Assembly: GCA_019635775.1 (NCBI GenBank)
Contig: JAHBYU010000010.1
Span: 62,001 to 126,000, forward strand
Length of the DNA: 64,000 nucleotides
Direction of reading: 5' to 3'
Origin: Rhizobiaceae bacterium
GTDB taxonomy: Bacteria; Pseudomonadota; Alphaproteobacteria; Rhizobiales; Rhizobiaceae
Position numbers and translations under genes: made by a program. The notes below the pieces were generated by a model that was not told the DNA's origin, searched no databases, and worked only from the letters and a program-made list of their open reading frames with translations. Shown piece after piece: positions 1 to 64,000 of the stretch (position 1 is its first letter; every line of letters begins with the position of its first letter).

Positions 1-212
1 CGCTGGCGCTGTTGTCGGCCAATCCCGGGCAGGTATTGTCGCGTGACCGCCTCCTGCACGAAATCGCTGGTCGCGACTGGGATTTCGCTGACCGTACGGT
101 TGATGTCGTGATCCGCCGCCTGCGTCACAAGCTGAACGACGATTCGCGCCGGCCAAAAATTATCGGCACGTCGCATGGTGAGGGCTATCTGTTCGCAACC
201 AAGCCGTCATGA
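1..212 (+). CDS. torR: TorR-like OmpR-family response regulator, C-terminal part only
   Basis: Only the last ~70 residues are in the window; the reading frame is open to the left edge, so the receiver domain lies outside. What is visible is the winged-helix DNA-binding domain of OmpR/PhoB regulators: a recognition-helix stretch (DRTVDVVIRRLRHKL) followed by the wing and the typical end G(E)GYLF. The name TorR is inferred from the adjacent TorS- and TorT-like genes, since this domain alone does not distinguish family members. Its 3' end overlaps the 3' end of the convergent kinase gene by 28 bp. Confidence 0.8.
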   Translation, partial: LALLSANPGQVLSRDRLLHEIAGRDWDFADRTVDVVIRRLRHKLNDDSRRPKIIGTSHGEGYLFATKPS

Positions 213-3127
213 TCGGCCTTAGCCCCGGGATATCCGGCAACGAGCCGCAGCGCCTCGCGCATCGCCTCGGCATACAGCGCCTGACATTCTGCGAGATGCC
301 GTTCGATCTCCGTGCGCTTTTGGTCCGCCGCCGCCTCCTCGAGTCTGCCGGCGCTGAGAAACAGCGCTGCGAAGCCCGCCGCGGCCGCAGAACTGCGCGT
401 CGCATGGGCTAGGGCGACGATAGGTTCGATGGTCCCCCGGTCGAGGTTGAGGCGTATCTGTTCAAAGCGCTGTGGGATGGTCTTCTGCGCGGCGTCAAGG
501 ATTTTTTGGACGGTTGGGCTGCCGAGTTTACGCAGATCCTCATCGAAGGCCTCGCGGTCGATGGTGGCACGGGACACTGAGGCCGCCTTGTTAGGCATGG
601 CATTGGCCAATGCCCGATCGAGTGCTTCCGGCGTCAGCGGTTTGGCGACGTAGCCGTCCATGCCCGCAGCCAGGTAATGCTCGGCATCAGCCTTGAACAC
701 ATGCGCCGACATGGCGACGACCGGAAGTGTGCCGGCGCCGGGCACCATGCGCATGCGCTTCGTCGTTTCCACCCCGTCCATCTCGGGCAAGCCGATGTCT
801 ATCAGCACCAGATCGGGCAGTTTTGACGTCATGGCATTGATCGCGGCATGGCCGTCCCACGCCTCGGTCACGCGATGGCCCAGGCCTTCGAGGAAGGATC
901 GTGCCACCAGCCGCGTCGCCTGGTCGTCCTCAACCACCAGGACGTCGAGGCTCGGCTGTGCCTTACGACCCGACACCTTGCCCGTCTTGCCGCCGCGTTC
1001 CGCCTCTGCCCGACCTAACGGCAGTTTCAGCGTGAAGACGCTGCCATGTCCCGCCTCGGATGCCACGGTGAGGGTGCCACCCATCGTCTCGGCAAAGCGG
1101 CGGGAGATCGAAAGGCCGAGGCCAGTGCCACCGAACCGACGGGTGATCGAGGTCTCGGTTTGCGTAAACGCCTCGAATATGCGCTCGAAATCGTGGCGGG
1201 AAATGCCGATACCGGTATCCGCGACAGAGATCTCTACGTGCTGCGCGTCGGGTCCGGCGCCGGTGAGCTTGACCGCGACATCGATGCGGCCACGCTGCGT
1301 GAACTTGATCGCATTGCCCACCAGGTTGAAGACGATCTGGCTGAGCTTCGCGGCGTCGGCCTTATGCCGTGACCAGAGTCTGGCGTCCCAGGACAGTTCC
1401 ATCCACAGGCCTTTTTCGGCGGCCGAAGGGCCCATCAGACCGATGACGCCGGCAAGGGTGTCGCGCAACCGGAAGCAGACCGGATCGAGTCGGCTCATAC
1501 CGGATTCAACCTTGGAGTAGTCGAGGATGCTGTCGAGGATGCCGAGCAACGCCTGGCCTGCACCGGTGGCGACGTCCAGTTGCCGCCGGTGTCGTTGCGA
1601 CTGCTGTGCGTCCTTGAGGACGCGCAGCATACCCAGCATGCCGGTCATCGGTGTGCGGATCTCGTGGCTCATCGTGGCCAGGAAAGCCGACTTCGCACGG
1701 CTCGCGCTTTCGGCGAGCTCGCGCGCCTTAGCATGCTGCATCACCTCGCGCTGGAGCGACGTATTGGTTTCGCTCAGTTCCCGCGTGCGTTGCTCCACCA
1801 AGGTTTGCAGTTCCTCGCGGTGCCGGCGCAGCGCTTCGTTGGTCAGTTCACGCTCGACCTCCAGCACGCGACGCTCGCGTGATACGTCGCGGAAAGCTTG
1901 TACCGCGTCCGACAGGGCCTTTAGCTCCGGCACGCCGCCTTCGTCCTTGACGTCGACATTCAGGTCGCCACGCGTCAGTCGCCCCATGGCGTCGGTCAGC
2001 CGCCCGAGCCTGCTGACGATGCGACGCTGCACATAGAGCCACATCACCGACACTGCGGCGAGGATGGCCGCCAGCGACCCCAAAAGCAGCGCATATAGCC
2101 ATGACACGGCCTGGTCGGCCTGTCGGGCGGCACCCTGGGCAAAGACATCAGAATTGACGAACATGGCTCCAGCGATCGAGCCGATTTCGGCCGAGAGTTC
2201 GCCGTTGCTGCGCGCCACTTGGTCGAGTTCCTCGGCGATGTCTATCAGCCGCCTCTTTTCATCGAACAGGCTCTGGCCACGCGGTGAGGCGCTGATAGCC
2301 GCGCCCAGCACTTCGAGATGGCGCGAGGCCTCGGCCCGCCGTACCGGATCGTTGATGCTGGCGACGCGCCGCCGGACAACGCGCAGATGGTCGACGGCGC
2401 GGGTCTCGATCTCGGACACCTCCTGCCGGCCGAGGGCGCGCGTCAGCCGATTGACCAGCAGCGCAATCTGCGACGAGCGCAGCCGCAATTCCCACATGCG
2501 GTCGAGCAGATAGATATCCTGCTCTATAAGCCGGTCGAGCGCGTCGAAAGTCTCGGTGTTACGCGTATGGTCTTCGATCAACCCGTAGAGGTTGGCGATG
2601 ACCGCCGACGTACCGGCCGACGCGTTGGACACAAGAGTCTCGGCGAGGTCGACGATTGCCGTACCGCCTTCGATCGTCAGGCGAGACCGGCTGCCAAAGC
2701 GCGCCTCTATCATCAGCCGCTCGCGCACCAGCCGGTTCTGGATCGCAAGATTGGAGATGAGCCGGCGCATCGCGCCGTTCAGCCGTTCGGCAGTCGCCGT
2801 GTCAATCAGGGATGAGCCGATTGCTGTTGCCGAGCGGTCGATCTCCAGCGTCAGCCCGGCAAGATCGGCCTCGTGAATCGCACGCTGGTTCTCACTCTCG
2901 GAGTGGGTCAGCGCCGGGGCGGCAGCCACCAGCCTGGCGCTTGCATCGGCTGCTCGTCGCGTCGCCGCGACTGCGGGAAGTGCTACCTCGCTCAGCCGCG
3001 TCTGCGCCTGCGAGACCTCGCGCAGCACGAACCAGCCGACCACCCCCGATGACAGCGATACCACAGTAACGCCAATGAAGGCGAGAAGCAGCCTTGTTCC
3101 GATTCCCAATTGCCAGAAGCTTCGCAC
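185..3127 (-). CDS. torS: TorS-like hybrid sensor histidine kinase
   Basis: Membrane hybrid kinase expected to read TMAO (or a related N-oxide) through the periplasmic protein TorT and to phosphorylate TorR by a four-step relay. Taking the GTG at 3127 as start gives 980 residues. In order: a membrane segment near the N-terminus (about 6-34), a long periplasmic helical sensor, a second membrane segment (about 343-368), HAMP, a coiled coil, HisKA with phospho-acceptor His488 (in MSHEIRTP), an HATPase with N and G boxes, a receiver domain with Asp777 (VLIDIGLPEMDG) and a C-terminal Hpt with a probable His908. The frame stays open upstream to 3232, but a start there would run into torT. E. coli TorS is about 914 residues. 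The divergent torT start is only 39 bp away. Confidence 0.88.
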   Translation of the reverse strand: MRSFWQLGIGTRLLLAFIGVTVVSLSSGVVGWFVLREVSQAQTRLSEVALPAVAATRRAADASARLVAAAPALTHSESENQRAIHEADLAGLTLEIDRSATAIGSSLIDTATAERLNGAMRRLISNLAIQNRLVRERLMIEARFGSRSRLTIEGGTAIVDLAETLVSNASAGTSAVIANLYGLIEDHTRNTETFDALDRLIEQDIYLLDRMWELRLRSSQIALLVNRLTRALGRQEVSEIETRAVDHLRVVRRRVASINDPVRRAEASRHLEVLGAAISASPRGQSLFDEKRRLIDIAEELDQVARSNGELSAEIGSIAGAMFVNSDVFAQGAARQADQAVSWLYALLLGSLAAILAAVSVMWLYVQRRIVSRLGRLTDAMGRLTRGDLNVDVKDEGGVPELKALSDAVQAFRDVSRERRVLEVERELTNEALRRHREELQTLVEQRTRELSETNTSLQREVMQHAKARELAESASRAKSAFLATMSHEIRTPMTGMLGMLRVLKDAQQSQRHRRQLDVATGAGQALLGILDSILDYSKVESGMSRLDPVCFRLRDTLAGVIGLMGPSAAEKGLWMELSWDARLWSRHKADAAKLSQIVFNLVGNAIKFTQRGRIDVAVKLTGAGPDAQHVEISVADTGIGISRHDFERIFEAFTQTETSITRRFGGTGLGLSISRRFAETMGGTLTVASEAGHGSVFTLKLPLGRAEAERGGKTGKVSGRKAQPSLDVLVVEDDQATRLVARSFLEGLGHRVTEAWDGHAAINAMTSKLPDLVLIDIGLPEMDGVETTKRMRMVPGAGTLPVVAMSAHVFKADAEHYLAAGMDGYVAKPLTPEALDRALANAMPNKAASVSRATIDREAFDEDLRKLGSPTVQKILDAAQKTIPQRFEQIRLNLDRGTIEPIVALAHATRSSAAAAGFAALFLSAGRLEEAAADQKRTEIERHLAECQALYAEAMREALRLVAGYPGAKADHDGLVANR

Positions 3128-3166
3128 GCTATTGACAAGTCCCAGAGTTTGATAGGCTGATGAACA

Positions 3167-4270
3167 ATGCGTCAGCGCGAGCGGAAAGACGAGTCTTTGT
3201 TCCGGGTCAAGTGGTCGTCCCCCTTCCGGCATCTGCTGGTTTTGCTGGCGACGTTAGTGCTGGCGTCGCCAGCTTCGGCGCAGATGCACTGGCCAGTAGA
3301 CGTCTGGGAGCCGCCCTTCGACTTTTCCCGCCCGCCCGGCCGTATCGATTACCGGCCGCTTACGGCGGCGGCGAAGCGCTGGACGATTTGTGCCGCCTAT
3401 CCGCACATCAAGGATCCGTATTGGCTTTCGGTGAACTACGGCATGGTCGAGCACGCCCGTCGCCTCGGCGTCAGGCTTTCAGTTGTCGAGGCGGGTGGTT
3501 ATCCCAATCTGGAGCGCCAGATCGCCCAGATCACCGAATGCTCCCGATCCTCCGACGCGCTCATCGTCGGTGCGGTTTCCTATGACGGGCTGACGCTGGC
3601 GATCGGCGACATTTCGAAACGCATCCCCGTCGTCGCGGCGGTAAACGATATCAACAGCACCGGCATCACTGCAAAGTCCGCCGTGTCCTGGAAGGCCATG
3701 GGCCGGTCGATCGGTGCCTATTTTGCCGAGCGGCACCCAAGAGGCTTGCCGGCGGTCAAGGTTGCCTGGTTTCCCGGGCCGGAGGCGGCCGGCTGGGTCA
3801 GCTTCGTTCAGGCAGGACTGCTGCCGGAACTCCATAACAGCGCGGCCGATATCGTCGCAACGCGGTTCGGCGATACTGGCTTCGAGGCACAACTCCTGCT
3901 CCTCGAAGAGGTGCTTGAGGAGCATCCGGACATCGACTACATCATCGGCAGCGCAGTCACCGCAGACGCTGCGGTGAGCCTTTTGCGTGCCAAGGGCCTG
4001 TCGCGGGAGATCCGCATTCTCGCCGACTATTTCACCCACGGCACCTATCGCGCCATAAAACGCGGCAAGGTTCTGGCCGCGCCGACAGACTCTCCGGTAC
4101 TGCAGGGGCGCATCGCCGTCGACCAAGCGGTCCGCGCGCTGGAGGGTTCTCTGACCGTGCGCCATGCCGGCCCTGCCATCCGCGTCGTCGACCAATCCGG
4201 CATCTCCAGCTTCGGCGTCGCCGATAGCTTGGCGCCGGCCTGGTTCCAGCCAACGTTTGAGGTCGAATGA
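3167..4270 (+). CDS. torT: TorT-like periplasmic TMAO-sensing protein
   Basis: Periplasmic type-I binding-protein fold that hands ligand occupancy to the TorS sensor domain. It has 367 residues with an N-terminal signal peptide (hydrophobic stretch about 25-36, cleavage after ASPASAQ). The mature part shows the TorT-like ICAAYPHIKDPYWLSVNYGM block and a two-lobe periplasmic-binding core. The ATG at 3167 has weak ribosome-binding features. The length is somewhat more than the ~340 of E. coli TorT, mostly in the leader. No torCAD reductase genes follow in this window; they could lie left of position 1. The stop codon coincides with the left edge of the foreign DNA described next. Confidence 0.88.
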   Translation: MRQRERKDESLFRVKWSSPFRHLLVLLATLVLASPASAQMHWPVDVWEPPFDFSRPPGRIDYRPLTAAAKRWTICAAYPHIKDPYWLSVNYGMVEHARRLGVRLSVVEAGGYPNLERQIAQITECSRSSDALIVGAVSYDGLTLAIGDISKRIPVVAAVNDINSTGITAKSAVSWKAMGRSIGAYFAERHPRGLPAVKVAWFPGPEAAGWVSFVQAGLLPELHNSAADIVATRFGDTGFEAQLLLLEEVLEEHPDIDYIIGSAVTADAAVSLLRAKGLSREIRILADYFTHGTYRAIKRGKVLAAPTDSPVLQGRIAVDQAVRALEGSLTVRHAGPAIRVVDQSGISSFGVADSLAPAWFQPTFEVE

Positions 4271-4369
4271 CGGAAGCGGGGCGACAGGGCATTGTCCGCT
4301 TCCGCAAATCTACGCCTGCAACCGGAATCTCCAGCCAGCGATTTGGTGTCGCGCGGCGGTCAAATGCCT

Positions 4370-4623
4370 TTGAAGCGCAGGCAACGGCGACCAAAGAAGC
4401 TCAACGAGCAGGTATCGCGTTGGCCAGGAATGACCCTCGAACGTACAAGGGACGCAAACCGAGCTACACCCGCGCGCAGTTCGACAAGGTCGTTGCGATG
4501 CTGAACGCGGGCGAAGGTGCTTCAGCCATCTCGGCGGATACCGGGCTGACGCGGCAATCTATCCTGCGCATTCGTCAGGATCGAGCCGGCGCGGAAAAGG
4601 CCCTCGCGCTGTGGGGTTTGTGA
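4370..4623 (+). pseudogene. C-terminal remnant of a serine recombinase (resolvase/invertase)
   Basis: The open frame 4267-4623 starts at an ATG that overlaps the torT stop. Its first ~35 codons look like random read-through, and the rest matches the tail of resolvase/invertase proteins: linker RAGIALARNDPRTYKGRKP followed by a helix-turn-helix (VVAMLNAGEGASAISADTGLTRQSILRIRQD). The catalytic serine domain is absent, so the piece cannot recombine DNA by itself. It probably marks the left join between chromosomal DNA and the mobile region. The 254 bp from 4624 to hsdR hold no gene that I can recognise and should contain the hsd promoter. Confidence 0.75.
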
Positions 4624-4877
4624 GGGATAGCGTGCGGGGTGGGCTGCCGACGCATGCAAAGGCAGCAATAGGGCCGTATGCTGACTGTCCGGTTCGGTCA
4701 AGAAACTGACAAAGCCGACTTTCGGTCTCCCATCCCATCTCGGGTTGGCTTGTGATCGGGCGCCAAGCCCCATCGCGCTTCTTTGCGGGCTCCACTTCTT
4801 GCCGCTCTACCGCTACAAGTATCGAATCCTCGGAAGGGACCTGTATGGCTTTGTGACGGCGGAGCGGCATTCTCACT

Positions 4878-7800
4878 ATGAACACAACTGAAAGCGGCCT
4901 CGAAAAGTCACTTGTTACAAAGCTGCAGGACTTGAAATATGAGCATCGCCCGGACATCCGCGACCGCGCCTCGCTGGAGCTGAACTTCCGGAAGAGGTTC
5001 GAAGAACTAAACCGCGTTCACCTCACAGACGCGGAGTTCTCTCGGCTTCTCGACGAGATCGTCACGCCGGATGTCTTCACAGCCGCTCGAATCCTTCGTG
5101 AACGCAACAGCTTCATTCGTGACGACGGAACTCCGCTCAACTATACGCTCGTCAACATCAGGGCCTGGTGCAAGAATTCCTTCGAGGTGGTCAACCAGCT
5201 CCGGATCAACACGGACAACAGCCACCACCGATTTGACGTCATACTCCTGATCAATGGTGTGCCGGTCGTTCAGATCGAACTGAAAACCCTTGGTATCAGC
5301 CCGCGCCGGGCCGTGGAGCAGATCGTCGAGTACAAGAACGATCCCGGGAACGGCTACACCAAGACAATTTTGTGTTTCCTGCAGCTGTTCATCGTCAGCA
5401 ATCGCGATAGGACGTTTTACTTCGCAAACAACAATGCACGCCATTTCGCCTTCAATGCCGAAGAGCGTTTTCTGCCGGTCTACGAGTTCGCGGATGTCGA
5501 CAACAAGAAGATTGTCCACCTCGACAGCTTTGCAGAGTCTTTCCTCGTCAAGTGCACGCTCGGCCAGACGATCAGCCGCTACATGGTTCTGGTCGCAAGC
5601 GAGCAGAAGCTCCTGATGATGCGGCCCTATCAGGTCTACGCGGTCAAGGCGATCGTCGACTCCATCGCGCAGGACTGCGGCAACGGCTACGTCTGGCACA
5701 CGACGGGCAGCGGCAAGACACTGACTTCCTTCAAGGCGTCAACGCTGCTGAAGGACAATCCGGACATCGAGAAGTGTCTCTTCGTCGTTGACCGGAAGGA
5801 TCTGGATCGGCAGACGCGCGAGGAGTTCAACAAATTCCAGGAAGGCTGCGTCGAGGAAAATACCAACACCGCTTCCCTCGTTCGGCGCCTCTTGTCGGAC
5901 GACTACGCCGATAAGGTCATCGTCTGCACGATCCAGAAGCTCGGCCTCGCGCTTGACGAGAACAGCAAGCGCAACAAGCAGCAGAAGAAAGACGGCAAAA
6001 AGAGCTTCAAGGAACAGCTCGAACCCCTTCGCGACACGCGCATCGCCTTCATCTTCGACGAATGCCACCGCTCGCAGTTCGGCGAGAACCATAAGGCCAT
6101 CAAGGAATTCTTCCCGCGCGCCCAGCTCTTCGGCTTCACCGGAACGCCCATCTTCGAGCAGAACGCCGCCCAGCAGAAGATCGAAGACACCCAGGCCAGC
6201 ATGAAGACAACGGAAGACCTCTTCCAGCAGCGTCTTCATACCTACACGATCACGCATGCCATTGAGGACGGCAACGTCCTCCGGTTCCATGTCGACTATT
6301 ACAAGCCGCAGGGCAAGACGGTGCCCAAGCCGGGCGAACCGCTGGCCAAGCGGGCGGTGATCGATGCTATTCTCGCCAAGCACGACGCCGCCACCGGTCA
6401 GCGCCGGTTCAACGCCCTGCTCGCCACGTCGTCGATCAATGACGCCATCGAATATCATTCCCTTTTCAAGACCATGCAGGCCGAGAAATTGGCCGCCGAT
6501 CCCGGCTTCCGGCCGCTGAACGTCGCATGCGTCTTCTCCCCGCCGGCTGACGGCGATCCTGATGTGAAGCAGATTCAGGAAGACCTGCCGCAGGAGAAGG
6601 AAGACAACGCGGTCGAGCCTGAAAAAAAGAAGGAAGCGCTGAAGGCCATCCTCGCCGACTACAACGCCCAGTACGGCACCAATCACAAGATCGGTGAATT
6701 CGATCTGTACTATCAGGACGTGCAGAAGCGGATCAAAGACCAGCAATGGCCTGATGCCGACCTGAACAAGGCTTACCCCAATCAGCCGCACCACAAGATC
6801 GACATCACGATCGTGGTAGACATGCTGCTGACGGGCTTTGACTCAAAGTTCCTGAACACCCTCTACGTCGACAAGAACCTGAAGCATCACGGTCTCATCC
6901 AGGCCTTTTCGCGCACCAACCGCGTGCTGAACGCCACCAAGCCCTATGGCAACATCCTCGACTTCCGCCAGCAGCAGGCCGCAGTCGATGCCGCCATCGC
7001 TCTCTTCTCCGGCGAGGCCGCTGCCGAAAAGGCGCGCGAAATCTGGCTGGTCGACAAGGCCCCGGTGGTCATCCAGAAGCTGGAAACGGCGGTCCAGAAG
7101 CTCGACACCTTCATGAAGTCGCAGGGCCTCGATTACGCCCCGGACGCCGTGCCCAATCTCAAGGGGGACGCGGCCCGCGCGGCCTTCATTGAGCATTTCA
7201 AGGAGGTCCAGCGGCTCAAGACCCAGTTGGACCAATACACCGACCTGACGGACGAGAATCGCACCGCCATCGAGCAGGTCCTGCCGCGCGACAACCTGCT
7301 TGGCTTCCGCGGCGCCTATCTGGAAACCGCCCAACGCCTTCGAGCGCAGCACGGCAAGGGCCAGGATCAGGGCGACGGCAAGCCGAGCCAGGACGCCGAC
7401 CAACTGGACTTCGAGTTCGTACTCTTCGCCTCGGCCGTCATCGACTATGACTACATCATGGGTCTGATCGCTCGCTATTCGGAAAGCGTGCCCGGCAAGC
7501 AGAAGATGAGCCGCGCAGAGCTGATCGGCCTGATCCAGTCCGATGCCAAGTTCATGGACGAGCGCGAGGATATCACTGCCTACATCAACACCCTGAAGGC
7601 TGGCGAAGGCTTAAGCGAAAAGGCCATCCGCGATGGCTACAGCCGCTTCAAGACAGAGAAGAACGCGAAGGAACTGGCGAGCATCGCTGGCAAGCACGGG
7701 CTGGCGTCCGAGGCGCTGCAAGGCTTTGTCGATACCATCCTGCAACGCATGATCTTCGACGGCGAGGCGCTCACAGACCTGATGGAACCCCTTGGCCTGA

Positions 7801-7913
7801 ATTGGAAGGCGCGGCGGGTGAAGGAACTGGACCTGATGGCCGACCTGTTGCCGCTGCTGCTGAAGCGGGCCGCTGGGCGCGAGATTTCGGGGCTGAGCGC
7901 TTATGAACAGTAA
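4878..7913 (+). CDS. hsdR: Type I restriction enzyme, restriction/translocation subunit HsdR
   Basis: Motor and nuclease subunit of a type I restriction-modification complex; it translocates DNA with ATP and cuts at distant sites. It has 1011 residues, usual for the family. The N-terminal PD-(D/E)xK nuclease is visible: Asp120 (RFDVILL) and Glu134-Leu-Lys136 (IELK). The SF2 translocase follows with Walker A (TTGSGKT, Lys280), a DECH box at 394-397 and the FGFTGTP motif. The second RecA lobe contains MLLTGFDS and the AFSRTNR motif. A charged C-terminal domain should bind the HsdM/HsdS core. It is the first gene of a four-gene operon, and its end overlaps hsdS by 11 bp. All key motifs look intact. 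Confidence 0.95.
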   Translation: MNTTESGLEKSLVTKLQDLKYEHRPDIRDRASLELNFRKRFEELNRVHLTDAEFSRLLDEIVTPDVFTAARILRERNSFIRDDGTPLNYTLVNIRAWCKNSFEVVNQLRINTDNSHHRFDVILLINGVPVVQIELKTLGISPRRAVEQIVEYKNDPGNGYTKTILCFLQLFIVSNRDRTFYFANNNARHFAFNAEERFLPVYEFADVDNKKIVHLDSFAESFLVKCTLGQTISRYMVLVASEQKLLMMRPYQVYAVKAIVDSIAQDCGNGYVWHTTGSGKTLTSFKASTLLKDNPDIEKCLFVVDRKDLDRQTREEFNKFQEGCVEENTNTASLVRRLLSDDYADKVIVCTIQKLGLALDENSKRNKQQKKDGKKSFKEQLEPLRDTRIAFIFDECHRSQFGENHKAIKEFFPRAQLFGFTGTPIFEQNAAQQKIEDTQASMKTTEDLFQQRLHTYTITHAIEDGNVLRFHVDYYKPQGKTVPKPGEPLAKRAVIDAILAKHDAATGQRRFNALLATSSINDAIEYHSLFKTMQAEKLAADPGFRPLNVACVFSPPADGDPDVKQIQEDLPQEKEDNAVEPEKKKEALKAILADYNAQYGTNHKIGEFDLYYQDVQKRIKDQQWPDADLNKAYPNQPHHKIDITIVVDMLLTGFDSKFLNTLYVDKNLKHHGLIQAFSRTNRVLNATKPYGNILDFRQQQAAVDAAIALFSGEAAAEKAREIWLVDKAPVVIQKLETAVQKLDTFMKSQGLDYAPDAVPNLKGDAARAAFIEHFKEVQRLKTQLDQYTDLTDENRTAIEQVLPRDNLLGFRGAYLETAQRLRAQHGKGQDQGDGKPSQDADQLDFEFVLFASAVIDYDYIMGLIARYSESVPGKQKMSRAELIGLIQSDAKFMDEREDITAYINTLKAGEGLSEKAIRDGYSRFKTEKNAKELASIAGKHGLASEALQGFVDTILQRMIFDGEALTDLMEPLGLNWKARRVKELDLMADLLPLLLKRAAGREISGLSAYEQ

Positions 7914-9213
7914 GGAGAGATCGCCAACTGCGACGCTCCGGGAGTCCCTCTTGGTTCCCAGGCTGCGCTTTCCGGAGTTTGTCGGCCATCCGATGCAGGA
8001 TGTGCGGTTGGCGGATGCTACGTCGGAAAGCACTGAACGAAACGGCGCTGGTCAGGCCACATTGCAAGTCATGGGGGTGTCCAAGGTCGAAGGCATCGTG
8101 CCCATGGAGGAACGCATCGTCGCGGCTGACACGGCACGTTACAAATTGGTTCGGAAAGACTGGTTCGCCTACAATCCGATGCGGCTTAACATCGGCTCAA
8201 TCGCTCGTTGGCGCGGTCACGACGAGATTCTGGTTAGCCCGGACTATGTCGTATTCAAATGCAAGGGCGCAGGCCCTCACAGGCTCGATCCTGCCTACCT
8301 CGATCACTTCCGGCGCTCCCATGCATGGGAAGATTTTGTCTCGGAAAAGGGCGACGGAAGCGTTCGCGTTCGCATCTATTACAAGGACCTAGCGCGGCTT
8401 CAATTGGCGCTGCCGCACTTCCCCGAACAACAAAAGATCGCCGAATGTCTGGACTCGGCGGACGCTCTTATTGCCGCGCAGAGGCGGAAGGTGGAGGCTC
8501 TGAAGGCCCACAAGAAGGGCCTGATGCAGCGGCTTTTTCCGCGCCCTGAGCGTGTTGAGAATGGCATCAAAATACCTGCCGAAACCCAACCTCGCCTCCG
8601 ATTTCCAGAGTTTCAGACGGAAGCGGAGTGGAAGGAAGACCTCCTAGGGCGCATAGCTAAATTTTTCAAGGGCAAGGGAATTTCAAAAGCTGACATCCAA
8701 ACGGATGGCAAACGCCCATGCATTCGATATGGAGAACTATACACGCGCTATAATGAAGTTATTGACGAAGTTTACTCAAAAACGAACGTCGAGGAATCTG
8801 ATCTATTTTTGAGTAAGCGTAATGATGTAATTATTCCGGCTTCAGGCGAAACCAAGACTGATATCGCGAAAGCGTCATGCGTGATGCGTGATGATATCGC
8901 ACTGGGCGGCGACTTGAATGTCATCAGGACCGGCCAGAATGGCGTTTTCCTGAGCTACTTCCTCAATGGCCCCAAGAGACCGGAAATCGCCAAGGTCGCG
9001 CAGGGCGACACCGTTGTTCACCTTTATCCAAGCCAACTCGAGAAGCTTCGCGTTCGACTCCCGTCCCTTCCCGAACAGCAACGCATCGCCGATTGCCTGA
9101 CGTCCCTCGACAAGTTTATCGCCGCCGAGGCCCGAAAGCTCGAGACGCTCAAGGTCCACAAAAACGCGCTGATGCAGCAGCTCTTTCCGCAGGTCGGTGA
9201 GGCTGACGCATGA
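7903..9213 (+). CDS. hsdS: Type I restriction enzyme specificity subunit HsdS
   Basis: DNA-recognition subunit with two target recognition domains (TRDs) that set the bipartite target sequence. It has 436 residues. Each half ends in the conserved helical spacer: FPEQQKIAECLDSADALIAA near 167-186 and LPEQQRIADCLTSLDKFIAA near 388-407, each followed by a coiled coil ending in LMQ(R/Q)LFP. TRD1 spans about 20-160 and TRD2 about 245-375. The TRD2 DNA (8640-9000) is clearly richer in A and T than the rest of the operon, the usual sign of TRD exchange. Translation is coupled on both sides: 11-bp overlap with hsdR and ATGA overlap with the next gene. Confidence 0.95.
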   Translation: MNSKERSPTATLRESLLVPRLRFPEFVGHPMQDVRLADATSESTERNGAGQATLQVMGVSKVEGIVPMEERIVAADTARYKLVRKDWFAYNPMRLNIGSIARWRGHDEILVSPDYVVFKCKGAGPHRLDPAYLDHFRRSHAWEDFVSEKGDGSVRVRIYYKDLARLQLALPHFPEQQKIAECLDSADALIAAQRRKVEALKAHKKGLMQRLFPRPERVENGIKIPAETQPRLRFPEFQTEAEWKEDLLGRIAKFFKGKGISKADIQTDGKRPCIRYGELYTRYNEVIDEVYSKTNVEESDLFLSKRNDVIIPASGETKTDIAKASCVMRDDIALGGDLNVIRTGQNGVFLSYFLNGPKRPEIAKVAQGDTVVHLYPSQLEKLRVRLPSLPEQQRIADCLTSLDKFIAAEARKLETLKVHKNALMQQLFPQVGEADA

Positions 9214-10439
9214 GTGGCATCCGAACCTATCAGAACTTGGGCACGCTTGTGACGCGGTTGCGGGACGATCTGAACGCCTCCGACCTGGTGTTGCTTTACG
9301 CCTACAACCGAACCGGCAAGACGCGCCTGTCGATGGAGTTCAAGGACGCTGGCAAGCGCAAGCATAAGACGAAAAACCCGACCGGCACTCCCGACACGCT
9401 CTATTTCAACGCCTTCACCGAGGATCTGTTCGTCTGGGAGAATGACCTTGAAGGCGACAGCGTTCGCCGGCTCCAATTGAATGAGAAGTCATCGTTCTTC
9501 AACGCGATGACTGAACTCGCGCTGGACGAAACGATTGCAGGCTACCTTTCCCGATACGCCGACTTCGATTTCGACTTTACCTACAAGGAGTTTCAGCAGG
9601 GGAAGGAAACCGTTTCCAAACCGGACTATGTGAGCTTCAGCAAAGGCGCAGAGACCAACATCAAGGTGTCGCGCGGTGAGCAGAACATCTTCATCTGGTG
9701 CGTGTTCATGGCGATCTGCGAACGCATGCTGGATGGCCATCAGTCCTATCAGGGCAAGAGATACCTTTATATCGACGATCCGATTTCGTCGCTGGATGAC
9801 AATAGCGCGATCTCCGTTGCCTGCGACCTTGCCAAGCTTCTTCGCCGGGCGGCCACGCGGAAAGATGGCAATGGCGCGCCCGCACCGATCAAGGTGATCT
9901 TCTCGTCGCACCATTCGCTATTCTTCAACGTGATGTGCAACGAAGTCGGCAGACGGGCTGAAGGCGAAGCGAAAATCACACACAATCGCTATTTTCTGCA
10001 CCGTCCGGGCAGCGACGGTGCCTACACGCTACAGGCTACCGGCGATAAGCCCTTCTTCCATCACGTGGCCACTTTGGCTGAATTGCAGCGCGCCGCCGAT
10101 CCCGCGCGGGGAAAGCTCTACACCTTCCACTTCAATGCCCTGCGCAGCGTGATGGAGAAGACGGCGTCTTTCTTCGGGCATCCGAGCATAGCCTTCTGCC
10201 TGAAGGCGCTCGATAACGAGGAGGATCGGGCGCTGTTCAACCGGGCCCTGAACTTGCTGAGCCACGGCGCTTATGCGATCCACGAACCCACCGAAATGGG
10301 CGAGGACAACAAGGAACTTTTCCGCCGTATCCTGCGCGAATTCATTGCGCGGTTCGAGTTCGCCTTGCCTGGCGTTGTCGCCGCCCAACCCGCAGCTCCG
10401 GCGCCCGCGCCCGCCCCAGAAGAGGCACCCGCACAATGA
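9210..10439 (+). CDS. PrrC/RloC-like ABC-ATPase, candidate anticodon nuclease inside the restriction operon
   Basis: A 409-residue protein placed between hsdS and hsdM. Seen: a Walker A motif (AYNRTGKT, Lys37), an ABC-type signature (SRGEQNIF, from Ser154) and a Walker B with D-loop (YIDDPISSLDDN, Asp189-Asp190), the form typical of PrrC, RloC and AAA_13 proteins. The C-terminal third carries Arg312-x3-Glu316 and, 36 residues on, His352 in a LLSHG context. PrrC has the same order Arg-x3-Glu ... His in its tRNA-cutting site and is of similar size (396 residues). The end is a Pro/Ala-rich tail. Inference: a guard that senses inhibition of the restriction complex and cuts tRNA. The alternative is a non-nuclease RloA-type ATPase. 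The sequence supports the fold well and the nuclease role moderately. Confidence 0.68.
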   Translation: MSGIRTYQNLGTLVTRLRDDLNASDLVLLYAYNRTGKTRLSMEFKDAGKRKHKTKNPTGTPDTLYFNAFTEDLFVWENDLEGDSVRRLQLNEKSSFFNAMTELALDETIAGYLSRYADFDFDFTYKEFQQGKETVSKPDYVSFSKGAETNIKVSRGEQNIFIWCVFMAICERMLDGHQSYQGKRYLYIDDPISSLDDNSAISVACDLAKLLRRAATRKDGNGAPAPIKVIFSSHHSLFFNVMCNEVGRRAEGEAKITHNRYFLHRPGSDGAYTLQATGDKPFFHHVATLAELQRAADPARGKLYTFHFNALRSVMEKTASFFGHPSIAFCLKALDNEEDRALFNRALNLLSHGAYAIHEPTEMGEDNKELFRRILREFIARFEFALPGVVAAQPAAPAPAPAPEEAPAQ

Positions 10440-12064
10440 ACGACCAAAACCAAAAGCAGCTGGGCAAGACGCTTTGGAACATCGCCGACACGCTGCGCGG
10501 GGCGATGAACGCGGACGACTTCCGCGATTACATGCTGTCTTTCCTGTTCCTTCGCTATCTCTCTGACAATTACGAGATGGCCGCGAAGAAGGAGCTCGGG
10601 CGCGACTACCCCGATCCCAACGCGATCGGCAATGGCGGGCGCTCGCCCCTATCTGTTTGGTACGCGCAGAACCCCGATGATGTTGAGGCTTTTGAAAAGC
10701 AGATGCGCCTCAAGGCGCATTACGTCATCAAGCCCGAACATCTCTGGACCAGCATCGCCTATATGGCGCGCACCCAGAACGACGACCTGCTGAACACCCT
10801 GCAGGCGGGCTTCAAATATATCGAGAACGAGTCTTTCCAGAGCACCTTCAATGGCCTTTTCTCCGAGATCAACCTCGGCTCGGATAAACTCGGACGGACC
10901 TATGCGGACCGCAATGCCAAGCTGTGTGCCATCATCGCGGAGATCGCCAAGGGGCTCGCGGACTTCTCCTCCGATGTCGATGCGCTGGGCGACGCCTACG
11001 AATATCTGATCGGGCAATTCGCCGCCGGTTCGGGCAAGAAGGCGGGTGAGTTCTACACCCCACAACAGGTGTCAGACATCCTTTCCGCGATCGTGACGCT
11101 CGATAGCCAGGAGCCCGCAACCGGAAAGAAAGAACGGCTCGCCAGCGTGTTTGATTTCGCGTGCGGCTCCGGCTCGTTGCTCCTGAACGTGCGCAAACGC
11201 GTGGGGCCGCACGGGATCGGAAAAATCTACGGTCAGGAAAAGAACATCACCACCTACAACCTCGCCCGCATGAACATGCTGTTGCACGGCGTGAAGGACA
11301 CCGAGTTCGAAATCTACCACGGCGACACGCTGGCCAATGACTGGGACATCCTGCGCGAGTTGAATCCCGCCAAGAAGCCCGCTTTCGATGCCATAGTCGC
11401 CAACCCGCCCTTCAGCCTTCGGTGGGAGCCGACCGAGGCTATGAGCGACGATGTGCGGTTCAAGAATTACGGGCTGGCGCCCAAGTCGGCCGCGGACTTT
11501 GCCTTCCTGCTGCACGGCTTCCACTATCTGAAGGATGAGGGCGTTATGGCCATCATCCTTCCGCACGGCGTGCTGTTCCGAGGCGGGGCGGAAGAACGCA
11601 TCCGCACGAAGCTGCTGAAGGACGGTCACATCGACACGGTGATTGGCCTGCCTGCGAACCTATTCTATTCGACGGGCATCCCGGTCTGCATCCTCGTGCT
11701 AAAGAAGTGCAAGAAGCCCGACGACGTGCTGTTCATCAATGCGGCCGAACAATTCGCGAAGGGCAAGCGCCAGAACCAGCTTACGGACGAGCATATCGGC
11801 AAGATCATCGATACCTATCAGTTCCGGAAGGAGGAGGACCGTTACTCCAAGCGCGTCAGCATCGAGCGGATCGCTGAGGAGGGTTATAACCTCAATATCT
11901 CTCGCTACATCAGCACGGCCGCAGAGGAACTCGAAATCGATCTCGCGGCCGCCCATGCGGACTTGGTCGACATGGAGAAGCAGGTTCGCGAAGCGACGGC
12001 GAAGCACAACACATTCTTGCAGGAGCTTGGGCTTCCAACTTTGCCGTTCCAGAAGGTGATGTGA
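10436..12064 (+). CDS. hsdM: Type I restriction enzyme, N6-adenine methyltransferase subunit HsdM
   Basis: Methylates adenine in the target chosen by HsdS, protecting host DNA. It has 542 residues. An N-terminal HsdM_N helical bundle (WNIADTLRGAMNADDFRDYM) is followed by the SAM-binding motif I (FACGSG from Phe241) and the catalytic NPPF motif at 323-326. A C-terminal helical tail probably packs on HsdS. The ATGA overlap with the preceding gene indicates coupled translation. Gene order R-S-X-M is unusual: most type I operons run R-M-S or M-S-R, and in the E. coli prr locus the nuclease gene sits between S and R. It is the last gene of the operon; no clear terminator was seen just after it. 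Confidence 0.95.
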   Translation: MNDQNQKQLGKTLWNIADTLRGAMNADDFRDYMLSFLFLRYLSDNYEMAAKKELGRDYPDPNAIGNGGRSPLSVWYAQNPDDVEAFEKQMRLKAHYVIKPEHLWTSIAYMARTQNDDLLNTLQAGFKYIENESFQSTFNGLFSEINLGSDKLGRTYADRNAKLCAIIAEIAKGLADFSSDVDALGDAYEYLIGQFAAGSGKKAGEFYTPQQVSDILSAIVTLDSQEPATGKKERLASVFDFACGSGSLLLNVRKRVGPHGIGKIYGQEKNITTYNLARMNMLLHGVKDTEFEIYHGDTLANDWDILRELNPAKKPAFDAIVANPPFSLRWEPTEAMSDDVRFKNYGLAPKSAADFAFLLHGFHYLKDEGVMAIILPHGVLFRGGAEERIRTKLLKDGHIDTVIGLPANLFYSTGIPVCILVLKKCKKPDDVLFINAAEQFAKGKRQNQLTDEHIGKIIDTYQFRKEEDRYSKRVSIERIAEEGYNLNISRYISTAAEELEIDLAAAHADLVDMEKQVREATAKHNTFLQELGLPTLPFQKVM

Positions 12065-12243
12065 GCCCATAGCCAATTAGCGAGTACATCGGCGGATGGA
12101 AGTCCGCTTTCGGGCAAAGTCGGGGTGAGCCTGAACGGCTGAAATGGTGAAGGGTTTCGGGTGCCGGCAGGCATACGAAAGCCTCTCATGCAGGAACCCG
12201 CGAGCCACCGTCGATGGCTATGGGGATTTCAATCTACGGCCGA

Positions 12244-12372
12244 TGTCGGCGATGGCCGAGCGCGAAGCCGACCTCTTGCCGGTCGGCTACTTCCACGTTG
12301 TGTTCACGCTGCCGGCCGAGCGCGCGCATCGGCATCACCGCCGTGCTCCACACCTGGGGTTCGTCGATGGGA
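12244..12372 (+). pseudogene. Remnant of an IS91-family (Y2) transposase
   Basis: Two short stretches in different frames match consecutive parts of IS91-type transposases. One is READLLPVGYFHVVFTLPAE (12262-12321). Right after it, in another frame, comes IGITAVLHTWGS (from about 12329). In a whole transposase these are separated by more sequence, so both a deletion and a frameshift have occurred. No tyrosine active site remains. The element is dead and shows that this gap was a landing zone for insertions. Confidence 0.65.
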
Positions 12373-12436
12373 TCGGCTGGACTGCGCGAAGTCACATCGA
12401 AACGGCCTGACCGCATCCAACACCGCGCTTCCCCTC

Positions 12437-12530
12437 GGCGGTCACGCCAGCCGAGGCCCCGCATGAGCATGTCGTGCTGCATGCGCTGGCGAAGCGGCGA
12501 AACGGGTGCATCGGTCGACGTGGCAGCCAT
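12437..12530 (-). pseudogene. N-terminal scrap of a tyrosine recombinase
   Basis: Read on the minus strand from the ATG at 12530, the first ~25 codons (VSPLRQRMQHDMLMRGLG) resemble the N-terminal SAM-like DNA-binding domain of the XerC-like recombinases that often accompany IS91 transposases. The similarity stops soon after and no catalytic domain follows. Assignment rests on a short stretch. Confidence 0.45.
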
Positions 12531-12692
12531 GGCGAGTTCCTCTCGTTGAAGGGAACTCCATGGTCGGCTCGCCCGCCGTCACCTGCTCAAAGGCTATGAA
12601 GATTACGCCATCTCAGGCCAAGGCGCCCTTCCCGCGCAGCGGGTTCGTGCATGTGGCGCATAGCGGTCGCGGGCGAAACCCAAATGCAGGGT

Positions 12693-12729
12693 GTATTGCG
12701 CAATACGTCGATATTGTATTGCGCAATAC
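12693..12729. repeat. Paired 14-bp perfect palindromes, left copy
   Basis: GTATTGCGCAATAC occurs at 12693-12706 and again at 12716-12729, starts 23 bp apart, about two helical turns. The same palindrome pair with the same spacing but a different 9-bp spacer lies at 25780-25816. Function unknown; it could be an operator, a replication or partition site, or a packaging-related site of the phage-like element. Confidence 0.85.
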
Positions 12730-12828
12730 GCGCTACTTCTTCTGCGGATCGTGCTCGATTGTGCGCGCGGCTATCAGCCGATCGAGTTCCTGGTGGACGC
12801 GACTGAACTGGAGGACGTTACGCGGTTC
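12716..12828 (-). pseudogene. 3' end of a small terminase subunit gene; direct repeat copy 1
   Basis: This 113-bp stretch matches 25803-25915 with three mismatches by eye. It encodes on the minus strand the last ~31 residues of the small terminase subunit (ending HQELDRLIAARTIEHDPQKK), with the stop at 12733-12735. Upstream coding sequence is gone: homology breaks at 12829. It is either the relic of a second related element or one end of a duplication that now flanks the sugar operon. Confidence 0.85.
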
Positions 12829-12873
12829 AGACCGGCATCTGGCCGACCGCAGCTCGGCGCCCCATCACATAGC

Positions 12874-13452
12874 TCACCGTCTGTCCGCTGATCGGATTGC
12901 AGCAATCGAGCACATGCGTCGGCAGCGCCAAACAGGCCCAGCCATTGCCCGCGCTCTGGGTATGGCGCGCTCCAGCTTGTCGGCCTTGTCCGTCGCCTCT
13001 AGGAGGTTGTTCGCGAAACGCTTGACCGCACCGGATTCTGTCTCGTTGCGGATGCGGGCAATCTCTTCGCGAATGCCGGTGATCGAAGGCCGCGCCTTGG
13101 CGGCCTCTTCCTCGATACGTGCAAACACCGCAAGGAACGGTTCGGCTCCGGCTATGCCGACAGCCGGGCTGTTGTCGAAGGGGTTGCGGAAGAAGCCGGA
13201 ATAGATTTCCCGGACCTTGGAGACTTCCTCCCGCAGCTTCTTTTCGGTCTGCTCGACGCTGCCGAACGCCGCCGCGCGTATCACCTCGGCGCTCTCACGG
13301 GCATAGTCCCGCGCCGCGCTGCCGGCGACGCCATAGGCATCGCGGATGCGCTTGATCACGTCCTCGTGCTGCGCCAGCACTTCCTCAACCGACTTCACGT
13401 CGCCACGCATCGCCGTAAAGATCGCGGTGGCGCCGTACCGTTGACGACCAGC
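12874..13452 (-). pseudogene. Probable fragment of a phage tail tape-measure protein
   Basis: The minus-strand frame carries a long charged helical region (from about SVEEVLAQHEDVIKRIRDAY to AVKRFANNLLEATDKADKLE) of the kind found inside tail tape-measure proteins. It has neither a normal start nor a normal end: the frame decays into unrelated sequence on both sides. Identification rests on composition and general pattern, not on catalytic motifs. If correct, a tailed phage once occupied this site. Confidence 0.45.
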
Positions 13453-13490
13453 GCCTCCAGCGTGCTGCGTCATGTGAAAGGCCAACAGCT

Positions 13491-13763
13491 CTAGGCCACC
13501 GACCTGGTGATCATTCCCAGCGTGGTGCACATCACCGCGGTCAACCGCACTTCCGCCTCCATTCTTTCCAATGCCTCTGCCTCCGTGGACGGTATGGGGG
13601 AGACGCCGAGGGCCACCCTTAGCATTTTCGAAGTCACCACCTCATGGGTGCCGAAAGACGCCGACAGATCGAGGCCGGTCTCTCTCACATAGACGCTGGT
13701 ATCGGCCGAAACGGCGGTCGAGACGATGAGTTTGGGAACGCCCGGCGGCAACCCGCTGATCAT
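13491..13763 (-). pseudogene. Unassigned gene fragment (faint Tm-1/UPF0261-like motif)
   Basis: A 90-codon minus-strand frame whose first part (LPPGVPKLIVSTAVSADTSV) resembles the GxPKxxVST segment of Tm-1-like/UPF0261 proteins. The remainder matches nothing I recognise. Between here and 13962 the plus strand holds a stretch (about 13806-13965) that reads as the end of a membrane protein (WFGPGLVAATVIYIWGG then ALLFLLP and stop), also without a start. The whole 12.07-13.96 kb interval is therefore decayed mobile or chromosomal debris. Confidence 0.3.
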
Positions 13764-13962
13764 TCAGAGAAGCAGATATCCCAGAGCACCTCCTTGCGGC
13801 ATCACCGCCGCGCTTGGTCTGGAGCGAGACGCTCATTCTGGGGTGGTTTGGCCCTGGTTTGGTGGCCGCTACGGTGATTTACATTTGGGGCGGCGCGCAA
13901 CTGACCCTTGACGGGCTCGATGTGGCACTGGCCGGCCGCACGGCGCTTTTATTCCTCCTGCC

Positions 13963-14865
13963 TTAGGTCTTTCCGCGCCAATAGTTGCAACTACTGATGA
14001 CATCGGCGAGCACCTTTTCATCTTCAGCTTCAAAGGGCGGAAAAACCTCTAGGGTAAGGTGCGTAACCACTGAACCAGTTGCCTTTGCCAGGGTGTCTTG
14101 AACGACATTCGGATGGATGATCCCGATCGCATTGGTCTCCTCGGTAAAGCACCAATGGTAGTCGCGCTTTCCATCGGTTTGCTGCAGGTGGACGATTGGA
14201 CTGAGATGGCTCAGCCGGGTGAGCCAAAGATATGGATCCTGCTCCGCTTCCGGCAGGTCGGCCCGGCATGCATGACCGACATCGTAGCAGTACGCGACGG
14301 TTGCTCCACCCATGCCGGCGAACCGCTCGGCATGGCCGAGGCATTCGGCAATGGTGCTCGGAAACTCCCGCGCCACTGGCATTGGCTCCCACAAAACATA
14401 GCGCAGCCCCGCCCGCCCGGCATGGTCTGAAAGCGCGGAGACATGATCCAACTGCTCCTCCGCCAGCGCTTGGCGGCGCGCGGGGTTGCCATAATCGGCC
14501 ACGCTATAGGCGCCCATGTGCCCACCGAAGGTGTCAGCGCCGACAAGAGCGCAGAATTCGATGCCGCGCTTGTATCGTTCCAGTGCGGCCAGCCGCATCT
14601 CTCCGTCGGGATGGAGGAGCATGTTGGCGGAGTAGTCGACCAGGCCCGAAAAGACGCTGGAAATGACGATACCTTCATTTGCGCAGGCCTTGCGGATGCG
14701 TGCCGCCTGAGCCTCGACCCACGTGGCCGGACCCGAGAGGTCGACGAGATCCAGCGACAGCTGCACATCGGCGACGCGCATTTGATTTGCGATCAGCTCT
14801 GCCCAGACCTCAGGCTCGGGCCAGCGCTTCATCGCAAAGCCGTTGTTCAAGCTGAGTGTCGGCAT
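13963..14865 (-). CDS. Sugar phosphate isomerase/epimerase-like TIM-barrel protein
   Basis: A 300-residue member of the xylose-isomerase-like TIM barrel (AP endonuclease family 2) superfamily. Such enzymes isomerise or epimerise sugars with a divalent metal held by Glu, Asp and His. Candidate ligands are in LWEPMP (Glu), CYDVGHA (Asp, His), VHLQQTDG and LEVFPP (Glu). The start ATG has a strong GGAGGG site upstream. It is the last gene of the nine-gene minus-strand sugar operon, 33 bp after the ROK gene. The exact substrate cannot be read from sequence; the context points to a ketosugar made by the oxidoreductase of the same operon. Confidence 0.8.
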   Translation of the reverse strand: MPTLSLNNGFAMKRWPEPEVWAELIANQMRVADVQLSLDLVDLSGPATWVEAQAARIRKACANEGIVISSVFSGLVDYSANMLLHPDGEMRLAALERYKRGIEFCALVGADTFGGHMGAYSVADYGNPARRQALAEEQLDHVSALSDHAGRAGLRYVLWEPMPVAREFPSTIAECLGHAERFAGMGGATVAYCYDVGHACRADLPEAEQDPYLWLTRLSHLSPIVHLQQTDGKRDYHWCFTEETNAIGIIHPNVVQDTLAKATGSVVTHLTLEVFPPFEAEDEKVLADVISSCNYWRGKT

Positions 14866-14898
14866 TTGGGTCCCCTCCGTCGCGTTTGGTGTTTGCAG

Positions 14899-16158
14899 TC
14901 AGGTCTTCACGGGCATTGCCGCACTCACAGGTGTCAGGTGGCCGAAGCTGTAGAAGAGCGGCAGTACGGCGGCGCCGAGCGCCGCCACTTCCTGTCCGGC
15001 AGCTCCGAGGATGAGGCGAGGAACCTCGCGGCGCCGGCGCGACGACACCGAAGAGGGCAGCGGCAGGGCGCGGCGCTCCAGCTCCGCAAGAATTGCATGC
15101 GGCATGAAACCATTGACGATCACCGTCTCCGGATCGAACAGGTTTTCGAGATTGATCACGAGCAGCCGCAAGACCGTGGCGGCCTCGTCCATCCACAGGT
15201 CGAACTGCCGCTCCCCCGTGTGGAAGCGGTGCAGGAGTTCGTCATATGTCGGCGGGGTCCTGGCATAGCCAAGATGCTCGTAGGCCGCGTGGACGGAAAG
15301 ATATGTCTCGGCGCAACCTTGGTTGCCACAATAGCAGCGTCTTCCATCGGGATAGACGGTCATATGGCCAATCTCGCCGGCATTCCCGAACGCGCCTCGA
15401 TAGGGCTGACCGTTGATGAGTACGCCGCCGCCAAGGCCCGTTCCGACAAAGATGACGACGATATTCCGATGCTGGCGTGCTACTCCGAAGTAATGCTCAC
15501 CCATCGCGGCGGCGGTAGCGTCGTTCTCCAGCGAGACCGGCAGATTCAGCCGCTCGGAGAGACGGTCGGCGACCGCCACGTCGGCCCAACCGGGCAGCAC
15601 GGTCGGACCGTTGCTGGCGATCGGGTCAACTTCGAAAGGCCCCGGCATGACGACGCTGACCCCGCAGATCTGCTCAAACCGAACATTGGCATCAGCGACG
15701 AGCTTGCGCGCCGCTTCCTCAAGTGCGGCAAGTCCGGTAGGCGGAGCGGGGCTGTCGACCTGGACCATGATCTCGCCACGTCTCACGCCCGTAAGATCCA
15801 AGAGCACGCCGATCAGCCAGTTGTGGTCGAGTTGCAGGCCAATCGAATAGGCACCGTCGGGATTTATCGTGAGCAGTTTCGGCGGCTTGCCCCGCAAACC
15901 GGTGCTGACGGGGCTTTCCAGCAGCAGGGAGGCTCTGATCAACTCCTCCGCTATATTGGACGTCGTCTGCACCGAAAGCCCGGTGATCCGCGCTACGTCC
16001 GCACGCGACAGCGGCCCGTGCACCCGCAGGGTCTCGATCGCCACACGCCTGTTGTGATCTCGGGCGTTTTCGAGGTTTGCGCCGGAAAACACTCCTGCGT
16101 TGGTCAGATCCATCGGCCTCAATTTCTGAGTTCCTTCCTGCTGCGACCAGTCCGCCAC
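14899..16158 (-). CDS. ROK-family transcriptional regulator (NagC/XylR type)
   Basis: A 419-residue regulator. The N-terminal winged helix-turn-helix (GPLSRADVARITGLSVQTTSNI, about 47-70) is followed by a ROK sugar-binding domain with FVGTGLGGGV and the zinc-binding cluster CYCGNQGCAE. The start GTG overlaps the stop of the SIS gene by one base (TAGTG). ROK repressors of this kind bind AT-rich palindromes and release them when their sugar or sugar phosphate binds, so the inverted repeat at 24223-24251 in front of the operon is its most likely target. Being inside the operon, it would control itself. Confidence 0.88.
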   Translation of the reverse strand: MADWSQQEGTQKLRPMDLTNAGVFSGANLENARDHNRRVAIETLRVHGPLSRADVARITGLSVQTTSNIAEELIRASLLLESPVSTGLRGKPPKLLTINPDGAYSIGLQLDHNWLIGVLLDLTGVRRGEIMVQVDSPAPPTGLAALEEAARKLVADANVRFEQICGVSVVMPGPFEVDPIASNGPTVLPGWADVAVADRLSERLNLPVSLENDATAAAMGEHYFGVARQHRNIVVIFVGTGLGGGVLINGQPYRGAFGNAGEIGHMTVYPDGRRCYCGNQGCAETYLSVHAAYEHLGYARTPPTYDELLHRFHTGERQFDLWMDEAATVLRLLVINLENLFDPETVIVNGFMPHAILAELERRALPLPSSVSSRRRREVPRLILGAAGQEVAALGAAVLPLFYSFGHLTPVSAAMPVKT

Positions 16159-17201
16159 TAGACTGTCACCGTCACCTTCTGCAATGCCCTCGGCGAATCC
16201 ACATCAACACCGCGCTTACTCGAAACACGTTCGGCGAGAGCGTAGAAGCGCGCGATCATTGTGATCGCCTCGACTGTGCTGTTCGATGCGTCCGGCACAA
16301 GCAGGCAGTTGCGCGACGGATCGCGGGAAACGACGAAGACGCGCGCGCCCAAAGCCCGAGCCTTTTCGGCGGTGGCAAGGGCGCCGACGGACGCCTCGTC
16401 GGACGGAGCAAACAGGATGACAGGCCGCTCAGGCGTGATCAGCGCGGCAGGTCCGTGCCAAACCTCGGCCGCGCTGAAGGCCTCTGCGAAAACATAGCTC
16501 GTTTCCTTGAGCTTCAGCGCAGCCTCGCAGGCGATGGGATAGCCGGCACCGCGTCCGAGAATGAGTGCGCTCTCGCACCCGGCGAGTGCTTCTTCGGCCA
16601 CGCTCCAATCCAAACGAAACGAGCGCTCCACCAGTTCGGGCAGCGCGTGCAGGGAATCGAAAAGATCCCTGTCGCCCGTCCATTCGGCTACGACGGCGGC
16701 GATCGCGACCAAGCTGCAAACGAAGCTCTTGGTCGCGGGCAGAGCGAGCTCCGGCCAGGCGCCTATCGGCAAGGCGATGTCGGAATTCTGCGCCAAGCGG
16801 GAATCCGGGCTGTTGACGAGCGAGAGCGAAAGCGCGCCCGCAGCGCGGTTGCTACTGTGGAGCGCGTTGATGTCCTCGCTGGCGCCGGATTGCGAGATCG
16901 CCCAGGACACGGCGTGTTCGAGCCGCAGCGATCGCCGGTAGATCGACGACAGCGACGGACCGACCGAGGCGACGGGAATACCCAGCCGCGTTTCGACCAA
17001 ATGTTTCAGGAAGGCGGCGGCGCAGTCGGAGCTTCCGCGCGCGACGGTGATCATCACGCTTGGCGAATGCGCGCGCAGGCGGCGTCCGACCTCCCTGTAG
17101 AGTGAACTATACTGCTCAATCTGGCGTACGATGGAACTGGGGATTTCGGCGACCTCACGCTTCATCTGGGTGTCCCGGGGGAAGGCAGGCTCAGGCGGCA
17201 T
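16158..17201 (-). CDS. SIS-domain protein, glucosamine-6-phosphate deaminase-like (NagB-II/AgaS type)
   Basis: A 347-residue protein with two tandem SIS domains and no glutaminase domain, so it resembles the isomerase half of GlmS. Seen are the N-terminal MKREVAEIPSSIVRQ pattern, ARGSSDCAAAFLKHLVE, SQSGASEDI and, in the second half, LGRGAGYPIACEAALKLKE. These bind the phosphorylated sugar. Stand-alone forms usually deaminate or isomerise amino-sugar phosphates. I chose the ATG at 17201 because it has AAGGAG 7 bases upstream; the frame is open 14 codons further. It overlaps the glucokinase gene by 11 bp. With the kinase it argues for an amino sugar as substrate. Confidence 0.8.
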   Translation of the reverse strand: MPPEPAFPRDTQMKREVAEIPSSIVRQIEQYSSLYREVGRRLRAHSPSVMITVARGSSDCAAAFLKHLVETRLGIPVASVGPSLSSIYRRSLRLEHAVSWAISQSGASEDINALHSSNRAAGALSLSLVNSPDSRLAQNSDIALPIGAWPELALPATKSFVCSLVAIAAVVAEWTGDRDLFDSLHALPELVERSFRLDWSVAEEALAGCESALILGRGAGYPIACEAALKLKETSYVFAEAFSAAEVWHGPAALITPERPVILFAPSDEASVGALATAEKARALGARVFVVSRDPSRNCLLVPDASNSTVEAITMIARFYALAERVSSKRGVDVDSPRALQKVTVTV

Positions 17202-18174
17202 CGCTATCTCTCCTTTCGCCGACTTTTCTGCCCCGTCCTGCAAGCAGCCGCATGCAGCCCTTCAGGGCGGCAAAGCGGTCGGTGATCAGAAAGATGCCGA
17301 CGTCTGCAAGGAAGGGCCTGCCGCGGCCCTTGCCTTCGAAGCGGCTGTGCAAGGCGCTGCCCGGCAAAAGCGGGGCCAGCTCGTTCAGCAAATCGCCGTT
17401 CAGAAAGACACCGCCACGGGCGCCCAAGGTCAGCGACGCGTTTCCCGCAACATCGCCCAGGAGGCTGAGGAACATGTCGAGCGCCTCCCGCTCGCGCGAC
17501 GACGCATTCGCCAGTCCGCGTTTGACGATCTCGTAGGATGAGCCCTCCGGCATGCCATCGACACCGTCGACAACGCCCAGCGCATTGTATAGTTCGACCA
17601 GTCCGCCGCCGCACAAAACCCGCTCGGCGGACACGCGGCCGAACCGGCTGCGCAGGACCTGCCACACCGCCAACTCCCTGTCGGTATGCACCGGCAGGGT
17701 TACATAGCCGCCTTCGCCCGCAAGCACGACCGGCGCGTCAGTATCGCTGTACAACACCGTCGCGACGCCAAGTCCCGTGCCCGGGCCGATGATGAGCTGA
17801 GGCATGGATGCACGGCGCTGGGCTCCGCCGATGAGTGTGAGGCTGGTTTCGTCCAGCAGCGGAAGAGCCGAGGCCAGCGCGGCGAAATCGTTGACTGCGA
17901 GCAGTTCGTCCAGCCCCAGACGGTTCTTCGTCGCGCTGACGGAAAAGGTCCAGTCATTGTTGGTGATCTTGACTTCATCCCCCATGACCGGCGCCGCCAC
18001 GCCGATGCAGGCACGCTCGACCTTGACGCCGGCATTGTCGATCGCGAAGCGCAGCGCGTCTTCAAGTGAACCGAATTCGCTGCAATGGAGCACCTGCGGC
18101 TCCGATTGGAACTGGCCCTCCACAATGGCGATGCGGGCCTTGGTTCCACCGATGTCGGCGACGAGGCTCGTCAA
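17191..18174 (-). CDS. glk: Glucokinase-family sugar kinase
   Basis: A 327-residue ATP-dependent hexokinase of the Glk family. It has the N-terminal phosphate-binding loop (VADIGGTKARIA), the sugar-binding ITNNDW and catalytic VNDFAALA segments, GPGTGLGVA and a C-terminal adenosine-binding GGVFLNG. It phosphorylates glucose or a close analogue at C6 in the cytoplasm. ATGA overlap with the preceding oxidoreductase gene indicates tight coupling. A housekeeping glucokinase is normally unlinked; this copy belongs to the transport operon and may prefer a modified glucose. Confidence 0.88.
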   Translation of the reverse strand: MTSLVADIGGTKARIAIVEGQFQSEPQVLHCSEFGSLEDALRFAIDNAGVKVERACIGVAAPVMGDEVKITNNDWTFSVSATKNRLGLDELLAVNDFAALASALPLLDETSLTLIGGAQRRASMPQLIIGPGTGLGVATVLYSDTDAPVVLAGEGGYVTLPVHTDRELAVWQVLRSRFGRVSAERVLCGGGLVELYNALGVVDGVDGMPEGSSYEIVKRGLANASSREREALDMFLSLLGDVAGNASLTLGARGGVFLNGDLLNELAPLLPGSALHSRFEGKGRGRPFLADVGIFLITDRFAALKGCMRLLAGRGRKVGERRDSDAA

Positions 18175-19424
18175 GACGAGGCTCCCCGCGCTACGGCCGG
18201 TACAAAATCGGTCAGGTCTTCCTTGTCGAATTCCACCGTGCGGCCTTCTTCGGCGGATTTGTAGAGCCCCATCAATATCCGCACCACTTCGACGCCGTCG
18301 CGGAAGGTCTCGAACGGCATCTCGCCCATTCGGAACGCTTCCACCATGGCGCGGTTCTCGCTCGTGTAGCCGTAGGTGCCGTGTTCATCCTCCAGGACAG
18401 GCATCAGTCCCTGTTCGGAGTTCTGCTTCTCGACAAGGTCCTCGCCGGCATCACCCTGTAGATTGCGCGAGAGGAAGAGCTTGAGTCCCGACCCCAGCGA
18501 ATTGTATTCCATCGAGTACTCGGCACCTAGAACCTCGAGCTGGATGCGCAAGCCCGCGCCTACATAGGCCCAGGAGGTCGCGCACTCGATGACGACGTCG
18601 GTTCCGTCCTCGCGGGTCATGATTACGGTTCCCCGAGCGAAATCTTCCGTCGGGCGCTTGAGATAATCGACATCCGCCCCCATGCTCTTCGTCAGCGAAC
18701 GGGCATAGTCCGGGCGGTTCCACTTGAGCGTGGCGATGGTGCCGTTGGCGGATTTGGGCGTGAGGGTGTCGCGGGTGGCACCCGGCGCCGTCAGAAGGAA
18801 ACGGGCGACCTCCACGCTGTGGCACATCATGTCGAGCAGCACGCCACCGCCTTGCCGCTCTCCTTGCCAGAACCAGGGCTCGTGCGGGCCGGAATGTTCC
18901 TCGGTCGCTCTTGCGATATAGGGCGCGCCCGAAACGGAAGCGGCACGCTCCCAAAGAATGGCCTTACCACGGGCGACCGCGGTCGCGAAGAGCTGGTTCT
19001 CCAGATAGCCGTGTAGCAGCCCGGCTTCCTTGACCAGCGCGAGCATTTCCTCCGCTTCCCGTACGGTCCGTGCGAGGGGTTTCTCGCACGCGACCGCGCG
19101 CAGCACGCCGGGATTGGCGAGAGCAAAATCGCGGATCGCGCGCATGGTTTCCAGGCGAGCATGGTTCGGCACCAGTATCCAGACTGCGTCGATTTCGCCG
19201 GACGACAGAAGCGCGTTCAAATCAGGATAGGCGACGCATGGGCCAAGCTTCAGCTGGTTCGCCTTCGCGGCCAACGCTTCGCGCCGCGCCTTGGTCGGGC
19301 CATAGATTCCGCGCACTTCGACGTTGCGCACCGCGATGAGCGATTCCAGATGGAAATTGGCGATGAAGCCGGCGCCGACCAGGCCGATGCGCAGTGTGTT
19401 CAGTTCGTAGAGTGTATTGGGCAC
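18171..19424 (-). CDS. Gfo/Idh/MocA-family sugar oxidoreductase
   Basis: NAD(P)-dependent dehydrogenase of about 417 residues. The Rossmann GLVGAGFIANFH motif lies at the N-terminus, followed by the family's CEKPLA motif (catalytic Lys) and a C-terminal sugar-binding half with LDMMCHSVEVARF, where the His is the usual catalytic residue. Members oxidise sugar hydroxyls, often at C3, or cyclitols. The frame is open to a TTG at 19448, but the GTG at 19424 has a GAGG site at suitable distance and fits the family N-terminus better. It lies between the binding protein and the glucokinase genes. Confidence 0.83.
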   Translation of the reverse strand: MPNTLYELNTLRIGLVGAGFIANFHLESLIAVRNVEVRGIYGPTKARREALAAKANQLKLGPCVAYPDLNALLSSGEIDAVWILVPNHARLETMRAIRDFALANPGVLRAVACEKPLARTVREAEEMLALVKEAGLLHGYLENQLFATAVARGKAILWERAASVSGAPYIARATEEHSGPHEPWFWQGERQGGGVLLDMMCHSVEVARFLLTAPGATRDTLTPKSANGTIATLKWNRPDYARSLTKSMGADVDYLKRPTEDFARGTVIMTREDGTDVVIECATSWAYVGAGLRIQLEVLGAEYSMEYNSLGSGLKLFLSRNLQGDAGEDLVEKQNSEQGLMPVLEDEHGTYGYTSENRAMVEAFRMGEMPFETFRDGVEVVRILMGLYKSAEEGRTVEFDKEDLTDFVPAVARGASS

Positions 19425-19505
19425 GATTGTCCGCCTCGTCTGCTTCAATTTTTCGGTTGAGCCAGGCGGCCCCGAAGGCGCCGCCCGGCTCTGCTCGGGA
19501 GGAGC

Positions 19506-20654
19506 TTACTTCGTGCCGCCCCAAACCTCGGGGTAGCCGGCCATATCCTCGCAGCCGCAGAGGGCATAATGCTGCGGAGGCATGTTGGCTTGGGTGTACT
19601 TGTCGAGCGTTTCGACGGTGATCGTCGGCTGGGGCAGGTACCAGATCGGGCCTGGAACTTTTTCTCCGCTGAGGATCTGGGTGGCCGCGATGATCGCCGT
19701 GCGCCACTGGAAGGTGGGGTAGGTGGGCGCGATCGCCGTCAGGTCCTTCTCCTGCCACTTGGCGAGGAAGTCCTGTTGGTCCTCTCCCGTGAAGATTGGG
19801 ATCTCGACACCGATGTCTTCAAACGCCTCGATGGCCGCCACCGAGGTTGCGCCAGCATCCATCCAGACCGCGTCAATCTGGCCGAAGCGCTGTAGATAGT
19901 CCTCGACGATGGACTTGGCGATAGCACGGTCGTCGTTGGTGAACTCGGAGCCGATGACTTTGATCTTGGGGTTGGCCGCGAAGATCCGCTCAGCCGCCGA
20001 CCAGCGCGTTTCGAGGACGTCCACGCCGGGCGAGATGCGAAGCGCCAGTACGTTGCCGCCGTCGGGCAGCGCGTCGACGATAAAGCGCGCCGCCTGGGCG
20101 CCATAGGCATAGCCACCGATCGGCGTGATGAAGGTAACGGGACATTCAGTCGCCACGCCGCGCGAGAACACGATCACCGGCAACTGAGCACAGGCACGCT
20201 CCACCGCGGGTGTCAGTGCCGCCGTCGTGTTCGGCGTCACAAGCAGGATGTCGCACTTCTTGCTGGCCAGGAGGTCGTCGATATCGGCGATCTGCTTGTC
20301 GTCCTTGCCTTCGCCGTCAGTGACGATGAAATCCTTGATGTTCGAATGCAGCTTGATCTCTTCCTGCATGGTCTTGTAACCGACGACCTGCCACGGGTTA
20401 AAGATGCCCGCGTTCGAGAAGCACACCGTCCACGGCCCGTCCTTCTTGTATTTCGAGGTGTCGCGGAAATTGTCGGCCATAGATTGCAGCCAGGGCTGGT
20501 CTCCATCGCCGATCGGCGTCGCATCCAGCATGGCGATCTGGCGGTCATGTTCGGCCTGATCGAAGAACTTATTGTCCTGCGCGAGCGCAGACATGGCCAT
20601 CGACGCCGCGAAAGCGGCGGCGAGGACGCCTTTGAACGTGCGTTTCAGTGACAT
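19506..20654 (-). CDS. Sugar ABC transporter periplasmic binding protein
   Basis: A 382-residue binding protein of the ribose/galactose type (type-I periplasmic fold). The N-terminal signal peptide (FKGVLAAAFAASMAMSALAQ) is obvious and a strong AAGGAGG site precedes the ATG. Signatures include VCFSNAGIFNPWQ, a DDLLASKKCDILLVTPN strand-helix unit and VWMDAGATSVAAIEAF in the second lobe. It would deliver the sugar to the two permeases encoded just upstream. Ligand not deducible. Gaps of 68 bp before and 81 bp after separate it from its neighbours, commonly the site of extra mRNA stability for binding proteins. Confidence 0.88.
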   Translation of the reverse strand: MSLKRTFKGVLAAAFAASMAMSALAQDNKFFDQAEHDRQIAMLDATPIGDGDQPWLQSMADNFRDTSKYKKDGPWTVCFSNAGIFNPWQVVGYKTMQEEIKLHSNIKDFIVTDGEGKDDKQIADIDDLLASKKCDILLVTPNTTAALTPAVERACAQLPVIVFSRGVATECPVTFITPIGGYAYGAQAARFIVDALPDGGNVLALRISPGVDVLETRWSAAERIFAANPKIKVIGSEFTNDDRAIAKSIVEDYLQRFGQIDAVWMDAGATSVAAIEAFEDIGVEIPIFTGEDQQDFLAKWQEKDLTAIAPTYPTFQWRTAIIAATQILSGEKVPGPIWYLPQPTITVETLDKYTQANMPPQHYALCGCEDMAGYPEVWGGTK

Positions 20655-20722
20655 ACCCTTCTCCTCCTTTTATTTGGCGGGATGATCCGCCGGTCGATTG
20701 CCAGAACGCGCTCTGGCTGCGC

Positions 20723-21679
20723 TCACTTTCTACGGGCGGAGTAAGCCACCGCGCAGATGATGATCAGTCCCTGGACGACGTCCCGCATCGGCTTGGGAAA
20801 GCCCCAGATGTTCAGCAGAGTGAACAGCGCGTGCAGCGCGAGCGCGCCCGCTATGACCGGAACTACTGATCCTCGCCCGCCAAGGAGCACCGCGCCCCCA
20901 AGCACAGCAGCGGAAATGGCCTGCAGCTCGTAGCCATTGCCCGCCGAGGTTGAGACGCCCGAAAAACCGCTGAGCAGGATTGCGGAGATTGCGGCGCTCA
21001 GGCCGGAGAACATGAAGGCCGCGATGCGGATGCCAGCGACGTTCACGCCCGAAAGCCTGGCGGCGCGGGGGTTGGCCCCGACCATGTAGAGTTGACGCCC
21101 GAAGCTGGTGCGATGCAGGACGAGCCATGCCGCGGTGCCGAACACGATGGCAACGATCAGCGCGACCGGAAAACCAAATACACTGTCGCGTCCCAGGGCG
21201 CGGAATGTGTCCGGCAGATTGCCGCGCGCCGAACCACCGGACAAGAAGAGGCCGGCTCCCCGCAGCATGAGCAGCATCCCGAGCGTCGCAATGATGGATG
21301 GCACCTTCCAGAACGAGACGACGAGCCCATTGACGGCACCGGATGCAAGACCGACAACAAGGCACAACGCGATGGCCGGATAGACGAGTTCCGGGCTGCT
21401 GTTCAGGAGCAGGGCGCAAATCAGGATCAGGAACGTCATTAACGACCCGACTGAAAGGTCGAACCCGCCGGAGACGATGACGAACAGTTGACCGACCGCC
21501 AGCACGATCAGCGGGGACGAACGACGCAACAGCTGCATCATTGGCCCGTAGTCGAGATAGATCGGGTTCGACAGCACAATAGCGGCGACGATTGCCAGCA
21601 GGATGAGATAGATCGGCTCGATTGAGCGCAGCCCGCGCAGGCGGCCGGGCAGCGTGTTTCTGGTTGAGATGATGCTCAT
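20723..21679 (-). CDS. Sugar ABC transporter permease (RbsC-like)
   Basis: Inner-membrane permease of about 318 residues with roughly eight to ten hydrophobic segments and the family's SGGFDLSVGSLM motif near residue 72, followed by the conserved ATLGMLLMLRG region. It forms the channel with the second permease. The start is ATG at 21679, which shares one base with the stop of the other permease (TGATG); a GTG three bases earlier is an equal alternative. Confidence 0.88.
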   Translation of the reverse strand: MSIISTRNTLPGRLRGLRSIEPIYLILLAIVAAIVLSNPIYLDYGPMMQLLRRSSPLIVLAVGQLFVIVSGGFDLSVGSLMTFLILICALLLNSSPELVYPAIALCLVVGLASGAVNGLVVSFWKVPSIIATLGMLLMLRGAGLFLSGGSARGNLPDTFRALGRDSVFGFPVALIVAIVFGTAAWLVLHRTSFGRQLYMVGANPRAARLSGVNVAGIRIAAFMFSGLSAAISAILLSGFSGVSTSAGNGYELQAISAAVLGGAVLLGGRGSVVPVIAGALALHALFTLLNIWGFPKPMRDVVQGLIIICAVAYSARRK

Positions 21680-22674
21680 CACGCGACCTCCTCGCTGGAC
21701 CTGACCGAGTAGACGGCTACCGCAACGATGATGATCGCCCCGCGCAGCACCTGCTTGAGATAGGGGTCAATGCCGAGTTGGTTGAACAGGCTGTCGATGA
21801 AGCCGAGGATCAAGACGCCCGCCAGGGTGCCGAACACGCCGCCCCTGCCGCCGGCTAGGAGCGTTCCGCCAACGACGACGGCCGCGATCGATTCCAGGTC
21901 GTAGATTCCATCCGGGCCGACCCAAGGCGCGCCGGAGCCGAGACGGCTGGCCAGAAAGAGACCCGCGGCCGCCGCCAGCAACCCGGCGATGACGTGCGCG
22001 CTGGTGATGACCTTCGCCGTGCGGATGCCGGCAAGGCGTGCGGCCTCCTGATTGCCGCCCACAGCGTAGACGTGGGCTCCGAAGCGAGTGCGATGCAGTA
22101 CGTAGCTGGCGACACCCACCAGCGACAGCAGCAGGATAATCGGCGCGGGGATGCCGAACAGCTTACCATAGGCGAGCTGCTGGTATTCGGCCGGTACCGA
22201 ACCCGCGAAGTTCTGGAAGGTCGTGCTGAGAACACCCTGAATGATCAGTCCTACGCCCAGAGTGGCTATAAGCGGATTGACCTTCAGCCGCGTCACCAAC
22301 AATCCGTTCACCAGCCCGATGGCCATGCCGAGAAGCAGGATCAGCGGGACGGCGACTGCGATCATCGCCGGATTCCCCTGCATGATGAAGGACGCGAGCA
22401 CTGCCGCCAGGGAGATGACGAAGGCAACGGACAGGTCGATCGAGGCGACGAGAATGACAAAGGTCTGGCCGACCGCGACGATGCCGAGGGTCACCGAGCG
22501 CTCCAGCATATTCGAGAGGAACGCCCATGACATCCCGCCCGCACGGCTATGGACGCCGAGCAATGGAACGGACGCAAGCAGCATCAGCATAAACACCCAG
22601 AATACCGGCGGCACGGCCCGCAGCATGCCGCGCCAGCGGACCCGCGAGGCCCGATGGGCTGTCGAACTATGCAT
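21679..22674 (-). CDS. Sugar ABC transporter permease (RbsC-like)
   Basis: Second permease, 331 residues, with the ASIDLSVAFVISLAAV motif and IATLGVGLIIQG typical of this family and many membrane helices. The open frame extends to 22902, but that upstream part is antisense-like Arg/Ser-rich sequence inside the ATPase gene. The ATG at 22674 overlaps the ATPase stop by 8 bp and starts a normal N-terminus (MHSSTAHRASRVRWRG). The two permeases differ enough to be a heterodimer. Confidence 0.87.
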   Translation of the reverse strand: MHSSTAHRASRVRWRGMLRAVPPVFWVFMLMLLASVPLLGVHSRAGGMSWAFLSNMLERSVTLGIVAVGQTFVILVASIDLSVAFVISLAAVLASFIMQGNPAMIAVAVPLILLLGMAIGLVNGLLVTRLKVNPLIATLGVGLIIQGVLSTTFQNFAGSVPAEYQQLAYGKLFGIPAPIILLLSLVGVASYVLHRTRFGAHVYAVGGNQEAARLAGIRTAKVITSAHVIAGLLAAAAGLFLASRLGSGAPWVGPDGIYDLESIAAVVVGGTLLAGGRGGVFGTLAGVLILGFIDSLFNQLGIDPYLKQVLRGAIIIVAVAVYSVRSSEEVA

Positions 22675-24187
22675 GAAGTTTGCCTCCAGCCTCGAGGAGA
22701 ACCTCCGCCTCCGCCGCGTCGGGCGGGAACTCCGCGACGAGCGTGCCGTCCCGCATGACGAGCACGCGGTCGCTGATCCCGAGCACCTCGGGCAGTTCCG
22801 ACGATAGAACGAGAATTGCTCGACCCTCGTCGGCAAGCTTGCGCAGAAGCCCGTAGATCGCCGCCTTGGCGCCGACGTCAACGCCGCGCGTCGGCTCTGC
22901 AAGGATCAGAACTTGAGCATCGGCAAGCAGCCATTTCGACAGCACCACCTTTTGCTGGTTGCCGCCGGAAAGGCTCGACGCAGGCGCCTCCGGATCGGCC
23001 GGAACGAAGGCGACGCGGTCAAATATCGCCTGAGTGTCGCGGGCTCCAGCAGGGTCGGGTCCGCCAAGCCAGCCAGCGAGAACGCGCTTGGCAAGCAAGA
23101 AATTTTCGCGGATCGGCTGCTCCAGCGCCAGCCCTTCGCTTTTGCGATCTTCCGGAACGAAGCCGATGCCGGCGCGCATCGCGTGGCCGGGCCTCTCCAG
23201 ATTCAGCGGGCGGCCGTCGAGGGTCACCGAGCCTTCCCGGAAGCCGGGGCTGCCCCAGAGCGCATAAGCCAGCTCGGACCGGCCTGAACCCTTTAGGCCA
23301 AATACTCCCGTGATCTCGCCACCCCGCAGCTCGAGGTTTACGTCCGAAAGATTCTCGCCGGAGCCGCCGACGACCTTCAAGGCGCACCTGGGGTGCGGCT
23401 TTGCGCCCTTTCGTGCCGGATAATATTCATCGAGCCTCCGACCGATCATCGCGGACACGAGCTGCTCCGGGCCGACATCGGCCGTTGGGGCGGACAGCGC
23501 CTTGCGCCCGTCCTTGATGACGGTGACCTCGTCGCAGAGGTCGAAGATTTCCGCCATCCGGTGTGAGATGTAGATGATGACGAGGCCGCTCGCGCGCAGC
23601 TTTCGGATCAGGGAGAAGAGAATGCGGCAGTCGTCTTCTGCAAGTGTCGCTGTCGGCTCGTCGAAGATCAGCACGCTGGCGTCGAAGGCAACCGACCGTG
23701 CGACCTCGATCATCTGCTGGCTTGCGACGCTCAGTCTGCTCACGGGAGCGTCCGGGTCGAGATCGATCTCCAACCGCTTCAGGACCTCGGCCGTGCGGCT
23801 CCACATCGCGTCGATCTGAAGCCGCCCGCCTTTGACAAGCTCGCGCCCGGCGAAGATGTTTTCCGCAATCGTCCGGTGCGGGAACAGGTTCAGTTCCTGA
23901 TGGACGATGCTGATCCCGTGCGCCTGCGCCTCGCGCGGATGGTTCATGGCGATCCGGCGCCCATCCAGCATGCATTCGCCGTCATCCGGCGAAACAGCCC
24001 CGGTTAATACCTTCATCAGGGTCGACTTGCCGGCGCCGTTCTCGCCGACAATGCCGTGAACGCGGCCGCGGAAGAAGTCGACACTGACGCTCGTCAGTGC
24101 CTGGACAGCACCATAGCTCTTGCTGATATTGCGCAGCGAAAGCCTTGGTTCGGCGCCAATCGGCGCACGAGCTTCTACAATTCCCAT
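22667..24187 (-). CDS. Sugar ABC transporter ATP-binding protein (RbsA/MglA-like, two ABC domains)
   Basis: A 506-residue double-ATPase that powers the two permeases. The first cassette has GENGAGKST (Walker A), the signature LSVASQQMIEVAR and LIFDEPTATLA (Walker B). The second lacks a classical Walker A (GLKGSGRSE) and carries LSGGNQQKVVLSKWL and LILAEPTRGVDVG, the usual asymmetry of sugar-type cassettes. The ATG at 24187 is preceded by GGAGGA at ideal spacing; the frame begins at a GTG five codons earlier that overlaps this site. First gene of the nine-gene operon. Confidence 0.9.
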   Translation of the reverse strand: MGIVEARAPIGAEPRLSLRNISKSYGAVQALTSVSVDFFRGRVHGIVGENGAGKSTLMKVLTGAVSPDDGECMLDGRRIAMNHPREAQAHGISIVHQELNLFPHRTIAENIFAGRELVKGGRLQIDAMWSRTAEVLKRLEIDLDPDAPVSRLSVASQQMIEVARSVAFDASVLIFDEPTATLAEDDCRILFSLIRKLRASGLVIIYISHRMAEIFDLCDEVTVIKDGRKALSAPTADVGPEQLVSAMIGRRLDEYYPARKGAKPHPRCALKVVGGSGENLSDVNLELRGGEITGVFGLKGSGRSELAYALWGSPGFREGSVTLDGRPLNLERPGHAMRAGIGFVPEDRKSEGLALEQPIRENFLLAKRVLAGWLGGPDPAGARDTQAIFDRVAFVPADPEAPASSLSGGNQQKVVLSKWLLADAQVLILAEPTRGVDVGAKAAIYGLLRKLADEGRAILVLSSELPEVLGISDRVLVMRDGTLVAEFPPDAAEAEVLLEAGGKLHA

Positions 24188-24206
24188 TTCGTGCTCCTCC
24201 ACTCTT

Positions 24207-24251
24207 GAACGATACCGTTCTAATTTATTATGTCAAGTTGATATAATAAAT
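24207..24251 (-). promoter_or_regulatory. Sugar-operon promoter with two overlapping palindromic operators
   Basis: On the minus strand a perfect -35 (TTGACA, 24236-24231) is followed after 16 bases by TATCGT (24214-24209) as a possible -10. A perfect 9-bp inverted repeat (ATTTATTAT / ATAATAAAT, 24223-24231 and 24243-24251) brackets the -35. A second inverted repeat (GAACG / CGTTC, 24207-24220) covers the -10. Two operators on one promoter suggest double control: the AT-rich one suits the ROK regulator, the other perhaps a LacI-type or other repressor encoded elsewhere. Confidence 0.6.
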
Positions 24252-24368
24252 GTCGCATCTGCGCGTATGCTCAAGGGGTTGCCGCCATTGGTGGTCCGTT
24301 CAGATTGGGCTTTCCCATCTCACGCTCGACCAGCAGGTGGGAGGTCCATCCTCGGTAACGAGGCCAGA

Positions 24369-25692
24369 GTGAACCGCCCCGGGTTTGCCGGAGGCTCCAA
24401 CTTCCAAATAGGATGGAGCCATGACGAGCAAAACGACGAACAAGTTTTCCCCTGAGGTGCGCGAGCGCGCGGTGCGACTGGTATTCGATCACGAGGCTGA
24501 TCACTCTTCACGCTGGACTGCCTGCCAGTCGATATCGGCAAAGATCGGCTGCTCGGCGCACACGCTGCTGGATTGGGTAAAGAGGGCCGAGATCGATGCC
24601 GGCAGGAGGGCCGGTTTGCCGACGGACACGGCCGAGAAGATAAAGGCTCTTGAGCGGGAGAACCGCGAGCTCCGGCAAGCCAATGAGATCCTGCGCAAGG
24701 CGAGCGCTTATTTTGCCCAGGCGGAGCTCGACCGCCCATACAAACGATGATCGCGTTCATTGACGATCACCGCGAGGCGCATGGGGTCGAGCCGATCTGC
24801 AAGGTGCTGCCGATCGCCCCGTCGACCTACCACGATCATGTCGCCAAGCGCGTCGATCCCTCCCGGCTGTCGGTTCGGGCAAGGCGAGACGAAGCCTTGA
24901 AGGATGATGTCCGCCGCGTGTTCGAGGCGAACTTCCGCGTCTACGGCGTTCGCAAGGTCTGGCGGCAGTTGCAGCGCGAGGGCTTCGATTTCGCCCGCTG
25001 CACGGTTGCCCGCCTGATGAAGGCCATGGGTCTCGAAGGCATCATCCGCGGCAAGCCGCTCCGCACCACGGTGAGCGACAAGACGGCACCATGCCCTCTC
25101 GATCACGTCAATCGCCAGTTCCATGCCCCGGCGCCGAACATGCTGTGGGTCTCCGACTTCACCTACGTCGCGACTTGGACGGGCTTCGTCTATGTCGCCT
25201 TCGTCATCGACACCTTTGCGAGAAGGATCGTCGGGTGGCGGGTGAGCCGGACAGCGCACGCGAGCTTCGTCCTGGACGCTCTGGAACAGGCCCTGCACGA
25301 ACGGCGACCCGTTCATCGCGGCGGGCTCGTGCAGCATAGCGATAGCGGCAGCCAGTACGTCAGCATTCGATACACCGAGCGCTTGGCGGAGGCCGGCGTC
25401 GAGCCTTCGGTGGGCAGTGTCGGCGATAGCTATGACAACGCTTTCGCCGAAACGATCAACGGCCTCTACAAGGCCGAGGTGATCCATCGACGCGGACCAT
25501 GGCGCTCGTTCGAGGCCGTCGAGTTCGCGACACTGGAATGGGTCGACGGGTTCAACAATCGCCGGCTGCTGGAGCCCATCGGCAACATCCCGCCGGCCGA
25601 AGCCGAGGAACGCTATTACGCCATGCTGGAAGAACCAGCCATGGCCGCGTCACTCAAACGAAACGGCCTCCGGCAAACCCGGGGCGGTTCAC
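24369..25692 (+). mobile_element. IS3-family insertion sequence with intact ends
   Basis: The element is 1324 bp. Its ends are perfect inverted repeats of at least 26 bp (24370-24395 and 25666-25691; outermost bases TGAACCGCCCCGGG); including the next base pair gives 27. It encodes two consecutive transposase frames, both open. Flanking bases show no clear 3- or 4-bp target duplication, which may mean that one side was rearranged after insertion. It lies directly upstream of the sugar operon promoter (118 bp from the operator), pointing away from it. Confidence 0.9.
24421..24750 (+). CDS. IS3-family transposase OrfA
   Basis: A 109-residue DNA-binding protein with a helix-turn-helix ([19 protein letters not shown] then [16 protein letters not shown]) and a C-terminal leucine-zipper-like coil ([21 protein letters not shown]). 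It binds the terminal repeats and, by programmed frameshifting in most relatives, fuses to OrfB. The frame ends in an ATGA overlap with orfB at 24747-24750. Confidence 0.93.
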
Positions 25693-25712
25693 AGCACATC
25701 TTGGGCCTCTAA
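24747..25712 (+). CDS. IS3-family transposase OrfB (DDE integrase)
   Basis: A 321-residue catalytic subunit with an N-terminal HTH_21 region and an rve integrase core. The triad is Asp137 (WVSDFTYV), Asp199 (QHSDSGSQY) and Glu235 ([10 protein letters not shown]); the 35-residue gap between the last two is diagnostic of the family. The frame runs through the right inverted repeat and takes its stop from flanking DNA at 25710-25712, adding about seven host-encoded residues. All catalytic residues are present, so it may be active. Confidence 0.93.
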
Positions 25713-25779
25713 GATGCTGACGCGCTCCGAGGCTAATTGTTCAGGCGAGAGATGAACGCCTCGATCGCCTTTAGCACTT

Positions 25780-25816
25780 GTATTGCGCAATACAGTAGGT
25801 GCGTATTGCGCAATAC
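25780..25816. repeat. Paired 14-bp perfect palindromes, right copy
   Basis: GTATTGCGCAATAC at 25780-25793 and 25803-25816, starts 23 bp apart, as in the left copy, but the 9 bases between them differ. Conservation of sequence and spacing with a changed spacer suggests that a protein binds both palindromes together. They lie 3-40 bp past the stop of the small terminase gene. Confidence 0.88.
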
Positions 25817-25915
25817 GCGCTAATTCTTCTGCGGATCGTGCTCGATTGTGCGCGCGGCGATCAGCCGATCGAGTTCCTGGTGGACGCGACTGAACTGCAG
25901 GACGTTACGCGGTTC
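25803..25915 (-). repeat. Direct repeat copy 2 (end of small terminase gene)
   Basis: 113 bp matching 12716-12828 in the same orientation with three mismatches by eye. It runs from the inner palindrome into the last ~32 codons of the small terminase gene. The two copies are 13.1 kb apart and could recombine to delete the sugar operon and the IS element. Confidence 0.88.
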
Positions 25916-26332
25916 GTCCTGTCCACCGGACTGCGCTGGCACCGACTTCTGCAGGCCACGCTCGCCCAGCATTTCGTGGGTTAGCGTAGGCATGTCCTCG
26001 AAGCCGAACATCTTCATGATGAACATCTGGCCTTTCATCGCCGTGGTGAGGTCGCCAGCTGCACGGGCATCGTCGACAATACCGATCAGCTTGTGCATCT
26101 GCTCGCGGACATTGATCGCTGCGAATTCGTGGACCTTCCGAACTTGCATTTGCTGAAGTTCGGCGACCCGAGCCTTGATGCTCTCATTTGCACTCAAACG
26201 AGCAGCGTTGCCACGGTGCGCCTTGAACCCTGCACATTGATACGCTCTGTCGGTCGTGTCGCCTGCAACAAGTCGCTGGGCGAACTGCTCATGGCGTGCG
26301 TTTGGTAAAGCTGCCACTATTTCGTCCCGCAC
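25820..26332 (-). CDS. terS: Phage-type small terminase subunit
   Basis: A 170-residue protein. The N-terminal DNA-binding region (LPNARHEQFAQRLVAGDTTDRAYQCAGF, then a second helix ending ESIKARVAELQ) is the standard pattern of small terminase subunits, which recognise the packaging start site and present DNA to the large terminase. No large terminase gene is nearby. The start is GTG at 26332 with a poor ribosome site. A solitary terS in an element with integrase and primase is the hallmark of satellites that divert a helper phage's packaging. Confidence 0.8.
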   Translation of the reverse strand: MRDEIVAALPNARHEQFAQRLVAGDTTDRAYQCAGFKAHRGNAARLSANESIKARVAELQQMQVRKVHEFAAINVREQMHKLIGIVDDARAAGDLTTAMKGQMFIMKMFGFEDMPTLTHEMLGERGLQKSVPAQSGGQDEPRNVLQFSRVHQELDRLIAARTIEHDPQKN

Positions 26333-26446
26333 TTAGGTTGCCGTAAAAGAGACTGTTTCAGCTTCAAGGGTTTCTCCCAATAAGCCGCGTTTTCCGTTCG
26401 CCGCGTTGGTGTCCCATGGGGGTCGTTGTCCTTGGCAACTCACTTT

Positions 26447-26536
26447 CGGGGCACTTGGGGCACATCCGCTGGTAAAGGACGTATCGTGCGCGGGCGTGAT
26501 ACGTACCAATCTTGGGGAAGTGCCCCAAGTGCCCCG
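26447..26536 (-). other. Nested stem-loop between primase and terS genes
   Basis: A perfect 17-bp inverted repeat (26447-26463 and 26520-26536; core GGGGCACTTGGGGCAC) encloses 56 bp that contain a second, 7-bp inverted repeat (ACGTATC / GATACGT, 26479-26485 and 26498-26504). It starts 7 bp past the primase stop. No T-run follows, so a simple terminator is not obvious. It could be a replication origin for the neighbouring primase-helicase, an mRNA processing site, or a structured RNA. Confidence 0.65.
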
Positions 26537-26542
26537 ACGCCC

Positions 26543-27901
26543 TCATTGTGAGTCTCCCGGTTGGCTTTGAGTGGAGACGATCCGCAACCCGAGGTAGCCG
26601 CGTATGCCTGCCCGCTTCAGTGGTTGAATGCCTTCGCGGCTGTCGAGAATTTGCACCAGCTGCTTGCGAGTGCCGGCGACTTCACCACTTCGTTCGCACC
26701 AAGACTTCCATGAGTCGTAGAGGGAACTGCGGCTTGCGAAGCCGTCGTTGACGCATTCGACACATTCCTCCATCCAGGTCGCGATGGAGTCCTCCGCGTC
26801 GAGATAGGCTGTGGTAGCGTTGAGCACGACGGCGGGCGGGTGAAGCCCAAGCACGCGCCAGTCGCGGCATCCCTCTATCATCCAGCGCAGGATGCCCGGC
26901 CATTCGTCCTTAAGCTTGTCCGCAAGGTCAGGATCGCGCTCTTCGGTAGGGATTGTGACGGTGAATGGGATCAAGTGAAAGCGTCTGCTTATCGCCTCAT
27001 CAATCGAGCGCAGGGAGGGCTTGTGATTGCCTGCGATCACCAACTTGAACTGAGGGAGGAAATCGAAGAAATCCTGCCGCATGAAGCGGGCCGAGATGAT
27101 GTCGCCGCCGGTTAGTGTCTTTATGCGAGTTTCATCCCATCGCCGCCCTTCTTGCGTCTCGGTCGCCGTCACCAATCTTGCCCCGGCAAGTCCAGCGAGA
27201 TCGGTTGGATGGCGGTCGATGTTGGTGGCCGTGAAGGTCTCTATGGGTGCCGTGCGGGCATAGTCACCCATGATGCCGGCGATGGTCGATAGAAATACGC
27301 TTTTTCCATTGGCGCCCGTCCCATGAAGGAAAAACAGGACGTGTTCGGCAGTCGAGCCGGTCAGGCAATAGCCGCAGACTCGCTGGAGGTAAGCGAGGAG
27401 GGCATCATCTCCGTCTGTCACAGTCTTTAGGAACTTAAGCCAGAGCGGACAGTCGCCGTCCGGCCTCACGGTTGTCGATTTCGTGAAGTAGTCACCGGCG
27501 ATGGCGGGGCGGCGAGTGTCGCCATCCAGCATCACCGCCTCGCCGTTGCAGTTCAAGGCAAACAGGTTTGTGTCCCATTGATCGACGGTTGCTGCAATGG
27601 ACGGATCGGAGCGAGCCATCGAGACGACAGCGGCGAAGGTCTTAGCGGAAAGGATACGACTGCGAGCGCCGTCTGGAGCAACTGCGGCTTCGTCGCGGCA
27701 TAGGGCGCGACCGAAACTAAAGACTTGCAAGGTATGGTCGGGCGCCCATGCCGAGCCGTTATAAAGGAACCACCGGCCCCATTGTGCAACGTAGCGAACG
27801 TGGCCAGCGTGACGGGACGCGAAGGCAAGGGCCAGGGCTTCATCGGTGTGTGGCTTGATGGCCTGATCGCTGCTGAAGGGGATGACGTTCGCGTTGATCA
27901 T
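26543..27901 (-). CDS. P4-family primase-helicase (phage/satellite replication protein)
   Basis: About 452 residues. The C-terminal SF3 helicase carries FLHGTGANGKSVFLS (Walker A, Lys200) and a downstream FKLVIAGNHKPSL motif, preceded by a D5/P4-type N-terminal domain (SRILSAKTFAAVVSMA, DTNLFALNCNGEAVMLD). The length lacks a full TOPRIM primase domain, so it may be mainly a helicase/initiator. The frame is open to 27988; I take the ATG at 27901 because it forms an ATGA overlap with the gene before it. It would replicate the element after excision. Confidence 0.88.
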   Translation of the reverse strand: MINANVIPFSSDQAIKPHTDEALALAFASRHAGHVRYVAQWGRWFLYNGSAWAPDHTLQVFSFGRALCRDEAAVAPDGARSRILSAKTFAAVVSMARSDPSIAATVDQWDTNLFALNCNGEAVMLDGDTRRPAIAGDYFTKSTTVRPDGDCPLWLKFLKTVTDGDDALLAYLQRVCGYCLTGSTAEHVLFFLHGTGANGKSVFLSTIAGIMGDYARTAPIETFTATNIDRHPTDLAGLAGARLVTATETQEGRRWDETRIKTLTGGDIISARFMRQDFFDFLPQFKLVIAGNHKPSLRSIDEAISRRFHLIPFTVTIPTEERDPDLADKLKDEWPGILRWMIEGCRDWRVLGLHPPAVVLNATTAYLDAEDSIATWMEECVECVNDGFASRSSLYDSWKSWCERSGEVAGTRKQLVQILDSREGIQPLKRAGIRGYLGLRIVSTQSQPGDSQ

Positions 27902-28098
27902 GAAGCCACCCATGTGTTCGCTGTACGTAGCCGCGGCGTGCGTGTAGGGGTGGCTATATCGTCTAGGGGCTGCGGTGTTAGCGGCCACCAGGGCATCGGG
28001 TATGACTTGTGGCCGGGCTGCGCCCAGTAACGTCGGGACGCTTGGCGGGCAGCCGCCGCAGCTTCCTCGAAAAGTTTGGTTTGGGTGATATCAGTCAT
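27898..28098 (-). CDS. Small conserved-looking satellite/phage protein, unknown function
   Basis: 66 residues from the ATG at 28098 (GGAAG site upstream): an acidic/helical start (MTDITQTKLFEEAAAAARQ) and a Trp/Pro-rich middle (YWAQPGHKSYPMPWWPL). It overlaps the genes on both sides (8 bp and ATGA), which supports translation as part of the operon. No recognised domain. The frame extends 14 codons further upstream into the AlpA-like gene. Confidence 0.5.
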   Translation of the reverse strand: MTDITQTKLFEEAAAAARQASRRYWAQPGHKSYPMPWWPLTPQPLDDIATPTRTPRLRTANTWVAS

Positions 28099-28444
28099 GG
28101 TCGGCTTCCGTCGAAGCAAACGAGTGGATCGCTTTCTCATTGTTCACGGGTGAGGATCTACATATCGCTTCGGATCCGAGCGGTAGACTTTCGATCCAAG
28201 GAACGGCATCTCTTATGAGGACGATGCTTCGTTTCCCAACCTTTCTCACCGGGATCTCACCGCAAGCCACAAGCTTGTAAAATGTGGTACGGCCGATACC
28301 TGCCCAATAACAAAACTCGGGGATGGTGAAGGCTGCCTTGTTCGACGGGATCTCAGCCCGGCTGTCCGGTCGCAGGAGCTCATTCTCGACGGGCTCGGGT
28401 GGATTGTTGTGGCCGAGTCCTACAATCCGATTGTTCTGCGTCAC
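28091..28444 (-). CDS. AlpA/excisionase-like helix-turn-helix regulator
   Basis: A 117-residue protein with a MerR/HTH_17-type DNA-binding domain in the centre (FTIPEFCYWAGIGRTTFYKL then GEIPVRKVGKRSIVLIRDAV). Small proteins of this class activate excision or control the early operon of P4-like elements and satellites. The start is GTG at 28444 with GGAGAG upstream. The N-terminal ~30 residues (VGLGHNNPPEP) are typical of phage-associated proteins in rhizobia. It heads the replication operon. Confidence 0.78.
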   Translation of the reverse strand: MTQNNRIVGLGHNNPPEPVENELLRPDSRAEIPSNKAAFTIPEFCYWAGIGRTTFYKLVACGEIPVRKVGKRSIVLIRDAVPWIESLPLGSEAICRSSPVNNEKAIHSFASTEADHD

Positions 28445-28529
28445 CGCTCACTCTCCGCTTCGTTCGCGCAGATACGTACGCGGCCAGCACAGGTCTGTGA
28501 TGCGCAGAATAGAAAATTTATCGACTAGG

Positions 28530-29300
28530 CTATTTGGGCTCGCAAATAGAACTTTGCAGCCGCCGAGCTATAGCTTTCGGCTTATAAGGCTTGTCTGGTT
28601 GGCATTCCGCTGGAAGACGGGAGAGACCCGAAAGTATCAGTTCGACCAGACCGGATACGGACCCGTCGGCACGTTTGCCACTATAGGGGATGCCCGCGTG
28701 CTTTGCCCAAGCCCGCATAGAGCGGATCAGCTTCTTTTGAGGTTCGATCTTATCAAAGCCGAACCGTGATGGATCTTTGCTGGTATCGTCGACTTCCCGG
28801 ACCGCATCTTCTGCAGCGGCAGCAATGCTTCTAAGAAATTCAGCCACGGAACTGTCCGAGTGAATTACGCGATGAGGAATTTCCCCGCGTGCTGGACTTA
28901 ACATTCCTTTAGGACTGCCATATTCATTGCGTTGATCCGAAAAAAAGTGCGCCGAGGTGCAGTCGAACGGCTGTCGCCAGTATGCTCGACCGAGCAAGTC
29001 GGTTAAGACGACGCGCATCGTCTTCGAAACGTTTTCAAACAAGAAACCGGCTCGTAGGTCGGAAGCCTGCTTGTGCAAGTCCACTAAATGGGACCTAACT
29101 TCGGACAGAAGTGGTGCCCTATTCGCCGCGTACTGTGATGCAGCGAACTCGATGTACATGACCAATAAAGCCTCACGATCTTCGAAGCTGAGTTTGCGAT
29201 CGAGAATCTTCTCGAACATTTGCCAGTCTTCATCACCAAAATTGATCTTGGGTCGGTTGGTGGCATCTACAATGCTGCTTCGGGGGCCGGGTCTGGGCAT
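28530..29300 (-). CDS. Hypothetical protein of the integrated element
   Basis: 256 residues, mostly helical and soluble, no signal peptide or membrane segment, no motif I recognise. The ATG has AAGGA six bases upstream. It lies between the integrase and AlpA-like genes on the same strand; its base composition is lower in GC than the chromosome. The position is where satellites and P4-like elements often carry an accessory or interference gene, but nothing in the sequence proves such a role. Confidence 0.6.
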   Translation of the reverse strand: MPRPGPRSSIVDATNRPKINFGDEDWQMFEKILDRKLSFEDREALLVMYIEFAASQYAANRAPLLSEVRSHLVDLHKQASDLRAGFLFENVSKTMRVVLTDLLGRAYWRQPFDCTSAHFFSDQRNEYGSPKGMLSPARGEIPHRVIHSDSSVAEFLRSIAAAAEDAVREVDDTSKDPSRFGFDKIEPQKKLIRSMRAWAKHAGIPYSGKRADGSVSGLVELILSGLSRLPAECQPDKPYKPKAIARRLQSSICEPK

Positions 29301-29407
29301 GTGCGTCCTTCAACCTTCAGCTGCTCAACGGCCTCGAGACGACGACCCAAGACGCAGCATGCTGGGAGCGCTGGAGATCCGTCTCCAGGTTTTGCGTTGG
29401 CGTCTAC

Positions 29408-30646
29408 TCAACTCATTCGAGGCTTAGGTATCGACCTCTTGCTGAACTGCGTCACATTACTGGCGGTCGCGCTACCGATATAATCGGCCCAAGCCTGCAT
29501 CAGCTTGCGCCGCTTCTCTACAGCGTCGGATCTACGATAAGCGCGCTCGGTCTCGTCTCCGACCTTGTGTGCGAGTGCTGCCTCGGCGACCTCGCGCGGG
29601 AATGCCGTGGCGTCGCCGCACCAGTCGCGGAAGCTGCTTCGGAAGCCATGAACAGTCACATCGGTCAGCTTCATGCGCCGGAGCAGCATCAGCATGGCCA
29701 TGTCCGACAGCGGCTTGTCCTCTGTCCGTGGGAACACGTATTCACTGGTTCGATGCTCGTGCAGGGTTTTAAGCAGCTGTATCGCCGCCGTGGATAGCGG
29801 CACGGTATGCGCGGCGCCAGCCTTCATCCGTTCCCGAGGCACGTTCCACAGCTTCTCGTCAAAGTCGATCTCGGACCATTTCGCACCAAGCACCTCCCCG
29901 GAGCGGCCGACCGTGAGAATGACGAATTCAAGGGCCCGGGCTGCCAACGCCTCTGAATCACGAAGACGTCCCAAGAATGTGGGAACATCCTGATAGCGCA
30001 TTGCCGGCTGGTGGCCGCGCTGCAGCTTCTGGCGCTTCGGAAGCAGGTTACGAAGATTGCCACGCCACGCGGCCGGGTTCTCACCCGATCGCCAGCCCTT
30101 CACCTTGGCGAACTCAAGGACACGCTCGATCCGTCCACGGAGGCGGGAGGCTGTTTCATTCTTGTCCAGCCATACCGGCTTGAGGACTGAAAGCACATCC
30201 TCGGTGGCGATCGTTGAGACCTTCTTTGAGCGAATCTGTGCGCAGTATGTATCCGAGAGAGTCTGGTTCCACTGATACTCATGCTTGGCGTTGCGCCATT
30301 CCGACTTGATGGAAGCGATGTATAGGTCGGCGCATTCGGCGAATGTAGGCTCAGCCTGCTTGGCTTTCTCGGCTATTGGGTCGCGGCCTTCCTCGATCGC
30401 GGTGCGGTATTCCGCGGCACGGGCACGAGCCTGAGCCAGCTTCACGGTAGGATAAGCGCCTAAGCCCATCTCACGACGCTTGCTACCCTTTGGCACCCAC
30501 ATGAACAGCCAGGACTTCTTTCCGGTCGGGCCAACGTTGAGGTAGAGCCCGCCGCCGTCCGAATGGCGTCCGGGCTTTTTTTCGGCCTTAACCGAAGCAT
30601 CCGACATTTTGTGGAGGGTTCTGGCCATCCCCACTTCTATCCCCAT
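29408..30646 (-). CDS. int: P4-type tyrosine integrase
   Basis: A 412-residue integrase with an N-terminal DUF4102 arm-binding domain (KPGRHSDGGGLYLNVGPTGKKSW), a SAM-like core-binding domain and a catalytic domain. Visible catalytic elements: Arg in VGRSGEVLGAKW, His-x-x-Arg in HGFRSSFRDW, and a Tyr in AYRRSD. The start is ATG at 30646 or ATG at 30628; a perfect palindrome covers the first. It lies at the right end of the element, next to a sequence resembling a tmRNA 3' end, which fits its expected use of RNA-gene ends for insertion. Confidence 0.92.
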   Translation of the reverse strand: MGIEVGMARTLHKMSDASVKAEKKPGRHSDGGGLYLNVGPTGKKSWLFMWVPKGSKRREMGLGAYPTVKLAQARARAAEYRTAIEEGRDPIAEKAKQAEPTFAECADLYIASIKSEWRNAKHEYQWNQTLSDTYCAQIRSKKVSTIATEDVLSVLKPVWLDKNETASRLRGRIERVLEFAKVKGWRSGENPAAWRGNLRNLLPKRQKLQRGHQPAMRYQDVPTFLGRLRDSEALAARALEFVILTVGRSGEVLGAKWSEIDFDEKLWNVPRERMKAGAAHTVPLSTAAIQLLKTLHEHRTSEYVFPRTEDKPLSDMAMLMLLRRMKLTDVTVHGFRSSFRDWCGDATAFPREVAEAALAHKVGDETERAYRRSDAVEKRRKLMQAWADYIGSATASNVTQFSKRSIPKPRMS

Positions 30647-30660
30647 TTCGAAATGGGGAT
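30639..30660. promoter_or_regulatory. 22-bp perfect palindrome over the integrase start
   Basis: The half-site is ATCCCCATTTC, perfectly inverted with no spacer, covering the first integrase start codon (30644-30646). A partial half-site (CATCCCCA) recurs at 30626-30633. Most likely an operator for self-control of the integrase or for the element's regulator. Confidence 0.7.
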
Positions 30661-30760
30661 GATAGCGGACGATGACGAACAGTGAAAGACAACAACAGCG
30701 CCAAGTGTCTTATTTTTTTGGGCCTCACAGGCCATTCACGAAAAATGGCGAACAATAGTT

Positions 30761-30781
30761 TGGTGGACCTCAGCTCCACCA
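30761..30781 (+). other. Candidate attachment site resembling a tmRNA 3' end
   Basis: CCTCAGCTCCACCA at 30768-30781 equals the usual 3' terminus of bacterial tmRNA (acceptor strand plus CCA), but no T-arm or other tmRNA part precedes it. It is embedded in a 7-bp inverted repeat (TGGTGGA 30761-30767 / TCCACCA 30775-30781). Integrases of the P4 type often insert at the ends of tRNA or ssrA genes and leave a short copy at the far end. I infer that this is the right attachment site; the intact gene is not in this window. Confidence 0.45.
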
Positions 30782-30863
30782 TCGGTCGGCGGTATCTATT
30801 TGAAATTTAAGTTTGAATTGGAACAGCGCTACGCTTTCGCCACTTTACCGTCGCGCGCATGCC

Positions 30864-30959
30864 TCACGGCAGCACATGTGGCTCCCAATCATCAATCAGG
30901 TCATACACGGCGGTCATATCGAGATAGCGCTCATCCAGTGCGCGACAAATATCGTTCAA
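30864..30959 (-). pseudogene. Short open C-terminal fragment of an unknown protein
   Basis: Minus-strand codons read NDICRALDERYLDMTAVYD and then LIDDWEPHVLP to a stop at 30864, a protein-like tail of ~31 residues with at best a TTG start. It may be the end of a gene interrupted when the element inserted. Nothing else is seen between 30782 and 30970. Confidence 0.25.
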
Positions 30960-30969
30960 ATATGCGCTG

Positions 30970-31548
30970 CTATTGAAGCAGGTTCTGGATAACAGGAAGC
31001 AGGCGTTGCGCCACAACACGATGGCCTGCCCGGTTCATGTGCAGCCGGTCGAACCCGCGATTGTTGATGTCGTAGCAGGCACTTCCCGGTACGAGAACCG
31101 CGCCGTTGGCGATGGCGATGCGGTTCCAGCTTGCTCCGTCCAGGCCACAGAGAACCACCTTTACGCCGCGCGAGCGGAGAAGCTTCAGGATGGCTTCAAC
31201 GTTTGCATCTCGCTCGGCGGGCGAAATGTCCCTTCGCTTGTCGTTGTATCCTCCTTGAACGATAGCGAGCAAAGTGCCGCGCGGTACGGCCGACTTCGCT
31301 CGCGATAACATGCCGGCTGTCGTATCGCCGCTGATCCCCCGGTTTACAACTTTGACGTCGTATCCGGACTGACGAAGGGAGTTCTCGATCAAGGCCGGGA
31401 ATGCATTTCTCTTTCCAACAAACAAACCGGCGGTGTTGCTGTCCCCCAAGGCCACAATCTGGATGGGCTCCGCTTGTGCCCATGTGGCCAACGTCAACAC
31501 TGAGAAGATCGCCAGCAATCCAGTGAAATGTATCATTAGGCGCGCCAT
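30970..31548 (-). CDS. Secreted SGNH/GDSL hydrolase (TesA-like)
   Basis: 192 residues with an N-terminal signal peptide (FTGLLAIFSVLTLATWAQA). The SGNH blocks are present: GDSN (nucleophile Ser), GISGDTTAG (block II), GGYND (block III) and DRLHMNRAGH (Asp and His of the triad). It is a probable esterase, lipase or thioesterase of the periplasm. A second, more typical TesA-like gene is at 38081-38743; both share the GDTTAG block and are likely old paralogues. Confidence 0.88.
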   Translation of the reverse strand: MARLMIHFTGLLAIFSVLTLATWAQAEPIQIVALGDSNTAGLFVGKRNAFPALIENSLRQSGYDVKVVNRGISGDTTAGMLSRAKSAVPRGTLLAIVQGGYNDKRRDISPAERDANVEAILKLLRSRGVKVVLCGLDGASWNRIAIANGAVLVPGSACYDINNRGFDRLHMNRAGHRVVAQRLLPVIQNLLQ

Positions 31549-32052
31549 GGTGCGAGTTTGTCAGGGAACACTCATCTTCTGACTAGAAGTACGAAGAAAA
31601 TGCCGAGCCAGATCAACGCAGGTTGACGCGAAACGCGCATGGTCAACTCGGCGTGGGACGATATTAACTGTCGGCGACGAGCGTCACCCGAAGCCCTCAG
31701 CGTTCAAGGGCATACTGATCCATGGCACTTCAACACCTTACGCCAGAACAGAAGGCCGGCCGTCGCGAGTACTTGCGCAAATGGCGTCAGGGACAACCTT
31801 TCGTACAGGTCGTTTTCGGCGTCCTCCTGCCCGCATTGTAGAAATGCGCTTTTGCGCCGGAATTGGAAACAATGTAGCGCTATCGATGTCTGATATGAGG
31901 ATAAAACGAAATAAAATCAGTATGTTATCGTTTGTTGGTGGGTGTCCGCACGTGTCCGCCAATGTCCCGCAAATTCCTGTGACCGCATTCAAACGCAAAT
32001 TCAAGCATGTTAGTGAAACCGACAGGGAGTTAGACTCAACAGCGGGGCGCTG
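31549..32052. other. 504-bp intergenic region
   Basis: No confident gene. A 39-codon plus-strand frame at 31722-31841 (start MALQHLTPEQKAGRREYLRK) looks protein-like in its first half and then degenerates; it may be a truncated small gene. The last ~170 bp are AT-rich and probably contain the promoter of the caspase-like gene. Confidence 0.4.
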
Positions 32053-33585
32053 ATGGCATTTGCGGGCAGAGCATATTTCTTGTGTTTTCTCACGATCGCC
32101 TGGGGGCTGATGCCCTTGGCATCGGCATTTGCGGCCAAGCGCGTTGCGCTCGTCATAGGCAATGAAGCCTACGAAACCGCCCCGCTATCCAATCCCAGAA
32201 TAGACGCGGCAATAGTCGAGGCAGCTCTCGTGCAGATCGGCTTTGAGGTGACCGTTCTATTGGACGGCACCATCGACCAGTTGGAGGCAGCTCTGGCAAG
32301 CTTCGCCGAAGGTTCTGCCCGCGCCGACGTTGCTCTGTTCTATTTTGCCGGGCACGGGTTTGCCGTGAGCGATCGGGGAGGGCCGAGGAATTTTCTGATG
32401 GGCGTGGACGCTGACGTGACAAACGCTTCGGAGCGGGCGTTGCGAGCCGGCGGTCTCCCGCTAGACGATGTGATCGTGGCAATGTCGGAAAAGGCAGAAG
32501 CCACGCTGATTTTTGTTGATGCGTGTCGAAACGATCCGAGCCTGACGCGCTCGACAGGTGGAACCGGACGCAGCGCTGTCGCAATTGATCCAACCATAGG
32601 GCAAAACGTGTTCGTCGGTCTTTCGACAAGGCTGGGTTCGGTGGCCAGGGATGGTGAACGCGGAAAAGGCAGCCCGTTCGCAAGAGCGTTTGCCGCCAAC
32701 ATTGTAGCGCCGGGTGAAAGGGTGGACGATGTATTCACAAGAGTTCGGCTTCAGGTCCAGTCAGAGACCAAATTGGCTCAGCGTCCAGACATAGCGCGCG
32801 ACGATCTCTCACAGCCTATAATCTTGCTGCCAGCCGCAAACCCTGTCGAACTTTCGGCAGTGCCCATCGAGGGTTCGGCTGGACCGTCAGAGAGAGAAAA
32901 GGCTCTGTTGGAGGAACTAGCCAGACTGGAAGCCGAACGGGTGGCTCGCCTGGAAGAAGCTGTGAGGCAGGCCAGCCTGGCGGCGGAAACCCAAGAATCC
33001 TCCGACATAAATTCGGCAGGCCTGCCGGGCAACGGCCCGACGCTGGCGTCAATTCGGATGAACGATGAATTGCTATCTGCCCTGGGGTTGCCGGAAGAGT
33101 CCTCGTGTTCTGGTGTGGGCAGTTTGAAGTCTTCCGTACACCGACGTGTCTGCACGAGATATGCGGGCACCAGCTATTCCACGTGTACCGGCAGGCTCGA
33201 TTCATATGCCGCAGCCTTGGAGAGTGCCTGTCGAAGCAAGGCACCTTGGCCGCCCACGGAGATCCATACCGGCTATGTGTCCGCCGACGGCAAATCCGAG
33301 TCCAGCGACGGCATGGATGCAGACGGCAAGTTGGCTATGAAGGCGAAGATGGACGGGTGGCTGGTGGCGGCCATGGGCGATCATTCGATGAAGAGTCAAT
33401 GCCGGGTAACGGACTGGCACAAGCGTGAAGCCGCCAACAACATCTGCGGGAAATATACTGGTCACGACGCCGATCAATGCCTGGCCCGACTTGATAAGAT
33501 CGCTGACGAGTTTCTGTTGGCTTGCGCGGGAGAAGCTGCCTGGCCACCGGACACGTCGAGAATTGATGATCTAGTCATGCAATAG
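32053..33585 (+). CDS. Secreted caspase-fold (metacaspase-like) peptidase with duplicated cysteine module
   Basis: A 510-residue protein. A signal peptide (about 1-28, ending ASAFAA) is followed by a peptidase C14 domain: the start of the core is KRVALVIGNEAYE, with catalytic His101 (FYFAGHGF) and Cys158 (FVDACRND). A coiled, Glu/Arg-rich linker (about 285-325) leads to a C-terminal region with two copies of the same module, C-x14-C-x10-C-x14-C-x5-WPP: cysteines 352, 367, 378, 393 and 450, 465, 476, 491. The exact spacing conservation implies disulphide pairs and a real domain. Bacterial caspase-like proteins cleave after Arg or Lys; a periplasmic role is inferred from the leader. No partner gene is adjacent. 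Confidence 0.85.
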   Translation: MAFAGRAYFLCFLTIAWGLMPLASAFAAKRVALVIGNEAYETAPLSNPRIDAAIVEAALVQIGFEVTVLLDGTIDQLEAALASFAEGSARADVALFYFAGHGFAVSDRGGPRNFLMGVDADVTNASERALRAGGLPLDDVIVAMSEKAEATLIFVDACRNDPSLTRSTGGTGRSAVAIDPTIGQNVFVGLSTRLGSVARDGERGKGSPFARAFAANIVAPGERVDDVFTRVRLQVQSETKLAQRPDIARDDLSQPIILLPAANPVELSAVPIEGSAGPSEREKALLEELARLEAERVARLEEAVRQASLAAETQESSDINSAGLPGNGPTLASIRMNDELLSALGLPEESSCSGVGSLKSSVHRRVCTRYAGTSYSTCTGRLDSYAAALESACRSKAPWPPTEIHTGYVSADGKSESSDGMDADGKLAMKAKMDGWLVAAMGDHSMKSQCRVTDWHKREAANNICGKYTGHDADQCLARLDKIADEFLLACAGEAAWPPDTSRIDDLVMQ

Positions 33586-33644
33586 AGGCTCACGCGCGGC
33601 TTCCGAGCGATATAGCGGAGCGCTTACTCTAGTTAGAACCCGTC

Positions 33645-33663
33645 TGGCCCACATGGTGGGCCA
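33645..33663 (+). terminator. Short perfect hairpin after the caspase-like gene
   Basis: TGGCCCAC / GTGGGCCA with a 3-base loop, 60 bp past the caspase-like stop. No T-run follows, so it is only a possible terminator or mRNA end. Confidence 0.4.
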
Positions 33664-33696
33664 CGAATGAGACGACGCGCAGATCCGAATAAATCG

Positions 33697-33738
33697 GGCC
33701 GACGCGTGGCATCTTTCCAAAGATGCTGCGCGTCGGCC
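33697..33738 (-). terminator. Long two-part hairpin between convergent genes
   Basis: A 10-bp stem (GGCCGACGCG / CGCGTCGGCC) continues after a 2+2 mismatch into an 8-bp stem (GCATCTTT / AAAGATGC) closed by a 2-base loop. It lies 24 bp past the fasciclin gene stop and downstream of the caspase-like gene, so it may end transcripts from both sides. The tail on the minus strand is only moderately T-rich. Confidence 0.6.
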
Positions 33739-33761
33739 TATCAAGCCAGTAGCAAGCAGGA

Positions 33762-34232
33762 TTACATTGGAGGCATCAGAACCTTGTCGATGACATGGAT
33801 CACCCCATTGTCCGCAGCCACATCGGCAGTGACGATCTTTGACTCGTTGACCATCGCGCCGTTGTCGAGGTCGATGGTGACTTCGGCCCCCTCAACGGTG
33901 GCGGCTTTCATGCCGTCTTTCAGATCGGCTGACATCACCTTGCCGGGCACCACATGGTAGGTCAGGATTTCGACGAGCTTGGCCTTGTTTTCGGGTTTCA
34001 GCAGGTCATCGACAGTACCCGCCGGCAGAGCCGCAAAAGCATCGTCGGTAGGCGCGAAGACCGTGAATGGGCCGGCACCCTTCAGCGTCTCAACGAGACC
34101 GGCAGCCTCAACGGCAGCGACCAGCGTCTTGAAGCTTCCATTCGACGCAGCCGTATCAACAATGTCTGCGGCATAAGCAGTAGTTCCGAACAGCGACGCG
34201 CTTAGCGCCGCTGCGGTCAGCAGCTTCTTCAT
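33762..34232 (-). CDS. Secreted fasciclin-domain protein
   Basis: 156 residues: a signal peptide ([18 protein letters not shown]) and one complete FAS1 domain with [15 protein letters not shown] (H1 motif), YHVVPGKV and a C-terminal [13 protein letters not shown] (H2 motif). Single-domain FAS1 proteins of rhizobia are periplasmic or exported; one Sinorhizobium homologue (Nex18) affects symbiosis. The start ATG has AAGGAAG upstream. Confidence 0.92.
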
Positions 34233-34721
34233 CTCTGTGCTTCCTTGCGTTTAGCCCGTTTGGGCGGTTGCCCACAGATTACGCGGCCAACGCAGGAGTG
34301 GATCACTCGTGTGAAAAAATCAGCGTGAACCGTTCGCGCCTGGCTTTGATGGCGCATGTTGATGAGCCACAACACGAAAGGCGCCTATGGAACCCAGACC
34401 GCGCCTATAGAGAGCCATCGCGACTGTCCAGTCGTGAAACTGCCACCGATTTACGCTGCCAATCCGCGATGTTGCCTCGATATGGCGGGAAACACTATTC
34501 ATCCCTTGATGCGTTGGGTACACACGGTAAGGCCACCGACCTGGATAAATTCCGGACCAAAATGAAGATCCCGAAAGGCAAGCGACTACTCGCCATGAAT
34601 TCCCGAGAGAAGGTACAGAGATCAATGGCAGCCTCTTTCGGTCCGCGTTCGCAAGTCGCATCACAGCCGGGAAGCTGGAAAATGGCGGGCTGAGGGGTAT
34701 TTTCGTGGACGCGCAGTAGCC
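34233..34721. other. 489-bp region without a recognisable gene
   Basis: Open frames on both strands here show neither protein-like composition nor ribosome sites at their starts. The part nearest 34232 should carry the fasciclin promoter; the part before 34722 the promoter of the aminopeptidase-like gene. I see no repeat or RNA gene. Confidence 0.4.
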
Positions 34722-35789
34722 GTGAAGGCATTCCTCAGGCTTATCCTTGCGGCGGTTCTTGTTTCGGGCATCGCGGGATGCACCGGGGTGGCCTACTATG
34801 CGCAGTCGCTGGAGGGTCATGTCAAAATCATGACGGCGCGACAGAGCGTGGCAAGGCTTCTGGACGATCCTTCGGCGCCGGAAGCCCTGCGCGCGCAGAT
34901 GCGGGATGCGCAGGCGATTCGGCAGTTTGCCGTCGATGAACTGGCCTTGCCCGACAATCGCAGCTATCGCAGCTATGTCGATGTCGGTCACGAGGCCGTC
35001 ACCTGGGCTGTTTTCGCGGCACCGGAATTCTCGCTGAGCCTGCGCACCTGGTGCTTTCCGGTCTATGGCTGTGTTCCATACCGGGGATATTTTTCGAAGC
35101 AGGCGGCGGTGGAGTTCGCTTCGGAACTTCGGGATCAGGGGCTGGACGTCCATGTGTCGGGCGTCACCGCCTATTCGACGCTGGGTTGGTCGAGCGATCC
35201 GTTGCTGAGTACCATGTTCACTCAAGGCGAGACGGATCTCGCGGCCGTCGTCTTCCACGAACTGGCCCATCAGCGCGTCTATATCCAGGGCGATTCGGAA
35301 TTCAACGAAGCGTTCGCGGTCGCGGTCGAAACAACCGGCGTTCGGAAATGGCTGCGGCTCTCCGGCGATACTGCCGGACTGCGCCGATACGAAGCAGAAA
35401 GGGCACGCCGGGAACAGTTCGTTGCGCTGGTCACGATGACGCGCGCCGAGCTGGCGCGGATTTACGAGAGTTCCGGCAGCATGGATGAAAAGCGCGCGGC
35501 CAAGACGGTGGCAATGGACAAGATGAGGACACGCTACCGGCGGATGCGCGACAACAACTGGGGCGGATATGACGGCTATGACGCCTGGTTCGATGCTCCA
35601 ATCAACAACGCCAAGCTCGCAGCCGTTTCGGTCTACAGCGATCAGGTGGAGGCTTTCGTGCGCCTTTTCACGCTGTGTTCGGGCGATTATCCCCGGTTCT
35701 ATGCGTCCGTCCGCAAGCTCGGGAAGCTGGAAAGAGCAGATCGACTGGAGACGCTGAAGACGACGGAGCGATGCCTCGCGGCACGTTAG
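34722..35789 (+). CDS. Lipoprotein metallopeptidase, COG4324-type predicted aminopeptidase
   Basis: 355 residues with a lipoprotein signal (lipobox GIAGC, Cys20), so anchored in a membrane facing the periplasm. The zinc-site motif HELAH lies at about 184-188 and is followed by NEAFA, whose Glu is probably the third ligand, the usual gluzincin arrangement. A FSLSLRTWCFPVYGCVPYRGYF block with two Cys is typical of this family. The start is GTG at 34722 without a clear ribosome site, so the start is uncertain. Confidence 0.82.
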   Translation: MKAFLRLILAAVLVSGIAGCTGVAYYAQSLEGHVKIMTARQSVARLLDDPSAPEALRAQMRDAQAIRQFAVDELALPDNRSYRSYVDVGHEAVTWAVFAAPEFSLSLRTWCFPVYGCVPYRGYFSKQAAVEFASELRDQGLDVHVSGVTAYSTLGWSSDPLLSTMFTQGETDLAAVVFHELAHQRVYIQGDSEFNEAFAVAVETTGVRKWLRLSGDTAGLRRYEAERARREQFVALVTMTRAELARIYESSGSMDEKRAAKTVAMDKMRTRYRRMRDNNWGGYDGYDAWFDAPINNAKLAAVSVYSDQVEAFVRLFTLCSGDYPRFYASVRKLGKLERADRLETLKTTERCLAAR

Positions 35790-35852
35790 GCTACGCGGCC
35801 AAAATGGTCGCGCTTCGATTCAGTCAACGCCTGTGTCGCATCTTTTCGAGCG

Positions 35853-36362
35853 CTACTTGCAGCCCGATATGGAATCGAGCGCAGCGGTAATGCCCTTGAG
35901 CGAGAAAGAATAGCTCGTCTTGGTGCCGCGTCCCGAGGTCGCCTGAACCTGCATGTCCGATCCGCCCTTCATCGCGGCGATCAGTTGAGGTTCCTCTGCA
36001 GCATTCTCGACCCACGCGGACTTGCCCTTGGTGAACATGGAAAACTTCTTGTTGCCGACGGTGACCGACACTTTCGAGCCTTCGCGCAGGGCATAGCCTG
36101 CAATGAACTGCGGTTCGAAGGAAACGGCCTGACCAGGCCGCTGGCTGACGAAGAAGAACATCTGGCCGTGATCGACGTTGGCGGGCTGCATCGATTTCGG
36201 CTTAGGCACGGTCAGGACGTAGCAAACCCTGCCACTCTGCGCCTGATAACTGTAAGTCGCCCAGTCACCATGTTCCGCCATCTTGCGCGCGGACTGCGCA
36301 TAAGCGTGACCGGCAAATGCAACCATCGCCAGACCGGCAAAAATCGAGATCAAACCCCGCAT
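35853..36362 (-). CDS. IalB-family periplasmic protein
   Basis: About 169 residues from the ATG at 36362, giving a clean signal peptide (LISIFAGLAMVAFAGHAYAQ). The body matches the invasion-associated locus B family common in Hyphomicrobiales: GDWATYSYQ near the mature start, CYVLTVPKPKSM with a conserved Cys, and a final C near the end (SISGC) that probably forms a disulphide with it. The exact role is unknown; members are linked to envelope stress and host contact. The frame runs on to 36443 but those codons do not resemble a leader. Confidence 0.85.
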   Translation of the reverse strand: MRGLISIFAGLAMVAFAGHAYAQSARKMAEHGDWATYSYQAQSGRVCYVLTVPKPKSMQPANVDHGQMFFFVSQRPGQAVSFEPQFIAGYALREGSKVSVTVGNKKFSMFTKGKSAWVENAAEEPQLIAAMKGGSDMQVQATSGRGTKTSYSFSLKGITAALDSISGCK

Positions 36363-36621
36363 CGTCTTCCCGTTTTCCTTCCTTGAACCTGTCGCGCCAA
36401 AATGCCGTGCTTCGGACTTCGACCCAAGCTCAGTTGGGTTCATTTTGATTTAATCTGGGTTACCAAATGATGAATCCCGCCGATATAGGGAAGATTATCA
36501 CCAGCCAAGCTGCCCGCGCGACAGGGTACAGTTGTGCACTCGTCCCTCGTCAGGGTTCAAAGCCATGAAAACGGCAAGAGTTTGACCTCCAGGCCGGTGA
36601 TACCCACGCGCTGCCCTCAGG

Positions 36622-36966
36622 CTAGCCCGAAGTGAGCGCTTCCCTCGCGGCAAGCCTGTGTGCGGGCGTCATGTGAGCCCGTACCGCGGTTATGGCAGCG
36701 GTCAGCACCGCCATGTCATCGGTAAACCCAAGGCCGAGGATGAAGTCAGGAATGGTATCGGTGGGCAACACGAAGTAGCCCAGAGCCGCCAACAGGATGG
36801 CCTTGGTACGCAAGGGCGTCTTCTTGTCCAGCGCACAGAAGTAGCCCGCAACCACCTCGTCCATGAAGGGTATGTGCCGGGCAGCGCGCTTTGCGGTGCG
36901 CCAGAACTTGTCCCGGACTTCGCCCTCTTGAGCGTCTACAGTCTCTGCGCGAAACGCGTCTGCCAT
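36622..36966 (-). CDS. DUF1232 (YkvA-like) small membrane-associated protein
   Basis: 114 residues with the DUF1232 core: RTKAILLAALGYFVLPTDTIPDFI, where PxDxIPD is the family signature. One or two hydrophobic helices suggest membrane association. Function unknown for the family. A GAGGAG site precedes the ATG. It stands alone between the IalB-like and PCD genes. Confidence 0.9.
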   Translation of the reverse strand: MADAFRAETVDAQEGEVRDKFWRTAKRAARHIPFMDEVVAGYFCALDKKTPLRTKAILLAALGYFVLPTDTIPDFILGLGFTDDMAVLTAAITAVRAHMTPAHRLAAREALTSG

Positions 36967-37026
36967 CTGCTCTCATTCTCCTCACAACACGATGTGGTGA
37001 GATGGCGGTCGCGCCGCAAGGGGCGA

Positions 37027-37323
37027 TCAACCTGCCGCATAGCGGTTCATTCGTTTTGCAAGTTCAAAGTCCAGCGTCGTCACCCCGCCTGCGTCATGGG
37101 TGTTCAGGCTGACATCGACGGTCTTGTACACATTGCTCCAGTCGGGATGGTGGTCGAGCTTTTCCGCCGCCAAGGCTACGCGAGTCATGAAGGCAAAGGC
37201 CTCGCTGAAGTTACGGAACGTGAAGCGTTTGCTGATCGACAGGCCGTCGTCGGCCAGTGCCCATCCGTCCAGCTCAGCCAGGGCTTCTTCTATCGCCGGC
37301 CTGTCCAGCCGTTCCCGTGCCAT
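37027..37323 (-). CDS. phhB: Pterin-4a-carbinolamine dehydratase
   Basis: 98 residues from the ATG at 37323 (GGAGAG site upstream). It dehydrates the 4a-hydroxy-tetrahydrobiopterin made by aromatic amino acid hydroxylases, or serves in molybdopterin chemistry. The motif HHPDWSNVY with active-site His residues and the final NTHDAGGVTTLDFELA are characteristic. No phenylalanine hydroxylase gene is seen in the window. Confidence 0.93.
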   Translation of the reverse strand: MARERLDRPAIEEALAELDGWALADDGLSISKRFTFRNFSEAFAFMTRVALAAEKLDHHPDWSNVYKTVDVSLNTHDAGGVTTLDFELAKRMNRYAAG

Positions 37324-37359
37324 TTGCTCTCCTGTTCGAGGCAAGCTTGCAACCGCTGC

Positions 37360-37956
37360 CTACCGCATGATCTGCGCGGAGTCGGTAGTATCGGTCACGA
37401 AATTGGCGAGGCGCGCATCAGATCCGGTCAGAGGCCACGCTTCCTCGATGATGTATGGACCCCCGCCAACCGATTCGCGGGAAGACATCAGCACGAACCT
37501 TCCTACCCGGAACGTGGCCGCGGAGAAGTTTCCTCGCGCCGACAGATATCGCGCGACCTCGCTGGGGCTGGAATTGCGCAGGCGCGCGAGCGTCACATGC
37601 GGCGTGAACTTGCGTGGATCGGAGGGTATGCCGAGCCGCTGGCAGATGCGGTCGATCTCGCCCTGCAGCGCATTGAGGTCAGGCGAAGCCCTGGTTCCGG
37701 CATAAATGGCGTGCGGCTTCTTCGATCCGAAGGCGCCGACCCCAGACAGGGTGAGCGAGAAGGATGGGCGGCGGACACGGTCGAGCGCATTGGCTATCTC
37801 GTCGGCGACATGTCCTTCGACATCACCGATGAAGCGCAGTGTCAGGTGGTAGTTTTCAACGTCTATCCAGCGTGCGCCAGGCAGACCTCCCCGCAGGAGG
37901 GACAGAGAAAGCGCGGCATCACGTGGAATTTCGAGGGCGGTGAAAAGTCGCGGCAT
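37360..37956 (-). CDS. thpR: RNA 2',3'-cyclic phosphodiesterase (ThpR, 2H family)
   Basis: 198 residues from the ATG at 37956. Two H-x-T-L motifs (HLTLRFIG and HVTLARL) mark the 2H phosphoesterase active site. These enzymes open 2',3'-cyclic phosphates to 2'-phosphates on RNA ends (formerly LigT). GGGAG precedes the start; the frame extends 22 codons upstream without a better start. It lies 36 bp from the PCD gene and may share a transcript with it. Confidence 0.9.
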   Translation of the reverse strand: MPRLFTALEIPRDAALSLSLLRGGLPGARWIDVENYHLTLRFIGDVEGHVADEIANALDRVRRPSFSLTLSGVGAFGSKKPHAIYAGTRASPDLNALQGEIDRICQRLGIPSDPRKFTPHVTLARLRNSSPSEVARYLSARGNFSAATFRVGRFVLMSSRESVGGGPYIIEEAWPLTGSDARLANFVTDTTDSAQIMR

Positions 37957-38080
37957 GGCCAGGCTCCCTTCCTCGAATCGTACTCTTGAGCTCAGCGAAT
38001 CATCGATCCGGCTGGCGAGCAAGCGGTTTTTCGCAACCGCACACGGATCAGGTGCGCTGCCGTTGCGTCAGTCGCTCGAC

Positions 38081-38743
38081 CTATTCTTCGTTGTCGGCGC
38101 TTGCTTCCGAGGGTTTGTCCGCGATGGCCTTTTCAACCATTGGAAGCGCCAGTTCGACCATGCGCTCCACGCCTGCCGCATTCGGATGCATGCCGTCTTC
38201 AAGCAGGAATGCCGGATTGGCGGCAACACCGTCGAGAAAGAACGGGTAGAGGGGAATGCCGTATTTTTCGGCAAGGTCGGGATAGATGGCGTCGAACGCC
38301 TCCCGGTAATCCTGTCCAAGATTGGGAGCTGCGAGCATGCCCGCGAGGAGCACGCCGATGTTGCGCTCCTTGAGACGGGCGATGATCGCGTCGAGATTCT
38401 TCCTGGTGATTTCGGGACCGATGCCGCGCAGCATGTCGTTCGCACCAAGTTCGAGAATCACCAGTCGGGTGCCGTCTGGCACCGACCAGTCGAGCCGCGA
38501 CAGACCGCCTGCGGTTGTGTCTCCCGACACACCTGCGTTTGCAATCACGACATCGTGACCTTTTGCCCGCAGCGCCTTTTCCAGCTTTTCAGGAAAGCTG
38601 TGCCCAGCATCCAGGCCGTAACCGGCCATCAGGCTGTCGCCAAAACCTACGATTCTGTAGGGATCGGCCAAGACGGCGACAGCGGAGCCCACAAGCACAA
38701 TGGCGGCCAGCAAGATGGGACGAAAAGAGAAATTGAAACCCAT
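38081..38743 (-). CDS. tesA: TesA-like periplasmic acyl-CoA thioesterase/arylesterase
   Basis: 220 residues with a signal peptide (FRPILLAAIVLVGSAVAVLA) and all SGNH blocks: GFGDSLMAGYG (Ser), NAGVSGDTTAGG (Gly), LELGANDMLRG (Asn) and EDGMHPNAAG (Asp, His). The open frame reaches 39220 but that lies antisense to the ABC gene. It diverges from ybbA with 64 bp between starts, reproducing the tesA/ybbA-ybbP arrangement of E. coli and many proteobacteria. Confidence 0.93.
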   Translation of the reverse strand: MGFNFSFRPILLAAIVLVGSAVAVLADPYRIVGFGDSLMAGYGLDAGHSFPEKLEKALRAKGHDVVIANAGVSGDTTAGGLSRLDWSVPDGTRLVILELGANDMLRGIGPEITRKNLDAIIARLKERNIGVLLAGMLAAPNLGQDYREAFDAIYPDLAEKYGIPLYPFFLDGVAANPAFLLEDGMHPNAAGVERMVELALPMVEKAIADKPSEASADNEE

Positions 38744-38807
38744 GTGGTAAAGCCCATATGACGAGGGACACCCTCGTCTCCTGCCTGACATATAGGATAA
38801 TTTCCCG

Positions 38808-39497
38808 GTGACAGAACCTGCCATCCAGTTGAGGGACGTTTCGCTTACGCTCGGACAGGGCGCTTCATCGGTGCATGTGCTGAAGGGGATCAACCTCGAT
38901 GTGGCACAGGGCGAGGCAACGGGTATCGTGGGTCCGTCAGGATCCGGGAAGTCGACCCTTCTGATGGTTCTTGCCGGCCTTGAACGCGTGGATTCCGGTG
39001 TCGTGCGTATCGCCGGCACCCTGATCAACGACAAGAGCGAAGACCAGATCGCCGCGTTCCGGGGACGAAACGTCGGGATCGTGTTCCAGTCTTTCCACCT
39101 CATTCCCAACATGACGGCTCTTGAAAACGTTGCGGTTCCGCTGGAGCTTGCCGGGCACGCCGATCCTTTCGCGGCAGCCGCGCGCGAGCTTGCCTCGGTG
39201 GGGCTTTCGGAGCGCACCACCCATTATCCCGGCGAACTGTCCGGCGGCGAACAGCAACGCGTGGCAATCGCGCGGGCGCTCGCGCCCGAGCCGCACATCC
39301 TCATCGCCGATGAGCCGACAGGCAACCTCGATCAGGTTACCGGACGCCAGATCGCCGACCTTCTCTTCGCCAAGGCTGCCGAACGTGGCATGACGCTGGT
39401 GCTCGTCACGCACGACCCTTCGCTGGCGGCGCGGTGCACGCGTCAGGTTTCGATGCGCTCCGGACGCATGGAACCACCAGCGTCGGAGGCCGCCTGA
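38808..39497 (+). CDS. ybbA: ABC transporter ATP-binding protein YbbA
   Basis: 229 residues with Walker A (GPSGSGKST), the LolD/MacB-like Q-loop (VFQSFHLIPNMTALENV), signature LSGGEQQRVAIARAL and Walker B (ILIADEPTGNLD). It powers the large permease encoded one base downstream. The pair probably moves lipids or hydrophobic molecules from the inner membrane; the precise cargo is not known. The start is GTG. Confidence 0.93.
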   Translation: MTEPAIQLRDVSLTLGQGASSVHVLKGINLDVAQGEATGIVGPSGSGKSTLLMVLAGLERVDSGVVRIAGTLINDKSEDQIAAFRGRNVGIVFQSFHLIPNMTALENVAVPLELAGHADPFAAAARELASVGLSERTTHYPGELSGGEQQRVAIARALAPEPHILIADEPTGNLDQVTGRQIADLLFAKAAERGMTLVLVTHDPSLAARCTRQVSMRSGRMEPPASEAA

Positions 39498-39498
39498 C

Positions 39499-42123
39499 AT
39501 GGCGGTCGACGACGTCGCATCCTCAACTGGCCGGACGGCGATGTTCACGCGGTCGCCAAGCGAGCGCGGGTCCCGATCCGCGCTGACAACGCTGCGCCTT
39601 GCGCTGCGGTTCTCCATGCGTGAGATGCGCGGCGGGCTTTCAGGCTTTGTGATCTTCATCACGTGCATCGCGCTTGGCGTCGCAGCAATCGGCGGTGTCA
39701 ACTCCGTCGCGCGCTCGATTACAGCGGGTGTCGCCGAGGAAGGACAGGCGCTGCTTGGCGGCGACATGCGCTTCGAACTGAACCAGCGCGTCGCCACGGA
39801 GGCCGAGCAAGCGTTCCTGGCCAGCCTGGGTACCGTCGCGGAAAGTGCGGACATGCGCACAATGGCGCGGCTGGAAGACGGCTCGGACCAGGCGCTGGTC
39901 GAGGCGAAGGCCGTGGACAGGGCCTACCCTCTCTATGGCGAACTGATCACCGAGCCGGCCCTCCCGCAATCGGAGCTATTCGAAGCGCGCGATGGGGTTT
40001 TCGGCGCGGTTGCTCCCGAATTGCTATTCGAACGGCTTGGCATCAAGCCTGGTGCGCGGATCAAGCTCGGCACGGCTACTTTCGAATTGCGCGCGCTGCT
40101 GGTCAGCGAACCGGATGCTGCCTCCGACGGTTTCGGCTTCGCGCCGCGCCTCCTCCTGTCGCTCGACGGGCTGCAGGCATCCGGACTGATCCAGCCGGGC
40201 AGTCTGGTCGAACATGCCTACAAGATCCGCCTTGGGGAGCAGGCAAGCGAAGCAGACCTGACCCTTATCCGGGAGCGCGCCGCACAGGAGTTCCCGCAGG
40301 CTGGCTGGTCGATCCGCACCAGACTGAACGCCGCTCCGGCGCTTTCCGCCAACATCGAACGGTTCTCGCAGTTCCTGACGCTGGTCGGCCTGACTGCGCT
40401 GGTGGTTGGCGGCGTCGGCGTCGCCAACGCTGTACGCGCCTATCTGGACAGCAAGCGCGGCGTCATCGCCACCTTGAAGAGCCTCGGCGCGTCCGGCCGC
40501 TTCGTATTTGCGCTGTACCTGATCCAGATGCTGCTGGTTTCTGGCGTCGGAATCGTTCTTGGCCTGGCGCTTGGAGCGTTGATGCCCTTCGCGGCCCAGT
40601 CGGCTCTCGCGTCCGTCATTCCTGTGCCGGCAAATGTCGGCTTCTATCCTTCGGCTCTGGGGATGGCGGCGCTCTTCGGACTTCTTGTCACGCTTGCATT
40701 CTCGATACTGCCGCTCGGTTGGGCGCGGGATATACCCGCCACGGCACTTTTCCGGGAAATGGGCTTCGAGGGACGCGCCTGGCCCCGGCGTGTCTATGTC
40801 CTGTCAGCGCTGGTCATCGCGGCGCTGCTGGCAGCGCTTGCCATATGGATGGCAAACGACAGACGAATCGCCACCGTTTTTGTCGGTGCAGTCATCTTCT
40901 CGTTTATCGTTCTGCGCGGCGTTGGCTATCTCGTGCAGTGGCTGGCGCGCAGAAGCCCGCGCGTGCGTTCGGTTGCCCTCCGTCTTGCGATTGGCAACAT
41001 CCATCGAACCGGCGCGCTGACGCCGTCGGTCGTTCTGTCGCTCGGCCTTGGCCTCACCCTGCTGGTAACGCTTGCGTTGATCGACGGCAATCTCAGGCGG
41101 CAGATTGCCGGGACCTTGCCGGAGCGTGCCCCGAACTTCTTCTTCGTGGATATACAGAGTGGCGAGGTAGACGATTTTTCGTCCTTCGCCACCGCCGAGG
41201 CGCCAGGTGCGAAACTGGTGCGCGTTCCGATGCTGCGGGGGCGCATCGTGCAGCTGAACGGCGTCGACGTTCAGAGTATCCAGATACCTCCGGAGGGAGC
41301 CTGGGTCCTGCGGGGCGATCGCGGCATAACCTATGCGGCCAGGGTTCCCGAAAGTTCGACGCTGGCCGAGGGCGAATGGTGGCCGGAAGACTATTCGGGC
41401 GAGCCGCTGGTCTCCTTCTCCGCGCAGGAGGCCGGCGAGATCGGGCTGAAAATCGGGGATACGATAACGGTCAACGTGCTTGGCCGCGACATTACGGCGA
41501 GGATCGCCAATCTGCGCAATGTAGAGTGGGAATCGATGTCCATCAACTTCGTCATGGTGTTCTCGCCGAATACGTTCGCTGGCGCGCCCCACAGCTGGCT
41601 TGCCACGCTGACGGTTCCTGATGCGGCCGTCGCCGACGAAGCCCGCATCCTGAACGCGGTGACGCGCAATTTCCCTGCGGTCACGACTGTTCGGGTCAAA
41701 GATGCCCTCGATGTCGTCAACCGCATTGTCGGGCAGCTGGGCACCGCCATCCGGGCGGCCGCAAGCGTCGCACTGATCGCGTCCGTGCTCGTTCTGTCGG
41801 GAGCGCTGGCGGCGGGCAACCGCGCGCGCGTCCATGATGCCGTTGTCCTCAAGACACTCGGCGCGACCCGACGGACGCTTATCACCGCATTTTCGCTCGA
41901 ATACGCACTGATCGGGCTGGCGACGGCCATCTTTGCTCTTTTCGCGGGTGGTGTCGCCGCCTGGTACGTGGTGTCGCAGGTGATGCGGCTGCCATCGGTC
42001 TTCCTGCCCGAGGTTGCGGTTGGAACGGTTGTGGCCGCGTTGGTCCTGACAGTCGGGTTCGGACTCGCGGGCACGTGGCGGGTGCTTGGTCACAAAGCGG
42101 CTCCGGTCCTGCGCAACCTTTAA
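39499..42123 (+). CDS. ybbP: FtsX-type ABC transporter permease YbbP
   Basis: 874 residues: an N-terminal membrane helix, a large periplasmic domain, three central helices with an FtsX domain (LTLVGLTALVVGGVGVANAV), further helices, a second periplasmic region, and a C-terminal FtsX domain (ASVALIASVLVLSGALAAG, VVLKTLGATRRTLITAF). The duplicated FtsX layout is that of YbbP-type permeases. It overlaps no neighbour and begins one base after ybbA. Confidence 0.93.
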   Translation: MAVDDVASSTGRTAMFTRSPSERGSRSALTTLRLALRFSMREMRGGLSGFVIFITCIALGVAAIGGVNSVARSITAGVAEEGQALLGGDMRFELNQRVATEAEQAFLASLGTVAESADMRTMARLEDGSDQALVEAKAVDRAYPLYGELITEPALPQSELFEARDGVFGAVAPELLFERLGIKPGARIKLGTATFELRALLVSEPDAASDGFGFAPRLLLSLDGLQASGLIQPGSLVEHAYKIRLGEQASEADLTLIRERAAQEFPQAGWSIRTRLNAAPALSANIERFSQFLTLVGLTALVVGGVGVANAVRAYLDSKRGVIATLKSLGASGRFVFALYLIQMLLVSGVGIVLGLALGALMPFAAQSALASVIPVPANVGFYPSALGMAALFGLLVTLAFSILPLGWARDIPATALFREMGFEGRAWPRRVYVLSALVIAALLAALAIWMANDRRIATVFVGAVIFSFIVLRGVGYLVQWLARRSPRVRSVALRLAIGNIHRTGALTPSVVLSLGLGLTLLVTLALIDGNLRRQIAGTLPERAPNFFFVDIQSGEVDDFSSFATAEAPGAKLVRVPMLRGRIVQLNGVDVQSIQIPPEGAWVLRGDRGITYAARVPESSTLAEGEWWPEDYSGEPLVSFSAQEAGEIGLKIGDTITVNVLGRDITARIANLRNVEWESMSINFVMVFSPNTFAGAPHSWLATLTVPDAAVADEARILNAVTRNFPAVTTVRVKDALDVVNRIVGQLGTAIRAAASVALIASVLVLSGALAAGNRARVHDAVVLKTLGATRRTLITAFSLEYALIGLATAIFALFAGGVAAWYVVSQVMRLPSVFLPEVAVGTVVAALVLTVGFGLAGTWRVLGHKAAPVLRNL

Positions 42124-42209
42124 CCGAGCCGACCAACCGGCCCTCCGGTAACGGACGTGTGATGACAAAAAGTTCATCCGCTCACAAAACGTTGCAGCCC
42201 GTTATGCTC

Positions 42210-42238
42210 TTGTCCTTTTCTGCGGGACACATCATATT
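42210..42238 (+). promoter_or_regulatory. Putative promoter of the BAX-inhibitor-like gene
   Basis: TTGTCC (42210-42215), a 17-bp spacer, then CATATT (42233-42238), close to the alphaproteobacterial vegetative consensus, 85 bp before the next gene start. Confidence 0.35.
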
Positions 42239-42322
42239 TCCGGCAGGCATGCTGGAGCCTCGCCAGCGGCGCCTGGGCGTATGCCCGACACCCGACGAGG
42301 CAGGAGCAATGTGAGGAATCCA

Positions 42323-43102
42323 ATGGCTGAACTCCGCAATCAGACGCGAGCCGTGCCAAACGCCGGCAGCCGCGTCGACACTTCGATCGACGAAGGCCTG
42401 CGCGCCTATATGATCAAAGTCTACAACCTGATGGCGCTTGGCCTCGCCATTACAGGCGTGGCGGCGCTCGCCACCGTGACGATGGCGACGACCAACGATC
42501 CCGCCAGCGCCGTCGCGACACTGGCCAATGGCAAGATGCTGACGAGCTTTGGCGTTGCGATCTTCGGTTCGCCGCTCAAGTGGGTGGTCATGCTCGCCCC
42601 GCTCGGCATGGTGTTTTTCCTGAGCGCACGCATCCACACTCTGTCGGTTTCGGCCGCGCAGACCATGTTCTGGGTCTTCGCCGCGCTGATGGGCCTGTCG
42701 CTGTCGTCGATCTTCCTGGTCTACACCACGCAGAGCATTGTGCAGACGTTCTTCATCACGGCAGCGGCTTTTGGCTCCCTGTCGCTTTGGGGATACACGA
42801 CGCGCCGCGACCTGACGGGAATGGGCACGTTCCTGTTCATGGGCCTGATCGGCCTGATCATTGCGATGGTGGTGAACATCTTCCTGGCGTCGCCTGCCAT
42901 GCAGTTCGCCATCTCGGCGATCGGCGTGCTGATCTTCGCCGGCCTGACGGCTTACGACACGCAGAAGATCAAGGAGATGTATTTCGAGGGCGACGAGGTT
43001 CTCGTTGCTGGCCGCAAGGCGATCATGGGCGCGCTGACGCTCTACCTCGACTTCATCAACCTGTTCACGTTCCTGCTGTCCTTCCTGGGCAACCGCGAGT
43101 AG
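42323..43102 (+). CDS. BAX inhibitor-1/YccA-family membrane protein
   Basis: 259 residues with seven hydrophobic segments and the family's C-terminal pattern (LTAYDTQKIKEMY with the conserved Asp pair region). Related proteins form pH-sensitive calcium leak channels (BsYetJ) or interact with FtsH (YccA). The ATG at 42323 follows GAGGA; an open frame exists 14 codons earlier without such a site. A strong terminator follows the stop. Confidence 0.92.
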   Translation: MAELRNQTRAVPNAGSRVDTSIDEGLRAYMIKVYNLMALGLAITGVAALATVTMATTNDPASAVATLANGKMLTSFGVAIFGSPLKWVVMLAPLGMVFFLSARIHTLSVSAAQTMFWVFAALMGLSLSSIFLVYTTQSIVQTFFITAAAFGSLSLWGYTTRRDLTGMGTFLFMGLIGLIIAMVVNIFLASPAMQFAISAIGVLIFAGLTAYDTQKIKEMYFEGDEVLVAGRKAIMGALTLYLDFINLFTFLLSFLGNRE

Positions 43103-43134
43103 CCGCCCGGCACACTCCGGATGGAAAATGACTG

Positions 43135-43168
43135 AAAAGGGCGGTCTGCGGATCGCCCTTTTCTTTTG
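43135..43168 (+). terminator. Rho-independent terminator
   Basis: AAAAGGGCG / CGCCCTTTT stem with a 10-base loop followed by TTTTCTTTT, 32 bp past the BAX-inhibitor-like gene. Confidence 0.9.
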
Positions 43169-43194
43169 CCCCGGTTGCTGATTTTCATCACTTC

Positions 43195-43794
43195 ATGACA
43201 AGTGAACGCAATAGGGACGACATACGCATCCGGCCAGCAACGGTCGGCGACATTGGCACGATTACAGCAATTTACGCCGACGCCGTTTCGAACGGCACCG
43301 CGAGTTACGAACTTGATCCGCCAGACCGAGCGGAGATGGAAACAAGGTTTGTTGCGCTGAACCGGGGAGGTTTTCCCTACATCGTTGCCGAGAGCGATGG
43401 TCGGATACTGGGCTATGCTTATGCCGGACCGTTCCGAACCAGACCCGCCTACCGGTTCATCGTCGAGGATTCCATCTATCTGTCACCGGACGCCAGGGGC
43501 CGAGGCATTGGGCGCCTGCTGCTAGAGCAACTGGTACTCGAGGTGGAGCGACTGGGATTTCGACAGATCGTCGCCGTGATAGGCGATGGCCGTTCGGACA
43601 GCGCTTCCGTGAAGCTGCACGGAAGATGCGGCTTCCGATTCAGTGGCCGCTTGGAAGGATCAGGCTACAAGCACGGACGCTGGCTTGACACCATCTTCAT
43701 GCAAAGGTCGCTCAACGGCGGTAACGCGTCCGATCCCGATCCTGACTTTCGTTCGGAGCAGGGTGTAGGCGGCGGCAGACAGCTCAGGCCTTGA
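43195..43794 (+). CDS. GNAT N-acetyltransferase, phosphinothricin-acetyltransferase (Pat) type
   Basis: 199 residues. The Pat/MddA pattern is seen: IRPATVGDIGTITAIYADAV, YELDPP, GYAYAGPFRTRPAYRF and the acetyl-CoA loop DARGRGIGRLLLEQL, then VKLHGRCGFRFSGRLEGSGYKHGRWLD shortened here to its features. Such enzymes acetylate methionine derivatives, phosphinothricin or similar amino acids. The C-terminal ~25 residues are a disordered extension, and the gene end overlaps the convergent DUF2794 gene by 11 bp. Confidence 0.9.
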   Translation: MTSERNRDDIRIRPATVGDIGTITAIYADAVSNGTASYELDPPDRAEMETRFVALNRGGFPYIVAESDGRILGYAYAGPFRTRPAYRFIVEDSIYLSPDARGRGIGRLLLEQLVLEVERLGFRQIVAVIGDGRSDSASVKLHGRCGFRFSGRLEGSGYKHGRWLDTIFMQRSLNGGNASDPDPDFRSEQGVGGGRQLRP

Positions 43795-44167
43795 CCAGCC
43801 TGAGCTTGCTGTCAAACACGGTCAGCACTTTCGTCAGGTCGTGCCCACGGCGCAGGATTGTTCCGGTGGAGGAGATCACCGACCACACGCCCTGCTTTCG
43901 GGCAAGCGCCGGGGTCTTGGCGATTCTGTAGAGAGGCGTTTCGCTTGTGCGCCTGAAGACGGAGAACACAGCCCGGTCCGCCAGATGGTCGATGGCGTAG
44001 TCCCGCCACTCGTTGGCGGCCACCATGCGTCCGTATATCCTCAGGATCTGATCGAGCTCGCGCCGCTGAAACGTTACCGGCATGCCCAGCCGTTCGCGTC
44101 GCACCTCGTTCAACGGGATCAAGATCGAGGAATCGTCCGTTTCCTCCGTCCCGCCGGAACGCTCCAT
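43784..44167 (-). CDS. DUF2794 family protein
   Basis: 127 residues from the ATG at 44167, chosen because an AGGA site lies eight bases upstream; ATGs at 44182 and 44230 are alternatives. The DUF2794 core is clear (MPVTFQRRELDQILRIYGRM, EWRDYAIDHLADRAVFSVFR). The family is nearly confined to Alphaproteobacteria and has no assigned role. Confidence 0.9.
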   Translation of the reverse strand: MERSGGTEETDDSSILIPLNEVRRERLGMPVTFQRRELDQILRIYGRMVAANEWRDYAIDHLADRAVFSVFRRTSETPLYRIAKTPALARKQGVWSVISSTGTILRRGHDLTKVLTVFDSKLRLVKA

Positions 44168-44390
44168 GCCGTCTGTCCTCATTGCAGTTCGAGACTGCCG
44201 AAGCGTGACGTTTTCGAGCAGCAATTGCAAGCCCGAGATAGATCATCCGGGCAAGCCAGCAACTTTAATCACACTCGGGTAACAGGCTGTAATAATCTGT
44301 ATCCATTGGTGATGTTCGGCCACATTGCTGCCGTTTTTTATCCGCGCTGAGGCCACGATGTCCAACGACCTTAGCCCCGTTGCCTGAGAC

Positions 44391-44543
44391 GGTTCGGTCC
44401 GGCACCGGCTCGTAAACCCCAAGCCCCCCGCCCACGGGTCTGCGTCGGATCGAACCAACCTCGGCCCAGGCAAGGGGCCGGGTGCGACAATCCCAAAATC
44501 CCAGGACCGGTGCCAGAAGCAAGCTGGCGCCGGTCTTTTATTT
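44391..44543 (+). ncRNA. Candidate structured small RNA ending in a terminator
   Basis: In the gap between DUF2794 and DUF1223, a 10-bp stem (GGTTCGGTCC 44391-44400 / GGATCGAACC 44447-44456, one G-U) is followed by a 6-bp stem (CGGCCC 44462-44467 / GGGCCG 44475-44480). Last comes a 12-bp stem with one mismatch (44505-44516 / 44524-44535) followed by TTTTATTT on the plus strand. This is the layout of a small RNA with its own terminator. The last hairpin may instead end the DUF1223 transcript, whose stop codon overlaps the T-run. No known RNA family was recognised. No convincing promoter was found. Confidence 0.4.
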
Positions 44544-45299
44544 GGCAGGCGCCTTTTCTGCGGGCGACAATACAGCCGCACCGAGAATTGGCCCGGGCAG
44601 TCCATCCTTGCTCACAGATTGAAGCAGCACCGCGCATCCGCCCTTCTTCTCGATTTCACTCCGCGGCAGTTCGAACCGCGCAGCCTTGCCATGCCACATG
44701 CCCGCGGTCTGCACCGCCGTGACCGGATTGGCATAGGTGATGGTCCGGCCGCGATTTTCGCCACGTTCGATGACGACAGGGCGCATCGGCGCGAAATGGA
44801 CAAGGACGAGATGCGCGTCGCCTTCTCCGCCAGGCACGCCGTCCGCTTCTATCACGACGCTTTCGCCAGTTTTCGTGATGTCGATATCCACCGAGAGCCC
44901 CTGGCCGGTTTGTGCCAGTTCGAACAGCGCTGCCTTGACGGCGCCCCGCTTGCCGCCCTTGACGTGGATGCGCCCGTTGATCACGGCCTGTGGGGTATAG
45001 ACTTCGCGTTTCCCGAATGCTTTCCCATAGAGCTTTTGACGTTCGGTGTTCTCGGGCGTGGCGAGCGTGTCTTTCCAGCCCAGATAATCCCAGTAGTCGA
45101 CGTGGTACCCGAGCGCCACCACCTCACCCTGTCTGGCAAGCTCCGCCAGCACGTCATCGGCCGGGGGGCACGAATTGCAGCCCTGGCTGGTGAACAGCTC
45201 TACCACGCCCTTGGGCTTGACTATTTCGCCAGCAAATGCGGGCGCGACATAGAAAAGCGCGGCCGCTGCTGCCAGGCGCAATACCGTTCGTCGTTTCAT
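44538..45299 (-). CDS. DUF1223 secreted thioredoxin-fold protein
   Basis: 253 residues from the ATG at 45299 with a signal peptide (VLRLAAAAALFYVAPAFA). The thioredoxin-like fold has a C-x-x-C in FTSQGCNSCPPAD right after the leader, then GYHVDYWDYLGWKD and YTPQAVINGR, all family hallmarks. It is probably a periplasmic redox protein, substrate unknown. The frame extends to 45410 without a leader-like sequence. Confidence 0.88.
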   Translation of the reverse strand: MKRRTVLRLAAAAALFYVAPAFAGEIVKPKGVVELFTSQGCNSCPPADDVLAELARQGEVVALGYHVDYWDYLGWKDTLATPENTERQKLYGKAFGKREVYTPQAVINGRIHVKGGKRGAVKAALFELAQTGQGLSVDIDITKTGESVVIEADGVPGGEGDAHLVLVHFAPMRPVVIERGENRGRTITYANPVTAVQTAGMWHGKAARFELPRSEIEKKGGCAVLLQSVSKDGLPGPILGAAVLSPAEKAPAK

Positions 45300-45421
45300 G
45301 GTCGTCCGATCAAGAGTATTGCCTCCCCGCCAGCGACTGCCCCCGCATCCGGCACGCGAAATCCTTGCCAGACCCACCCTACAACAGGAAGTCACGTTGC
45401 GGTGAGACATCAGCGCAAGAG

Positions 45422-45457
45422 GACAGGCCCACCGTCCGCCAGGAGGGTGGGCCTGTC
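45422..45457 (-). terminator. Probable aconitase terminator hairpin
   Basis: A perfect 12-bp stem (GACAGGCCCACC / GGTGGGCCTGTC) with a 12-base loop, 22 bp past the acnA stop. It lacks a long T-run on the minus strand. Confidence 0.6.
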
Positions 45458-45479
45458 AACGCAACCTTTCAGGCAAGCC

Positions 45480-48185
<2,706 letters not shown>

Positions 48186-48454
48186 CCTGGTCTGTTCGGC
48201 CTCGTGGGAACGGACTCCGATGGCATGCTCATCACGCGCAAAGGTGCGGGTACGGCCATTTCCGCTGTCCGCTCCCGGCGCCCGGGCCGTTGGGACGGCT
48301 CAAACGCTAGTCCGGCGCAATAAAGGTTGCCTTCCCCGACCGCTGGGGTTGGTATTCCGGATATAGAGAAACTTCTGGAATAGTTCTAGATACACTTACA
48401 GCTATTTTGTTGCGCCGCACCCATGCGGCATCGGGATTGCGTCTGGGGAGTTTC

Positions 48455-49084
48455 ATGCGGCTTGTCGCCGAAAATCTTGGGGGCGAACGCGGCGGACGAA
48501 CCGTCTTTTCCGGCATCGATTTCGCCGTCCAGGAGGGCGAGGCCACCGTGATCACCGGGCCGAACGGAGCCGGCAAGTCCACGCTGCTGCGTGTCGTCGC
48601 CGGACTTCTTCCTGCCACAAGCGGGCAGGTGAGGTTCGAAAACGGAGGCGAAGCGTTCCCGACCCCCGCCGCAGCCGCTCATTTCCTGGCCCACCTAAAC
48701 GCGATGAAGCCTGTCCTCACCGTGGCTGAAAACCTGTCGTTCTGGGCCCAGTTCCAAGGCGCGGACAACGATGTCGAAACCGCTCTGGCAAGGGTGGGCC
48801 TTCAGGCTGTCGCCCATCTACCGTTCGGCTACCTTTCAACCGGGCAACGCCGTCGGGCATCCGTCGCAAGGATGCTCGTCTCAAGCCGGCCGTTATGGCT
48901 TCTCGATGAGCCCACCACGGGGATGGATGCTGATTCGGTCGGGCAGTTTTCGATCCTGATGAAAGAGCATCTTGCAGGCGGCGGGATGATCCTTGCCGCC
49001 ACGCATCTGCCGCTCGGACTGGGTGACGCCGCCGAACTTCGCATGACCGCGTCCACGATGGATGCGGCAGAGGTGTCGGCCTGA
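48455..49084 (+). CDS. ccmA: Heme exporter ATP-binding protein CcmA
   Basis: 209 residues from the ATG at 48455, which has GGGGAG upstream. It has Walker A (GPNGAGKSTLLR), the CcmA-type signature LSTGQRRRASVARML and Walker B (LWLLDEPTTGMD). With CcmB it forms the ABC complex that uses ATP to release holo-CcmE during cytochrome c maturation (System I). Confidence 0.93.
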   Translation: MRLVAENLGGERGGRTVFSGIDFAVQEGEATVITGPNGAGKSTLLRVVAGLLPATSGQVRFENGGEAFPTPAAAAHFLAHLNAMKPVLTVAENLSFWAQFQGADNDVETALARVGLQAVAHLPFGYLSTGQRRRASVARMLVSSRPLWLLDEPTTGMDADSVGQFSILMKEHLAGGGMILAATHLPLGLGDAAELRMTASTMDAAEVSA

Positions 49085-49749
49085 TGCTGGCTCTTTATAT
49101 GCGCGAGATGAAGCTGGCCAGCCGGGCCGGCGGAAGCGCACTGACTGGCGTGCTGTTCTTTCTGGCGGTTGTAGCCGCCATGCCCTTCGCACTGGGTCCG
49201 GATATCGGTCTGCTGGCGCGCATCGGCCCCGCGGTGCTGTGGGTCGGCGCCCTGCTGGCGTCTCTCCTGTGCCTCGACCGCCTCTTCCAGGCCGACCGAG
49301 ACGACGGCTCGCTCGATCTTCTGGTGATGGCGCGTGACCGTCACATGCTGCCCATCGTCGTCCTTGTGAAATGCCTTGCTCACTGGACGGCGGGTATCCT
49401 GCCTCTGGTGATCGCCTCGCCCCTTCTCGGGCTCATCCTCAACATGGACCCCCTTGCGATCGGTGCGACCGCACTGACGCTTCTCATAGGCACACCCGCC
49501 ATCGCCTTCGTGGGCGCCGCGGGGGCGGCTGTGGCGGTGGGATTGCCGCGCGGCGGAGTGCTCGTTTCGGTGCTCGTACTGCCGCTCGTCATTCCGGTTC
49601 TGGTCTTTGGCGTCTCCGCCAGCTATGCAGCCGTCAACGAGCCGGATCCATTTCTACCGCCCTTCCTAATCCTGACCGCGCTGACACTTTTCCTCGCCGT
49701 AATCGGGCCGGCGGCGGCGGCTCTCGCCCTGCGCTACCCGGCGGATTGA
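49084..49749 (+). CDS. ccmB: Heme exporter permease CcmB
   Basis: 221 residues, six hydrophobic segments, MLALYMREMKLASRAGGSAL at the N-terminus and the conserved FQADRDDGSLDLL region. The start shares one base with the ccmA stop (TGATG). In related genomes the next gene is ccmC; here it is not. Confidence 0.93.
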   Translation: MLALYMREMKLASRAGGSALTGVLFFLAVVAAMPFALGPDIGLLARIGPAVLWVGALLASLLCLDRLFQADRDDGSLDLLVMARDRHMLPIVVLVKCLAHWTAGILPLVIASPLLGLILNMDPLAIGATALTLLIGTPAIAFVGAAGAAVAVGLPRGGVLVSVLVLPLVIPVLVFGVSASYAAVNEPDPFLPPFLILTALTLFLAVIGPAAAALALRYPAD

Positions 49750-49840
49750 TGAGCGAGGCCTGTGATCGAGGCGATGTGAAGAGCGCCTGATTGCCGTCCG
49801 GATTGGCAAGCTATATTAGCCCCTGAAGAACAGGCAGCCG
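49750..49840 (+). other. 91-bp gap where ccmC would be expected; possible promoter
   Basis: Only 91 bp separate ccmB and ccmD. There is a 13-codon frame from the ATG at 49749 and a CTATAT box at 49811-49816, which could be the -10 of a promoter for ccmD-ccmG. No CcmC-like coding sequence (about 250 codons) exists in this gap or elsewhere in the window. Confidence 0.6.
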
Positions 49841-50011
49841 ATGTCAACGCACGACCTTTATGTAACCGTCGCCTACGGCGTTTCAGCACTCGCCCTTGCC
49901 GGGCTTGTCGCATGGGTTCTGATCGACCTGCGCGGACGCCGCCGCGAAATGGCCGAACTGGAAGCAAGGGGCATTCGGCGGCGTTCCGAGCGCTCGGATA
50001 TCGCTGGATGA
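49841..50011 (+). CDS. ccmD: Heme exporter small protein CcmD
   Basis: 56 residues: a short N-terminus (MSTHDLYVTVAYGVS), one membrane helix (ALALAGLVAWVLIDL) and an Arg/Glu-rich cytoplasmic tail (RGRRREMAELEARGIRRR). This is the standard CcmD pattern. CcmD bridges CcmC/holo-CcmE and the CcmAB ATPase. Its stop overlaps the ccmG start (ATGA). Confidence 0.88.
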   Translation: MSTHDLYVTVAYGVSALALAGLVAWVLIDLRGRRREMAELEARGIRRRSERSDIAG

Positions 50012-50580
50012 CGATCGACGTTCCTTCACGACGACCTCGTCGTCTACTGCTTCTCCTGCCGCTCGTGATCTTTCTCGGGCTAGCGGCGCTTTTCCTGATG
50101 CAACTCCTGTCAGGACGCGACGTTGCCGAGATACCGTCGGCGCTGATCGGCCAGCAGGCCCCGCAGACGAAGCTGCCTGCGCTCGAAGGCCTGCAGGTTC
50201 CGGCGCTGGACAGCGCCGACTTTGCCGGCCGAGTGACGCTTTTGAACGTCTGGGCTTCCTGGTGCGCACCCTGCAGGGAAGAGCATCCGCGGCTTCTTGC
50301 CCTGTCGCAGGACAAGCGTTTCGTCATCGCCGGACTGAACTACAAGGACTCGCCCGAAAATGCGCGCCGGTTCCTCGGAAGCCTCGGCAACCCGTACGGC
50401 GCAGTCGGCGTGGACAGTTCAGGACGAGCGGCGATCGATTGGGGGGTCTATGGAGTACCGGAGACGTTCCTCATCGGGAAGAACGGTACCATCCTCTACA
50501 AGCATGTCGGTCCGCTCAGCGAGCAGGCTGTCCGGGACAAACTGCTTCCGGAAATAGAAAAGGCGCTTGCGGCCGGTTGA
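50008..50580 (+). CDS. ccmG: Cytochrome c maturation thioredoxin CcmG (DsbE)
   Basis: 190 residues from the ATG at 50008: an N-terminal membrane anchor (LLLLLPLVIFLGLAALFLM) and a periplasmic thioredoxin domain with WASWCAPCREEHP (C-x-x-C) and the cis-Pro segment GVPETFLIG. It reduces the CXXCH cysteines of apocytochrome c. The longer open frame from 49912 overlaps ccmD and is not used. Confidence 0.93.
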   Translation: MTIDVPSRRPRRLLLLLPLVIFLGLAALFLMQLLSGRDVAEIPSALIGQQAPQTKLPALEGLQVPALDSADFAGRVTLLNVWASWCAPCREEHPRLLALSQDKRFVIAGLNYKDSPENARRFLGSLGNPYGAVGVDSSGRAAIDWGVYGVPETFLIGKNGTILYKHVGPLSEQAVRDKLLPEIEKALAAG

Positions 50581-50616
50581 CCGGAGCGCCCTATTTCAGG
50601 GACTGAGCCAGCGAGG

Positions 50617-50781
50617 TCAGCCGTAAATCTTCTTGTATGCGTGGCGCAGCATTTCGCCGCGATCTGCGCGGAGATCGGCGAGATCACGCGAGCTCAGGCT
50701 GGCGATCTCATTTGCGACGCGGTTGAATTCGCGACGCTTCTCGATGCGGTTTTGCGCATAGGAAATGAGGTTCTGGATCAT
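50617..50781 (-). CDS. DUF1127 small protein
   Basis: 54 residues from the ATG at 50781 with AAGGAG seven bases upstream. Ends with the DUF1127 signature (EIASLSSRDLADLRADRGEM). Short DUF1127 proteins of alphaproteobacteria are linked to phosphate, carbon and RNA metabolism; this one stands alone. Confidence 0.9.
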   Translation of the reverse strand: MIQNLISYAQNRIEKRREFNRVANEIASLSSRDLADLRADRGEMLRHAYKKIYG

Positions 50782-50961
50782 GGTGAGGCTCCTTCTTTGG
50801 CCGCTCCCCATTGGCGGCTGATCGTTGGTTCCTCCCTGACATTTCCAAGATAGTGCGTCGCCTGTCCCTCGCAACAGGGAATGTTGCATTGCAGCAATGC
50901 AGGTGACGCATGACGCGTTAACCAGCGGTAACTTGTTCTCCGGGGTCGTTGAACTGTCGAG

Positions 50962-51765
50962 CTATCCCTTAGGGTTTTGCCCGACGACCCGGCGTGTAAA
51001 GAGGATGCACACGGTTAGCAGGATGAGGATCACGGAAATCGCCGCGATAGACGGGTCGATGTTGTCGCGCAGGCCCATCCACATGAGGCGCGGCAGGGTG
51101 ATCGCGTTGACGCTGGTGATGAAGAGCGTCACGCCGATCTCCTCCCATGACAGCACGAAGGAAAGGAGCGCGGCAGTCGCAATGCCGAACTTGATATTGG
51201 GCATGATGACCTTGGTCGCACGGTCCCACACGCTGGCGCCCAGGCCCCGCGCGGCCAGATCGATGCGCCGGTCGACCTGGCTCAGCGCGACAAGGATCAG
51301 CACGGTGGCGAAAGGCACAGTCATGATCGAATGCGCCATCGCGACACCAAGCCATGTGTCGTAGCCGAACCAGGGGATGACACCCGAAAGCGAGGTCAGA
51401 AGAAAATAGATCGTTATGGCCGACACGACCGGCGGAACGACCATCGGCAGGAGGACGAAGCCGATCAGTAGGGCGGTGAACCGCGGCTGGAACATCCAGA
51501 CGCCGAGACTGAACGACAGGGCGAGCAGCGTTGAGAATGCGCTGCTCACGATACCGATGCGAATGGAAAGCAGGATGCTGTCGATCCAGCGCGGGTCCTC
51601 GATCAATGCGCGGTAGTGGCGAAGCGACAGTTCGCCTGACGGCATCGCCAGCATGCGGGTCGGCGTGAATGAAACCGGCACGACCGCGAGCAGGGGCATG
51701 AGCAGGAAAAGCGCCACCAGGGTTGCGGCGATCAGCGAAACAGGACCGGGGCGGTAGGTCGGCAT
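50962..51765 (-). CDS. PotC-like ABC transporter permease
   Basis: 267 residues, six membrane helices, with the permease EAA loop (LDLAARGLGASVWDRATKVIMPNIKFG). Last gene of the PotABCD-like operon, 11 bp after the other permease. The family takes up polyamines, opines and related cationic compounds. Confidence 0.88.
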   Translation of the reverse strand: MPTYRPGPVSLIAATLVALFLLMPLLAVVPVSFTPTRMLAMPSGELSLRHYRALIEDPRWIDSILLSIRIGIVSSAFSTLLALSFSLGVWMFQPRFTALLIGFVLLPMVVPPVVSAITIYFLLTSLSGVIPWFGYDTWLGVAMAHSIMTVPFATVLILVALSQVDRRIDLAARGLGASVWDRATKVIMPNIKFGIATAALLSFVLSWEEIGVTLFITSVNAITLPRLMWMGLRDNIDPSIAAISVILILLTVCILFTRRVVGQNPKG

Positions 51766-51776
51766 CAGAAGGCCCC

Positions 51777-52610
51777 CTACACCAGTTGCTTCGGCCGCAC
51801 GTAGCGGAAGAGCAAGGCCATCAGCAGGCCAACGAAGAGGACGAGAACGACGCTGATCGCTGCGCCCAAGCCCCAGTCGGGACTTTGGAAAATGCGCAGA
51901 TAGACGAGCTCCGCGACCATCACGCTGCGGCCGCCGCCGAGGATCGCGGGCGTCACGAAGAATCCGAGCGCGAAAACGAAGACGATCAGCGCGGAACCGA
52001 TGATGCCAGAAGCCGTCATAGGCACAAAAACGGTCCAGAAGGTCCGTGTACGGCTTGCTCCCAGCCCTCGCGCCGCAAGAAGCACGCGGTCGTCAAGGCT
52101 GCGCATTGCCGACGCCAGCGGGAACACCGCGAAGGGGATGAGGAAATGCGTCATGCCGATGATGACGCCGAGTTCGTTGCGCACCAGCGCCAGCGGCTCT
52201 GAGATGATGCCCGCCGATTGTAGCCAGGTGTTGATCAGTCCCCGATTGGACAAAAGCGCGACCCAGCCGAAGGCGCGCGTGAGAACCGATATCCAGAATG
52301 GAACGAGGATGCAGAATTCGGCCAGCATGCGCTGGGTGGGCGTGCCGCGAACCCAGACGACCGCGATGGCATAGGCTCCGATGACCGAGGCGAGGGTCAC
52401 GGCTATGCAGATGCGCATCGTGCGCAGGAAAACCGACTGCACCAGCGGATCGGCAACAAGCGTTCGATACTGCCCGAAACCCGGTTCGGGCAGCGTGAAG
52501 CTCCATTTCACGACTCCCAGGAACGGCCACGCATAGGCGACGGCAAGGAAAAGCAGGAGTGGCGCAATCGTCAGCGCCGCTCCTGTCCTGTTCGAGAGAT
52601 GCCGTGTCAT
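51777..52610 (-). CDS. PotB-like ABC transporter permease
   Basis: 277 residues, six membrane helices and an EAA loop (LLAARGLGASRTRTFWTVFVP). Pairs with the PotC-like subunit. Lies 13 bp after the binding protein gene. Confidence 0.88.
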   Translation of the reverse strand: MTRHLSNRTGAALTIAPLLLFLAVAYAWPFLGVVKWSFTLPEPGFGQYRTLVADPLVQSVFLRTMRICIAVTLASVIGAYAIAVVWVRGTPTQRMLAEFCILVPFWISVLTRAFGWVALLSNRGLINTWLQSAGIISEPLALVRNELGVIIGMTHFLIPFAVFPLASAMRSLDDRVLLAARGLGASRTRTFWTVFVPMTASGIIGSALIVFVFALGFFVTPAILGGGRSVMVAELVYLRIFQSPDWGLGAAISVVLVLFVGLLMALLFRYVRPKQLV

Positions 52611-52623
52611 CCCCGGCCGTTGC

Positions 52624-53739
52624 TCAGGCCGAGATGATCTTGGTGTATTCGTCCAGGGCCGCGCCGTAGTTTTCTGCGTACCATGGCATGTCCAGCGCGA
52701 TCTGCTTGACCATGTTGGAAGGGTCGACCGGATTGATGCGCTTCCTGTCGTCAGGGATGAGCGCGTCCGCTGCGGGGTTCGCTGGTCCCTGTCCGAGCTT
52801 GTCGAACATGATGATCTGCCGTTCCGGATCCTGGGCGCTGGCGATGAACTTCATCGCGGCTTCCTTGCCGCCTGGATTGCCCTTCAGCACAGCCAGCGCG
52901 CCGGGCGAAATGAGGCCCTGATCCCAGATGAACTTGATCCTGCCGCCGGAATCCTGTTCGATCAGCGAGGCACGGGTCGACCAGACGATCGCCATCGAGG
53001 CTTCGCCATCGAGCAGGACGCTCTGGCTTTCCGCCCCACCGCCCCAATAGGCGATGACATTGTCCTTGAAGGCGGCGATCTTTTCGTGCGCGCGCTTCAG
53101 GTCGAGCGGGTAGAGTTCGGTCGGAGCAACACCGTCTGCGAGCAGAGCCGCCTCCCAGCTCGATACGCCCCACTTGTAAAGCGACCGTTTGCCAGGGAAT
53201 TTCTCGACATCGAAGAAATCCTTCATCCCGGTCGGCGCGTTGTCTCCATATTTCTCCGAGTCATACGCGATGACGTAGGAGAAGAAGTAGGTCGAGGCAG
53301 CGTAGTCCCATCCGAAGCCTGGGCGGAACTTCGACTTGTCGACGATCGTGTAGTCGATCGGCTCGAGCATGCCTTTCTCGCCAAGGGTGATCGCGGAGAA
53401 GGGATCGACGTCGACCAGATCCCATGTCGGGGCACCGCTCTTGTACTGGGCTTCGATCGCACCCTCGGTCGGGCCGGAACCGTCCATCTTCACGACGATG
53501 CCGGTTTCCTTCGTGAAGGGCTGGCCATAGGCAGCGTCATAGGCGGTTATGGCGTCGCCACCCCAGTTGACCAGGACAAGTTCCTTCGCCTGAGCGAACG
53601 CGTTGCCTGAGCGCAGCAGCAACGGCGTGCCGGCCAGCAGCAGCGCAGAAAGTTGCGTGAACTGCCTGCGCGAAATCTCGCCACGTGCGGTCCTGCCGAC
53701 CAGCGACTGCATTTCCTGTTTCTTCATATCGTTTGTCAT
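52624..53739 (-). CDS. PotD/opine-type ABC transporter binding protein
   Basis: About 371 residues from the ATG at 53739 (GGGGA site). The leader has a twin-arginine-like motif (SRRQFTQLSALLLAGTPLLL) so Tat export is possible. The mature part is a type-II periplasmic binding protein (ELVLVNWGGDAITAYDAAY, then DLVDVDPFSAITLGE). Such proteins bind polyamines, opines or other amine compounds. Its place between ATPase and permease genes is standard. Confidence 0.88.
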   Translation of the reverse strand: MTNDMKKQEMQSLVGRTARGEISRRQFTQLSALLLAGTPLLLRSGNAFAQAKELVLVNWGGDAITAYDAAYGQPFTKETGIVVKMDGSGPTEGAIEAQYKSGAPTWDLVDVDPFSAITLGEKGMLEPIDYTIVDKSKFRPGFGWDYAASTYFFSYVIAYDSEKYGDNAPTGMKDFFDVEKFPGKRSLYKWGVSSWEAALLADGVAPTELYPLDLKRAHEKIAAFKDNVIAYWGGGAESQSVLLDGEASMAIVWSTRASLIEQDSGGRIKFIWDQGLISPGALAVLKGNPGGKEAAMKFIASAQDPERQIIMFDKLGQGPANPAADALIPDDRKRINPVDPSNMVKQIALDMPWYAENYGAALDEYTKIISA

Positions 53740-53780
53740 TTCAGTTCCCCTTGTTGTTGGAGTTGATTTGATAAGCATCG

Positions 53781-54863
53781 CTATCGTGCGAGCAGGATAC
53801 CCCTTTCAGCCGGCCATGTGAGCCAGACCTGATTGCCGGAGCCGGAAACCCTGGCGGCCATCTCATTGGGCACGGAAACGCTGAGCCTCGTGCCCTGCCT
53901 GGTCGAAAGGTCGAGCTTGGTCATCGAACCAAGATAGGTCGCAGCCGTAGTGGTCGCGGCAATGCCGTTCTCGCCTGGTGCCGACTCTGTTCTGATTGTC
54001 ATGTGCTCCGGCCGCACCGCCAGGAATGCGTCTCCGCTCACATCGTGCCTGCCGCGCAGGCTTATCGTCTGGTCTTCGTAGACCCCTGTCGTCGAACCGT
54101 TGTCCGGCCGGACATTGGTCAAAGGAAGCATGTTGATCTCACCGAGGAACTCGGCGACGAAGCGGCTCTCCGGGCGATCGTAGACATCCTGCGGCGTGCC
54201 GACCTGCAGCAGCTCGCCGTGGTTGAAGATGGCGATGCGCGATGCAAGCGCCAGCGCCTCGCTCTGGTCGTGGGTGACGAAGACGAAGGTCGTGCCGGTT
54301 TCCTCATGGAGGCGCTTCACTTCATCCTGCATCTGTCCGCGCAGGCTCTTGTCGAGCGCCGAGAAGGGTTCGTCCAGCAGCAGCACGCCGGGCTCAAACA
54401 CCAGCGCCCTCGCCAGGGCGACGCGCTGCTGCTGGCCGCCCGACAACTGTGAGGGAAGCTTGTGTTCATGCCCCTTGAGGCCGACCCGCTCCACCATGTC
54501 GGTGACGCGTCGCTTTATGTCGGCGCCCGCCATCTTCCTGACTTTAAGTGGAAAGGCGATGTTCGCCTCCACGCTCATGTGCGGAAAGAGTGCGTAGCCC
54601 TGAAAAACCATGCCGGCCGACCGGAGCTCCGCCGGCCTGTCGGTGATGTCCACGCCATCGCTGAACAGGCGTCCTGCGCTTGGCGGCAGGAAGCCCGCCA
54701 GGATCATGAGGAAGGTTGTCTTGCCAGAACCGGAAGGGCCAAGAAGCGCGAGGAACTCGCCCCTGCCGATATCAAGCGTCAGGTCATGTAGCGCCCGAAA
54801 CGTTCCGAAGTTCCGGCCGATTCCGATTGCCTTGATTTCCGCGGCCCGCCCAGGCTGATGCAT
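53781..54863 (-). CDS. PotA-like ABC transporter ATP-binding protein
   Basis: 360 residues: Walker A (GPSGSGKTTFL), signature LSGGQQQRVALARAL, Walker B (LLLDEPFSALD), H-loop VTHDQSEAL, and a C-terminal TOBE domain (FLAVRPEHMTI). First gene of the operon, 84 bp downstream of the LysR gene end on the same strand. Confidence 0.92.
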   Translation of the reverse strand: MHQPGRAAEIKAIGIGRNFGTFRALHDLTLDIGRGEFLALLGPSGSGKTTFLMILAGFLPPSAGRLFSDGVDITDRPAELRSAGMVFQGYALFPHMSVEANIAFPLKVRKMAGADIKRRVTDMVERVGLKGHEHKLPSQLSGGQQQRVALARALVFEPGVLLLDEPFSALDKSLRGQMQDEVKRLHEETGTTFVFVTHDQSEALALASRIAIFNHGELLQVGTPQDVYDRPESRFVAEFLGEINMLPLTNVRPDNGSTTGVYEDQTISLRGRHDVSGDAFLAVRPEHMTIRTESAPGENGIAATTTAATYLGSMTKLDLSTRQGTRLSVSVPNEMAARVSGSGNQVWLTWPAERGILLAR

Positions 54864-54947
54864 CCGGCCATCCCTGACTGTCCCTCAAAATCGTAGGCAG
54901 GCTTTCCGGCCATCGCAACCGAATAGTTTTCGCCCGTCCGGCAAATT

Positions 54948-55868
54948 TTATTCACCACTGGATGTGCGGGCGTAAGCCTTGCCGGCTTTGCTGTCGGCCA
55001 GGCGTGCGCGTAGCCACGCGGAAAATGCCAGCGCGACCGGGTGCTCAGCCTTCGCCCATTCCTTAACCAGGAAGTAGGACCGGGGCGACTTGATCGCGAT
55101 GTCGAACGGCCGGACGAGCCGCCCTTCATCGAGAGCCTTGCGGCTTGTCAGTTCGTCGCCCATGGCGATCCCCTGGCCGGCGATGGCGGACGAAAAAACA
55201 AGGTTCATGTCCGAGAACATGATGCCGGATTCCGCATCGGTGTTCTCCACTCCCGTCGCCGCGAACCAGCGCGACCAGTCCTCGTGGTCGCCAAGGTGCA
55301 GCAGGTTTGCGCGCAGCACGTCCCTCGGCCTTGCCAGTCCTCCAAGCCTGTTCAGCAGGCTCGGACTGCAAAGCGGTGTGAACTCGATGTCGCAAAGAAG
55401 CTCGACGGAATGGTTGGGCCAGTGGCCAAGGCCAAAGGAGATGTAGATGTCGGCATCGCCGCTGGAGACGTCATCCAGCCTGCGCGGCGTCACGACGTGA
55501 AGCGCGACATCCGGATATGCCTCCTTGAACCCGGCGATGTGCGTGCAAAGCCAGAGCGATGCAAATCCGGGCGTGCAACTGATGCTGAGCGTTCCGCCAA
55601 GCCCGTTGCCGGACTGCTGGTCCGCCGCGTCGCCGAGGAGAGTCAGCGCCTTGCGCACGTCCAACGCATAGCGGCGGCCGCGCGGCGTCAGCATTATGCC
55701 CTTGCCCATGCGCTGCAACAGGTCGAAGCCGAGGTCGCGTTCCAGCAGCCTTAGCTGGTGGCTGACGGCGCTTCGGGTCAGGTTGAGTTCGTCGGCTGCG
55801 CGCCAGACACTGCCGTGACGCGCGAAACTGTCGAGTGCCCGTAAAGCCTGTGTGGAAGGTATTCGCAG
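54948..55868 (-). CDS. LysR-family regulator, apparently starting at CTG
   Basis: The codons upstream of the first ATG/TTG (55718) encode a complete LysR helix-turn-helix in frame: STQALRALDSFARHGSVWRA and ADELNLTRSAVSHQLRLLE. The first in-frame stop is only seven codons before that domain (55887-55889). The only plausible start in between is CTG at 55866-55868, with GGAG eight bases upstream; from there the protein is 306 residues, normal for LysR. The effector domain follows (GTLSISCTPGFASLWL). Divergent from the amidohydrolase gene, it probably controls that gene and the transporter. A CTG start is rare; a sequencing or mutation change from ATG, GTG or TTG is the alternative. Confidence 0.82.
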   Translation of the reverse strand: MRIPSTQALRALDSFARHGSVWRAADELNLTRSAVSHQLRLLERDLGFDLLQRMGKGIMLTPRGRRYALDVRKALTLLGDAADQQSGNGLGGTLSISCTPGFASLWLCTHIAGFKEAYPDVALHVVTPRRLDDVSSGDADIYISFGLGHWPNHSVELLCDIEFTPLCSPSLLNRLGGLARPRDVLRANLLHLGDHEDWSRWFAATGVENTDAESGIMFSDMNLVFSSAIAGQGIAMGDELTSRKALDEGRLVRPFDIAIKSPRSYFLVKEWAKAEHPVALAFSAWLRARLADSKAGKAYARTSSGE

Positions 55869-55969
55869 TTCGGGATCTCCTCAGGTGAATGGAATTTGCA
55901 TGAGGTCGGAAAACATATCACTTTTTGTCTCACGGGTTCACTGCTTTCCTGCCGCGGAAGGAAATGTCG

Positions 55970-57550
55970 ATGACGCTGGCGCAGGAAACCGCTTTCGCTC
56001 ATGTCGATCAGGCCGGACCCGCGTTGTCCGCCTGGACCCGAACCATATTCGATTTCGGAGAAACGGCCTGGCGCGAATACCAGTCAGCCGCCTGGTACGT
56101 GGATATCTTACGGCGAGAGGGCTTCTCGGTTGAGGAAGGCTCGGGCGGCATGGCGACGGCCTTCTGTGCTCACTGGACGAACGGAAGCGGACCGACCATC
56201 GGCCTTTATGCCGAGTATGATGCAGTGCCCGGCAATTGCCAAGATGCCGCGACCGTCCAGCGGCCCCGACCCGGATTGAACGAGCACGCCGGCGGCCATA
56301 CCGATCCGCATTCGGCCCTGGGTATTTCAAGTCTTGGCGCCTTGCTGGCCACCAAGGCGGCGATGGAGAGGCACGGCCTTGCCGGCACGCTCCGCTTCAC
56401 CGGCGAGCCGGCCGAGAAGGTTCGCGGTTCCAAGCCGATCCACGCGGCCAAAGGCTACTATGACGGGTTGGACGGTATGATCTCGTTCCACCCCTTCTAC
56501 ATGCTGCCGCTTTGCAACACGGTGCGCTGGGACACGCATTGCGGCGCCGCCTACTCGATGATCTATCGTTTCGTCTGCGACAGCCCGCAGGACTGGCTGA
56601 AGGCGAGCGGCGATGGCGCGCCGATCCCGCAATCGCACTCTGCGGTCCGGGCGCCCGGCGCCAACGATGCGCTGATGATGATGTACATGGCGTCGAAGGC
56701 GCTGCGCGATTCCATGTTGTCGCACCAGGGCGGCTGGTCGATCAGCGAGGCCATCCTCACGGCGGGCCAGGCTACCGCGGACAATCTTCCCGCGGGGCTC
56801 GCTGAAATCCAGTACATGATCCGCGTGCCGACCGTCGCGATGGCCGAACAGGCGACTGCGGTTCTCGACGCCAATGCCGAGTCGGCGGCGCGCGTGGCGG
56901 GCTGCCGGCACGAGAGGCACTGGGTCTGCAAGTCGCGGCCGGGGCTTGCAAACCATGCGATGGCTCGCGTCGCATGGGAGGCGTTGCAGAGTGTCGGACC
57001 GCCGCGCTGGAACGAAGCCGCAAAGGCGACCGCGCGCGACATCCAGAAAAACCTCGGCCTTGAACCGATGCCCGAGCCGTTCCTTGACGAATGCGAGAGG
57101 CTGATCTCGCCGGAGCAGGCGGAGGCTATCCTGCGGCGCGACCTGCCGCCATCCCAGCTCAACTCGACGTCCGATGACTACACCGACATGACGTGGCATG
57201 CGCCGACCGCGCGCATCTATGTCGCCCGTCCCGCACTGAAGGCGGCGGCCGGCTTCACCTACCCATCATGGGTGATGAATGCGCTCGGGGGCATTTCCGA
57301 AACGATCGATCCGATGGTCGTCTGCGCGGCCAAGACGATCGCGGCCGCTGCATTGCGCCTGATCGAGGATTCCGCCGCGCGAGACGCGGCTCGGCGTGAG
57401 TTCGTCGAGCGCACCGGCGGCGGCGTCGGCGGCGAAAAATGGACCGCGCCGCTCTGCGACTATGAACCGCCCATCCATTTCCGTTGGCCGGAATACGTCA
57501 CCACGCCGCGAGGCCGCGACTGGTGGATTCCGTCCGTTCCTGCCGCCTGA
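55970..57550 (+). CDS. M20-family amidohydrolase (AbgB-like)
   Basis: 526 residues from the ATG at 55970, which has AAGGA seven bases upstream; ATG at 55964 is an alternative. M20D peptidase fold: GLYAEYDAVPG (metal Asp), a Gly/His-rich loop (EHAGGHTDPHSALGISSLGA), FTGEPAEKVRGSKP (catalytic Glu) and SFHPFYMLP. Related enzymes split p-aminobenzoyl-glutamate or other amides in the cytoplasm. Divergent from the LysR gene and 15 bp before the guanidine-modifying hydrolase gene, so both should act on one compound. Confidence 0.85.
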   Translation: MTLAQETAFAHVDQAGPALSAWTRTIFDFGETAWREYQSAAWYVDILRREGFSVEEGSGGMATAFCAHWTNGSGPTIGLYAEYDAVPGNCQDAATVQRPRPGLNEHAGGHTDPHSALGISSLGALLATKAAMERHGLAGTLRFTGEPAEKVRGSKPIHAAKGYYDGLDGMISFHPFYMLPLCNTVRWDTHCGAAYSMIYRFVCDSPQDWLKASGDGAPIPQSHSAVRAPGANDALMMMYMASKALRDSMLSHQGGWSISEAILTAGQATADNLPAGLAEIQYMIRVPTVAMAEQATAVLDANAESAARVAGCRHERHWVCKSRPGLANHAMARVAWEALQSVGPPRWNEAAKATARDIQKNLGLEPMPEPFLDECERLISPEQAEAILRRDLPPSQLNSTSDDYTDMTWHAPTARIYVARPALKAAAGFTYPSWVMNALGGISETIDPMVVCAAKTIAAAALRLIEDSAARDAARREFVERTGGGVGGEKWTAPLCDYEPPIHFRWPEYVTTPRGRDWWIPSVPAA

Positions 57551-57565
57551 ACCGAGGAGCAAGCC

Positions 57566-58498
57566 ATGACCCGCCACGAAACCATTTCCGTCGAACCGTT
57601 TTCGCTTCAGCGCCGCAATCCGGCGGGCGGCACAGCGCCCCTGGCCGGCTGGGGCTTCCAGAACGAAACCGATCCGCTGACCGACGTGCTGCTCGGCTCC
57701 CCTGCTTTCCTGCGCCACCTCGCGACCAGCTCGCTGTCGCGCAAGCATCTGCGTGAGAATCCCTGCAACATCCAGACCGCGCAGGCGCAGCACAAGGATC
57801 TCGTCGCCGCCTATGAGAATTTCGGGGTGAACATCCACTGGCACGAGCCGACGCCCGAACTACCGATGCAGGTCTATTCGCGCGATTCCAGCGTCATGAC
57901 GCCCTACGGCGCGATCATCACGGCAATGAGCCAGTGGTGGCGGCGCGGCGAGAACTACGCGGCCATCCGCACGTACGAAAAACTCGGTATTCCGATCTAC
58001 GACATGGTGACGGCCGGCACCTTCGAGGGCGGTGACTTCAACGTCATCGAGGAAGGCGTCGTGCTGATCGGCTGCGGCGGAGCACGCACGCAGGAGGAAG
58101 GTGCAAGGCAGGTGAAGGAATGGTTCGACAAGGAAGGCTGGGAAACGCGGCTCGCCTTCATCGACGAATACTACGTGCACATCGACCTGATGGTCGTGCC
58201 GATTGCGCCGAAGCTTACAGCCGTCTGCCTTGCCTGCACCGAGCCTGGCATTGTCGACTGGCTGAAAGGCAAGGGCCACGAGATCATAGACGTGCCGTTC
58301 CAGGACACGATGGCACTCGGTTGCAACTTCATGTCTCTCGGCAAGGATCGCGTCATTGCGCCGACATCGTCAAAGACTCTGGTTGGCCAGTTGAAGGCTC
58401 GTGGCTTCGAGGTTGCCGAGGTCGACACGGCCGAAATTTCGAAGACCGGAGGCGGAATCCACTGCATGGCGCAGGCGCTCAAGCGAGTCCCTGCATAA
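57566..58498 (+). CDS. Amidinotransferase-superfamily hydrolase (DDAH/arginine deiminase-like)
   Basis: 310 residues. The guanidino-group hydrolase active site is seen: Glu154/Asp157 in FEGGDFN, His205 in YYVHIDLM and the nucleophile Cys300 in TGGGIHCM. It also has the substrate loop VYSRDSSVMTPYG. Such enzymes hydrolyse arginine, methylated arginines or other guanidines to a ureido product plus an amine. It forms an operon with the M20 amidohydrolase, next to a LysR gene and a PotABCD-like transporter. Confidence 0.85.
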   Translation: MTRHETISVEPFSLQRRNPAGGTAPLAGWGFQNETDPLTDVLLGSPAFLRHLATSSLSRKHLRENPCNIQTAQAQHKDLVAAYENFGVNIHWHEPTPELPMQVYSRDSSVMTPYGAIITAMSQWWRRGENYAAIRTYEKLGIPIYDMVTAGTFEGGDFNVIEEGVVLIGCGGARTQEEGARQVKEWFDKEGWETRLAFIDEYYVHIDLMVVPIAPKLTAVCLACTEPGIVDWLKGKGHEIIDVPFQDTMALGCNFMSLGKDRVIAPTSSKTLVGQLKARGFEVAEVDTAEISKTGGGIHCMAQALKRVPA

Positions 58499-58550
58499 GG
58501 CAGCGACCTTGGCGGCGTCGCCTGGCTTCGCCTTGAGGCGATAATTGCGG

Positions 58551-58712
58551 CTAGGCGACCCGCCTCAGCGGCGCGGCTTGCTTGGTTGCGCTTGCCGCTA
58601 GAACCGTATTTCGCATCGCGTCCAGGCTGAGCCCGTTGAAAACCGACACCATGGCGTTGGCGATTTCGCTGTCCACGACACTCCACCGACCGCCTTCGTA
58701 CTCCTGAACCAT
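58551..58712 (-). CDS. Small hypothetical protein
   Basis: 53 residues from the ATG at 58712, which has a very good AAGGAGG site seven bases upstream. Sequence starts MVQEYEGGRWSVVDSEIANA and ends in a basic tail (APLRRVA). No known domain, no membrane segment. The strong ribosome site is the main reason to believe it. The open frame extends 19 codons upstream of the chosen start. Confidence 0.55.
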   Translation of the reverse strand: MVQEYEGGRWSVVDSEIANAMVSVFNGLSLDAMRNTVLAASATKQAAPLRRVA

Positions 58713-58994
58713 AACCTTGCCTCCTTCGAGGCGATAACTCGGATACTGCTGCACGACCCGGGCTCCCACGGTTACAAGACACTAAACGTCCACAATGCTC
58801 CGCATGTACCCAACGGTATGTAACCGAGCGGCAACACCATTAACCAAACCGGTCTGCGTGCAGGCTTTTCCACAGCTAGATTCGATTGCGTCGCCGCAAT
58901 CCGCATTGGCGGAATGCGCCACCCGGCCCTTGGCCTGCCAGTGGCCAGTGGCTAGAGTTGAAAAGTGGCTCGGTCGAGAAGCCCCGGAGGAAAA

Positions 58995-60002
58995 GTGAAA
59001 ACCAAAAAACTGATCAATGATGGCGCGCACGCCGTCGATGAAATGCTGGTTGGCGTACTGGCCGCCCATGGACGCCATCTGTATGCGGTGGAGGGCACGC
59101 CGCGCGCCATCGTCGCGAAGGACGGGCCGCGTCGGGGCAAGGTAGGGCTGGTCATCGGAGGCGGCTCGGGACATGAACCGGCCTTCCTCGGATTCGTCGG
59201 CAAGGGACTTGCGGACGCTTGTGCCGTTGGCAATGTGTTCGCTTCCCCGCCACCTGACCCGATCATCGAATGCGCCAAGGCGGCAAGTGGGGATGCCGGT
59301 GTGCTTTTCATGTACGGCAACTACGCCGGCGATGTGATGAACTTCGACATGGCGGCCGAAATGCTTGCCATGGACGACATCGAGGCCCGAACTGTCCTGA
59401 CCACGGATGACGTGGCTTCCGCGCCGCTCGACCAGAAGCAGAAGCGCCGTGGTGTCGCCGGTAACTTCTTCATATTCAAGGCGGCGGGAGCGGCCTGCGA
59501 TCGCATGCTCTCCTTCGACGAGTGCGAACGCATTGCCCGCAAGGCCAACGACCATACCTACACGATGGGCGTGGCGCTTGCGCCGTGCTCGCTGCCACAG
59601 ACGCTGAGGCCCAATTTCGACATCGGCGCCGACGAGATGGAGATCGGCATGGGCATACACGGCGAACCTGGCGTTCAGCGTGGGACGCTGCAGCCGGCCG
59701 ACGAGGTCGTCGACGAAATGCTGGATCGCATCCTGGTCGAGATGTCGCCGTCGCGCGGCGACAAGGTCGCGGTTCTGGTGAATTCGCTCGGATCCACGCC
59801 GCTGATGGAACTCTACATCATGAACAGGCGTCTGGCGCAGCGTCTCTCCGACATCGGCGTGGACGTCCACGCAACATGGGTCGGCAACTACTGCACATCG
59901 CTGGAAATGGCGGGTGCTTCGATCACGCTCCATCATCTCGACGGGGAACTGCAGGCGATGCTTGATCATCCCTGCGATTGCGCCATGTTCCGGGCGGGGT
60001 GA
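58995..60002 (+). CDS. dhaK: DhaK-type ketose kinase subunit
   Basis: 335 residues from the GTG at 58995, which has GGAGG four bases upstream; the open frame from 58965 adds ten codons across this site. Dak1 fold: VIGGGSGHEPAFLGFVGKGL, FMYGNYAGDVMNFDMA and the His222 (MGIHGEPGV) that binds the keto group covalently as a hemiaminal. No dhaM is nearby, so the pair probably uses ATP. Dihydroxyacetone or, given the neighbours, erythrulose (a tetrulose) is the expected substrate. Confidence 0.88.
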   Translation: MKTKKLINDGAHAVDEMLVGVLAAHGRHLYAVEGTPRAIVAKDGPRRGKVGLVIGGGSGHEPAFLGFVGKGLADACAVGNVFASPPPDPIIECAKAASGDAGVLFMYGNYAGDVMNFDMAAEMLAMDDIEARTVLTTDDVASAPLDQKQKRRGVAGNFFIFKAAGAACDRMLSFDECERIARKANDHTYTMGVALAPCSLPQTLRPNFDIGADEMEIGMGIHGEPGVQRGTLQPADEVVDEMLDRILVEMSPSRGDKVAVLVNSLGSTPLMELYIMNRRLAQRLSDIGVDVHATWVGNYCTSLEMAGASITLHHLDGELQAMLDHPCDCAMFRAG

Positions 60003-60008
60003 GAAAGC

Positions 60009-60656
60009 ATGACCATCGAGACATTATCGTTGAAAACCATGTTCGCGGCTGTCGCCGCGGCGATTGCGGCCGACCGTGACAGGCTTTGCGCGCTGGATGG
60101 CGTGATCGGCGATGCCGATCATGGAATCGCTATGGAACTGGGCTTCAATGCCGCGCGAGATGCAGTTGCCGGGCTCGGTGAGGATGCCGACCCGACGCTT
60201 ATTTTCAATACCGCTGCAAAATCGTTCCTCAACGCCGTCGGAGCCTCGTCCGGCCCGCTTTACGCCACCGCCTTCATGCGTGCGGGCGCTGCCGTGAAAG
60301 GCAAGCCATCCCTGTCTGACGCGGATTTCGTGGCCGCCTTCCAAGCGATGGCGCAGGGCATTCGCGACAGGGGCAAGGCCGAGCCGGGCGAAAAGACCAT
60401 GGTGGACGCCTGGGCGCCAGCGGCGGAAGCTGCGGGTCAGGCGATCGCCGGTGGTGCGAACGCAGCCGATGCAATTGCTGCGGCCGCGGCTGCTGCGGCA
60501 AAGGGCGCGGAGGCAACCAGCGGAATGATCGCTGCCAAGGGACGGTCTTCACGTCTGGGCGAGCGGGCGGTGGGTCATGTCGATCCCGGTGCCGCTTCGG
60601 CGGCGACCGTCATTGGTGCCATGGCCGACAGCTTGAGGACGTCAGCTACCGCTTGA
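60009..60656 (+). CDS. dhaL: DhaL-type kinase subunit (nucleotide-binding)
   Basis: 215 residues, Dak2 fold. The ATP/Mg site is clear: Asp30, Asp35, Asp37 and His38 in LDGVIGDADHGIAM, equal to the E. coli DhaL Asp30/35/37 set; then GASSGPLYATAF and a C-terminal GRSSRLGERAVGHVDPGA. It pairs with DhaK six bases upstream. Its 3' end overlaps the end of the convergent isomerase gene by 15 bp. Confidence 0.9.
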   Translation: MTIETLSLKTMFAAVAAAIAADRDRLCALDGVIGDADHGIAMELGFNAARDAVAGLGEDADPTLIFNTAAKSFLNAVGASSGPLYATAFMRAGAAVKGKPSLSDADFVAAFQAMAQGIRDRGKAEPGEKTMVDAWAPAAEAAGQAIAGGANAADAIAAAAAAAAKGAEATSGMIAAKGRSSRLGERAVGHVDPGAASAATVIGAMADSLRTSATA

Positions 60657-61433
60657 TCGCCAGGACCGGATCGCCGCTTCGGCGATCCGGACGATCTCCA
60701 GATATCCGTTAGCCTGCAGCGCCGCCCTGCCTATGAAAAGCCCATCTATGCCGGGCTCGACGCTGAGTTCGGCGGCATTGTCGCGGTTGACGCTGCCACC
60801 GTAAAGCACGGGAGGCCGTGCTGGCAGGACCGACGCGGCGACGTCCCCGATCAGGATCTGGCGTGCGCCAGCATAGTCGGCGGTTGCCGGTCTTCCGTTG
60901 ACCCCGATCGCCCATACCGGTTCGTAGGCAAGAAGGATCGGCTGGCCTGAAAGTTCGGCATCCACGAATTCGAGAGCCCCGAGCACTTGCCGGCGCAGGA
61001 CCTGATCGGCGCGACCTTCGTCGCGCTCGGCCAGCGTTTCCCCGATGCACACCAGCGGCAACAGCCCGTGCCGCAGCGCGGCAGCTACCTTCAGACCCAC
61101 CGTGCGGTCGGTTTCACCGAAATGCTCGCGTCGCTCGCTATGCCCCAGCTCGACCAGATCGAGACAGCAATCGGTGAGCATCGCGGGCGAGATTTCGCCC
61201 GTCCAGGCACCGCTGTCTGCCCAGTGCATGTTTTGTGCGCCGACTTTCACACGGGTCTCGGCAAGGGCATGTTTGACCTGGCGCGCGGCAGTGAATGGCG
61301 GGATGACAAAGGGCTGGACGATCGGATCGATGGACGGAACGGCGTCCGAAAGCGCCTGCGCGAATGCAAGCGCCTCAGACAGCGTCTTGTTCATCTTCCA
61401 GCTGGTGCCGATCCAACGGGGTGAGGCCTGCAT
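60642..61433 (-). CDS. Triosephosphate isomerase-like enzyme, probable EryH-type tetrulose isomerase
   Basis: 263 residues, TIM fold. Lys13 (SWKMNK), His98 (LGHSERREHFGET) and Glu171 (AYEPVWAIG) of the TPI active site are present. The Asn that precedes Trp-Lys in true TPI (Asn-Trp-Lys) is replaced by Ser11 (GTSWKMN). This form is what I recall for EryH/TpiB proteins of erythritol catabolism, which isomerise tetrulose-4-phosphate. Linkage to an RpiB-like gene and a ketose kinase supports that role; a second plain TPI is less likely. Confidence 0.8.
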   Translation of the reverse strand: MQASPRWIGTSWKMNKTLSEALAFAQALSDAVPSIDPIVQPFVIPPFTAARQVKHALAETRVKVGAQNMHWADSGAWTGEISPAMLTDCCLDLVELGHSERREHFGETDRTVGLKVAAALRHGLLPLVCIGETLAERDEGRADQVLRRQVLGALEFVDAELSGQPILLAYEPVWAIGVNGRPATADYAGARQILIGDVAASVLPARPPVLYGGSVNRDNAAELSVEPGIDGLFIGRAALQANGYLEIVRIAEAAIRSWRSSGS

Positions 61434-61459
61434 GTGCGTCGCGCTGCTCCGGCCGGCAT

Positions 61460-61900
61460 TCAGGCCTTGGCCGTGTCCAGCCTGTTAATAGCCTCGACAT
61501 TGCCCGCCGAGGGGCCTTCGGGATCGAATTCCGAAGCGAGCCATGTGTCCACGATGGCCTTTGCGAGTTCTGGCCCGATGACGCGCGCGCCCATCGTTAT
61601 GATCTGCGCATTGTTCGATTTCGCAGCCCGTTCAGCCGAATATGTATCGTGGGTGAGGGCGGCACGGATGCCCGGAACCTTGTTGGCTGAAATGCTCACG
61701 CCGATACCCGTTCCACAAAACAAGATGGCGCGATCGTGCTTTCCGTCGAGCACCGACTGGGCGACTGTTCTGGAGAGGTCGGCGTAATAGCCGCTCTGGC
61801 TGAGATCTGTCACCGTGATGTCCGGTTTGCCAGCCAGATGTTTGGCAATGACGTCCAGAAGTGGCTTGCCGGCGCTGTCTGCTCCAATGGCGATCTTCAT
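61460..61900 (-). CDS. RpiB/LacAB-family isomerase, probable EryI/DerI type
   Basis: 146 residues from the ATG at 61900. The RpiB core is clear ([17 protein letters not shown] with the catalytic Cys). The N-terminal motif reads GADSAGKPL instead of the usual C/F-D-H-x-G of ribose-5-phosphate isomerase, the variant seen in erythrose/erythrulose-4-phosphate isomerases. Cotranscribed with the TIM-like gene 26 bp downstream. Expected to produce erythrose-4-phosphate for the pentose phosphate pathway. Confidence 0.82.
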
Positions 61901-61991
61901 CGTAACCCCTGTCGTTCCGCACTTCACCTGCGGCATCTAATCCACGCATGCGCGTTTTTCCATCGGGATCACGCGCCGCGCAACAAAAAGC

Positions 61992-62678
61992 CTAAAGGCC
62001 CAGATACCTGTTCTGAAGATCGGCGGCAAACTCGCCCGGCTTTCCGCGCCAAACCGTTTTTCCCTTCTCAAGGACGACGCAGCGGTCTGCGACAGCAAGA
62101 ATTTCATCGATGGTCTTGTCGACCAGGAGGATGGCTTCGCCTTCGCGCTTCAGCTTGGCGATGGCAGCCCAGATGTCGTCGCGAATGACCGGTGCCAGCC
62201 CTTCGGTCGCCTCGTCGAGGATCACCAGCCGGGGATTGGTCATCAGCGCCCGCCCGATCGCCAGCATCTGCTGCTCGCCACCCGAAAGGGTATTGGCGTA
62301 CTGTCCAAAACGCTCTCCAAGACGCGGGAAAAGCGCCTCGACGCTATCGAGCGTCCACTTGCCCGGCCGGGCCGAAACGATCAGGTTTTCGCGGACGGTG
62401 AGATTGGGAAAGCAACGGCGGCCTTCAGGAACGAGGCCGATCCCTAGTTGCGCGATCCGGTGCGGTGGAAGTCGGCTCAGGTCTGTCCCCGCGAATGCGA
62501 TGCGACCTGTACGCGGTCGGTTCAAACCGCAGATCGATCGGATCGTGGTGGTTTTGCCCATGCCGTTGCGGCCCATCAGGGTCACGACCTCACCTTCTTC
62601 GACCTCAAGCTCGACGCCGAAAAGCGCCTGGCTCTTGCCGTAGAAGGTCTCGATCCCGGAAACTTCCAGAAGCGTCAT
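61992..62678 (-). CDS. livF: Branched-chain amino acid-type ABC transporter ATP-binding protein LivF
   Basis: 228 residues with Walker A (GRNGMGKTTTIRSI), signature LSGGEQQMLAIGRAL and Walker B (LVILDEATEGLAP). The LivF-type start MTLLEVSGIETFYGKSQAL is typical. Overlaps livG by 4 bp. The cargo may be branched-chain amino acids, amides or urea; this cannot be told from the ATPases. Confidence 0.92.
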   Translation of the reverse strand: MTLLEVSGIETFYGKSQALFGVELEVEEGEVVTLMGRNGMGKTTTIRSICGLNRPRTGRIAFAGTDLSRLPPHRIAQLGIGLVPEGRRCFPNLTVRENLIVSARPGKWTLDSVEALFPRLGERFGQYANTLSGGEQQMLAIGRALMTNPRLVILDEATEGLAPVIRDDIWAAIAKLKREGEAILLVDKTIDEILAVADRCVVLEKGKTVWRGKPGEFAADLQNRYLGL

Positions 62679-63424
62679 GGCCTTGCACCGAGATAGGCGG
62701 CTCTCACCTCGGGGTTTTCCCTGATCTCGGCGACAGAACCGCTGGCAACGATACGCCCATAGACGAGTACAGAGATACGGTCTGCGAGCGCAAAAACCGC
62801 GTCCATGTCGTGTTCGACCAGAAGAATGGGAGTGTCGCGCCGCAACACGTCGAGCAGGTCGGTGAGCGCACGGGAGCCATCCTTTCCCATTCCGGCCATC
62901 GGTTCGTCGAGCAGCAGCGCTTTCGATCCGAGCGCGAGCGCGATGGCGATTTCAAGCTGGCGGCGCTCACCATGCGAAAGTTCCGACGCGGGGATCGCGG
63001 CGCGCGTCTCGAGGCCGACCTGCGAAAGCGCCTTCATGGCGGGATCGGTCAGCGAGCGGTCTGCCATGACATTTCCAAAGAAGCGAAAGCTCGAACGCTG
63101 CCGGCCCTGCACGGCAAGCATGACATTGCGCAGCACCGAAAAGTCCGGCGCGAGTGACGATATCTGAAAGGTGCGCCCAAGACCCAGTTGAGCACGGGCG
63201 GCGGCGTCAAGCGTGGTGATATCCTGCCCCAGTAGCCGAATGGAGCCGGAATCCGGCATGAGCGTGCCGCAGATCTGGTGGATCAGCGTGCTCTTGCCTG
63301 CACCGTTCGGCCCGATCAGGGCGTGGATTTCGCCTCGCCTCAGCGTCAGGCTGACATCGTCCGTGGCCCTGAGGCCACCGAAGCTCTTTGCAAGGTTGTG
63401 GATCTCGATCACCGGTTCAGTCAT
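62675..63424 (-). CDS. livG: Branched-chain amino acid-type ABC transporter ATP-binding protein LivG
   Basis: 249 residues: Walker A (GPNGAGKSTLIHQI), signature LSHGERRQLEIAIAL (the LivG variant), Walker B (LLLDEPMAGMG), and the C-terminal LivG tail (VRAAYLGA). Overlaps livM by 8 bp. Confidence 0.93.
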   Translation of the reverse strand: MTEPVIEIHNLAKSFGGLRATDDVSLTLRRGEIHALIGPNGAGKSTLIHQICGTLMPDSGSIRLLGQDITTLDAAARAQLGLGRTFQISSLAPDFSVLRNVMLAVQGRQRSSFRFFGNVMADRSLTDPAMKALSQVGLETRAAIPASELSHGERRQLEIAIALALGSKALLLDEPMAGMGKDGSRALTDLLDVLRRDTPILLVEHDMDAVFALADRISVLVYGRIVASGSVAEIRENPEVRAAYLGARP

Positions 63425-64000
63425 AGCGGGCCTTCCCCGCCACGAGACCGACCACGCCGCCGCGAGCGAACAGCACGACGCCGAGCAGGATAAGCCCTAG
63501 GAACAGCTGCCAGCGTTCGGTCATGCCGCCCAAAGCGTATTCGAGGAGCACGTACAGGATCGCGCCCGCAACCGGCCCGAAGAGCCTGCCGGTGCCGCCG
63601 AGAATGACAAGAACGATGAGCTCGCCGGACATATGCCACGACATCATCGAAGGGCTGGCGAAGCGGTTGAGGTCAGCAAACAGCGCGCCGGCCAGGCCGG
63701 TCAGCACGGCCGACAGGACGAAGGCGGTCAGTCGGATGCGAAATGGCCGAATGCCGACCGCCGCCAGTCTCACCTCGTTCTGGCGCGCAGCCTGAAGCGC
63801 CATGCCGAAACGCGAGTCCCTGATCCGCCATGTCAGCGCCAGCGCGGCCATCAGGACCGCGTAGCAGATCAGGAAGAAGTGCAGGGCGTTGGCCGTGTTG
63901 AGGCCCACGAAGCTGTTTCTGACGGGGATCGACAGGCCGTCTTCACCACCATAGGCCGGCCAGGAAATGGCGAAATAATAGATCATCTGCGCAAACGCGA
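63417..64000 (-). CDS. livM: Branched-chain amino acid-type ABC permease LivM, N-terminus outside the window
   Basis: About 194 C-terminal residues are visible; the frame is open to the right edge (…AFAQMIYYFAISWPAYGG), so the start lies outside. Several membrane helices and the permease loop (RFGMALQAARQNEVRLAAVG) are present. First visible gene of the liv operon, which runs leftwards. Confidence 0.92.
   Translation of the reverse strand, partial: AFAQMIYYFAISWPAYGGEDGLSIPVRNSFVGLNTANALHFFLICYAVLMAALALTWRIRDSRFGMALQAARQNEVRLAAVGIRPFRIRLTAFVLSAVLTGLAGALFADLNRFASPSMMSWHMSGELIVLVILGGTGRLFGPVAGAILYVLLEYALGGMTERWQLFLGLILLGVVLFARGGVVGLVAGKARYD

Follow-up and report, generated by a model that had tools for sequence, protein, structure and literature searches.

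The 64,000-nucleotide stretch of DNA analyzed here (the window) carries a four-gene type I restriction-modification (R-M) operon in which the third gene codes for a relative of Escherichia coli PrrC. We put the probability at about 0.92 that this gene belongs to the PrrC family and that its product is a latent anticodon nuclease, which a type IC R-M complex would keep in check until restriction is blocked. The analysis established the gene itself, the operon that contains it, its homology to PrrC over the full length, the conservation of its active site and the purifying selection acting on it.

The prrC-like open reading frame (X) starts with ATG, ends with TGA, and forms part of an intact operon in the order hsdR-hsdS-X-hsdM (R-S-X-M), with all four genes on the same strand (Table 1). 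HsdR, HsdS and HsdM were identified by three profile sets, namely, Pfam, NCBIfam and PADLOC. The profiles of the neighbors and the list of open reading frames confirmed that the gene lies between hsdS and hsdM, as claimed in the first-pass annotation, and not between hsdS and hsdR, which is the place of prrC in EcoprrI. Consecutive genes overlap by 11 nt (hsdR/hsdS) or 4 nt (hsdS/X and X/hsdM), which suggests that the four are translationally coupled. HsdR had five matches in the PDB at E values of 1e-10 or lower, all of them HsdR chains of 1038 aa; the best was 4beb (E 4.9e-112), and another of the five, 4be7, is named as the EcoR124II R protein. The best match of HsdM was 3lkd, an unassigned type I M protein (E 7.9e-114), and further chains included the M proteins of EcoR124II (E 4.2e-89) and EcoKI (E about 6e-12). 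As both HsdR, with its EcoR124_C domain, and HsdM resemble the subunits of EcoR124, the model for type IC, we consider the operon to be of type IC. A search for sigma-70-like promoters between positions 4200 and 12600 found none, compared with 2.1 expected from shuffled sequences.

Table 1. Features of the operon and of the prrC-like gene. Positions are those of the window; residue numbers refer to the prrC-like protein.
Feature	Position	Strand	Evidence
hsdR, type IC-like restriction subunit, 1011 aa	4878..7913	+	Pfam HSDR_N, SWI2_SNF2, EcoR124_C
hsdS, specificity subunit, 436 aa	7903..9213	+	Pfam Methylase_S (two stretches); PADLOC Specificity_I, E 7.6e-96
prrC-like gene, ABC-type ATPase with C-terminal anticodon-nuclease domain, 409 aa	9210..10439	+	PADLOC PrrC; alignment with E. 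coli PrrC
Walker A/P-loop AYNRTGKT, residues 31-38	9300..9323	+	Position script; alignment with E. coli PrrC
Conserved 15-residue stretch, residues 66-80	9405..9449	+	12/15 identical to E. coli PrrC; near-invariant columns
ABC signature SRGEQN, residues 154-159	9669..9686	+	Position script, alignments
Walker B/D-loop DDPISSLD, residues 189-196	9774..9797	+	Position script, alignments
C-terminal anticodon-nuclease domain, residues 276-389, including segment 276-284 and triad R312, E316, H352	10035..10376	+	PADLOC PrrC, triad conservation, AF2
hsdM, type IC-like methyltransferase subunit, 542 aa	10436..12064	+	Pfam HsdM_N, N6_Mtase

The gene had been described as a compact PrrC relative, with profile searches proposed as a check, and both the searches and the length of the protein bear out that description. 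The PADLOC PrrC profile matched residues 8-385 with an E value of 1.9e-126, the same model scoring the E. coli-type reference protein at 1.5e-147, and Pfam AAA_13 matched at 1.6e-11; NCBIfam gave no match at E values up to 1. The C-terminal 114 residues alone (residues 276-389) matched the PrrC profile at 1.2e-33, and thus the link to PrrC is independent of the ATPase part. As the reference, we used the gene annotated as an anticodon nuclease on E. coli plasmid CP057875.1 (locus L087; order M-S-X-R, 396 aa), which has Arg320, Glu324, His356 and Asp287 at the positions published for E. coli PrrC (PMC2610378, PMC3014915). The window protein aligns with this reference from end to end, with 30.7% identity over 368 columns in BLAST and 34% in a global alignment. 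Residues 66-80 presumably represent the published 15-residue "PrrC box." Searches of the PDB by sequence (phmmer and profile) with the window protein returned nothing relevant, and the one match obtained for E. coli PrrC, to 9hxn, was weak (E 0.027, residues 290-356). No match to the window protein was found by tblastn in phage records.

The ATPase motifs and the triad order Arg-x3-Glu...His are also those of RloC (PMC2610378), and the protein gave weak matches to PADLOC PDC-S06 profiles (best E 3.4e-8; 727-790 positions long among those listed), as might be expected if it were an RloC. That identity is extremely unlikely, however, and was rejected on size, the absence of a coiled coil and the profile score. 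The window protein has no coiled-coil insert, and its 409 residues fall inside the range of PrrC (341-416 aa) and outside that of RloC (658-897 aa) (PMC2610378). The PrrC profile is ahead by about 390 bits. RloC proteins are about twice as long, carry a zinc-hook coiled coil and are mostly found outside R-M operons, whereas a place in a type IC R-M operon, as here, is characteristic of PrrC (PMC2610378).

The positions given in the first-pass annotation for the motifs of the protein (Lys37, SRGEQN at 154, DDPISSLD at 189, R312, E316 and H352) were all confirmed by script. We determined residue conservation in 102 sequences, comprising that of the window and relatives from 80 loci of a genome scan, from six plasmid and E. 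coli loci and from a draw of genomes of the phylum. Among the ATPase residues, K37 and T38 are each kept in 99 of these sequences, S154 and D189 in 101, and D190, D196 and the linchpin His234 in all 102. The Walker A motif had been regarded as a variant. The P-loop is AFNGTGKT in E. coli PrrC and AYNRTGKT in the window protein, the differences being Phe to Tyr and Gly to Arg. The change from Gly to Arg is thus real, but the motif is closer to that of PrrC than had been thought, and Arg is the commonest residue at position 34 (Arg in 73 sequences, Gly in 25, Ser in 1, gaps in 3). G36, K37 and T38 are retained in the window protein; mutation of universally conserved Walker A residues abolishes the activity of E. 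coli PrrC (PMC3014915). Gly occupies the position of Arg34 in all nine M-S-X-R members, as well as in the enterobacterial relatives L083, L085 and L086, and the Arg/Gly difference requires one change on a quick tree. At the level of sequence, Arg34 is a branch-wide variant rather than a local oddity.

In the nuclease domain, R312, E316 and H352 align with R320, E324 and H356 of E. coli PrrC, in keeping with the earlier proposal of an Arg-x3-Glu...His triad as in PrrC and RloC. Homologues without these residues, which had been named as a sign against that proposal, were not the pattern observed, as R312 and E316 are present in all 102 sequences and H352 in 101. The sole exception at H352, homologue L030, has Arg there. 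We compared the two parts of the protein among 58 relatives. With the 17 of them that are 75-90% identical to the window protein, pN/pS ranged from 0.115 to 0.182 for the ATPase part and from 0.065 to 0.182 for the nuclease part, and the nuclease part is more identical than the ATPase part in 43 of the 58. The Arg in the P-loop might be taken to mean that the protein acts purely as a modulating ATPase of the R-M complex, without nuclease activity, its C-terminal domain being a leftover. Nevertheless, the (near) invariance of the triad, the low pN/pS and the higher identity of the nuclease part in most relatives argue against a dead nuclease domain, and we regard this explanation as very unlikely compared with that of a latent anticodon nuclease.

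Structures were predicted with AF2 from alignments of 58 relatives taken from the 80 fetched loci, the whole-protein model being based on 59 sequences. That model has a mean pLDDT of 82.3, and its longest helix has about 20 residues. The nuclease domain (residues 276-389) was predicted to be all-helical, with five helices and a mean pLDDT of 86.6. In Foldseek searches with the whole model, Rad50, RecN and SMC-type heads ranked high, as expected for the ATPase part, with query TM-scores of at most 0.30 among the best 50 of 917 matches. The model of the C-terminal domain gave no significant Foldseek match, to HEPN proteins or others; the highest TM-score among the best 50 of 133 matches, 0.47-0.48, was obtained with the HEPN protein 4nqf, at an E value of 5.9. 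PrrC has been assigned to the HEPN superfamily (PMC3710099). The first-pass annotation had also held that its reading would be refuted if the C-terminal third aligned with no anticodon nuclease or HEPN-like fold. By sequence this region does align with PrrC, as described above, whereas the structure comparison brought no significant match.

The order of the genes had been called unusual. A scan of genome contigs confirmed 152 relatives, the best 80 loci of which were used, and we added the six plasmid and E. coli loci, plus a further 16 that came from 398 genomes drawn from the window's phylum. The 102 loci were examined by script, and 101 hold the gene. In this sample, which is biased towards the window's own kind, 77 loci have the order R-S-X-M (including two duplicates with identical proteins, L084 of L008 and L120 of L014), nine have M-S-X-R, and 15 are cut by contig ends or odd. 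Locus L049 was not counted as M-S-X-R, the only R gene found there being 29% identical and about 5 kb away. The 17 positive genomes of the 398-genome draw comprise the window's own, seven others with R-S-X-M, seven with M-S-X-R, a locus cut to S-X-M and a decayed fragment next to hsdR. The order is thus not unusual but the rule for one of two branches, and it has been cloned as PrrC170 (see below). That it might be found only in the window was rejected, as 77 of the 101 other loci have it.

In a quick maximum-likelihood tree (100 rows, unrooted), the nine M-S-X-R proteins are set apart from the rest by a long branch with full support, and one change of gene order suffices for the 98 labelled rows; the tree program warns of long branches that meet, and the short proteins L067 and L110 were left out. 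hsdS overlaps X by 4 nt in 67 of the 81 loci of the R-S-X-M group in which it was found beside X, and X overlaps hsdM by 4 nt in 63 of 90 loci of that group. In all nine M-S-X-R loci, X starts within 38 nt of the end of hsdS. Thus, the nuclease gene as a rule directly follows hsdS in either order.

The gene is a frequent but optional part of such operons. Locus L141 harbors a related R-S-M operon without a prrC-like gene (R 70% and M 72% identical), and among the 13 of 398 genomes that have a close HsdM (E 1e-150 or better), nine are among the 17 PrrC-positive ones. A search for an empty site in three other genomes of the genus found one 46% relative of the upstream gene and none of the downstream gene. 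We also compared the divergence of the operon genes at 69 of 76 loci, duplicates and seven incomplete loci being left out. The divergence of X tracks that of R (r 0.73) and M (r 0.65) more than that of S (r 0.36). R and M are the most tightly tied (r 0.90), whereas S, which differs from locus to locus with a median pairwise identity of 32%, is loosely tied to all.

Close relatives include Devosia limi (L003) and Tistrella mobilis plasmid pTM1 (L008/L084), which have R-S-X-M operons with the same 4-nt overlaps and a protein 88-90% identical to that of the window. Sediminicoccus rosea plasmid p17 (L145) also codes for an 88-90% identical protein and has the same overlaps, with S-X-M seen and R outside the fetched stretch. 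The HsdS proteins of these relatives are unlike from locus to locus.

Earlier work has described PrrC and its triad, how the nuclease is kept latent in EcoprrI and how T4 Stp releases it (PMC3014915, PMC2610378). EcoprrI is of type IC, and its PrrC likewise combines an ABC ATPase with an Arg-Glu-His nuclease domain encoded directly after hsdS. The window differs from EcoprrI in gene order, which is M-S-C-R (M-S-prrC-R) in the latter (PMC3014915), in having only 31-34% identity to E. coli PrrC, in the tRNA-recognition segment and in the P-loop residue, Gly in E. coli PrrC. A closer parallel is the PrrC170 system of Klebsiella quasipneumoniae (Nat Commun 2024), which was cloned as HsdR-HsdS-PrrC-HsdM together with 300 nt before HsdR, is active against phages T1 and T7, and has tRNA-Lys as its target (PMC11555353). 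PrrC170 is 35% identical to E. coli PrrC (PMC11555353), and in our set, five R-S-X-M proteins are 31-37% identical to the latter, compared with 46-57% for the M-S-X-R Klebsiella protein L088. On the basis of its gene order and this identity figure, we place PrrC170 in the R-S-X-M branch. The window protein shares 46-51% identity with an R-S-X-M protein of K. quasipneumoniae (L143). In the literature accessible to the search, we found no description of the two orders as two PrrC branches.

The segment that corresponds to the tRNA-recognition peptide differs between the two branches. In E. coli PrrC, the peptide 284-294 binds the anticodon arm, and Asp287 contacts the wobble base (PMC3014915). 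The corresponding residues 276-284 of the window protein are two residues shorter, with mostly D-T-P-F-F-H-H in the one branch (D-K-P-F-F-H-H in the window) compared with S-F-S-Y-H or P-F-S-Y-H in the other. In the large alignment Asp287 falls on Thr277 and D279 falls on Asn289, leaving the known specificity residue without a clear counterpart. As the segment is both different and shorter, tRNA-Lys may not be targeted in the way that it is by E. coli PrrC. It is conceivable, though on balance doubtful, that the protein is a PrrC-like guard with a different substrate, either a tRNA other than tRNA-Lys or tRNA-Lys carrying other wobble modifications; the recognition region is known to vary among PrrC proteins, and their substrates may vary as well (PMC3014915). 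However, D279, which is kept in 87 of 91 proteins of the R-S-X-M branch, could be equivalent to Asp287 given the two-residue gap, and PrrC170, with the same gene order, targets tRNA-Lys (PMC11555353). By analogy with PrrC170, tRNA-Lys would most likely be the target of the window protein. Among the 30 of 44 tRNA matches listed for the host genome are at least tRNA-Lys genes with UUU and CUU anticodons.

We propose that the gene product works as a latent anticodon nuclease in the manner of E. coli PrrC and PrrC170, from which its latency, trigger and tRNA-Lys cleavage are extrapolated. Its N-terminal domain would be a nucleotide switch of the Rad50/ABC type, and its C-terminal domain an anticodon nuclease that needs no metal and has Arg, Glu and His in the active site. 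Translated from one message with HsdS and HsdM, the protein would associate with the R-M complex and remain inactive. If a phage inhibitor blocked the R-M enzyme on unmodified DNA, the binding and hydrolysis of nucleotide would free the nuclease, which would then cut a host tRNA in the anticodon loop. Translation and phage growth would stop as a result, providing a second line of defence.

Some observations fit this explanation less well, namely, the Arg in place of Gly in the P-loop, the altered recognition segment, the lack of a Foldseek match for the C-terminal domain and the Arg of L030 at the position of H352.

Among guards of restriction systems PrrC is the classic example, and the review literature, as far as it was available, presents it through EcoprrI. 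Our survey indicates that the R-S-C-M branch is about as common as M-S-X-R in the window's phylum (seven others versus seven in the 398 genomes), and as far as the literature found shows, it has been sampled by experiment once, as PrrC170. The window gene is a well-preserved prrC, and experiment has already reached its branch of the family. We tentatively suggest, as a possibility that we would not favor, that R-S-PrrC-M represents an old, separate PrrC branch with its own nucleotide switch, in which most members have Arg in the P-loop, and its own tRNA-recognition surface, and whose trigger and target may differ from those of EcoprrI while the guard principle is the same. The remaining interest lies in the branch-wide differences in the P-loop and the recognition segment, and the natural occurrence of Arg in the P-loop of some members and Gly in that of others offers material for asking how the nucleotide switch works.

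A short open reading frame (ORF) lies directly 5′ of hsdR in the window, for which the Pfam search reported the helix-turn-helix domain of resolvases without a catalytic domain; it is possibly a trace of the route by which the operon arrived. Downstream of hsdM, one of the two ORFs on the opposite strand had no Pfam match, and the other, of 90 aa, gave a partial match to UPF0261 below the cut-off. These ORFs are perhaps gene remnants marking the edge of the insertion. As with the resolvase-type ORF near hsdR in the window, there is a recombinase gene on plasmid p17 of Sediminicoccus rosea (L145), in that case next to hsdM.

Elsewhere in the window, the match to the ALIL pseudoknot suggests the presence of an IS element at the same place, as this pseudoknot is a frameshift signal of insertion sequences.

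Features around the prrC operons and elsewhere in the window
Feature	Location	Strand	Source or context
Short ORF with resolvase helix-turn-helix	window 4267-4623	+	Pfam HTH_7, E 1.3e-7
Two ORFs 3′ of hsdM	window 12874-13763	-	Pfam
ALIL pseudoknot	window 24705-24821	+	Rfam RF01497, 120 bits
ybhL leader	window 42244-42305	+	Rfam RF00520, 55 bits
RhuM-family gene between prrC and hsdM	L028, L032, L042, L043, L045, L055, L057, L061, L074		
RhuM-family gene between hsdS and prrC	L117, L119		
YhcG nuclease insert	L056		Pfam
Fic insert	L079		Pfam
DUF3800 insert	L039		Pfam
BRO insert	L108		Pfam
UPF0149 insert	L078		Pfam
Two extra genes between hsdR and hsdS	L083 1946-5730; L143 3967-7754		IncC/IncA plasmid copies, E. 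coli and Klebsiella
Gene annotated 3′-phosphatase	L087 10462-10968	-	annotation

In 11 of the loci sampled for comparison, prrC is adjoined by an inserted RhuM-family gene of 331-338 aa, an assignment (Pfam PF13310) checked on L028 only. The inserts are 69-92% alike among the pairs listed. A link of PrrC-like genes to RhuM has already been published (PMC3710099).

The extra genes of the IncC/IncA plasmid copies code for a TrlF-like ATPase and an RNA-binding-domain protein, according to the Klebsiella annotation. On the IncY plasmid carrying the E. coli prrC operon (L087), the operon is adjoined by the annotated 3′-phosphatase gene. As phage T4 is described as countering PrrC with an enzyme having 3′-phosphatase activity, this gene might, by analogy, be a tRNA-repair partner.

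Within the homologue set, only the copy from a Planctomycetota metagenome-assembled genome (L030) has Arg instead of the catalytic His at the position of His352, being either a natural dead copy or the product of a sequencing error. At L121, a fragment of the nuclease gene adjoins an hsdR that shares 78% identity with its L087 counterpart; there, prrC is apparently decaying while the neighboring restriction gene is kept.
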